NCBI GenBank assembly: GCA_003250155.1
Contig: QKHE01000062.1
Coordinates: forward strand, 1 to 37,822
Source: Chloroflexota bacterium
GTDB lineage: Bacteria > Chloroflexota > Limnocylindria > Limnocylindrales > CSP1-4
DNA length: 37,822 nt
Reading direction: 5' to 3'
The position numbers and the translations under genes are program-made. Of this stretch, positions 1-37,822 are shown piece by piece. Within the stretch, counting starts at the first letter, position 1. Each line of letters starts with the position of its first letter. The notes under the pieces are model-generated. The model was given only the letters and a program-made list of their open reading frames with translations. It was not told the origin of the DNA and made no database searches.

Positions 1-1
1 G

Positions 2-754
2 GAGTGGGCCGTCTACAGCCTGCTGTCGACCGCCGGGCCGATCGGCGAGGCCGCGTTCTTCGAGCGGATCGCCGCCCTGTTCTCGGCCCACGACCTGCCC
101 GACGAGGGGTTGGTCCGGGCCTGCCTCGACAGCTACCGCAGCCCGCAGTCCGCCGTGGATCGACTCGTCACCCGCGACGACCTCCGCCTGCGGACGGCCG
201 AGCACGCGGAGCTGCTGGCCCACCTCGCCAACGCCGGGCATCGCCTGCAGCTGCGGATCTGGATCGGCCGCCGCGAGCAGGCCCGCCGGATCGGCGGCCG
301 GACGCTGGCCGACTACCTCGACCGGCGCGAGCGGGAGCCGTGGTCGGCCTCGTTCTCGCGCGCCTCGGCGGAGGATGTCGAGGCCGTCGACTGCATCTGG
401 TACCTCCGCGGCGGCGGCGCCTTCATGTTCGAGATCGAGTGGACCGCGATGCTCGGCGACCTGCTGCTGCGGCGCCACGCGCGGATCCCGCAGGAGGACG
501 GCATCGTCCGGTTCCTCGTGCTGGCACCCGAGCGGCGGGAGCTGCTGCGGCACAAGCTCGAGGCGGCGCCGCTGCTGCGCGGCGCGTTCGAAGCCGGCAA
601 CTGGCACGTCCTGCTGTGGCCGCACCTCCGGGCCTGGCTGGAGCGCGAGCCGCTCGACCTGGCCGCCCTCGAGCCGTACCTCGGCCTCGACCCCCTGGTC
701 GAGCGCCAGGCCGAGCAGCTCGGCCTGTTCGATCCGCCGGACACGGTACGCTAG
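2..754 (+). CDS. Uncharacterised protein, 5'-truncated by the window edge
   Basis: Frame 2 is open from base 2 (EWAVYSLLSTAGPIGEAAFFERIAALF...) to the TAG at 752-754; the ORF track entry 110..754 is its internal part. Contains FMFEIEWTAMLGDLLL and ends GLFDPPDTVR. No family recognised with confidence. Confidence 0.7.
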   Translation, partial: EWAVYSLLSTAGPIGEAAFFERIAALFSAHDLPDEGLVRACLDSYRSPQSAVDRLVTRDDLRLRTAEHAELLAHLANAGHRLQLRIWIGRREQARRIGGRTLADYLDRREREPWSASFSRASAEDVEAVDCIWYLRGGGAFMFEIEWTAMLGDLLLRRHARIPQEDGIVRFLVLAPERRELLRHKLEAAPLLRGAFEAGNWHVLLWPHLRAWLEREPLDLAALEPYLGLDPLVERQAEQLGLFDPPDTVR

Positions 755-826
755 CGACCCGGGTTGCCAACCCATCGCGGCCGGCCAGCGTCCCGCGCCG
801 GCGCTGACGCCATCGGAGGCCGTACC

Positions 827-2515
827 TTGAACTCCCAGGAGATGCCACCGCGTTCCGACGTGGATCGCCTTGCCGACGACTTCTTCGAGCGGATCCTCGA
901 GCTGAACCCCGTCCGGGCGACCGTCCTCGGCGACGATCGCTTCGATGATCGGTTGCCGGATCCGGGGCCCGGGGGGCGCGCCGACGGCCGACGTCTCGCG
1001 GCGGACATGATCGCCGCCGCCGACGCCATCCCGGACGACGGGCTGGGCGTCGAGGATCGGATCACCCGCGACGTCATCCGCGTCATCGGCGAGATCGCGA
1101 TCATCGAGGACGACCAGCGGATCGACGTGCTGCAGGTGGTCGACCAGATGGGCGGGCCCCAGACCCTGCTGCCGCAGCTGTGCCAGTTCCAGGCGGCCGA
1201 CACCCCGGAGCGGCTCGAGCGCTTCGTCGCCCGGCTGCGGGCCTACCCGGCGTTCATGGCCGCCAACGTCGAGCTGCTGCGCGAGGGCCTCGAGCGTGGC
1301 CTGACGGCGCCGCGCATCGTCGCCGACCGGACGATCGCGCAGCTCGAGCGGATGCTGGCCACGCCGCTGGACGCCGCGGTCGTGCCGTCACTCGTCAAGG
1401 TCGCTCGCGAGGCGGACCGCGAGCTGATCCGCGAGGTCGTGCGCGACGAGGTCTACCCGGCCGACGCCGCGTTCCTCGACGCCCTGCGCGGGCCGTACCA
1501 CGACGCGACCCGGGATGGTCAGGGCCTGTGGTCGGCGCCGAACGGCGACACCCTCTACGGCACCCAGGTGCTTCGCTGGACGACCCTGGAGCTCGACCCT
1601 TCGGAGGTCCATCGCAGCGGCCTCGCCGAGCTCGAGGAGATCGAGAGCGAGCGCCGCGAGATCTCCCGCCGTGCCGGCTTCGGCGACGACACGGCCGCCT
1701 ACCGGGCTTCGCTCGCCTCGGAGCCCGCGAACGTGCCGTCCAGCCGCGAGGCGCTCATCGCCCGCGCCGAGGAGGACATCGAGCGCGCGGCCGCGGCGGC
1801 GCCTGCCGCGTTCGGGCGCCTGCCGCGCGCAGGCTGCCGGGTCATCCCCGTCGAGGAGTACAAGGAGCGCGACGCGCCGTTCGCCTACTACTACCCGCCG
1901 TCCGAGGACACGACACGCCCCGGGACCTACTACGTCAACACCTTCGACCTGCCGTCACGGGTCTATTCCCGGCTCGCCTCGACGACGTACCACGAGGCCG
2001 TCCCGGGCCACCACTTCCAGATCGCGCTCGAGAACGAGAACACCGATCTCAACCGGTTCCGGCGGTACGCCGCCCGCGGCGCCGGCGGCGCCTACGTCGA
2101 GGGCTGGGGCCTGTACGCCGAGCGCCTGGCCGACGAGCTCGGCCTGTACCGCGACGAGGCCGAGCGCTTCGGGATGCTGGACGCCCAGGCCTGGCGAGCC
2201 GGCCGGCTCGTCGTCGACACCGGCCTGCATGCGCTCCGCTGGACCCGCCAGCAGTCGATCGACCTGCTCCTGTCGGCCGGGTTGACCGAGACCGACGCGG
2301 TCATCGAGACCGACCGCTACATCTGCTGGCCGGGGCAGGCACTGACGTACAAGGTCGGCCAGCGCGAGATCATCCGGCTGCGGCGCGAGATCAGCGAACG
2401 CGACGGCTCGTCGTTCGACCTCCGCGAGTTCCATGACCAGCTGCTCGGTCATGGCTCGCTGCCGCTTTCGACGCTCGCCCGCGAGCTGCCGAACTGGGTC
2501 GCCGCGGCCGTCTGA
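827..2515 (+). CDS. DUF885 family protein (putative metallopeptidase-like)
   Basis: TTYHEAVPGHHFQIALE motif and YVEGWGLYAERLADELGLY, typical of DUF885. Likely start TTG 827 or ATG 842; the ORF upstream to 764 overlaps the previous gene's end region. Confidence 0.85.
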   Translation: MNSQEMPPRSDVDRLADDFFERILELNPVRATVLGDDRFDDRLPDPGPGGRADGRRLAADMIAAADAIPDDGLGVEDRITRDVIRVIGEIAIIEDDQRIDVLQVVDQMGGPQTLLPQLCQFQAADTPERLERFVARLRAYPAFMAANVELLREGLERGLTAPRIVADRTIAQLERMLATPLDAAVVPSLVKVAREADRELIREVVRDEVYPADAAFLDALRGPYHDATRDGQGLWSAPNGDTLYGTQVLRWTTLELDPSEVHRSGLAELEEIESERREISRRAGFGDDTAAYRASLASEPANVPSSREALIARAEEDIERAAAAAPAAFGRLPRAGCRVIPVEEYKERDAPFAYYYPPSEDTTRPGTYYVNTFDLPSRVYSRLASTTYHEAVPGHHFQIALENENTDLNRFRRYAARGAGGAYVEGWGLYAERLADELGLYRDEAERFGMLDAQAWRAGRLVVDTGLHALRWTRQQSIDLLLSAGLTETDAVIETDRYICWPGQALTYKVGQREIIRLRREISERDGSSFDLREFHDQLLGHGSLPLSTLARELPNWVAAAV

Positions 2516-2645
2516 TCGCGCGAATCGCGCCGACCGCGGATCGCTGCGGATATCGCACGGAATCGCCCGCCACCGTGCGATCTCCTTTGACGGGCCCGTG
2601 GCCCCGTGGCACGATTCGGGCAATCCGCCGGCCAGTCGCCACCCG

Positions 2646-4016
2646 ATGAAGGGAGCCGCCGTGTCACCCTCCGAACCCCCTGTGCTGCGCCGCAGCCAGC
2701 AGCTCGAGCTGTACCGCCGGGCCCTCGGCGTCATGCCCGGCGGCACCGATTCGAACTTCCGCACGTGGGGCGAATCGACGGTCTACGTCGATCGGGGCAA
2801 GGGCGGCCGCGTCTGGGACATCGACGGCAACGAGTACATCGATCTTCGAATGGGCTACGGCCCGGTGATCCTCGGCCACGCTGACGAGCGCGTCGACGAC
2901 CACGTCGCCGACCGGATGCGCCGCGGCGTCAGCTTCTCGCTCACGTCCGAGGACGAGGTCGAGGCCATGGGGCTCGTCAAGGAGCTCACGGGCTGGGTCG
3001 ACAAGGTCCGCATGACGGTCTCGGGCACCGAGGCGACGATGCACGCGATGCGCGTCGCGCGCGCCTACACGGGGCGCACGAAGATCGTGAAGTTCGAGGG
3101 CCAGTACCACGGCGTCCACGACTACGCGCTGATCTCGGTGACCCCGAACGACATGGCCGAGCTCGGTGACGCCGACAACCCGGTCGCGCTGGCCTGGGGT
3201 CGCGGCATCCCCGAAGCCGTGTCCCGGACGGTCATCCCGGCGCGCTACAACGAGATGGCCGTGTTGCGGCGTATCTTCGAGCGCGACGGCGATGACATCG
3301 CGGCCGTGATCGTCGAGCCGGTACTCGGCAACGCCCAGGGCATCCTGCCGCGGCCCGGCTTCCACGAGGAGATGCGGGCCCTGACCCGCGAGTTCGGCGC
3401 GCTGCTGATCTTCGACGAGGTCAAGACAGGATTCCGCTTCGCGCGTGGCGGAGCGGCCGAGTTCTTCGGGGTGACACCGGATCTCGCCACGTTCGCCAAG
3501 GCGATGGGCAACGGCTATCCGGCGGCCTGCTTCGGCGGCACCGACGAGGTCATGTCGGTCCTGCCCGACAAGGTCAGCCACGGCGGCACGTATGCCGGCA
3601 ACCGCGTGGCCGCGGCCGCGGCGGTGGCGACGCTCCGGATCATTCGCGACACGAACGCCCTGCAGACGATCCATGACGTCGGCCGCGCGATCCAGGCGGG
3701 CCTGTCGGAGGTCATCTCGGAGCGCGGGCTGCCGTACGTGTTCACGGGGCACCCGGCGATGTTCGGGATCATGTTCACCGACCAGGCGCCGACGGAGTAC
3801 CGCGACTGGGCCGGCTCGGACCACGAGCTGTACGACGCGGTCGCGGTCGGCATGCACGCCCGGGGCGCGATGCCCGAGCCGGATTCACGCGAGCCGTGGT
3901 TCCTGTGCGAGGCGCATGCCCGTGAGGACATGGTCGATCGCACGGTCTCGATCTTCGCGGACTCGCTCGGCGCGGCCCTCGACGCGCGGGCCCGCGGCGA
4001 GCTGCACCCGGAGTAG
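2646..4016 (+). CDS. Class III PLP-dependent aminotransferase, glutamate-1-semialdehyde aminomutase-like
   Basis: N-term LYRRALGVMPGGTDSNFR, VSGTEATMHAMRVARAYTGRTKIVKFEGQYHG, FDEVKTGFR, PLP-Lys region FAKAMGNGYPAACFGG. ATG 2646, alternative GTG 2661. Confidence 0.85.
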   Translation: MKGAAVSPSEPPVLRRSQQLELYRRALGVMPGGTDSNFRTWGESTVYVDRGKGGRVWDIDGNEYIDLRMGYGPVILGHADERVDDHVADRMRRGVSFSLTSEDEVEAMGLVKELTGWVDKVRMTVSGTEATMHAMRVARAYTGRTKIVKFEGQYHGVHDYALISVTPNDMAELGDADNPVALAWGRGIPEAVSRTVIPARYNEMAVLRRIFERDGDDIAAVIVEPVLGNAQGILPRPGFHEEMRALTREFGALLIFDEVKTGFRFARGGAAEFFGVTPDLATFAKAMGNGYPAACFGGTDEVMSVLPDKVSHGGTYAGNRVAAAAAVATLRIIRDTNALQTIHDVGRAIQAGLSEVISERGLPYVFTGHPAMFGIMFTDQAPTEYRDWAGSDHELYDAVAVGMHARGAMPEPDSREPWFLCEAHAREDMVDRTVSIFADSLGAALDARARGELHPE

Positions 4017-4021
4017 CCGGT

Positions 4022-4038
4022 CCGGCCGCAGCGGCCGG
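4022..4038. terminator. Perfect GC-rich palindrome (ccggccgc-a-gcggccgg) just after the aminotransferase stop
   Basis: 8-bp arms 4022-4029 and 4031-4038 around A4030, 6 bp after the stop codon; no T tract. Folding needs a few inner pairs unpaired to form the loop. Confidence 0.35.
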
Positions 4039-4078
4039 GAATCTGCGGCGACCCGATCAGCTGGGCTAACCTCCCCGC

Positions 4079-5008
4079 ATGCCCGACTTCACCGAACAGC
4101 CCTGGGCGACGATCGCGACGTTCGCCATCGACCAGGTGCTCCCGGCGCTCGTCATCGTCGTCGCGGCGTGGGTGCTGTGGCGCCTCGCACGGGCGTTCAT
4201 CCACCGCGTCGTCCAGGCGCTCATGGATCGCGAGGTCAGCGAGGGCACCGCCCAGGAGCTGTCGTCGCTCGAGGTCCAGAAGCGCATCGAGACGCTCGAT
4301 GTCCTGGTCGGCCGGGTGCTGCGATTCTTCATCATCGTCATCGCCGGCCTGATGATCCTCGGGACGTTCGGGCTGGACATCGGCCCGGCGATCGCCGGGC
4401 TCGGCGTCGTCGGCATCGCCGTCGGCTTCGGCGCGCAGCACCTCGTGCGCGACTACCTCAACGGTGCGCTGATCCTCGTCGAGAACCAGTTCAGCCGGGG
4501 CGACGTCGTCCGCGTCGCCGGGGTGGCCGGCGCCGTGGAGGCGCTCACGCTGCGGCGCACGATCCTGCGCGACCTCGACGGCAACGTCCACACGATCCCC
4601 AACGGCGAGATCACCGTGGCGACCAACATGACCCGAACCTGGGCCCGCGTGAACGAGGACGTGATGGTCGGCTATGGCACCGACATCGGCCGGCTCGCCG
4701 AGATCATCGAGCGCGTCGGCACGGAGCTGGAGGAGGACCCGGAGTGGGGTCCCAGGATCCTCGAGCCGCCGCGCATGCTGCGGGTCGAGCAGCTTGCCGA
4801 CTCGGGCGTCACGGTCAAGGTGCTGGCGACCGTCCGGGCGCCCGAGCGATGGGCCGTCAGCGGCGAGCTCCGGCGCCGGCTGCTGGAGACGTTCGCCGCC
4901 GAGGGCGTCGAGATCCCGTTCCCGCACCGGGTCCTCATCAGCCGGTCGAGCGACGCCGACGGGTCGTCCGGCGACGGTGGCGCCGCCGCGACGGCCGGGG
5001 GCTCGTAG
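4079..5008 (+). CDS. Small-conductance mechanosensitive channel (MscS family)
   Basis: GPAIAGLGVVGIAVGFGAQHLVRDYLNGALILVENQFSRGDVVRVAGVAGAVEALTLRRTILRDLDGNVHTIPNGEI is the canonical MscS pore/beta-domain signature. Confidence 0.93.
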   Translation: MPDFTEQPWATIATFAIDQVLPALVIVVAAWVLWRLARAFIHRVVQALMDREVSEGTAQELSSLEVQKRIETLDVLVGRVLRFFIIVIAGLMILGTFGLDIGPAIAGLGVVGIAVGFGAQHLVRDYLNGALILVENQFSRGDVVRVAGVAGAVEALTLRRTILRDLDGNVHTIPNGEITVATNMTRTWARVNEDVMVGYGTDIGRLAEIIERVGTELEEDPEWGPRILEPPRMLRVEQLADSGVTVKVLATVRAPERWAVSGELRRRLLETFAAEGVEIPFPHRVLISRSSDADGSSGDGGAAATAGGS

Positions 5009-5091
5009 ACGGGGCTGACCGGGCATCCGAGCTGCCGGCCGGGACGAGCGCCGTAGAATGACCGGACTCCGTTCGAGCGACGAGGTGTCCC

Positions 5092-7047
<1,956 letters not shown>

Positions 7048-7092
7048 CCCGCGCCCACGCCCGGTCGCGGCTCGGCCGCTGAGGACGGCCGG

Positions 7093-8370
7093 TCAGGCCT
7101 GGGCCGGCAGCGACCTCCCCAGAAGCGATCGGAAGATCGAGCGGACATCCCGGTCGGAGCTCGGGGCCCCGGCCGGCATCGGCGTGGCCAGCAGCTTGTC
7201 CGCGAGGTGCTCGAAGTCCTCGACCACCTTGTGCTTCGGGAACTTCTCGACGACCGTTCGGCCGACATTCGACGCCCACACGAAGTTCATCCCGGCCGAG
7301 CGGATCTCGCCGATCGCCTTCAGGCCGGTCGTGAGCTCGATGTCGGCGACCGACACGCCGCTGTTGGCACGGTTGACGACGAGCCCCAGGCGCTCGCCCA
7401 TGCCGAGCTCGATCATGACCTCCTTGAGCTGGACGGCCGCGCGGATGGCGGGCAGGTCCGGCGTCACCGGAACGAGGATCCGATCCGAGATCGCGAACAC
7501 GCCGAGGTTGACCTCGCTGTACGACGGGTGCAGGTCGACGATGATCGTCCCGACACCGTGGCGGGCCTCCATGATGGATTCGGTGACCCGCTCCGGGTCG
7601 AGGTTGCCGAGGTCGAGCGGGCTATTGGTGAGCGCCACCACGCGGATGCCCGACGCGTGCTGCGCGGCCAGGTCGCTGAGCGTTCGATGCACGTCGCCGG
7701 CCTCTTCGTCGGCCAGCTGGTCGGCGAGCGACCTGCCCATCTTCATGCCCAGCGACAGCGACACGTGGCCGGTCACCGTGTCGGCGTCGACGAGCAGGAC
7801 CTCGCGCTCGCGCCGCAGCTGCAGCACCGCCGCCAGGTTCGTGGCGATCGTCGTCTTGCCGACGCCACCCTTCGGGTTGAAGACCGACAGGATCGGCGGC
7901 GAGGACAGCCAGTCCGCCTGCACGTTGCCGCTGGCGAACACCGTCTCGCCGGCCGCACCGTCACCGACCTGGGCTCGAATCGTCATCGCCTCGAGGCGCC
8001 AGCGCAGGGTCTCGGCGTTGACCGGACGGAGCAGCAGCTCGTCCGAGTCCTCGAGTCCCTCGGTCAGCTCCTCGAGCGCGCCGCCACTGGCGACGTAGAG
8101 GACCGGCAGGGCCCTGCCGAGACCCGCACGAGCTTCGCGGACAAGGGCGATCGTCTCACCCGGCCGCTCTCCGGCATCGATGATCGCGAGGCCCACGTGG
8201 GCTCCGATCGAGAGCATCGCGGCGAGGTCGGCGGCACCGCGCCCCACGATCGCCCCGAAGCCAGCCTCGGCGAAGAGCTCCGGCAGGCCCTCGCGCTCCT
8301 CCTCCGGCAGCGCGAGCGCGATCGTCGTCCGCAGCCCGGGCTCGTCGATGCGCCTGGAACCGGTGTTCAC
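7093..8370 (-). CDS. CpaE/ParA/MinD-family ATPase with N-terminal receiver-like domain
   Basis: Deviant Walker A FNPKGGVGKTTIATNLA, DADTVTGHVSLSLGM; ~120-aa N-terminal receiver-like region. Start overlaps the upstream gene's stop (8367-8370). Confidence 0.85.
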   Translation of the reverse strand: MNTGSRRIDEPGLRTTIALALPEEEREGLPELFAEAGFGAIVGRGAADLAAMLSIGAHVGLAIIDAGERPGETIALVREARAGLGRALPVLYVASGGALEELTEGLEDSDELLLRPVNAETLRWRLEAMTIRAQVGDGAAGETVFASGNVQADWLSSPPILSVFNPKGGVGKTTIATNLAAVLQLRREREVLLVDADTVTGHVSLSLGMKMGRSLADQLADEEAGDVHRTLSDLAAQHASGIRVVALTNSPLDLGNLDPERVTESIMEARHGVGTIIVDLHPSYSEVNLGVFAISDRILVPVTPDLPAIRAAVQLKEVMIELGMGERLGLVVNRANSGVSVADIELTTGLKAIGEIRSAGMNFVWASNVGRTVVEKFPKHKVVEDFEHLADKLLATPMPAGAPSSDRDVRSIFRSLLGRSLPAQA

Positions 8371-9929
8371 GCTGCGGGCTCGCCGGCCGAGACGTAGACC
8401 GTGCCACCGTCATCGGCCGTGATGCGGGTTTCGAAGCCGGGCAGGTCCGGCAGTGCCGCCCGCAGGTCGAGGTCGGGCGCGTGGACGATCGTGAACACGA
8501 AGCTCCCCGGATCACCGGCCATCACGCTGACGTTCTGCACGCCGTCGATCTTGCCGAGGGCGCTCTTGAAGGCGGAGATCCCGGCGACCGTGGCGAGGCC
8601 GGTGACGATCACGCGCTGTCGCCCGCGCTCGGTCGGCTCGTGCCGCGAGCCGGCGTCGCTCTCGTCGGTCGGGGCAATCGCGTCGTTGCCGTCGGTCGTC
8701 GCGAGCCCCTCGAAGGCCTCGGCCTCTGCGGCGGCTGCGGCCTCGGGCCCGAGCGGCTCGGCGGCGGCGTCGGCGGCGGCGGCGGTGACGGTCTCGTCGG
8801 CTGGAGCCGCCGTGACCGCATCGTCGGCCTCGAGCGTCGCCTGGAATGCCTCGTCTCCGGAGCCAGATCCCTCGGTGTCGGCTTCGGCGGCCGTCGTCGC
8901 GCCCTTCGGCGGGTCGGCGGTGTCGTCGCGGAGCCGCGCGGCGGCCCGGCGCACGGCGGGCAGCTCCGACAGGATCGGTGGCGCCGGGGCGCGCTCCGCG
9001 AGCGTCGCGAGGCGAGCCGGATCGCTCTCGGCGAGCAGCTGCTCGAAGAACGACTCCATCTCGCGCTCATAGCCGGCAACGGCGTCCTCGACCTGGGCGG
9101 CCTGGGCGTCGACGTCGCGAGCGTGGCTCTCGAGTTCGCGCTCGAGGGAGTCGCGGCGATCCACGACGCGCTGCTCGCTCTCCTGCTTGATCCGGGCGGT
9201 CTCCGATTTGGCCCACGCATGGATCTCGTCGACGTCATCGTCGGCCCGCTGGCGGAGCGCCGCGGCCTCGTCGGTCGCGCCCGATCGAATGGCCTCGACC
9301 TGGGTGGTCGCCTCGGCGTGCAGCGACGCGATCGTCTCGTCGCGGCTCGTCTCGGCGGCCTCGCGCATCGCCTTCACGAGCCCGGCCACGAGCGGGTTGT
9401 CGCGCCGCGGCGTGCTCGGCGCCGGCTCGGCCACATGGGCCACCTCGGCCACCTCCCGTGCCGCAAGCTGCTCGGCCGCCGGCTGCTGGGCCGGGGGCTG
9501 CTGGGCCGGGGGCTGCTCGGCCGCCGGCTGCGCGTCCTCCTGTGCAGTCGCCTCGGCCGGCGGATCGGCCCGGTCGGTCGTCGGCCACGCCAGCGCGCTG
9601 CCGTCCTTCACGGGCTCACTCGAGCCCGCCGCCTCCATCTCACCGGGCTCGCCGGCCCGATCGCCGACCACGCTCTCGAGCACGACCGCCTCCGATTCAC
9701 CTTCTGCTGCTTCTGCTGCCACCTGGTCGACGCCGTCCGCCGGCTCCGCGGGCGCGGGACGGAACGGGCCTTCGCCGGGGTCACGCCGCCCGGCCGATGT
9801 CGCTGCCTTGCCGCTGTCCGCAACCGACTCCAGCAGCTCGCCCAGGCGCTGCGCGTCCTCGGCGCCCTCGTCGGGCGTCGGGTCGCTTGACCACGGGAGT
9901 CGGAAACCTCGCTTCTGGGTTGTCGACAT
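8367..9929 (-). CDS. Uncharacterised protein: disordered Ala/Pro/Gln-rich N-terminus, central coiled coil, C-terminal HMA/ferredoxin-like domain
   Basis: PAAEQPPAQQPPAQQPAAEQ low complexity; charged heptad-rich DDDVDEIHAWAKSETARIKQESEQRVVDRRDSLERELESHARDVDAQ; C-terminal RVIVTGLATVAGISAFKSALGKIDGVQNVSVMAG. 4-nt overlap with the ATPase gene. Confidence 0.75.
   Translation of the reverse strand: MSTTQKRGFRLPWSSDPTPDEGAEDAQRLGELLESVADSGKAATSAGRRDPGEGPFRPAPAEPADGVDQVAAEAAEGESEAVVLESVVGDRAGEPGEMEAAGSSEPVKDGSALAWPTTDRADPPAEATAQEDAQPAAEQPPAQQPPAQQPAAEQLAAREVAEVAHVAEPAPSTPRRDNPLVAGLVKAMREAAETSRDETIASLHAEATTQVEAIRSGATDEAAALRQRADDDVDEIHAWAKSETARIKQESEQRVVDRRDSLERELESHARDVDAQAAQVEDAVAGYEREMESFFEQLLAESDPARLATLAERAPAPPILSELPAVRRAAARLRDDTADPPKGATTAAEADTEGSGSGDEAFQATLEADDAVTAAPADETVTAAAADAAAEPLGPEAAAAAEAEAFEGLATTDGNDAIAPTDESDAGSRHEPTERGRQRVIVTGLATVAGISAFKSALGKIDGVQNVSVMAGDPGSFVFTIVHAPDLDLRAALPDLPGFETRITADDGGTVYVSAGEPAA
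9466..9537. repeat. Imperfect 15-bp tandem repeat (ggctgctgggccggg-type) encoding PAAEQ/PPAQQ
   Basis: Consecutive ggctgctgggccggg units flanked by related ctgctcggccgccgg units; translates to repeated PPAQQ/PAAEQ on the minus strand. Confidence 0.75.
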
Positions 9930-10123
9930 TTGGCAACGTCCTCGGGGCGTAGTCCGGCGGACTCGGCGGACCGGTTGCTCCGGATCGTCGCGGTGCGGTC
10001 GCGTGTGGGGCAGTCCGCTAGAGGTACCAGCGGCGCAGCCAAGAGGTACCGCTCGCGGTACCGCGACATGTCATCCCGGGGCGCCTCGAGGGCCTCGATC
10101 GGGGGCCGCGCTAGGCTTGCACG

Positions 10124-11191
10124 ATGACCGAGACGATCGAGCATCAGGGCCCGACGACGTTCGATGGGCGCGACGGTCGACTGGACCGCTTCGACCGTGC
10201 GCTCCGCGATCTTCGCATCTCGGTCACCGACCGCTGCAACTTCCGCTGCCCGTATTGCATGCCGAAAGAAGTCTTCGGACGCGACTATGCGTTCCTGCCG
10301 CGGGCGGAGATCCTGACCTTCGAGGAGATCCGTCGGCTGGCCGGGATCTTCGTCGGCCTCGGCGTCCGGAAGCTCCGGGTCACCGGCGGCGAGCCGCTCG
10401 TCCGCCACGATCTGCCCGACCTCGTTGCGATGCTCGCCCCGTTGCGAACGCCGGACGGGCAGCCGGTCGACATCGCCCTGACGACGAACGGCTCCGCGTT
10501 GCGGCGGCTCGCGCGACCGCTGGCCGACGCCGGCTTGCGGCGGATCACGGTCAGCCTCGACTCGCTCGATGACGACACGTTCCGGCGCATGAACGGCGTC
10601 GACTACCCGGTGGCGCGCGTGCTGGACGGCATCGCCGCGGCGCGCGAGGCGGGCCTCACGCCCGTGAAGGTCAACGTCGTGCTGCGTCGCGGCCTGAACG
10701 AGTCGAGCGTCCTGTCGCTCGCGGCCTGGGCCCGCGCCGAGGGCCACGTGCTGCGCTTCATCGAGTACATGGACGTGGGCACGACGAACGGCTGGCGGCT
10801 CGACGACGTCGTTCCGGCGGCCGAGGTCGTGGCGACGATCGACGCGGCCTGGCCGATCGAGCCGCTCGAGCCCGGCTACCGGGGCGAGGTCGCCGAGCGG
10901 TGGCGATACCGCGACGGCCGCGGCGAGCTGGGGATCATCGCATCGGTGACGCGGCCGTTCTGTGGCGACTGCACGCGGGCCCGGCTGTCGGCCGAGGGGA
11001 AGCTCTACACGTGCCTCTTCAGCGCTTCGGGTCACGACCTGCGCGAGCTGCTCCGCGCCGGTGCAACGGACGACGAGCTCACCTCGCGCATCGGGGCCAT
11101 CTGGACGGTCCGCGCGGATCGCTATTCCGAGCTTCGGGCCCAGGCCACCGATCGGCTGCCGAAGGTCGAGATGTTCGCCCTCGGCGGTTGA
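10124..11191 (+). CDS. moaA: GTP 3',8-cyclase MoaA (molybdenum cofactor biosynthesis)
   Basis: Radical-SAM CNFRCPYCM, C-terminal cluster CGDCTRARLSAEGKLYTCLF, VTGGEPLVR, and terminal Gly-Gly (ALGG). Confidence 0.95.
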   Translation: MTETIEHQGPTTFDGRDGRLDRFDRALRDLRISVTDRCNFRCPYCMPKEVFGRDYAFLPRAEILTFEEIRRLAGIFVGLGVRKLRVTGGEPLVRHDLPDLVAMLAPLRTPDGQPVDIALTTNGSALRRLARPLADAGLRRITVSLDSLDDDTFRRMNGVDYPVARVLDGIAAAREAGLTPVKVNVVLRRGLNESSVLSLAAWARAEGHVLRFIEYMDVGTTNGWRLDDVVPAAEVVATIDAAWPIEPLEPGYRGEVAERWRYRDGRGELGIIASVTRPFCGDCTRARLSAEGKLYTCLFSASGHDLRELLRAGATDDELTSRIGAIWTVRADRYSELRAQATDRLPKVEMFALGG

Positions 11192-11493
11192 CCGCGCGGC
11201 GAATCCGGCCGGTTGTCCACCGCTGGTCCACAGGCCGGCCCAAGGTGGTGGACAGATACTGATCACAGCGCCGCAAAGTCGTGGATAACCGCGTTGACCC
11301 GCGGCACGTCGCGCCGATACCGTTCTTCTTGCCCGAAGGGGCCGCCAGGGAACGGGGAACCGAGATCACATCAAGGGACCACGGACCAGGGTCGGTCGCT
11401 TCGGGCGCTTCTGTTACCTGGCCGCGACGGCGTTCCGATGCCGTCCCCGGGTCGGCCCGGCGGGACGCGACCGGCATCCCGGTGTCGGTACTT

Positions 11494-11522
11494 CCGCTGG
11501 GCCCGCAGAAGCCAGCGGGCCC
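11494..11522 (+). promoter_or_regulatory. Two overlapping, mutually exclusive perfect hairpins in the purine nucleoside phosphorylase leader
   Basis: Stem A ccgctgg 11494-11500 / ccagcgg 11512-11518; stem B gggcccgc 11499-11506 / gcgggccc 11515-11522. Confidence 0.4.
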
Positions 11523-11559
11523 CGGCCGTCGACCCCTGGACGTAGCTCTGGAGGCCCGC

Positions 11560-12429
11560 TTGACCGATCTACCCGCGGTCGATCCTTCTGATCCGATTCA
11601 GCCGGCAGCCCAGGCCGCCCGGCTGGACGCGCTCGAGGCTGCCGTCCGCGCCCGCTCCGATCTCGTGCCCGAGCTGGGAATCGTGTTGGGCTCCGGCCTT
11701 GGCAGCCTCGCCGACGACCTCGAGGGCGCCGTGGCGATCGGCTTCGACGAGCTGCCGGGCTGGCCCGCCGCCACGGCGCCCGGCCACGCCGGACGACTCA
11801 TGCTGGGGCGGCTGGGCGGCCGGCCGGTCGTGCTCCTGCAGGGCCGGTTCCACCTCTACGAGGGGAACGATCCCGGCCTGGTCGTCCAGCCCGTGCTGCT
11901 GTTCCGACGTCTCGGGGCCACGGCCGTCGTGCTCACGAACGCGGCCGGCGGGCTCGATCCGGGCTTTGGGCCCGGGACGCTGATGCTGATCAGCGACCAC
12001 ATCAACCTGACCGGCCGGAACCCGCTGGTCGGCCATAACGACGACGACATGGGCGCCCGGTTCACGGACATGACCGAGGCCTGGAGCCCGCGCCTCCGGG
12101 CGAGGTTGCGAGCGGCCGCGATGGCCGAGGGTGTCGAGCTCGCCGAGGGCGTCTACGTCGGCCTCGTCGGGCCCAACTACGAGACGCCGGCCGAGGTCCG
12201 CATGCTGGCGGCGCTCGGTGGACACGCCGTCGGCATGTCGACGGTCGTCGAGTGCGTCGCCGCCCGCTGGGCCGGCCTCGAGGTCTGCGGCGTGTCGCTC
12301 GTCACGAACGCCGGCGCCGGCTACACCGGCGTGCCGCTGACCCACGAGGAAGTGCTCGCGGCGGGCGCCGAGGCCGGGCCCCGGCTGGCGCGGGTCATCC
12401 GGCGCTTCGTGACCGACTTCGAACGGTAG
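11560..12429 (+). CDS. Purine nucleoside phosphorylase
   Basis: LGIVLGSGLGSLADDLEG, PGHAGRLMLGRLGGRPVVLLQGRFHLYEG, VLTNAAGGLDPGFGPGTLMLISDHINLTG, VGPNYETPAEVRML. TTG 11560 is preceded by GGAGG with 5-nt spacing; the ORF upstream to 11281 is unlikely to be coding. Confidence 0.92.
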   Translation: MTDLPAVDPSDPIQPAAQAARLDALEAAVRARSDLVPELGIVLGSGLGSLADDLEGAVAIGFDELPGWPAATAPGHAGRLMLGRLGGRPVVLLQGRFHLYEGNDPGLVVQPVLLFRRLGATAVVLTNAAGGLDPGFGPGTLMLISDHINLTGRNPLVGHNDDDMGARFTDMTEAWSPRLRARLRAAAMAEGVELAEGVYVGLVGPNYETPAEVRMLAALGGHAVGMSTVVECVAARWAGLEVCGVSLVTNAGAGYTGVPLTHEEVLAAGAEAGPRLARVIRRFVTDFER

Positions 12430-12450
12430 CGGCTCGTCGGGGGGTTCCGG

Positions 12451-13305
12451 CTAGGTGACCGGCAGCTCCCGGCCGGCGGCGCGGGCCGCCTTGGCCTTCT
12501 CGGCCCACGCGCCGAGGACCTGGTCCTTGTGCGGCCGGATCGGGCAGTGGCCGTCGCGGTTGTTCATCTCGTCGCAGTAGCCGAGGGGCACGCACTTCGG
12601 GGCGAGGAACGAGCCGAGGAAGGGCGAGACCGCGAAGATCTCGTGGCGGACCTGCTGGAACAGGCGCCGAATCTCCCACTGGGCCATCGTGCACAGCCGC
12701 AAGCCGGACATGTGGATCAGCGCCCGCAGGTTCGTCGTCATCACGAGGTTCGTGCGCGTCGCGTTTGGGAAGACGAACCGGGCGTCCTCGCCGGGGATGC
12801 CGGCCCCGACGAGGTCGGTGTACAGCGCCATCGAGCCCTCGATCTGGTCCTCGTATCGCTCGCGGACCGAGGGTTCGGCGTCGGCGATCGTCTGCGGCAG
12901 CATCGTGGCCGCCTTCTTGAAGGTCACGTAGCGCTGGCTCTGCTGGTCGAACGCCACGCCCGCGCGATGGCGCACGAGCTGGTGCGACAGTGTTCGCGAC
13001 ACGCCGCTGATCCCGAACGTGAAGACCACGTGCTCGATCGTCGAGCCGTGGCCCGATTCGATGACGTTCGAGATCAACCGCTGCATCTTGGCCGGCTCGA
13101 CCTCGCCCTCGGTCGCGCGGCGGAAGATCTCGTCGGGCTGCAGCTCCGAGTAGCACGTCCGGCAGGCGGTATAGATCAGCGGCACGTAATACCGCTCGAC
13201 GATCTCGCGCGACGGGAACAGCAGGGTCGCCTTCAGGCCGAGGTCCGTGCGACCGGGGTTCCGGGGGATGCCGGAGGGCTCACGGGCCTCGGTCGGGACG
13301 GTCAT
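12451..13305 (-). CDS. thyX: FAD-dependent thymidylate synthase
   Basis: ThyX motif RHRAGVAFDQQSQRYV, VFTFGISGVSRTLSHQLVRHR, GHGSTIEH. Confidence 0.95.
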   Translation of the reverse strand: MTVPTEAREPSGIPRNPGRTDLGLKATLLFPSREIVERYYVPLIYTACRTCYSELQPDEIFRRATEGEVEPAKMQRLISNVIESGHGSTIEHVVFTFGISGVSRTLSHQLVRHRAGVAFDQQSQRYVTFKKAATMLPQTIADAEPSVRERYEDQIEGSMALYTDLVGAGIPGEDARFVFPNATRTNLVMTTNLRALIHMSGLRLCTMAQWEIRRLFQQVRHEIFAVSPFLGSFLAPKCVPLGYCDEMNNRDGHCPIRPHKDQVLGAWAEKAKAARAAGRELPVT

Positions 13306-13320
13306 GGAGGGGAGTCTAGA

Positions 13321-16110
13321 TCAGCGCACCGCGGCGTGATCCGCGGCCTCCCGCTGAAGCTCGGGCAGGGTCTCCACCGGCCGGTCCAGGGCATACGCGA
13401 CGGCCTCGTCGAGCGTCAGCGCCGCACCTTCGCGGGCCCAGCGCTGCAGCTGCTCGGGGTCGAGCGAGACGCGGACACTCGGTCGGACCTGCGATTCAAG
13501 CCACGTATCGGTGTACGACGCGAGGCTGGCGCCCGTCGTCTGGGTCAGCGAGCGCGCAGCGCCCCACAGGCGCGCCGCTCGCAGCGGGTCGGCCTCGGCG
13601 AGCGCCTGGGAGCTGAGGTCGTCGAGCAGCATCGTCATGCCCGCCGTGTCACCGGCCACGTAGAAGTGGCGCAGCGCGTGGCGGAACGCGTCGCGCGCCT
13701 CGTCGAGGTCGTCGGCGCGGATGAGGGCGCCGCCGAGCATATGCAGCGCCCACGCCTCCATCGTCCGATCGCCCTCGGCGCGGAACAGCTCGAGGGATTG
13801 CCGGAAGCGCTCGGCGCCGGCGTCGTCGAGCTGCTTGAAGTACTGCTGCTGGCCGAGGCCCCACAGCACGTTCGCCTCGCCGCGCCGGTCGCCGAGCTCG
13901 CGATACAGCGCGAGCGCCTCCTCGAGGGCGATCGTTCCCTCGCCGGCGGGATCGATCGTCGCCTCGGAGGTCGCGGGGTCGTCCGGGACGGTGAAGGTGA
14001 ACGAGTAGTTGTAGAGCGCGTTGGCGAGCTCGCCGCGATCGCCGAGCGAGCGCCAGATCTCGACCGCCTCGCGGTAGTACGGCCGCATCGCCTTCACGTC
14101 GCCCTGCCACCAGCACACGCCGCCGACCGCCTCCATGAGCCGAGCCCGCAGGGCCGGCTCGGTCCGTGACCACGGCGCGTCGGCCATCGCCTCGAGGCGT
14201 CGACGCGCCTCGTACAGGTGCCCGCGCTTCTGCCAGAACCGCCAGACCGCGAAGCCGAGGCGGATCGCCAAATCGGCGTCAGCCCGCTCCAGTGCCCAGT
14301 CGAGGGCGGCGCGGATGTTGTCGTGATCGCGCTCCAGGCGGTCGAGGAGCCCGCCCTGGTCCGCGCCGGCCAGCTGCGGCGCGATCTCCTCGGCCAGGGT
14401 CATGAACCAGCGTGCGTGGCGATCGCGGATCGAGTCGGCCTCGCCGCGACCCTTGAGCTGCTCGGCGGCGAACTCGCGGATCGTGTCGAGCATCTGGAAG
14501 CGCGGCTCGCCCGGCGCGTCGACGGTCCGGATGAGGCTCTGGCCGACGAGCGATTCGAGTCCGTCGATGACCTCCATGCCGAGCTCCTCGGCCGGGCCGC
14601 AGACCGCCTCGGCGGCCGGCAGGTCGAAGCCGCCCTCGAAGACCGACAGGCGGTCGAGATGGCGCCGGCAGTTGTCGTCGAGGATGTCGTAGCTCCAGGC
14701 GATCGCGCCGCGCAGGGTCTGCTGGCGCTCCGGAAGGTCGCGCGAGCCGGCCGACAGCAGCGCGAGCTTCGTCTCCAGGCGTGACAGGATCGCATCGGGC
14801 GAGAGGAGCTTGACGCGCGCCGCGGCGAGCTCGATCGCGAGCGGCATCCCGTGGAGCCGGGCCACGATCGCCGCGACGGCGGGGGCGTTCTCGCCCGTCA
14901 CCACGAAGTCCGGCCGCACGCTCGCCGCCCGGGCGATGAACAGCCGGACCGCCTCGTAGGTCGACAGCGTCGCGGGATCCAGCGATCGCTCGCTCGCCGA
15001 CAGCTGGGCGAGCTCGAGGGCGGGCATGCTCGATGGGTCGGGCGGGACCGGCAGCCCCGGCACCGGGTACTCCTGCTCGCCCGAGACCCGGAGCGGCGCC
15101 CGGGAGGTGACCAGGGCCGACACGCCGGGCGAATCCCGCAGCAGGTTCGCCACGACGGGCCCCCCGGCGACGACCTGCTCGAAGTTGTCCAGGACGAGCA
15201 GCACGTGCTTGTCGACCAGCCACTCCCGCAGCGTGCTGCCGGAGTCGCTGGTGCCGCTCTCGGCGAGGCCGATCGCCGACGAGATGCGCGGCTCCAGCAG
15301 CGCGGGCTCGCGAACCGATTCGAGGGCCACGAAGAAGACGCCGTCAGGGAACCGCTCGCTCTCGTCGGCCGCGACCTGCAGGCCGAGGCGGGTCTTGCCG
15401 GTGCCGCCGGGCCCGGTCAGGGTCACCAGGCGGTTGGTCGCGAGCAGTCGACGCGCCTCGGCCAGCTCGTGCTCGCGGCCGACGAACGAGGTCAGCTGTG
15501 TCGGCAAGTTGTTCGGTCGCGCGTCGAGCGACCGGAGCGGCGGGAACTCGAGGGCCAGACCCGCGGCGACGACCTGGCACAGCGGCTGCGGCTCGCGCAG
15601 GTCCTTCAGCCGGTGACTGCCGAGGCCGCGCAATGACACGCCCTCGCCGAGATCGGCTCCGGCCAGTGTCCGGATCGCGTCCGACACGACGATCTGGCCC
15701 CCGTTCGCGGCCGCGGCGATGCGGGCCGCGCGGTTGATGTCCAGCCCGACGAGACCGCTCGCCGTTGCGCGGGCCTCGCCGGCATGCAGGCCCATCCGGA
15801 CGCGGACCTCACCGTCCTCCGGCCAGGCTTCGTTCTGCAGTGCCCGCTGCGCCTCGATGGCGGCGGCCACGGCCTCGCTGGAGCTGTCGAACAGGACGAA
15901 GAACGAGTCGCCCTCGGTGCTCTGCTCGCGTCCGCCGTGGGCCTCGAAGGCCGTCCGCAGGAGCGCCGAGTGGCGGTCCAGGACCCGTGCGTAGGCCTCG
16001 GTTCCAAGGCGCTCCTGGAGCCTCGTGGAGCCCTCGATGTCACTGAACAGGAAGACGCGAGTGGAGGCTCCGCCGTCCTTCGCCGTCGCCGGGACGTCGT
16101 CCTCGGCCAT
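13321..16110 (-). CDS. Class III adenylate/guanylate cyclase fused to an NB-ARC/AfsR-like ATPase domain and C-terminal TPR-like repeats
   Basis: FLFSDIEGSTRLQERLG, TEGDSFFVLF, GLDINRAARIAAAANGGQIVVS (cyclase residues retained); FVGREHELAEARRLL, LTGPGGTGKTRLGLQVA, VLLVLDNFEQVV (ATPase); helical repeats to the end. ATG at 16110; the longer ORF to 16653 overlaps the next gene out of frame. Confidence 0.9.
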   Translation of the reverse strand: MAEDDVPATAKDGGASTRVFLFSDIEGSTRLQERLGTEAYARVLDRHSALLRTAFEAHGGREQSTEGDSFFVLFDSSSEAVAAAIEAQRALQNEAWPEDGEVRVRMGLHAGEARATASGLVGLDINRAARIAAAANGGQIVVSDAIRTLAGADLGEGVSLRGLGSHRLKDLREPQPLCQVVAAGLALEFPPLRSLDARPNNLPTQLTSFVGREHELAEARRLLATNRLVTLTGPGGTGKTRLGLQVAADESERFPDGVFFVALESVREPALLEPRISSAIGLAESGTSDSGSTLREWLVDKHVLLVLDNFEQVVAGGPVVANLLRDSPGVSALVTSRAPLRVSGEQEYPVPGLPVPPDPSSMPALELAQLSASERSLDPATLSTYEAVRLFIARAASVRPDFVVTGENAPAVAAIVARLHGMPLAIELAAARVKLLSPDAILSRLETKLALLSAGSRDLPERQQTLRGAIAWSYDILDDNCRRHLDRLSVFEGGFDLPAAEAVCGPAEELGMEVIDGLESLVGQSLIRTVDAPGEPRFQMLDTIREFAAEQLKGRGEADSIRDRHARWFMTLAEEIAPQLAGADQGGLLDRLERDHDNIRAALDWALERADADLAIRLGFAVWRFWQKRGHLYEARRRLEAMADAPWSRTEPALRARLMEAVGGVCWWQGDVKAMRPYYREAVEIWRSLGDRGELANALYNYSFTFTVPDDPATSEATIDPAGEGTIALEEALALYRELGDRRGEANVLWGLGQQQYFKQLDDAGAERFRQSLELFRAEGDRTMEAWALHMLGGALIRADDLDEARDAFRHALRHFYVAGDTAGMTMLLDDLSSQALAEADPLRAARLWGAARSLTQTTGASLASYTDTWLESQVRPSVRVSLDPEQLQRWAREGAALTLDEAVAYALDRPVETLPELQREAADHAAVR

Positions 16111-16538
16111 CAGTGCCGCACGGACTCCGTGACCTGCCGGAGCCGGACCGCGACGCCCCGCAGGATCGCGAGGGTCAGCGCCGGCTGCTCGAGCAGCACC
16201 TGCTCGAAGTCCCACGACGCCAGCGCCAGGCAACTGGTCGCCTCGTCGGCGGCGACCATCGCATTGCGCGGCTGGCGATCGAGCACCGACAGCTCGCCGA
16301 AGAACTCGCCGGGGCCGAGGTGGGCGACGATGGTCCCGTCGCGCACGACCCGAACGCGGCCCGAGATCACGACAAAGAACCCAGTACCGATCTCGCCCTG
16401 GCGAGCGATCACGTGGCCAACGGGGAAGTCGACCTGGATGGCGCGTCCGGCGAGCGCTGTCAGGCCGGCCTCGTCGATGCCCTGAAACAGCGGGCAGGAC
16501 GCCAGCAGCTCTTCGCGCCGGTCCTGGGTCAGCGTCAT
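16110..16538 (-). CDS. Stand-alone cyclic nucleotide-binding (CRP-like CNBD) protein
   Basis: CPLFQGIDEAGLTALAGRA...GEIGTGFFVVISGRVRVVRDG...LGPGEFFGELSVLDRQPRNAMVAADEATSCLAL. No HTH follows. Stop overlaps the cyclase ATG by one base. Confidence 0.9.
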   Translation of the reverse strand: MTLTQDRREELLASCPLFQGIDEAGLTALAGRAIQVDFPVGHVIARQGEIGTGFFVVISGRVRVVRDGTIVAHLGPGEFFGELSVLDRQPRNAMVAADEATSCLALASWDFEQVLLEQPALTLAILRGVAVRLRQVTESVRH

Positions 16539-16646
16539 CAGGTTCTCCAGCCTCCCATTGGGTGCCAGCGATGCTGCGCGATGGGGCCACAGCCGTCAAC
16601 TCGGGTGCGACAATCTTCATGACAGCAGGATCCGAGGAGGACGTGG

Positions 16647-17081
16647 ATGGCAACCCGAGACGAGATCGCCGACGCGATCGCGAGTCTGAGCCTGTTCGCC
16701 GACCTGTCCCGCCCGCAGCTGCTCGGCGTGGCCAGTCGCTTCGAGGAGGCGTTCTTCCCGAAGGACGCCCGGGTCCTCCGGCAGGGGCTCACCGGCTCCG
16801 GCTTCTACGTGATCCTGGACGGCGAGGCCGACGTCGTCGCCGACGGCCTGAAGCGGGCCACGCTCGCACGTGGCGATTTCTTCGGCGAGGTCAGCATCCT
16901 GCTCGGCGAGCCGCCCATCGCGGACGTGGTGGCGACCCGGCCGCTGCGCTGCATCGTCCTCGGCGGACCCGACGTGGAGCCGTTCCTGATCGACCATCCA
17001 CGGGTGCTGTACCGGATGCTCCAGACGCAGTCGCGTCGCCTCCGCGCCGCCAACGAGCGGACCGGTCAGCTCAGTGAGTAG
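16647..17081 (+). CDS. Second stand-alone cyclic nucleotide-binding domain protein
   Basis: LSLFADLSRPQLLGVASRFEEAFF...GSGFYVILDGEADVVADG...LARGDFFGEVSILLGEPPIADVVATRPLRCIVL. RBS gaggagg upstream. Confidence 0.9.
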   Translation: MATRDEIADAIASLSLFADLSRPQLLGVASRFEEAFFPKDARVLRQGLTGSGFYVILDGEADVVADGLKRATLARGDFFGEVSILLGEPPIADVVATRPLRCIVLGGPDVEPFLIDHPRVLYRMLQTQSRRLRAANERTGQLSE

Positions 17082-18615
17082 CCGATCGAAGGCGGCGGAC
17101 GGCGAGCGACCGTTCCCGCCGGGCGAGTACCCGATCGTCGTCGTCGGCTCCGGGCCCGGGGCGCTCCAGACGACCTACTTCCTGTCACGGCTCGGAATCG
17201 AGCACGCCGTGATCTCGGCCGACCCGGAGCCGGGGGGGATGTTCCGCCACTGGCCGTTCTTCCAGCGCCTGCTGTCGTGGACCAAGCCATATGCCGGTCC
17301 GGATCGCCACACCCGGGCCTTCGAGCGCTGGGACTGGAACAGCCTGCTGGCCCGGGAGCCCGAGCTGCGAGGGATGGCCGTCGAGTTCATGGACGGCACG
17401 TCCGACTTCCCCTCGCGTCCGGAGATGGAGGCGAGCCTGCAGGCGTTCACCGAGCGCGCCAAGCTGCCCATCCGTCACGACTGCACGTGGACCGGGACGC
17501 GGCACGAGGAGACCGCGGACGGCGATCGCTTCGTCCTCGAGACGACCGACGGCGAGTACCGCTGCCGGTTCGCGATCATCGCCGTCGGGGTCGCCGAGCC
17601 GTACTCGCCGACCGTGCCGGGCATCGAGCTGGCGGTGCACTACGCCGACACCCGCGACGCGTCGACCTATGCCGGCAAGCGGCTGTTCATCATCGGCAAG
17701 CAGAACTCGGGCTTCGAGCTCGCGACCGGCCTGCTCCAGTGGGCTGCCAGGATCACGCTCTCGTCGCCCTCGCCGGCCCGGACCTCGATCGAGGCCGGAT
17801 CGCTGATGGGCGTCCGGGCGCGCTACGTCCAGCCGTTCGAGGATTCCGCGCTCGGCGGCGGTGTCGACATCCTGGCGGCGAGCCTGAAGGAGATCAGCCG
17901 AACGCCGGATGGCGCGCTGCGCATCGACCTGAACCGCAGCGACACCTCGATGCCGCTGACGGTCGTGGCCGACGAGGTGATCGCGGCGACGGGGTTCACC
18001 TGCCCGCTGGTGGACCTCCCGGCGCTCGGCGTGGCGACGTTCGGCCACTCGAAGCTGCCGGCGCAGACGGACTTCTGGGAGAGCGCGACCGTGCCCGGGA
18101 TCTACTTTGCCGGCACGATCACCCAGGGCTGGGCGGGCCTCAAGAAGCACGGGATCTCGTCGTATTCCGGGGCGGTCCAGGGTTTCCGCTACAACGCCCG
18201 CATCCTCGTCCGGCACATTGCCGAGCGGCATTTCGGGATCGTCCTCGACCGGCCCACGATCGCGCCCGCCGACCTGCGCGACTACCTCTTGGCCGAGGCG
18301 ACCTCAGCGCCCGAGCTGTGGCATCAGAAGGCCTACCTGGCCAGCGTCGTGACCCTCGACCCGGAGGCCGGCATCGTCGACGAGGGGATCCTGCCGCTGA
18401 CGACATTCCTCGACGGTGGCGCGCCCGAGGCCATCGCCGTGACGCTCGAGGCCGACGGGACGAACATCTTCCCGGTCATCTACGTCCGCCACGGCGGGCG
18501 GCAGGAGGAGCACGTCCTCGAGCCCGACCCGCTGCACGACTACGAGGGCGGGACGTACCGTCGCGCCGTCGGGGCGATCCTCGACCGGGTCGTCGCCGGC
18601 GCCTCGGCCGCCTGA
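17074..18615 (+). CDS. FAD/NAD(P)-binding flavoprotein oxidoreductase (pyridine nucleotide-disulfide/monooxygenase-like)
   Basis: N-terminal Rossmann YPIVVVGSGPGALQTTYFLSRLGIEHAVISADPEPGGMFRHWPF, second nucleotide motif IGKQNSGFELATGLL, VIAATGFTCP. GTG 17074 overlaps the upstream CNBD gene by 8 nt. Confidence 0.85.
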   Translation: MSSRSKAADGERPFPPGEYPIVVVGSGPGALQTTYFLSRLGIEHAVISADPEPGGMFRHWPFFQRLLSWTKPYAGPDRHTRAFERWDWNSLLAREPELRGMAVEFMDGTSDFPSRPEMEASLQAFTERAKLPIRHDCTWTGTRHEETADGDRFVLETTDGEYRCRFAIIAVGVAEPYSPTVPGIELAVHYADTRDASTYAGKRLFIIGKQNSGFELATGLLQWAARITLSSPSPARTSIEAGSLMGVRARYVQPFEDSALGGGVDILAASLKEISRTPDGALRIDLNRSDTSMPLTVVADEVIAATGFTCPLVDLPALGVATFGHSKLPAQTDFWESATVPGIYFAGTITQGWAGLKKHGISSYSGAVQGFRYNARILVRHIAERHFGIVLDRPTIAPADLRDYLLAEATSAPELWHQKAYLASVVTLDPEAGIVDEGILPLTTFLDGGAPEAIAVTLEADGTNIFPVIYVRHGGRQEEHVLEPDPLHDYEGGTYRRAVGAILDRVVAGASAA

Positions 18616-18646
18616 CCGCCACACCTCGGGCGTCGATACGACGAGC

Positions 18647-19279
18647 CTGATCGGGCCGCTGCTCGCCGGAGCGGCGGCCGGCTATGCCGTCGCGATCCCC
18701 GTCGGCGCGATCGCGGTGCTCGTCGTGGACACGGGCGTGCGCCGGGGCTTTCGTCCGGCCGCGGCCGCGGCCGCCGGCGCGGCGACCGCCGATGGCCTGT
18801 ATGCGACGCTGGCCGTCGTGGGCGGCACGGCCGTGGCGGCCGTGGTGGCGCCGTGGATCGTGCCGCTGCGCGCGGCCGCGGTCGTCGTGCTGCTGGTGAT
18901 CGCAGCGCGCGGGCTCGCGGCGGCTCGCGCGACGGTACCGTCGGCCGAGCCTGCCTCCCGAGCGCGGTCCGCTGGCTCTGGCGCCGGCCCGGCGTCGCTC
19001 TATCTCCGGTTCCTGGGCCTCACCCTGCTCAACCCGATGACCGTGATCTACTTCGCCGCACTCGTCCTCGCGCTGCCGATCCTCGAGGGCGGCCCGCTGG
19101 CGCGACCTGCCTTCGCCGCCGCGGCCTTTGCCGCGTCGCTGTCGTGGCAGTTGCTCCTCGCGGCCGGCGGCGCGATCGCCCACCGCCGCCTGCCCGCCCG
19201 ATTCCAGGCGTGGCTCGGCATCGTCGGCAGCGTGATGATCGCGGCGTTCGCGCTGCTGATCGCCCGGGACCTCGTCTGA
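18647..19279 (+). CDS. LysE/RhtB family exporter (start uncertain)
   Basis: Hydrophobic LIGPLLAGAAAGYAVAIPVGAIAVLVVDTGVRRGF, FLGLTLLNPMTVIYFAALVLALP, C-terminal TM. First ATG/GTG/TTG in frame is GTG 18716, inside the conserved first helix; CTG 18647 is a candidate start. Confidence 0.75.
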   Translation: MIGPLLAGAAAGYAVAIPVGAIAVLVVDTGVRRGFRPAAAAAAGAATADGLYATLAVVGGTAVAAVVAPWIVPLRAAAVVVLLVIAARGLAAARATVPSAEPASRARSAGSGAGPASLYLRFLGLTLLNPMTVIYFAALVLALPILEGGPLARPAFAAAAFAASLSWQLLLAAGGAIAHRRLPARFQAWLGIVGSVMIAAFALLIARDLV

Positions 19280-19437
19280 CCCGGGCCTGGACGCTGACCC
19301 CAGGCCTCAGCGGCGGCCAGGTGCCCCGTCGTCCAGGTCGTCATCGAGGTCATCGGCGTCGTCGTCGTACTCGTCGAGCCTCTCCTCGCCCTCGAGGTCG
19401 ACCTCGGCGACCCCGCCGACCGCGTCGTCCGGCGGCG

Positions 19438-20052
19438 TCAGGAACCAGTACACGGCCCAGCCGTCAGGTAGATCCACACCGACTCGAGGTTGCCGGCGAC
19501 GGCGGCCGGAGCAAGCGATCGGGCCGGGTTGACCGACGCGCCGCTCAGCGGGATGCCGGCGAAGTGGATCACGACCAGGGTGATCGGGATCACGAACACG
19601 GCGTGCGTCGGGTGGGTGCGCGTGATCGTCAGGATCACCGCGACGAAGATGGCCGTCAGGATCACCTCGGTCGCGAACGACGGCCCATCGGTGAGGCCCG
19701 GCACGGTGCGCGTCGCCGCGACGAACTCGCGCGACGTCAGCAGCAGCATCGCCAGCGACGCGCCGAACGCGCCGACCACCTGGGCGACGAGATAGGCGAT
19801 CCCGGTCACGATGTCGATCCGCCGATCGAGCACGGCCGCGAGCGTCACGGCCGGGTTGAAGTGCCCGCCGGAGACGTGGCCGGCGACGGCGAGCGCGCCG
19901 AGCAGCGCGAGGCCAAAGCCGAACGGCACGACCAGCAGGATGAAGGTCGAGTTGCCCTGGCCCGCGACGAGGGCGCTCACGATGGTCAGCGAGCCGACGC
20001 CGACGAGGATGAAGGTGCCGACGGCCTCGGCGACCAGCGCGCGGACGTTCAT
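19438..20052 (-). CDS. MIP family aquaporin, probably frameshifted near its C-terminus (alternate-frame tail 19315-19470)
   Basis: Both NPA boxes: GGHFNPAVTL and GASVNPARSLAPA. Reading frame ends WIYLTAGPCTGS*, while the overlapping ORF continues GWAVYWFLTPPDDAVGGVAEVDLEGEERLDEYDDDADDLDDDLDDGAPGRR. Confidence 0.85.
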   Translation of the reverse strand: MNVRALVAEAVGTFILVGVGSLTIVSALVAGQGNSTFILLVVPFGFGLALLGALAVAGHVSGGHFNPAVTLAAVLDRRIDIVTGIAYLVAQVVGAFGASLAMLLLTSREFVAATRTVPGLTDGPSFATEVILTAIFVAVILTITRTHPTHAVFVIPITLVVIHFAGIPLSGASVNPARSLAPAAVAGNLESVWIYLTAGPCTGS

Positions 20053-20792
20053 CGATCCCTCCCTGGGTTGCCCGATCCACGGTCCGGATCAGCGGTCCGG
20101 CGTTCGAAGGATAGACCGCCGCCGGCCCGCTCTTCCCGGCCGGTCGTCGCGATGGCGGACCGGATCACGAGGGCGTCCCGCCAGGTGCGGCACAGGACGT
20201 CCACCAGCTCGAGCCGGTCGACCGCCTGGCGGATCGCGTCGGTCGGCGGTCCGCCGCCCACCGCAACGGCGCCATGCCGCTCGAGGAGCACCGCCCCGGA
20301 CAACGGCTCCGGCCCCGCCACGAGGGCGCTCGCGACGGCCTCGGCGAGCGGCTGGCTGCCCGGCTCGCCGAACGGCACCACGGGCAGACGCGGCAGGAAC
20401 AGCGCCGTCTCCGGGAGCGCGGCGGGATCCGGCGCGACGCCGGCGAGGGTCAACGCCATCGACGCCGGCACGTGGGCGTGGACGACCGCCGCCACGTCGG
20501 GGCGGGCGCGGAGGACGGCTCGGTGAATCGCCACGTCGGAGCTCGGCCGCAGCCCGGGCGCGCTCAGCGGTGCCGTGGGATCGAGTGGGACGATCAGCAG
20601 GTCTGCAGGCTCGAGCTCATCCTTGCGCACCCCCGCCGGGGTGATCAGCAGCCGCCCATCCGCGAGGCGAATCGACAGGTTGCCCTCGGTCGCCGAGATC
20701 AGGCCCCGCGCGCCGAGTCGTCGCCCGGCCGCGACGACCGCGTCGCGAAGCGCCCCGAGGTCCTCGAGTCGCGCGGAATCCGGGCCGGCCAT
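20049..20792 (-). CDS. Class II aldolase/adducin family protein (fuculose-phosphate aldolase-like)
   Basis: GLISATEGNLSIRLADGRLLITPAGVRKDEL, AIHRAVLRARPDVAAVVHAHVPASMAL, LLERHGAVAVG. Confidence 0.88.
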   Translation of the reverse strand: MAGPDSARLEDLGALRDAVVAAGRRLGARGLISATEGNLSIRLADGRLLITPAGVRKDELEPADLLIVPLDPTAPLSAPGLRPSSDVAIHRAVLRARPDVAAVVHAHVPASMALTLAGVAPDPAALPETALFLPRLPVVPFGEPGSQPLAEAVASALVAGPEPLSGAVLLERHGAVAVGGGPPTDAIRQAVDRLELVDVLCRTWRDALVIRSAIATTGREERAGGGLSFERRTADPDRGSGNPGRDR

Positions 20793-20844
20793 CGCGAGAC
20801 CATCGTAGCCAGCGCGCTGGCGCCGAGCGAGGCGACGGGCGACG

Positions 20845-21006
20845 TCAGGCAGCGAGCGCCGCGACGAAGGTGGCGGTCAGGTCGCGAGCGACGGGCGCGT
20901 CCGGCGCCAGCTCGACGACCACGCCGCAGCCGTCACACCGGACCTCGTCCGCCAGCTCGGCGAGCCGCGTCGCCTCGCCGCAGCACGGAAGCTCAAAATC
21001 GATCAT
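20845..21006 (-). CDS. 53-aa putative zinc-ribbon microprotein
   Basis: MIDFELPCCGEATRLAELADEVRCDGCGVVVELAPDAPVARDLTATFVAALAA; two Cys clusters (CC and CDGC); divergent from the ABC transporter. Confidence 0.55.
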   Translation of the reverse strand: MIDFELPCCGEATRLAELADEVRCDGCGVVVELAPDAPVARDLTATFVAALAA

Positions 21007-21057
21007 GACGCCAGCTTGCCCTGACGCCGTGCCACCTTGTCTGTCACGATGCTCGCC

Positions 21058-22014
21058 ATGCCGCGACTCTCGCTGGACCTTCCGGCGATCGACGTCACCG
21101 ACCTCCAGAAGCGCTACGGGCGGATCGACGCCCTCGCTGGCCTGACCATGGCCGTCGGCCGCGGCGAGGTCTTCGGCTTCCTCGGGCCGAACGGCGCCGG
21201 CAAGACGACGACGGTCAAGCTGCTGCTCGGGCTCGCGCGGCCAACCAGCGGCGGCGGCTCCGTGCTCGGCGCTCCCCTTGGCGACCTCGCGACCCGGCGC
21301 AAGATCGGGTACCTGCCGGAGCTGTTCCGCTACCAGCCCTGGCTGCCGGCCCGCGACGTGCTCATGCTTCACGGACAGCTGATCGGGATGCCGCGGGGCC
21401 GTCGCCGCGCCGCGGCGGACGAGGCGCTCGGCCTCGTCGGACTCGCCGATCGGGCCGGCGATACGGTCGGCAAGTTCTCGAAGGGCATGCAGCAGCGCCT
21501 CGGGCTCGCGGTCGCGCTGCTCGGCGAGCCAGCGCTCGTCGTCCTCGACGAGCCGACGTCGGCCCTCGACCCGATCGGCCGCGTCGAGGTCCGCGGCATC
21601 ATCCGTCAGGCCGCCGATCGCGGCGCGACGATCTTCCTGAACTCCCACCTGTTGAGCGAGGTCGAGCAGGTCTGCGACCGCATCGCGGTCATCGACCACG
21701 GCCGGGTCGTCGCGATCGGCGAGCTCGATGACGTGCTCGGCGTGTCCGAGACCGAGATCCGGGCCAGCGGCCTCGCCGCCGCCGACCTCGCCGCCGTCGA
21801 GGCGTTCGGCAGCCCGTCGCTGACCGGCGACCGGCTGGTGATCCGCCCGATGAACCCGGAGCGCGTCCCGGATCTCGTCGCGACGCTCGTCGGCATGGGC
21901 GCTCGAATCCACGAGGTGCGCACCGGCCGGACGTCGCTGGAGCAGCGCTTCATCGAGCTCGTGGCCCAGGATCGGCCGCCGGATGGGACGCCGTCGGCGA
22001 CCGTCCTTCGATGA
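21058..22014 (+). CDS. ABC transporter ATP-binding protein (ABC-2 type)
   Basis: Walker A GPNGAGKTTT, signature FSKGMQQRLGLAVAL, Walker B LVVLDEPTSALDP. ATG 21058 (alternative 21049). Confidence 0.93.
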   Translation: MPRLSLDLPAIDVTDLQKRYGRIDALAGLTMAVGRGEVFGFLGPNGAGKTTTVKLLLGLARPTSGGGSVLGAPLGDLATRRKIGYLPELFRYQPWLPARDVLMLHGQLIGMPRGRRRAAADEALGLVGLADRAGDTVGKFSKGMQQRLGLAVALLGEPALVVLDEPTSALDPIGRVEVRGIIRQAADRGATIFLNSHLLSEVEQVCDRIAVIDHGRVVAIGELDDVLGVSETEIRASGLAAADLAAVEAFGSPSLTGDRLVIRPMNPERVPDLVATLVGMGARIHEVRTGRTSLEQRFIELVAQDRPPDGTPSATVLR

Positions 22015-22856
22015 TCACGATCGCCTGGCTCACGATCGGCGAGGCCGCACGGCGGCGCGTCCTGTGGGTCCTCGTCGCGCTGGCGCTCGTGGCCGTCGCG
22101 CTGACGACCTGGGGCGTGGCCTCGCTGCTCGATCTCGGTCGCCGGGAGGGCGTCAGCGAGCTCCAGCTTCGGCTCGGGGTGTCGCAGATCCTGATCTTCA
22201 TCGCCTTCATGTTCGGCTTCGTGCTGGTCATGACCGCGGCCTTCTTCGGCTCGCCGGCCATCGCCGGCGACATCGAGAGCGGCATCGTCCAGGCGCTGCT
22301 CGCGAGGCCCCTCCGGCGGTCCTCGTACCTCGTCGGGCGCTGGCTCGGCCTGGCCATCGTGATCGTCGGCTACGCCGTGCTGTCCGGCCTGCTGGCGATC
22401 TTCGCCGTCGATGTCGTGTCCGGCTACCGCCCGCCGAACGCGCTGCTGCCGGTCGCGTACCTGGCCGGCCAGGCGATCGTGCTCCTGTCGTTGACCGTGC
22501 TGCTGTCGACGCGCTTGCCGCCGATCGCCGGCGGCGCGATCGCGGTCGTCGCCTACGGGCTCGCGTGGATGGCCGGCGTGCTCGGCAAGATCGGCCTGGC
22601 GATCGGCACCAGCGGCCTCGTCGGCCTGGCCGACGCCTCGCGCCTGCTGCTGCCGACCGACGCGATGTGGCAGGGCGTCGTGTACGGCCTCGAGCCGGCA
22701 TTCGTCATCGATGCCATCGGCGACACACCGGCCGGTCGCGGCAACCCGTTCTTCGCCGAGACGCCGCCGAGCCCCGAGATCGTGGCCTGGGCCGTGGTCT
22801 GGGTCGTCGTCGTCCTGGTGCTCGCGACGAGCCAGCTCCGGCGGCGCGAGCTGTGA
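22011..22856 (+). CDS. ABC-2 type transporter permease
   Basis: Multiple hydrophobic segments; GDIESGIVQALLARPLRRSSYLVGRWLG typical of ABC-2 permeases. ATGA overlap with the ATPase gene. Confidence 0.88.
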   Translation: MITIAWLTIGEAARRRVLWVLVALALVAVALTTWGVASLLDLGRREGVSELQLRLGVSQILIFIAFMFGFVLVMTAAFFGSPAIAGDIESGIVQALLARPLRRSSYLVGRWLGLAIVIVGYAVLSGLLAIFAVDVVSGYRPPNALLPVAYLAGQAIVLLSLTVLLSTRLPPIAGGAIAVVAYGLAWMAGVLGKIGLAIGTSGLVGLADASRLLLPTDAMWQGVVYGLEPAFVIDAIGDTPAGRGNPFFAETPPSPEIVAWAVVWVVVVLVLATSQLRRREL

Positions 22857-23395
22857 CTGCCGAGACGCCGGTCGGCCGGCTGACGGTTCACCTCGGCCAC
22901 GGCGCGAGCGGCACGGCGGCGAGCATGCGGTCGCACGTCGAGGGGCTGCGGGCGCGCGGCATCGACGCGCTTGCGGTCGACGTGCCAAAGCGGCGGGCGG
23001 AGGACGCCGTGGCGGTGTGGCGTGAACGCGTGCCCGACGGGCCGGCCACCGTCGCCGGCGGTCACTCGTACGGCGGCCGCGTGGCCAGCCTCGCGGCGGC
23101 CGAGGCGGGGGTGGCGTATGCAGGGTTGGTGCTGTTCAGCTATCCGCTCCACCCGCCCGGATCGCCGGACCGCGCAGCGGCGCGCGTCGCACACTGGCCG
23201 TCGATCGACTGTCCGGTGCTGCTGCTGAGCGGCGAATCCGATCCGTTTGCCCGGATCGAGCTGCTGCGGATCGCCGTTCGTGACCTGCCGAACGCGACGC
23301 TGGTGACCTACCCGCGCCTCGGACACGGGCTGGCGCGGGTGCTCGACGATGCGCTCGACCGCGTCGCGGCCTTCGTGCAGTCGTTGGCCCGATGA
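22853..23395 (+). CDS. Alpha/beta-hydrolase family protein (Tex30/KANL3-like)
   Basis: LGHGASGTAASMRSHVEGLRARGIDAL, nucleophile elbow GGHSYGGRVAS, LLLSGESDPF, GHGL. GTG start overlaps the permease stop. Confidence 0.8.
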   Translation: MTAETPVGRLTVHLGHGASGTAASMRSHVEGLRARGIDALAVDVPKRRAEDAVAVWRERVPDGPATVAGGHSYGGRVASLAAAEAGVAYAGLVLFSYPLHPPGSPDRAAARVAHWPSIDCPVLLLSGESDPFARIELLRIAVRDLPNATLVTYPRLGHGLARVLDDALDRVAAFVQSLAR

Positions 23396-23422
23396 GTCGA
23401 CACGAGGAGGAGGAGGCTTCGA

Positions 23423-23980
23423 ATGTTCCCTGATCGTGGTCCCGGCGAGCGCGGCGCGCTCGTGCTCGGCGTGGTGCTCATCGTCCTCGGCGCCCTGGCC
23501 CTGGCCGGCCGGGCCCTGTCGATCGACCTGTTCGGCATCGGCTGGCCGGTGCTCGTGATCGCGCCCGGCGTGGCCCTGTTCGCGGTGGCGATCGGGATCG
23601 GCGGTGCGGCCGGCGTGGCCGTCGCGATCCCGGGCGGCATCGTGACGATGGTCGGCGTCGTGCTGGCGTTCCAGTCGGCGACCGGGCTGTGGGCCACCTG
23701 GGCCTACGCCTGGGCGCTCGTCGCGCCGGGTGGAGTGGGTCTCGGGATGATGCTCTACGGGGTCGTCGCCGGCGAGCGCGACATCGCCCGGACCGGGATG
23801 CCGGTCCTGCTGACCGGGCTCGGGCTGTTCATCGGCTTCGGCCTGTTCTTCGAGGGCCTGCTGCACCTCAGCGGGCCGGACCTGTCGCTCGGCGAGCCGG
23901 CGCTCGCCGTCGGGCTGGTGCTGCTCGGCGTGCTCGTGCTGCTCTCGGGCCTCGTCGGCGGCGGTCGCCGGCGAGTCTGA
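23423..23980 (+). CDS. Small multi-pass membrane protein, uncharacterised
   Basis: About five hydrophobic segments; RBS gaggaggagg. Confidence 0.75.
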   Translation: MFPDRGPGERGALVLGVVLIVLGALALAGRALSIDLFGIGWPVLVIAPGVALFAVAIGIGGAAGVAVAIPGGIVTMVGVVLAFQSATGLWATWAYAWALVAPGGVGLGMMLYGVVAGERDIARTGMPVLLTGLGLFIGFGLFFEGLLHLSGPDLSLGEPALAVGLVLLGVLVLLSGLVGGGRRRV

Positions 23981-23990
23981 CGCGGCGCGA

Positions 23991-25253
23991 TCAGCCGATC
24001 GAGACGACCCGGTAGCGGACGGGGCCGCGGGGCGTTCGAACCTCGACCTCGTCGCCCGGACGGTGTCCGAGGAGGGCTGCCCCGACGGGTGATGCCGAGC
24101 TGAGCCGGCCCGCGGCGGGATTCGCCTCGGCGCTTCCGACGAGCGTGAAGACCGTCTCCTCGCCGCCGCTCTCGACGGTCACCACGGAGCCGAGGCCGAC
24201 GCGCCCGTCGGCCTGGTCGGTCACGACGACGGCCCGCCGCAGCCGGTCCTCGATGCCCTGGATCCGACCCTCCAGGAACGACTGTTCCTCGCGCGCCGCG
24301 TGGTACTCGGCGTTCTCTCGCAGGTCGCCGAGCTCCCGGGCCGCCTTGATCCGGGCGACGACCTCGGGCCGCCGGAGGCGGGTCAGCTCGTCGAGCTCGG
24401 CGCGCAACCGCTCGAGCGCCTCCGCCGACAGCTCCACCGGCGCGGGCGCGCTGGCCGGCACCGTCGCCGGGGTGGGGGAGCGACGCGTTCGCGGGGCCGC
24501 GTCCGACGCCCTGGACCGCGATGCCTGGGCTCGCCGTGGCGATGCCGGCGGCCGGCGGGCCGCACGCACGACGCCCGTCCCGTGTTCGTCGGCGCGCGCG
24601 CCCTCCGCGTCCCCGGGTGGGAGCTCGACGACCCGCCGCCCCGGCTCCGGCGGTCGCGGCGCTTCCGGTAGGACCGAGCCGCTGATGCCGTGGGCCTGGC
24701 GCTCGCCCGTCGGGCGCCGCAGCGTTGCCCAGGGCAGCTCGAGCGCCCCGTCCGGTCGGTCCGCCAGCCCCGGCCCACGGCCGGCGGCGAACGCGTCGAG
24801 GATCGCGTCGAGGTACTCCTCCGACGCCTCCGTCTCGGCCCACCAGACGCGGAGGTCGACCGCCGGCCGCAGCAGGTGCAGCCACTGACCATCGGGATGC
24901 GGCGCTCGATCGCCGGGGATGTGTCCGACGAGCGCGGCGACCCGGCGCCCGATCGAGCTCATCGTCGCGCCGGCGAACAGGACGCCCGACGACGGCCACC
25001 ACAGCGACGCCAGCCGGCTCGCGAGCGCTTTCGAGGTGGGCCGCTCACCGTCGAGGCGCAGGCCCGGGACGCGCTCGAGCCACTTGCCGACGCGGCTCAC
25101 GTCGAGGGGTGCGGCGGGGAGCGGCGCGGCGAGCTCGACGACGTACACGCCCGGGCCTCGGCCGGCGACCGGCCGGGACCAGCGGGCCGGGCCGTCGACG
25201 AGCAGCCCGACCTCGCGGACGAGATCGGCCGCGCCGGGCGTCGTCGGGGTCAC
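23991..25253 (-). CDS. GreA/GreB-family transcription elongation factor with a GIY-YIG-like N-terminal domain
   Basis: C-terminus: [45 protein letters not shown] plus FKBP-like GreA_GreB domain ending RYRVVSIG. N-terminus: GPGVYVVEL...[39 protein letters not shown]...[25 protein letters not shown]. Likely GTG start 25253. Confidence 0.8.
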
Positions 25254-25350
25254 CGGCGGACGGTACCACTGGCTGTTCCCAGACGGTACGGCCGGGTCTG
25301 GCGGCGGCCCCGCCGGCGGGGGATGCTGTCCGCACGTCGGGGGAGCGACG

Positions 25351-25863
25351 ATGCCGGAGATCGAGCTTTTCACGCCAACCGGGGTGATCAGCGGGTGGAC
25401 CGCGCGGCTGCCGTTGGTCGGCGACGGGCCGACCTTCGACGGTCCGCTGCCGCTCGCGGATGCCTGCTGGTACCCGAACGACGGGCGCCCCGCGAGCCAG
25501 CGCGGCGACGTCCTGGTCGAGCCTGACGACGCCCTGATCGTGGTCCTCCCCGAGCCGGAGGTTCGGAGCCACGCGAACTGGTACCCGATCACCGTCGAGC
25601 TCGGGCCGTACCACGTCGCGGGCCGGATCGAGACGCTGCCCGGCTTCGACCCGGACCGGGCGCTGACCCGGCCGGGCGGCTCGTTCGTGCCGCTGTGGGA
25701 CGTGCGCATCGAGCTCGGCGGGCAGCCGGGAGCCGGCACGGCCGAGCGCGACTACGTCGAGGTGAACCGCTACGCCGTGGAGCGCGTCACGTCGCCGCTC
25801 GTGCTCAGCTTCCACTTCCCTGGCGCGACCTTCGTCGAGGCGGAGGGCGCCCCCGTCGCGTAG
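25351..25863 (+). CDS. Conserved-looking uncharacterised protein
   Basis: ATG 25351 after ggggag [50 protein letters not shown]. Divergent from the Gre-like gene. Confidence 0.7.
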
Positions 25864-26047
25864 TCGGCTACAGAGCCGTGCGCTCGCTGGAGCGCGCTCT
25901 CACGGCCAGCGATCGAAGGCCAGACGTGCGAATCAACGTGGGAGCGCCAGGGCCGGGTCGGTGGACCTCTTGGCAACAATATGGAAGACAGTATTGACAA
26001 AGTGAAAACGACTATGAGAAAGTTCGATTCACACCGAAAGGAACGGT

Positions 26048-26479
26048 ATGTCGAACGATCTCATCTCCACCTGCCCCGTCTGCGCCAACGAACTCGCCGT
26101 CACGCGCCTCCATTGCCGATCCTGCGGCACGACGCTCGAGGGTGACTTCAGCGCCGGGCGCTTTGCGCGCCTGAGCCGCGAGCAGCTCGCAGTCCTGGAG
26201 AGCTTCCTCCGCTCGCGGGGCAACCTCCGGGAGATGGAGCGCGAGCTCGGGATCTCGTACCCGACCGTTCGCTCCCGTGTCGAGGCCGTCGTCCGGGCGC
26301 TCGGCTTCGGGCCGCGGGACGAGACCGACGACGCCGATTCGACCGCCGACTCAGGGGATCCCGCCGCGTCACCGGCTGAGGCCGCGTCGAGGCAGGAGAT
26401 CCTCGAGCGCCTCGCCCGCCACGAGATCACGGCCGACGAGGCGGCCAGCGCCATTCGAGCCCTTGGGAGCAACCGATGA
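26048..26479 (+). CDS. DUF2089 family protein (zinc ribbon + HTH-like + C-terminal SHOCT-like motif)
   Basis: CPVCANELAVTRLHCRSCGTTLEGDFSAGRFARLSREQLAVLESFLRSRGNLREMERELGISYPTVRSRVE; C-term EILERLARHEITADEAASAIRAL. Confidence 0.88.
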   Translation: MSNDLISTCPVCANELAVTRLHCRSCGTTLEGDFSAGRFARLSREQLAVLESFLRSRGNLREMERELGISYPTVRSRVEAVVRALGFGPRDETDDADSTADSGDPAASPAEAASRQEILERLARHEITADEAASAIRALGSNR

Positions 26480-27444
26480 CCGCCGCCGACGCCACCGTAG
26501 CCCGCATCGAGCACCGCATCGGTGCCCGCGGCAGGCTGACCCTTCGCCAGCCCGCCGGCGAGATCGAGATCCACGGCGTCGAGGGCGACACCGCCCGGGT
26601 CCGCGACCGCAACGAGCGAGCGCTGGCCGACAGCTTCGAGATCCTGGCCGCCGAGGGCTCGCTGGAGCTCCGGCCGCTCGATCAGCTCGGCGGGCTCATC
26701 GGCATGTGGCGGCGCGGGACGGCGCCGCAGCTGGCGGTCGAGGTGCCGCATGGCGCGACCGTCAGCGTGGAGGCGGCGAGCGCCGACGTCTCCGCCAGCG
26801 ACCTCACCGGCGAGAAGCGATTCCGCACTGCGTCCGGCGACGTTTCGCTCAACCGGCTGGCGGGCGCCGTCGATGTCACGACGGTCTCCGGCGATATCCG
26901 GATCGAGGGACAGGTGCAGCTGGAGGTCCTGGGACGCACCGTGAGCGGCGATCTGGCCGTGCGGCTGCCGGGGGCGCGTCGGCTCGACCTGGCGACGACG
27001 TCGGGCGACGTGCTGATCGACGCGGAGGTCTCCGGCGCCGGCCCGTTCGAGGTGCAGACGATCAGCGGTGACCTGGCCGTGGTCGCCAAGAGCGGCCTTC
27101 GAATCGAGGCGCAGACCGTGACCGGCGATGTCGTCGGCAGCGGGATGAAGATCGTCGAGTCGGGTCGCGGCCGCAAGGTCGCGACGATCGGCAAGGGCGG
27201 TCCGACGTTGGCCTTCCGGTCCGTGTCGGGCGATCTCGCCGTCATGGGCGCCGCACCGGCACGCCGGGAGCGCGCCGCCGGGACGACCGACGATGCGACG
27301 ACGCCCGAGGCGACGACGCCCGAAGCGACGCCACAGAGCACGGACGGCGCGCGGCTCGACATTCTTCGCGCCCTGGAGCGCGGCGATATCAGCGTCAGCG
27401 AGGCCGGCGACCGGCTGGCCGAGCTGGAGGAGGTGCTCCGGTGA
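26476..27444 (+). CDS. DUF4097 family beta-strand repeat protein (YvlB-like)
   Basis: Repeated short strands: VSLNRLAGAVDVTTVSGDIRIEG, LATTSGDVLIDAEVSG, VQTISGDLAVVAKSG; C-term DILRALERGDISVSEAGDRLAELEEVL. ATGA overlap with the DUF2089 gene. Confidence 0.85.
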   Translation: MTAADATVARIEHRIGARGRLTLRQPAGEIEIHGVEGDTARVRDRNERALADSFEILAAEGSLELRPLDQLGGLIGMWRRGTAPQLAVEVPHGATVSVEAASADVSASDLTGEKRFRTASGDVSLNRLAGAVDVTTVSGDIRIEGQVQLEVLGRTVSGDLAVRLPGARRLDLATTSGDVLIDAEVSGAGPFEVQTISGDLAVVAKSGLRIEAQTVTGDVVGSGMKIVESGRGRKVATIGKGGPTLAFRSVSGDLAVMGAAPARRERAAGTTDDATTPEATTPEATPQSTDGARLDILRALERGDISVSEAGDRLAELEEVLR

Positions 27445-27836
27445 CCGGCTCGAACGACGCGCTCGATCGAATCCTGCGGATGGTGGCCGAGGGCCGCCTG
27501 ACCGCCGAGGAGGCGGCGCCGATCATCGACGCGCTGCAGGCCGCTGGCTCGAGTGCCGCCGACGCGCCGTCGTCGAGCCGGCGACCAGCCGGCGACGGCG
27601 GGCTTCCCGAGGGGGGCCGGCCACGATTCACCCGGATCGAGGTCCAGGAGGGTGGCCGCCAGGTTGTCAATCTGCGCGTGCCGCTCTCGCTCGGCCGCCT
27701 GGCCCTGTCGCGCATCCCGGGGCTGTCGGCCGAGCAGCTCGCCGATGTCGAGGAGGCCGTGGCGCTCGGCGCCGGCGGCCCGATCCTCGACGTCCAGGAC
27801 GCCGACGGGGACGGCGTCCGAATCGTCCTCGAATAG
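27441..27836 (+). CDS. SHOCT-like/LiaX-N-like motif protein
   Basis: LDRILRMVAEGRLTAEEAAPIIDALQ; GTGA overlap with the DUF4097 gene. Confidence 0.75.
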   Translation: MTGSNDALDRILRMVAEGRLTAEEAAPIIDALQAAGSSAADAPSSSRRPAGDGGLPEGGRPRFTRIEVQEGGRQVVNLRVPLSLGRLALSRIPGLSAEQLADVEEAVALGAGGPILDVQDADGDGVRIVLE

Positions 27837-27856
27837 TCAGCTCAGGAGGGAGACGC

Positions 27857-28054
27857 ATGCGAGACGCACAGGCCGACGTCTGGCTCGCCAGCCAGGCCAT
27901 CGAGCGCGAGCTGCGAGAGGCCGCGCGCCGAGCGGATCTGCCAGCCGGCCCGGGGTGGTGGGACGACCTCCGGCGGCGAGCGGGCGAGGCGCTGATCGCG
28001 ACCGGGCAGCGGTTGCTGCCGGCGCCCCGGCGGACGCCAGTTCGGGCGACCTGA
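27857..28054 (+). CDS. 65-aa uncharacterised basic protein
   Basis: RBS aggaggg 8 nt before ATG 27857; MRDAQADVWLASQAIERELREAARRADLPAGPGWWDDLRRRAGEALIATGQRLLPAPRRTPVRAT. Confidence 0.55.
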   Translation: MRDAQADVWLASQAIERELREAARRADLPAGPGWWDDLRRRAGEALIATGQRLLPAPRRTPVRAT

Positions 28055-28090
28055 CCGCGGTCACGACGCCGCCGTGGGCACAGCGCGCTG

Positions 28091-28128
28091 AGACCCGCGC
28101 CCTGCCGAGCGCGGGTCTCTTGCATTTC
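28091..28128 (+). terminator. Rho-independent terminator-like hairpin at the end of the DUF2089/DUF4097 operon
   Basis: Perfect 10-bp stem agacccgcgc 28091-28100 / gcgcgggtct 28109-28118, 8-nt loop, followed by cttgcattt. Confidence 0.7.
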
Positions 28129-28142
28129 CCGGTTCTATGGTC

Positions 28143-28181
28143 GGTGACTCGGGGCGGATCGAGTCCGGGCCCCGAGTCACC
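28143..28181. repeat. Perfect 13-bp inverted repeat
   Basis: ggtgactcggggc 28143-28155 and gccccgagtcacc 28169-28181, 13-nt loop. Confidence 0.85.
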
Positions 28182-28454
28182 CGCGAGCGCCCGCGCGAGT
28201 GTCGGTGCTGATGTTGCCCGCGCGGGGCACGGTGGCGAGGTTGCTCATGCCACGGGCGTCATCCGCGGTCTTCGCCAGGTCCGGGACCTCCACGATCCCG
28301 TGCCTGCGACCGGAATCTAATGCCGGGGTGCGGTGTCGACCCATCGGTTCGAGCAGACCTCCGTTGGGTCGATGGTACGCCGCAAGTCCAGCACCCGCCA
28401 GATGCCGTCGGACGGGTGCCGGGCTACCATCCCGGGCTCCGGAGGTGCATCACG

Positions 28455-29036
28455 ATGACGACCACGACGGCGCCCGAGCAGCTGCCCCTGACCGGGATCG
28501 AGGAGGCTGACCGGCTGCTTGCCGAGCGGCCGTTGGCGCTCCTCATCGGTCTCGCGCTCGACCAGCAGGTGACGGTCCAGAAGGCGTTCTCGGGGCCATG
28601 GGAGCTGCAGCGCCGGTTGGGCCATCTCGATGCGGCCCGCATCGCCGCGACGGATCCGTCCGAGCTCGAGCGAGCGTTCCGGGAGCGACCCGCGATCCAC
28701 CGGTTCCCGGGCTCGATGGCCGGCAAGGTCGCGGCGCTGTGCGGCGTCGTCGCCCGCGAGTACGGCAACGACGCGGCGCGCATCTGGCTCCAGGCGAGCG
28801 ACGCGGACGACCTGCGTCGGCGGCTCGGTGCGCTGCCCGGCTTCGGCGACATGAAGGTTCGGACGATGCTGGCGATCCTCGGCAAGCGCTTTGCCCTGGA
28901 CCTGCCGGGCATGACCGACGCCATGCCGCGCCATCCGACGCTCGGCGATGTCGATTCGGCGGAGGCCCTCGACGCCTACCAGGCGTCGAAGCGGGCCCAC
29001 AAGGCGGAGTTGCGGGCCCAGGGGAAGCGAGCCTGA
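28455..29036 (+). CDS. HhH-GPD-type base-excision repair family protein
   Basis: LLIGLALDQQVTVQKAFSGPWELQRRLG, LRRRLGALPGFGDMKVRTMLAILGKRF resembles the uncharacterised HhH-GPD family of Actinobacteria. RBS ggaggt. Confidence 0.8.
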   Translation: MTTTTAPEQLPLTGIEEADRLLAERPLALLIGLALDQQVTVQKAFSGPWELQRRLGHLDAARIAATDPSELERAFRERPAIHRFPGSMAGKVAALCGVVAREYGNDAARIWLQASDADDLRRRLGALPGFGDMKVRTMLAILGKRFALDLPGMTDAMPRHPTLGDVDSAEALDAYQASKRAHKAELRAQGKRA

Positions 29037-29135
29037 CGGGCCGAACGGCCCTCCGAGTTCCGCGAGCCGGCTGCCTATACTCGGCCCGCCCATCTCGGCG
29101 CAGGGGCGGCGCGGGGTGAACAGACAAGGAAGACC

Positions 29136-29477
29136 ATGGCGACGATCGTCGAGCTCGATGTCCACAACCCGTCGGGGCTGCACGCCCGCCCAGCGGCCGT
29201 CTTCGTCAAGGCCGCGGCCGGCTTCGGGAGCGAGATTCGCGTCGCCAATCTGACGACCGAGAGTCCCGAGGTGACCGCCAAGAGCATCATCGCGGTCCTC
29301 GGCCTGGGGGTTCAGCGGGGGCACCGGATCCGGCTGTGCTGCGAGGGTGGCGACGAGCGCGAGGCGATGAACGCGCTGCGGGGTCTCGTGGAGGCGGGGC
29401 TGGAGGAGCCGCCCGGCGGAGCGCCGACGAACGAAGCGCCGACGAACGAGGCGCCGCCGGCCGCGACCGGCTCCTGA
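29136..29477 (+). CDS. ptsH: PTS phosphocarrier protein HPr
   Basis: Active-site NPSGLHARPAAVFVKAA; Ser region EVTAKSIIAVLGLGVQRGHRIRL. Confidence 0.93.
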   Translation: MATIVELDVHNPSGLHARPAAVFVKAAAGFGSEIRVANLTTESPEVTAKSIIAVLGLGVQRGHRIRLCCEGGDEREAMNALRGLVEAGLEEPPGGAPTNEAPTNEAPPAATGS

Positions 29478-31174
29478 TGCGGCTCACCGGCGTCCCGGCG
29501 TCGCCGGGCGTCGCCGTTGGGCCCGCCTGGCGGCACGCCGAGGGCCAGAGCGGCACGCCGTTGCCGGACATCCGGGCGGCCGCGACGCGCGCTGCCGCCG
29601 ACCTGACCGAGCTCGCCGAGCGCCTCCGCCGTGCCGGCCGCACGGAAGAGGCAGCGATCTTCGAGGCCCAGGCGATGATGGCCGAGGACCCGACCCTCGT
29701 GGAGGGGGCGGAGCGCCGCGCCAACGGCCTGACCGATCCGGACGCGATCGCAGCGGCCGTCGAGGCCGAGGCTCGCGCCGCCGCGTCGACCCTGGCGGCC
29801 ATCCCGGACGAGCTGCTCGCTGCGCGCGCGGCCGACGTCCGCGACGTCGGCGGCCGGATCGCCCGGATCATCGCCGGCCGCTCGATCCGGCTGCCCGACC
29901 GACCGTCGATCGCGGTCGCCGACGACCTCCCGCCGTCGGTCGCGGCCGAGATCCCGGACGGCCTGCTGCTCGGCGTGGCCATCGAGCGCGGCTCCGCGGT
30001 GTCCCACGCCGCGATCCTGGCTCGAGGCCTGGGCATCCCGGCGGTCGTCGCGGTCAGCGGCCTTGGTGCCGCCACCCGGACCGCGGACGCGAACCTCACG
30101 ATCGGGCTGGACGGCGCCGCCGGAACCGTCGTCCTCGATCCGGACGCCGATGAGCTGGCCATGCTGCGAGCCGCCGGCGAGCGACGGGCGGCGGCCGTCG
30201 AGGCGGCCAGGGCGCTGCGTGATCAGCCCGGTGCCACGGCCGACGGGCATCGGGTGGCGCTGCTCGCCAACATCGGCCGGCCGGAGGACGCGGCGCGGGC
30301 CATCGAGGCGGGCGCCGAAGGCGTTGGCCTCTTCCGCACCGAGTTCTTGTACGTCGGCCGCTCCGACGCGCCCTCGGAGGACGAGCAGACGCGGGCGTAC
30401 CGCGCCGTCCTCGACGACTTCGGCGAGCACCCGGTCGTCATCCGGCTGATCGACATCGGCGGCGACAAGCCGCTCCCGTATCTCCACCTGGAAGCAGAGG
30501 CCAACCCGTTCCTCGGGATGCGCGGGCTTCGGCTCGCCCAGGACAACCGGGCGCTGCAGCTGGAGCAGATCCGGGCGATCGCACGCGCCGGCGCGGGCGC
30601 TCGCTCCGTGCCCCGGCTCATGGCGCCGATGGTGGCCCTGGTCGAGGACGTCGAGCTGCTCCGCGGGCTGGTCGCCGAGGCCGAGGCCGATCTCGACGCC
30701 CGCGGCGTCGCGCGATCCGCCCGGCTGGAGGTCGGCATCATGGTCGAGGTCCCGAGCGCCGCCCTGATGGCGGCCGAGCTGGCCCGGCGAGTCGACTTCT
30801 TCAGCATCGGCAGCAACGACCTGACGCAGTACGTGCTGGCGATGGACCGCACCCACCCGGGCTTCGCGGCCGCCGCCGACGCCCTGCATCCCTCGGTTCT
30901 GCGCGCGATCCGCGAGACGGTCCGCGGCGCGACGGCGGCCGGCATCGAGGTCGCCGTCTGCGGCGAGCTGGCCGGCGATCCGCTCGGGGCGCAAATCCTC
31001 GTCGGCCTCGGGGTCAACGAGCTGTCGATGGACGCCGGCCGGCTCGACGAGGTCCGGGCGGCGCTCGCGGCGAGGACGCGCGGCGAGCTGGTCGCGCTCG
31101 CCGACGCAGCGCTGGCGGCCGACACGGCCGCCGCCGTTCGGGCGCTACGGGCGCGTGACGGCGCGCCCGTCTAG
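29477..31174 (+). CDS. ptsI: Phosphoenolpyruvate--protein phosphotransferase (PTS enzyme I)
   Basis: VSHAAILARGLGIPAVVAVSGL, GVGLFRTEFLYVGR, LRLAQDNRALQLEQIRAI, FFSIGSNDLTQYVLAMDR, VAVCGELAGDP. ATG overlaps the HPr TGA. Confidence 0.95.
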   Translation: MRLTGVPASPGVAVGPAWRHAEGQSGTPLPDIRAAATRAAADLTELAERLRRAGRTEEAAIFEAQAMMAEDPTLVEGAERRANGLTDPDAIAAAVEAEARAAASTLAAIPDELLAARAADVRDVGGRIARIIAGRSIRLPDRPSIAVADDLPPSVAAEIPDGLLLGVAIERGSAVSHAAILARGLGIPAVVAVSGLGAATRTADANLTIGLDGAAGTVVLDPDADELAMLRAAGERRAAAVEAARALRDQPGATADGHRVALLANIGRPEDAARAIEAGAEGVGLFRTEFLYVGRSDAPSEDEQTRAYRAVLDDFGEHPVVIRLIDIGGDKPLPYLHLEAEANPFLGMRGLRLAQDNRALQLEQIRAIARAGAGARSVPRLMAPMVALVEDVELLRGLVAEAEADLDARGVARSARLEVGIMVEVPSAALMAAELARRVDFFSIGSNDLTQYVLAMDRTHPGFAAAADALHPSVLRAIRETVRGATAAGIEVAVCGELAGDPLGAQILVGLGVNELSMDAGRLDEVRAALAARTRGELVALADAALAADTAAAVRALRARDGAPV

Positions 31175-31177
31175 GCG

Positions 31178-32137
31178 TCAGCCAGCCAGCTTCAGCGCGG
31201 CCTCCGCGGTCGGTCGGTCGGTGATCAGCGCGTGGAGCAGCCCGGTCCGGAGCGCCCCGACGATCGGCGCCGCCTTGGATGATCCGGCCGCGACGGCCAC
31301 GACCCGCCGGGCCAGCCGGAGCTCATCGAGGGGGATCGCGAGGGTCCGATCCCCCCAGGCGTCGACGAACGCGCCGTCGGCACAGAAGAAGCGCCCGGCA
31401 AGGTCGCCGATGACGTCCATGTCGCGGAGGTCCCGTCGCGACTCGTCGCCGAGCCGGTCGACGGCGGTCCGGTAGCCGGGGTAGGACTCAGGGCTGCCGC
31501 CGACCCCGATCAGGGCCATGTCGAGGCGGCCCCACAGCGAGGTCGTCGCGGCGATCGTCGGCTCGCGGAGCAGGGCGTCCTTCATCTCCGGCGTGTCGAG
31601 GACCGCCGGCGCGTGGAGCGCTCGAGTCTGGGCGCCGATCCGATCGGCCATCCGGCGCGCCACCTGGTTGCTGTCGAGATACGGGTTCTGCACGTCCCAG
31701 CCGCCGACGATCGGCACGACGGTCACCTCGGGCAGCCGCAGTCGCGGCAGGGCCGAGACCATGGCCGCGACGGTGTACCCGGACGCGATCCCGATCGTGC
31801 CCTTCTCGGGCAGCCAGGGCACGACGTGGTCGGCGGCGCCGACGCCGGCGAGCCGGGTCGCCGCGGCGGGATCGCGCTCGTGCCCGGGCGTGATCCGGAT
31901 GTCGACCCCGAACCGCTGCTCGAGCTGTTCGGCGACGGCCGGCCGAACCTCCGGTGCGGGCTCGACCGAGATGCGGACGATGCCCTGCTCGCGGGCCGCG
32001 GTCAGCAGTCGGCTGACCTTGGAGACCGAGAAGCCCGTCATCGCGGCGACCTCGGGTTGGCGCAGGTCGCGCTCGTAGTACAGCTCCGCAACCAGGCGCA
32101 TGACCTCCCGATCGGCCAGGGTCCCGGTCCTACCCAT
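31178..32137 (-). CDS. SorC/DeoR-type sugar-binding transcriptional regulator
   Basis: N-terminal HTH LYYERDLRQPEVAAMTGFSVSKVSRLLTAAREQGIVRISVEP and a SorC sugar-binding domain (GSSKAAPIVGALRTGLLHALITD). Confidence 0.9.
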   Translation of the reverse strand: MGRTGTLADREVMRLVAELYYERDLRQPEVAAMTGFSVSKVSRLLTAAREQGIVRISVEPAPEVRPAVAEQLEQRFGVDIRITPGHERDPAAATRLAGVGAADHVVPWLPEKGTIGIASGYTVAAMVSALPRLRLPEVTVVPIVGGWDVQNPYLDSNQVARRMADRIGAQTRALHAPAVLDTPEMKDALLREPTIAATTSLWGRLDMALIGVGGSPESYPGYRTAVDRLGDESRRDLRDMDVIGDLAGRFFCADGAFVDAWGDRTLAIPLDELRLARRVVAVAAGSSKAAPIVGALRTGLLHALITDRPTAEAALKLAG

Positions 32138-32216
32138 GTTCCGTCTGCCCCTCCGCCCCGTTCGTCAGCCGGGCCGTCCGCCCGCGTCCAGCGCCGCGGA
32201 TCGGGACGCGCGAAAC

Positions 32217-32246
32217 TTGACACGCGCCAGAGCCGGACGGTACAAC
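32217..32246 (+). promoter_or_regulatory. Sigma70-like promoter for the mannose-family PTS operon
   Basis: TTGACA 32217-32222, 18-bp spacer, TACAAC 32241-32246. Confidence 0.55.
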
Positions 32247-32312
32247 AGCCGAGGCGGGCGTTGCAAACATTGGCCGCAAGGATTTGCAGTGGTTCCCCGC
32301 CGGAGGAGGACG

Positions 32313-32720
32313 ATGCCGGCCTTCCGGATCGTGGTCGCGGCCCATGGTGAGCTCGCGTCCGGCCTGGTTGCGGGTGCGCGGCTCATCTGCGGCGAGTTGC
32401 ACCACGTCCAAGCCATCGGCCTCCAGCCCGATGAGTCCCCGGAGGGCTACGCCGAGCGCCTGGCGGCAGCATGCGGTGAGCCCGGCGAGCCACTGCTCGT
32501 CCTCACCGACCTCGTCGGGGGTACGCCCCACAACGTCGCCTTCGCGCTCGTTCGCCGACGTGCGTCGGCATTTCTCGTTTCCGGCGTCAATCTCGCCGTC
32601 CTCATCGAGGCGGCGACGAGCATGGACGCGCTCGACGACGACGCCGTCGAGCGCCTCGTCGCGGCGGGCCGAGCCGCCCTTAGCGACGCGGCGAGCCTGG
32701 TAGCGTCGAGGAACCCGTGA
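32313..32720 (+). CDS. PTS mannose-family EIIA component
   Basis: FRIVVAAHGELASGLVAGARLI (phospho-His), LVLTDLVGGTPHNVAFAL. RBS ggaggagg; ATG 32313. Confidence 0.9.
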   Translation: MPAFRIVVAAHGELASGLVAGARLICGELHHVQAIGLQPDESPEGYAERLAAACGEPGEPLLVLTDLVGGTPHNVAFALVRRRASAFLVSGVNLAVLIEAATSMDALDDDAVERLVAAGRAALSDAASLVASRNP

Positions 32721-32808
32721 GGCCGATGACCGGGTGCACCCGGAGGTGTGCGCACCGGTCCACCTCGAGCCCGCGGAAGCTGTTGGCCCAAACGCAGCGG
32801 AGGTCGGG

Positions 32809-33285
32809 ATGACCCTGAAACTCGTCCGAGTCGACGATCGGCTCATCCACGGCCAGGTCGTCGCGATCTGGCTGAAGGCGCTCGGCGCGAAGCGGATCAT
32901 CGTCGTCGACGATCGAACCGCCAACGACGAGTTCCTGCGGGAGATCCTCGTGCTCGCTGCTCCGCCTGGCGTCCCGGTCGAGGTCCACGATCTCGAGAAG
33001 GGTACGGAGCGGGTTCGCGAGCTCGCCTCGGATCCAGAGCCGGTCTTCGTCCTCATGCGCTCGCCGCTGACGGCGGTCCACTTGCGCGAGGCGGGAGTCG
33101 AGTTCCCGCTGCTCAACGTTGGTGGCATCGGCGCCGGCCCGGGCCGCAAGCCGCTGTACCGCAACATCTCCGCCTCCCCGGAGGAGATCGCGGCGATGCG
33201 GCGACTGGAGGAGATGGGCACTCGGGTCGAGCTGCGGATCGTAGAGAACGACCGGCCGGTCCAATTCGCGTCGGTCAAGGTGTAA
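32809..33285 (+). CDS. PTS mannose/fructose/sorbose EIIB component
   Basis: LVRVDDRLIHGQVVAIWLKALGAKRIIVVDD; LLNVGGIGAGPGRKPLYRNISAS. Confidence 0.93.
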   Translation: MTLKLVRVDDRLIHGQVVAIWLKALGAKRIIVVDDRTANDEFLREILVLAAPPGVPVEVHDLEKGTERVRELASDPEPVFVLMRSPLTAVHLREAGVEFPLLNVGGIGAGPGRKPLYRNISASPEEIAAMRRLEEMGTRVELRIVENDRPVQFASVKV

Positions 33286-33309
33286 AGGAGGTTCGGAGGT
33301 GTCTCGGAG

Positions 33310-34224
33310 GTGCGTTACATGACGCGCATGCAAGACCCCGGCCCCGCGGCAAAAGTCGCCGCGCTGGTCAGCCTCGGGGTCCTCGGCGCCCTCGTCTTTG
33401 CGGGTCCGGTCCTGGCCCAGGACGGCACGCCGAACGTCACGGCGGGCCTGCTCGAGGCCTCGCTCGTGGGCCTCGGCTACTACCTGTCGAACAGCCCGTG
33501 GCTGATCGGCATCGGTGGATTCTTCGGCCTGTACCGACCGCTGGTCGCGGGCCTGCTCGTGGGCATCATCTTCGGCGACCCGGTGAAGGGCGCCGAGATC
33601 GGTGCCGCGATCAACCTGCTGTACATCGGCTTCATCTCGGCCGGCGGATCGATCCCGGCCGATCCGTCGGTTGCCGGCTGGGTCGGCACCGCGCTCGCCC
33701 TGGCGGGTGGCCTCGACGCGGCCGCTGGCATCGCCCTCGGCGTCGCGGTCGGCCTGCTTGGCACGATCATCTTCTTCACCCGGATGAGTGTCGACGCCGT
33801 CTTCGCCCACTGGGCGGATGCGCGAGCGGAGCAGGGTGACATCAGCGGCGTCGCCAGGATGAACTGGCTGCCGCCGCAGATCTTCCTGTTCATCATCTCG
33901 TTCTTCCCGGCCACCGTGGCGGTCTACGCCGGCGCTCCGGTCGTTCAGGACTGGATCACCTGGCTGAACACCAATGCCCCGTGGGTCCTCAAGGGCTTCG
34001 AGATCGCGGGCGGCCTGCTGCCGGCCATCGGCATCGCGCTCAACATGCGGTTCATCTTCCGCGGCACCGTGATCCCGTACTTCTTCATCGGCTACTACGT
34101 CTCGGTCCTGAGCGGTGGGGGCGTCAACATCGTCGCGATCGCCATCATCGGCCTCGCGCTGGCAGCCCTCCATGTGACGTTCCTGGGCGCCCGGGACATG
34201 GGGCCGAAGGGAGCCGAGGCATGA
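33310..34224 (+). CDS. PTS mannose/fructose/sorbose EIIC component
   Basis: RPLVAGLLVGIIFGDPVKGAEIGAAINLLYIGFISAGGSIPADPSVAGWVGTALAL; multi-pass; between EIIB and EIID. Confidence 0.9.
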   Translation: MRYMTRMQDPGPAAKVAALVSLGVLGALVFAGPVLAQDGTPNVTAGLLEASLVGLGYYLSNSPWLIGIGGFFGLYRPLVAGLLVGIIFGDPVKGAEIGAAINLLYIGFISAGGSIPADPSVAGWVGTALALAGGLDAAAGIALGVAVGLLGTIIFFTRMSVDAVFAHWADARAEQGDISGVARMNWLPPQIFLFIISFFPATVAVYAGAPVVQDWITWLNTNAPWVLKGFEIAGGLLPAIGIALNMRFIFRGTVIPYFFIGYYVSVLSGGGVNIVAIAIIGLALAALHVTFLGARDMGPKGAEA

Positions 34225-35246
34225 CGGAGATGACGCAGGACCCCGGGTCCGGGATGGGGACCGGAATGGGCACTGACACGGGCGGCGGCATGGGCGAGGG
34301 GCCGAAGGTCTCCTTGACCCGGGGCGACGTCCAGCGAGCGTTCTGGCTGTGGACGTTCTTCAGCCACGCGAACTACAACTATGAGCGACTCCAGGGAACG
34401 GCCTTCGCCCAGGCGATGGCGCCGATCATCCGGAAGCTCTACAAGACCCCCGAGGACATCAAGGCAGCCCTCAAGCGGCACCTGGTGTTCTTCAACACCG
34501 AGCCCAACGTCGGCGGCATCATCCACGGCGCCGTCATCGCCATGGAGGAGCAGCGGGCCAACGGCGCGGATATCGACGACGACGCCATCAACTCGGTCAA
34601 GAGCGGCCTGATGGGCCCGCTCGCGGGTATCGGCGACTCGATCAGCCAGGGCACGATCACCCCGATCCTGCTGACGCTGGGCATCGGGATCGCAGCCGGC
34701 GACGCCACAATCAGCGGCGACGGTAACCCACTGGGAGCCGTGATCTACTTCGTCCTCGAAGTTGCGATCATGGTGGCCCTGGCCTACTTCTTCTGGATGC
34801 AGGGCTACGACCGCGGTCGCGTCGGCGTCATCGAGATGCTCCGATCCGGCACGCTGGATCGGTTCCTGACCGGCGCCGGCGTCCTCGGCAACATGGTCAT
34901 GGGCGCCTTGACGTTCCAGTTCGTGCACGTCTACCTGACGTGGCACTTCGGGATTTCGGCCGGCGGCGGCAACGTCACCGACTTCGACTTGAATCGGGAC
35001 CTGCTCAACGCCATGGTCCCGGGGCTCCTGCCGCTGGGGCTGGTGCTGCTCTGCTGGTGGCTGATCGCCCGTCGGCGCATGTCACCGCTCTGGCTGCTCG
35101 CCATCCTCGTGGTCGTCGCGATGGTCGGGGCGTACCCGATCTTCACCGACCAGCCGTTCGGCTGCGAGTCGATCCTCAACGCGTTCTTCCAGCCCGCGTA
35201 TGGTGCTGACGGCGCGCTTGGCTGCGTGCCCGCGCCAGCCACCTGA
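34221..35246 (+). CDS. PTS mannose/fructose/sorbose EIID component
   Basis: FFSHANYNYERLQGTAFAQAMAPIIRKLY, LKRHLVFFNTEPNVGGIIHGAVIAMEEQRANG, GLMGPLAGIGDSISQGTITPILL. ATGA overlap with EIIC. Confidence 0.93.
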   Translation: MTEMTQDPGSGMGTGMGTDTGGGMGEGPKVSLTRGDVQRAFWLWTFFSHANYNYERLQGTAFAQAMAPIIRKLYKTPEDIKAALKRHLVFFNTEPNVGGIIHGAVIAMEEQRANGADIDDDAINSVKSGLMGPLAGIGDSISQGTITPILLTLGIGIAAGDATISGDGNPLGAVIYFVLEVAIMVALAYFFWMQGYDRGRVGVIEMLRSGTLDRFLTGAGVLGNMVMGALTFQFVHVYLTWHFGISAGGGNVTDFDLNRDLLNAMVPGLLPLGLVLLCWWLIARRRMSPLWLLAILVVVAMVGAYPIFTDQPFGCESILNAFFQPAYGADGALGCVPAPAT

Positions 35247-35266
35247 TCATCGTCGGGTCAACGACA

Positions 35267-35293
35267 GCGGCCCGGGCCACCGGCCCGGGCCGC
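35267..35293 (+). terminator. Terminator-like hairpin after the PTS operon
   Basis: Perfect 12-bp stem gcggcccgggcc 35267-35278 / ggcccgggccgc 35282-35293, 3-nt loop; no clear T tract. Confidence 0.6.
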
Positions 35294-35323
35294 TCCATGT
35301 AGCGCCACGGAGGTTCCCCCGCC

Positions 35324-36325
35324 ACGTTTCAGTTCGGCATCGGTGAGCGCTGGGCGTTCGTCAGCGCGATCAGCTACACGATCGTCAACATCACGCTCAG
35401 GTCCGCCGCACCGCACATCGACCCGGCCCTCGGCGCGCTGATCCGGCTGTTGCCGCTCACGGCGGTGTCGTGGTTCGTCATCGCCCGCCAAGGCGCCCAC
35501 GAGCTGCGCCCGGCGTCGCCGAAGTTCCTCACCTGGCGGCTCATCGGCTACCTGCTGATCGCCGGCGGTGTCAGCTCGGTCATCGGTAACGTCCTCTACT
35601 TCGAGGCGCTCAATGCCGGCGGGCTCGGAGTCACGATCGGGGCCGTCCAGGCCGGCTCGGTCCTCGGCGGCCTGTGGATCGGGCTGCTGATCCTGCGCGA
35701 GCGGCCGTGGCGCGAGCAGCTGCTCGGCGCGGCGACGATCGTCACCGGCCTCGTCTTCATTGGCCTCGCGACCGGCGGCATCCTGGAGCTGTGGTGGCTC
35801 GGCCTGCTGTTCGGCGCCGGGGCCGGGACGACCTACGCCCTCGCCAACACCCTCAGCCGGATCGTCCAGAAGGCCCGGCCGCTGCTATTCGTCGCCCTCG
35901 CCCTGTCGAGCATCGGCGGCCTCGTGCCGCTGACCGTCATCGTCGCGGTTCGCTGGGGGCTCGGCGATTCGCTGCCCGTCGACGCGCCGTCGACCGGCGC
36001 CGTGCTCCTCGCCGGGGTCGCGAACTCGGTGGCGCTGGCCTCGCTGGCGCTGGCCGTTCGCAACACCGAGGTCGCCACGGTCAACACCATCAGCTCCGCC
36101 TCGATCGTGTTCAGCTTCATCGGCTCGGTCGTCATCTTCGGCGAGACCGGCTCCCTGCCGATGATCGTCGGCATCGTGCTGGTGACCGCGGGGATCATCA
36201 TCGCCCAGGTTCGCCGCAGCCGTCGTGACCCGTCGGGGACCACTGCGCCCGGCTCTCGCGCCTCGGTTGCGCCCGAGGCGGCGGAGGTGGCCGAGGTCGC
36301 CGAGCCCGCCGGCGAGCCCCGCTGA
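35324..36325 (+). CDS. EamA/DMT-family transporter (start uncertain)
   Basis: Ten-TM pattern; WAFVSAISYTIVNITLRSAAPHIDPALGALIRLLPLT lies upstream of the track start at TTG 35450. Frame opens after TAG 35300-35302; only ACG 35324, 10 nt after GGAGG 35309-35313, fits an initiation site. Confidence 0.75.
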   Translation, partial: TFQFGIGERWAFVSAISYTIVNITLRSAAPHIDPALGALIRLLPLTAVSWFVIARQGAHELRPASPKFLTWRLIGYLLIAGGVSSVIGNVLYFEALNAGGLGVTIGAVQAGSVLGGLWIGLLILRERPWREQLLGAATIVTGLVFIGLATGGILELWWLGLLFGAGAGTTYALANTLSRIVQKARPLLFVALALSSIGGLVPLTVIVAVRWGLGDSLPVDAPSTGAVLLAGVANSVALASLALAVRNTEVATVNTISSASIVFSFIGSVVIFGETGSLPMIVGIVLVTAGIIIAQVRRSRRDPSGTTAPGSRASVAPEAAEVAEVAEPAGEPR

Positions 36326-36330
36326 GACGG

Positions 36331-36717
36331 CTACTCGCCGCGCAGCGGCGAGGTGAGCCGCACGAAATAGCCGTCAGGGTCGGCGACGCGGAAGTCGCGG
36401 GCGCCCCAATCGCGATCCTGGATCGGCTTGACGATGTTCTGGTCCGCCGCCTGCGCGTCCGCATAGAGGGCATCGACGTCGTCGACCTGGATCACCACCT
36501 CGACGCCGGTGCCTCGCGGATGACGCTCGATGTTCGGCGTGAAGTAGTGCGGACCCGCAACGGCGTGCGAATCGCCCTGCAGCGTGATCTTCACGCCATC
36601 GCGCTCGAGGATCAGCCAGTCTTCCCAGCGCTTCGCGACGCGGAAGCCGAGCGCCCCGTAGAACGCGATGCTCCGCTCCACGTCGCTGACGAACAGCTCG
36701 ACGACGATCGATCGCAT
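36331..36717 (-). CDS. VOC family (glyoxalase/bleomycin-resistance-like) protein
   Basis: MRSIVVELFVSDVERSIAFYGALGFRVAKRW, VEVVIQVDDVDALYADAQ, DWGARDFRVADPDGYFVRL. Confidence 0.9.
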   Translation of the reverse strand: MRSIVVELFVSDVERSIAFYGALGFRVAKRWEDWLILERDGVKITLQGDSHAVAGPHYFTPNIERHPRGTGVEVVIQVDDVDALYADAQAADQNIVKPIQDRDWGARDFRVADPDGYFVRLTSPLRGE

Positions 36718-36922
36718 GCTGATCCTCGCTTCGACCGTGCCCCGGTCCGGGTTCCGTACCGGGGACTGGCAGTCCTCATCGCTCGGCCCCACGCGTTCGA
36801 GTGGGGACGCTCAGTCCTCAAATGGCCACGCTCCCGGGCCGGGACGTCACCGAAGTGCCCGCGGCGGCTCGGGTCGGCCGCGTGCAGTCGGCTCGACAGG
36901 GACGCGGCCCATTCGGGCCCTC

Positions 36923-37822
36923 CTACCCGCCCGCGTCGGCGATGCGGAAGACGACCTGCTTGTGTTGGCTGTACTTCTCGATCCCGACACCGCCATAGCC
37001 CGACTGCTTGTAGCCGTGCCCCGGCGCCTCGAGGACGCCGGTCGAGAACCACTGGTTGACGTAGACCTGGCCGGCCTTCAGCCCGCGGGACACCCGCCAG
37101 GCTCGATCGAGATCACGGGTGAACACGCCGGACGCGAGGCCGTACGTGGTGTCATTGGCCATCGCCAGCGCCTCGGCCTCCGTGTCGAACGGCAGGACCG
37201 CGACGACCGGCCCGAAGATCTCCTCGCGCGCGACCCGGCACGTCGGCGTCGCCTCGGCGAAGACCGTCGGCGGGATGTAGGCGCCCTTCGAGCGGACCGG
37301 ATCCGTGTACGGGACCCCACCGGTGAGCAGCCGGGCCTCGCGCTTGCCGATCTCGATGTAGTCCCAGACCTTCGCGCCGTGGCTGGCGGCGATGACCGGA
37401 CCGAGCTCGGTTTCTGGATCGAGCGGCTCACCGACCTTCATCGCCTCGGCCTTGGCCACGAGCGCCTCGACGAACCGATCGTGGACTGGTCGCTCGACGA
37501 GGATTCGCGAGCCGCAGACGCAGATCTGGCCGGTGTTGGCGAAGGCACCCAGCGCACTCCAGAAGACGGCAGAGTCGAGATCGGCATCGGCGAAGACGAG
37601 ATTGGGGTTCTTGCCGCCCAGCTCGAGCGAGATGCGCTTCACCTGCGACGCTGCGCCCTCGAGGATCCGGGAGCCGGTCTCGATGCCGCCGGTCAGCGAG
37701 ATCATGTCGACCCGTGGATCGGCGACGAGGGCCTCGCCGACGATCCCGCCGGGACCGGCGAGGACGTTGACCGCGCCGGGCGGCAGGTCCGCCTCGAGCA
37801 GCAGCTGGGCGACGCGCATGAA
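36923..37822 (-). CDS. Aldehyde dehydrogenase family protein, N-terminus outside the window
   Basis: ISLELGGKNPNLVFADADLD (catalytic Glu), FANTGQICVCGSRILVE (catalytic Cys), REEIFGPVVAVLPFDTEAEALAMANDTTYGLASGVFTRD. Confidence 0.93.
   Translation of the reverse strand, partial: FMRVAQLLLEADLPPGAVNVLAGPGGIVGEALVADPRVDMISLTGGIETGSRILEGAASQVKRISLELGGKNPNLVFADADLDSAVFWSALGAFANTGQICVCGSRILVERPVHDRFVEALVAKAEAMKVGEPLDPETELGPVIAASHGAKVWDYIEIGKREARLLTGGVPYTDPVRSKGAYIPPTVFAEATPTCRVAREEIFGPVVAVLPFDTEAEALAMANDTTYGLASGVFTRDLDRAWRVSRGLKAGQVYVNQWFSTGVLEAPGHGYKQSGYGGVGIEKYSQHKQVVFRIADAGG

Follow-up and report, generated by a model that had tools for sequence, protein, structure and literature searches.

Four linked genes in Chloroflexota: a cyclase-STAND protein, two stand-alone CNBD proteins, one of them lacking the phosphate arginine, and an FMO-like flavoprotein

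Two divergent gene pairs with 108 bp between them, as verified by an ORF check, lie within the window, i.e. the whole 37,822-nucleotide stretch of a Chloroflexota contig that was analysed. One pair encodes a cyclase-STAND protein and a CNBD protein, here CNBD-A, and the other a second CNBD protein, CNBD-B, and a flavoprotein. The features are:

13321..16110, (-) strand: cyclase-STAND protein (P0001), 929 aa, ATG at 16110; class III cyclase homology domain, NB-ARC/STAND ATPase and TPR
14431..15498, (-) strand: NB-ARC/STAND ATPase region of P0001, residues ~205-560; Walker A GPGGTGKT, Walker B-like LLVLDNF
15556..16059, (-) strand: cyclase homology domain, residues ~18-185 of P0001
16110..16538, (-) strand: CNBD-A (P0002), stand-alone, 142 aa; 1-nt overlap with the cyclase start
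16263..16298, (-) strand: CNBD-A phosphate-binding cassette GELSVLDRQPRN, with conserved Glu82 and Arg91
16539..16646, no strand: divergent intergenic region, 108 bp
16647..17081, (+) strand: CNBD-B (P0003), stand-alone CNBD fold, 144 aa, without the phosphate Arg
16884..16925, (+) strand: altered cassette of CNBD-B GEVSILLGEPPIAD; Glu81 retained, Pro90 at the Arg site, invariant Asp93
17074..18615, (+) strand: flavoprotein (P0004), FMO-like, FAD/NAD(P)H, 513 aa, GTG start; 8-nt overlap with CNBD-B

The arrangement seen in the original prediction, with its overlaps, divergence and stand-alone CNBDs, was upheld by ORF, Pfam and conservation checks, and since all four genes are conserved in relatives in the same layout, they cannot be put down to frames that are open by chance in GC-rich DNA. 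Reading the cyclase as a longer, TTG-started ORF to 16653 was rejected, as it would engulf CNBD-A and is merely an open frame. In agreement with the claim that neither CNBD protein has a DNA-binding domain, Pfam finds cNMP_binding and nothing else in CNBD-A (E 5.5e-20) and CNBD-B (E 2.2e-12). Nor does it detect such a domain in P0001, whose Pfam domains are Guanylate_cyc, AAA_22 and TPR_12, with TPR only, and no LuxR HTH, at the C-terminus. The 108-bp gap, in which an alignment of 9 loci has partly conserved blocks (GATGCTG, CGTCAACTCG and ACAATC), probably contains divergent promoters; a scan of it for sigma-70 consensus promoters and terminators found nothing.

The comparison set comprised 81 loci (80 public and the window), the hosts being Chloroflexota MAGs of class Limnocylindria and of a second lineage that includes Dormibacterota. 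(The host group is one of uncultured Chloroflexota of soil and groundwater.) CNBD-B is directly upstream of the flavoprotein gene in 79/79 judgeable loci, mostly overlapping it or a few bases apart, and, with a cut-off of >100 bits for CNBD-B orthologues and CNBD-A matches excluded by position, the two co-occur in exactly the same 26 of 61 genomes. An orthologous cyclase-STAND gene adjoins them in 68 of the 75 loci judgeable in this respect, in one of two gene orders, i.e. divergent or in a co-directional CNBD-B/flavoprotein/cyclase run. The cyclase is not obligatory for the other two, as among the 75 it is not nearby in five and is elsewhere or non-orthologous in two. In one genome (G019) PNP, ThyX, cyclase, CNBD-A and LysE are syntenic and CNBD-B and the flavoprotein are both missing. 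From these linkages and this joint loss, CNBD-B, the flavoprotein and cyclase-STAND are the core and CNBD-A is accessory. The retention in that genome of the cyclase and CNBD-A alone supports linkage of that pair. The proposal that the genes belong together is thus well founded, strong co-occurrence and linkage being what the neighbourhood comparison yielded.

CNBD-A looks like a canonical cNMP receptor, with the cNMP-binding Glu82 and Arg91 present and both Glu and Arg found in 30/30 homologues. (A Glu at its CRP-Ser128 position, taken as a hint of cGMP, was dropped; with the conserved Arg and Pro as reference points, the residue there is Thr.) CNBD-B shares the fold of CRP- and PKA-type CNBDs and retains the Gly and Glu of their Gly-Glu...Arg cassette, which CNBD-A has in full; differently from those proteins, neither has an HTH or kinase. 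The AF2 model of CNBD-B (pLDDT 91.9) is matched by Foldseek to PKA RI-alpha CNB-B (E 6e-11) and to CRPs. However, the phosphate Arg is missing from CNBD-B family-wide, the site (Pro90) being Pro in 75 of 76 intact homologues, while all six other CNBDs in the same genome have Arg in the cassette. Because Pro replaces Arg in essentially every homologue, CNBD-B is probably not a canonical cNMP receptor. Among the same 76, Asp93 is present in all, the ribose Glu (Glu81) in 75, Arg101 in 74 and Asn, Thr or Ser at the base-contact site (CRP-Ser128 position) in 74; Ser83, in 75, occupies the site of the second ribose-binding Glu (PKA A202 position). The pattern E81, P90, A92, D93 and N/T136 is nearly invariant across ~50% divergence. 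Asp93 or Arg101 might form a different phosphate site, and Popeye-domain proteins, which bind cAMP via a divergent cassette, illustrate that Arg loss is no strict bar to cNMP binding. Of the earlier proposal that both CNBDs read a cNMP, the part concerning CNBD-A remains plausible, as its pocket has the phosphate Arg and the Glu; the part concerning CNBD-B, the CNBD proposed to gate the flavoenzyme, is not supported, and absence of the phosphate Arg is a feature of this pocket and not of both.

For the cyclase domain of P0001, the metal-binding Asp residues, D24 and D68, are invariant in 67/67 readable linked homologues, the transition-state residues N126 and R130 are both present and the catalytic Arg is invariant among linked cyclases. 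Of 67 linked cyclases scored at the site of the transition-state Asn, 39 have His and two others have Thr or Val; Thr is at this site in a close relative (L072). The purine-specifying Lys/Asp pair, variable across the family, is absent from P0001 (S64/G119 instead), whose cyclase activity is uncertain. Given the frequency of His at the Asn site, many linked cyclases may be inactive while CNBD-B persists. Pertinent here are the Mclx proteins of Mycobacterium (Rv0386, Rv1358, Rv2488c), which combine CHD, AAA/NB-ARC and LuxR, with several members lacking the transition-state Asn and substrate-selectivity residues (PMC4452763). P0001 resembles them in having NB-ARC after an N-terminal class III cyclase domain and in the loss of Asn and selectivity residues from family members, but differs in having C-terminal TPR without LuxR HTH and in the linkage of its gene to CNBD and flavoprotein genes.

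The flavoprotein (Pfam Pyr_redox_3, E 3e-30) has nucleotide-binding motifs GSGPG (FAD) and GKxxS (NAD(P)H), near-invariant in A1, and an extra C-terminal domain of ~120 aa; its best fold match by TM-score is SmFMO (0.65). It is FMO-like and not a thioredoxin reductase. The supposed kinship with CNBD-thioredoxin-reductase fusions had to be given up, with a redox CxxC in 0/81 flavoprotein homologues and no CNBD-flavoprotein fusion found. A search of plasmids for relatives gave only distant FMO/ArsO-like and ordinary Crp/Fnr matches, the best (Nonomuraea) with no CNBD or cyclase visible nearby. A possible kinship to ERFAD, a lead that came partly via the Nonomuraea homologue, is one of motif resemblance only. 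In common with ERFAD/FOXRED2-like FMOs (PMC3040216, PMC12833800) and the Stenotrophomonas maltophilia FMO (4a9w), there are Rossmann domains for FAD and for NAD(P)H, a second motif of GKxNS/A-F-E type and an extra C-terminal domain, but the window protein is bacterial and obligately linked to CNBD-B.

CNBD-B, the flavoprotein and the usually adjacent cyclase-STAND protein look like an undescribed signalling module. The favored explanation, with a probability of roughly 0.55, is a conserved module in which CNBD-B serves the flavoenzyme as a dedicated subunit for regulation or assembly, without canonical cNMP response, and the signalling half is the cyclase-STAND-TPR protein. The effector half would be the FMO-like flavoenzyme with its small dedicated partner, the two being co-translated; their forming a complex we infer from gene linkage only. 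CNBD-B, with the CNBD fold and Pro for Arg, would most likely give no canonical response to 3',5'-cyclic nucleotides and may instead read a protein partner or some other ligand, a nucleoside-like one being compatible. The cyclase-STAND-TPR protein would act as a hub over CNBD-B and the flavoenzyme, to which, in the window lineage, CNBD-A would be added as a canonical-looking cNMP receptor. The CNBD-B ligand, cyclase activity and direction of signalling in this scheme are all putative.

The self-contained circuit of the original prediction, a STAND-controlled cyclase making a cNMP read by both CNBDs, with CNBD-B gating the flavoenzyme via a non-canonical pocket, survives as to gene linkage but not as to CNBD-B being a canonical cNMP reader. 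Strong linkage of the cyclase to CNBD-B and the flavoprotein, invariance of the metal Asp residues and catalytic Arg, and the ribose Glu and Asn/Thr/Ser base-contact position of CNBD-B are in its favor. It is nevertheless unlikely, as CNBD-Bs almost uniformly have Pro in place of the phosphate Arg, a residue that even PycTIR, a cUMP receptor, retains (PMC11224242), and the prevalence of His for the transition-state Asn means that many of the linked cyclases may be inactive. Two special cases of the favored explanation differ in what the pocket is for. That CNBD-B is a bacterial receptor for a nucleoside, or other non-cyclic ligand, controlling the flavoenzyme can be tentatively entertained. 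Trypanosomatid PKA regulatory subunits have lost the phosphate Arg and bind purine nucleosides, and their pocket needs a second ribose-binding Glu, with a kinetoplastid Val aiding the inosine response (PMC10959531). CNBD-B likewise has the Arg replaced and the ribose Glu and base-contact position retained, has predominantly Val, Thr or Ile at the site matching that Val and, in the window lineage, is encoded in a cluster adjoining genes for purine nucleoside phosphorylase and ThyX. However, CNBD-B is bacterial and single-domain, has a new Asp93, and with Ser83 for the required second Glu the precedent is incomplete; further, no PNP or ThyX neighbors were found at Dormibacterota-type loci, so their synteny may be incidental. 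A somewhat doubtful counterpart is CNBD-B as a ligand-free, purely structural docking subunit, with side chains of its own or of its partner occupying the pocket. Loss of the Arg and strict co-occurrence with the flavoprotein would suit it, but the near-invariant cassette pattern is beyond what a scaffold might need.

Two other explanations carry little weight. Retention of unrelated genes solely by slow rearrangement is very improbable: flanking PNP, ThyX, LysE and AQP are syntenic within genus and family too, but the linkage outlasts flank change across classes and recurs in the second gene order, and CNBD-B and the flavoprotein are absent jointly. A Pycsar-type anti-phage identity was rejected as barely conceivable. 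As in Pycsar (PycC cyclase with PycTIR or PycTM), a class III cyclase is beside a CNBD protein, and PADLOC Pycsar models give weak to moderate matches to the CNBDs and the cyclase domain; yet no toxic effector is fused to a CNBD, CNBD-B lacks the Arg, and the module is outside a defence context, with vertical syntenic inheritance amid housekeeping genes (moaA, PNP, thyX, lysE, aquaporin) in the window lineage and clade-specific rather than sporadic presence.

Routine annotation treats CNBD proteins as cAMP/cGMP receptors. A clade with the CNBD fold and ribose Glu, the phosphate Arg uniformly replaced, and genomic ties to a single flavoenzyme and a single cyclase-STAND family, would offer a clean example of non-cNMP signalling by a bacterial CNBD. 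A bolder, speculative and rather doubtful extension is that CNBD-B founds a bacterial class of Arg-less CNBDs sensing a non-cyclic nucleoside-like ligand or partner and controlling an FMO-like flavoenzyme below a cyclase-STAND hub, whose cyclase domain would be partly a non-catalytic sensor. The pathway is known for few CHD-NB-ARC proteins; here the partner set of one is fixed, making its output testable, and as the module proteins are small and apparently soluble, expression should be easy.

The linked cyclases group in the cyclase tree as a single clade (57 rows, support 100), shared with two rows unlinked to CNBD-B and the flavoprotein, within which the co-directional ones are monophyletic. 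There is a hint that presence of CNBD-A is associated with a kept catalytic Asn, 16/25 with CNBD-A vs 9/41 (Fisher p 0.0014, in a test that ignores kinship).

The four genes of the cluster lie where the original prediction had placed them, the coordinates, overlaps and 108-bp gap having been re-derived:

13321-16110, minus strand: cyclase-STAND (929 aa, ATG start; Pfam Guanylate_cyc, AAA_22 and TPR_12)
16110-16538, minus strand: CNBD-A, a stand-alone cNMP-binding-domain protein (142 aa; Pfam cNMP_binding alone)
16539-16646: divergent gap between CNBD-A and CNBD-B (108 bp)
16647-17081, plus strand: CNBD-B, a second such protein (144 aa; Pfam cNMP_binding alone)
17074-18615, plus strand: flavoprotein (513 aa, GTG start; Pfam Pyr_redox_3)

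The end of CNBD-A and the ATG of cyclase-STAND share one base (TGATG), and CNBD-B overlaps the flavoprotein gene by 8 bases. Within the gap, the blocks GATGCTG, CGTCAACTCG (TTGAC on the minus strand) and ACAATC, conserved across nine loci, suggest divergent promoters. The surroundings look like housekeeping genes: ThyX, aquaporin and aldolase by NCBIfam, and a LysE translocator by Pfam. A moaA-like protein, a purine nucleoside phosphorylase (PNP) and an ABC transporter were recognised from their translations alone.

Scanning the flavoprotein alignment against one genome per species yielded 80 named loci, nearly all from Chloroflexota MAGs, and the few records under other names look mislabelled. 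(For L114, L137, L139, L145 (Bauldia), L133 (Armatimonadetes) and L112 (Thermomicrobiales), which have the same cluster and Chloroflexota-like sequence, the other-taxon titles are probably wrong.) Mapping of linkage in these loci and the window bears out the neighbourhood conservation by which the original prediction was to be checked: CNBD-B is immediately 5′ of the flavoprotein in all 79 loci having upstream sequence, and a cyclase-STAND gene adjoins the pair in 68 of the 75 that could be judged, divergently upstream in 48 (with CNBD-A in between in 26 of them) and co-directionally downstream, in the order CNBD-B, flavoprotein, cyclase, in 20. At the level of whole genomes, with cut-offs of >300 bits for the flavoprotein and >100 bits for CNBD-B (a few CNBD-A genes just above 100 being set aside), the two occur in an identical set of 26 of 61 relatives. 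Across the phylum the flavoprotein is present in 37 of 400 genomes, limited to the window's class and two other families. The cluster is a real conserved module, a variant of known parts, of which the literature searched (open-licence papers only) held no description. A different arrangement is seen in L098 (CSP1-4; 7135-13672), where CNBD-A, CNBD-B and flavoprotein run in one direction and face a cyclase-AAA_16 protein not orthologous to the window's cyclase, reflecting either independent recruitment or chance.

A tree that included unlinked paralogues, taken from these genomes and from related ones, places nearly all linked cyclases in one clade (57 rows, support 100). Also in that clade are two rows without a link to the pair, from genomes G059 (unlinked) and G019. 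The co-directional cyclases group in one sub-clade (support 100); the linkage is therefore old and has outlasted a rearrangement. G019 (L215, 6101-14733) keeps the syntenic block of PNP, ThyX, cyclase, CNBD-A and LysE and lacks both CNBD-B and the flavoprotein; the pair behaves as a unit, and CNBD-A with the cyclase is able to stand without it. Genome G026 (L064, 1458-2819) has an apparent relic in the syntenic position next to ThyX, made up of the flavoprotein C-terminus and a divergent cyclase half.

What is most pertinent, along with this obligate pairing with one flavoenzyme, is a uniform loss of Arg in CNBD-B. The original prediction had a single cNMP, made by the cyclase, read by both CNBDs, and would have been undone by pockets both lacking the phosphate-binding Arg of the cassette. 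CNBD-A has Gly-Glu and this Arg in 30/30 homologues, and its residue at the CRP-Ser128 position is Thr or Ser in 22/29; CNBD-B, retaining Glu81 in 75/76, has Pro in place of the Arg in 75/76, with Ala92 and Asp93 (each 76/76) two and three positions further on. Ser83, Arg101 and Asn/Thr/Ser136 (CRP Ser128 position) are nearly fixed. The CNBD-Bs group together in a single clade (support 100), and AF2 predicts a clean CNBD fold (pLDDT 91.9), nearest to PKA RI-alpha CNB-B and CRPs. Each of the six further CNBDs encoded in the window's genome has an Arg in its cassette. Even the cUMP receptor PycTIR conserves Gly, Glu and Arg (PMC11224242). Trypanosomatid PKA, which binds purine nucleosides, is a precedent for loss of the Arg, but its place there is taken by a Glu, and the residue of CNBD-B at the same point in the sequence is Ser (PMC10959531). 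It is therefore unlikely that CNBD-B binds cNMPs in the canonical way, and a one-messenger circuit, in which it would have to bind a cNMP without the phosphate clamp, is improbable. Most likely, CNBD-B would instead be a dedicated subunit of the flavoenzyme, cyclase-STAND a stimulus-responsive hub and, in the window's lineage, CNBD-A a cNMP receptor serving it. Gene structure, linkage, joint absence, residue patterns and fold are what the analysis shows; a complex, a ligand, the cyclase output and the direction of control are what we infer from them.

The cyclase's metal residues Asp24 and Asp68, and Arg130, are present in the window and invariant in homologues. Asn126 is also present, but the corresponding residue is Thr in L072, whose genome is among the nearest relatives (flavoprotein 89% identical), and His in 39 of the 67 homologues scored; S64/G119 stands where a purine-specifying Lys/Asp pair would be expected. 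Two of three mycobacterial Mclx proteins have similar losses (PMC4452763), which makes the window's protein a candidate cyclase of uncertain activity and base specificity. Asn is commoner in loci with CNBD-A (16/25 versus 9/41 without, counts that ignore phylogeny), a pattern that would be compatible with the cyclase being functional in loci that also encode a canonical receptor.

The flavoprotein has ArsO, YpdA and FMO-like enzymes as sequence neighbours, and its model (moderate confidence, pLDDT 70) has S. maltophilia FMO as best fold match (TM-score 0.65). CxxC is absent from all 81 homologues, and there is an extra C-terminal domain of ~120 aa. The motifs DWNSLL and GKxNSxFE, in common with a 33% identical Nonomuraea protein, offer a lead to a possible kinship with ERFAD/FOXRED2-like FMO proteins. 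(The Nonomuraea record, NZ_LT559118.1, L214, was found within a plasmid collection; its 11.85 Mb suggests a chromosome.) Two long frames elsewhere in the window's genome, on contigs C130 (L068) and C81 (L069), appear to encode MFS transporters ending in a CNBD with the cassette Arg; the combination of MFS and CNBD is confirmed by Pfam in homologues (L147, 9529-11181; L151, 5064-6698) near flavoprotein loci without an adjacent cyclase. On contig C52 (L067) of the same genome, a CNBD (3990-4244, minus strand) lies ~2.3 kb from a class III cyclase domain (6549-7070, plus strand).
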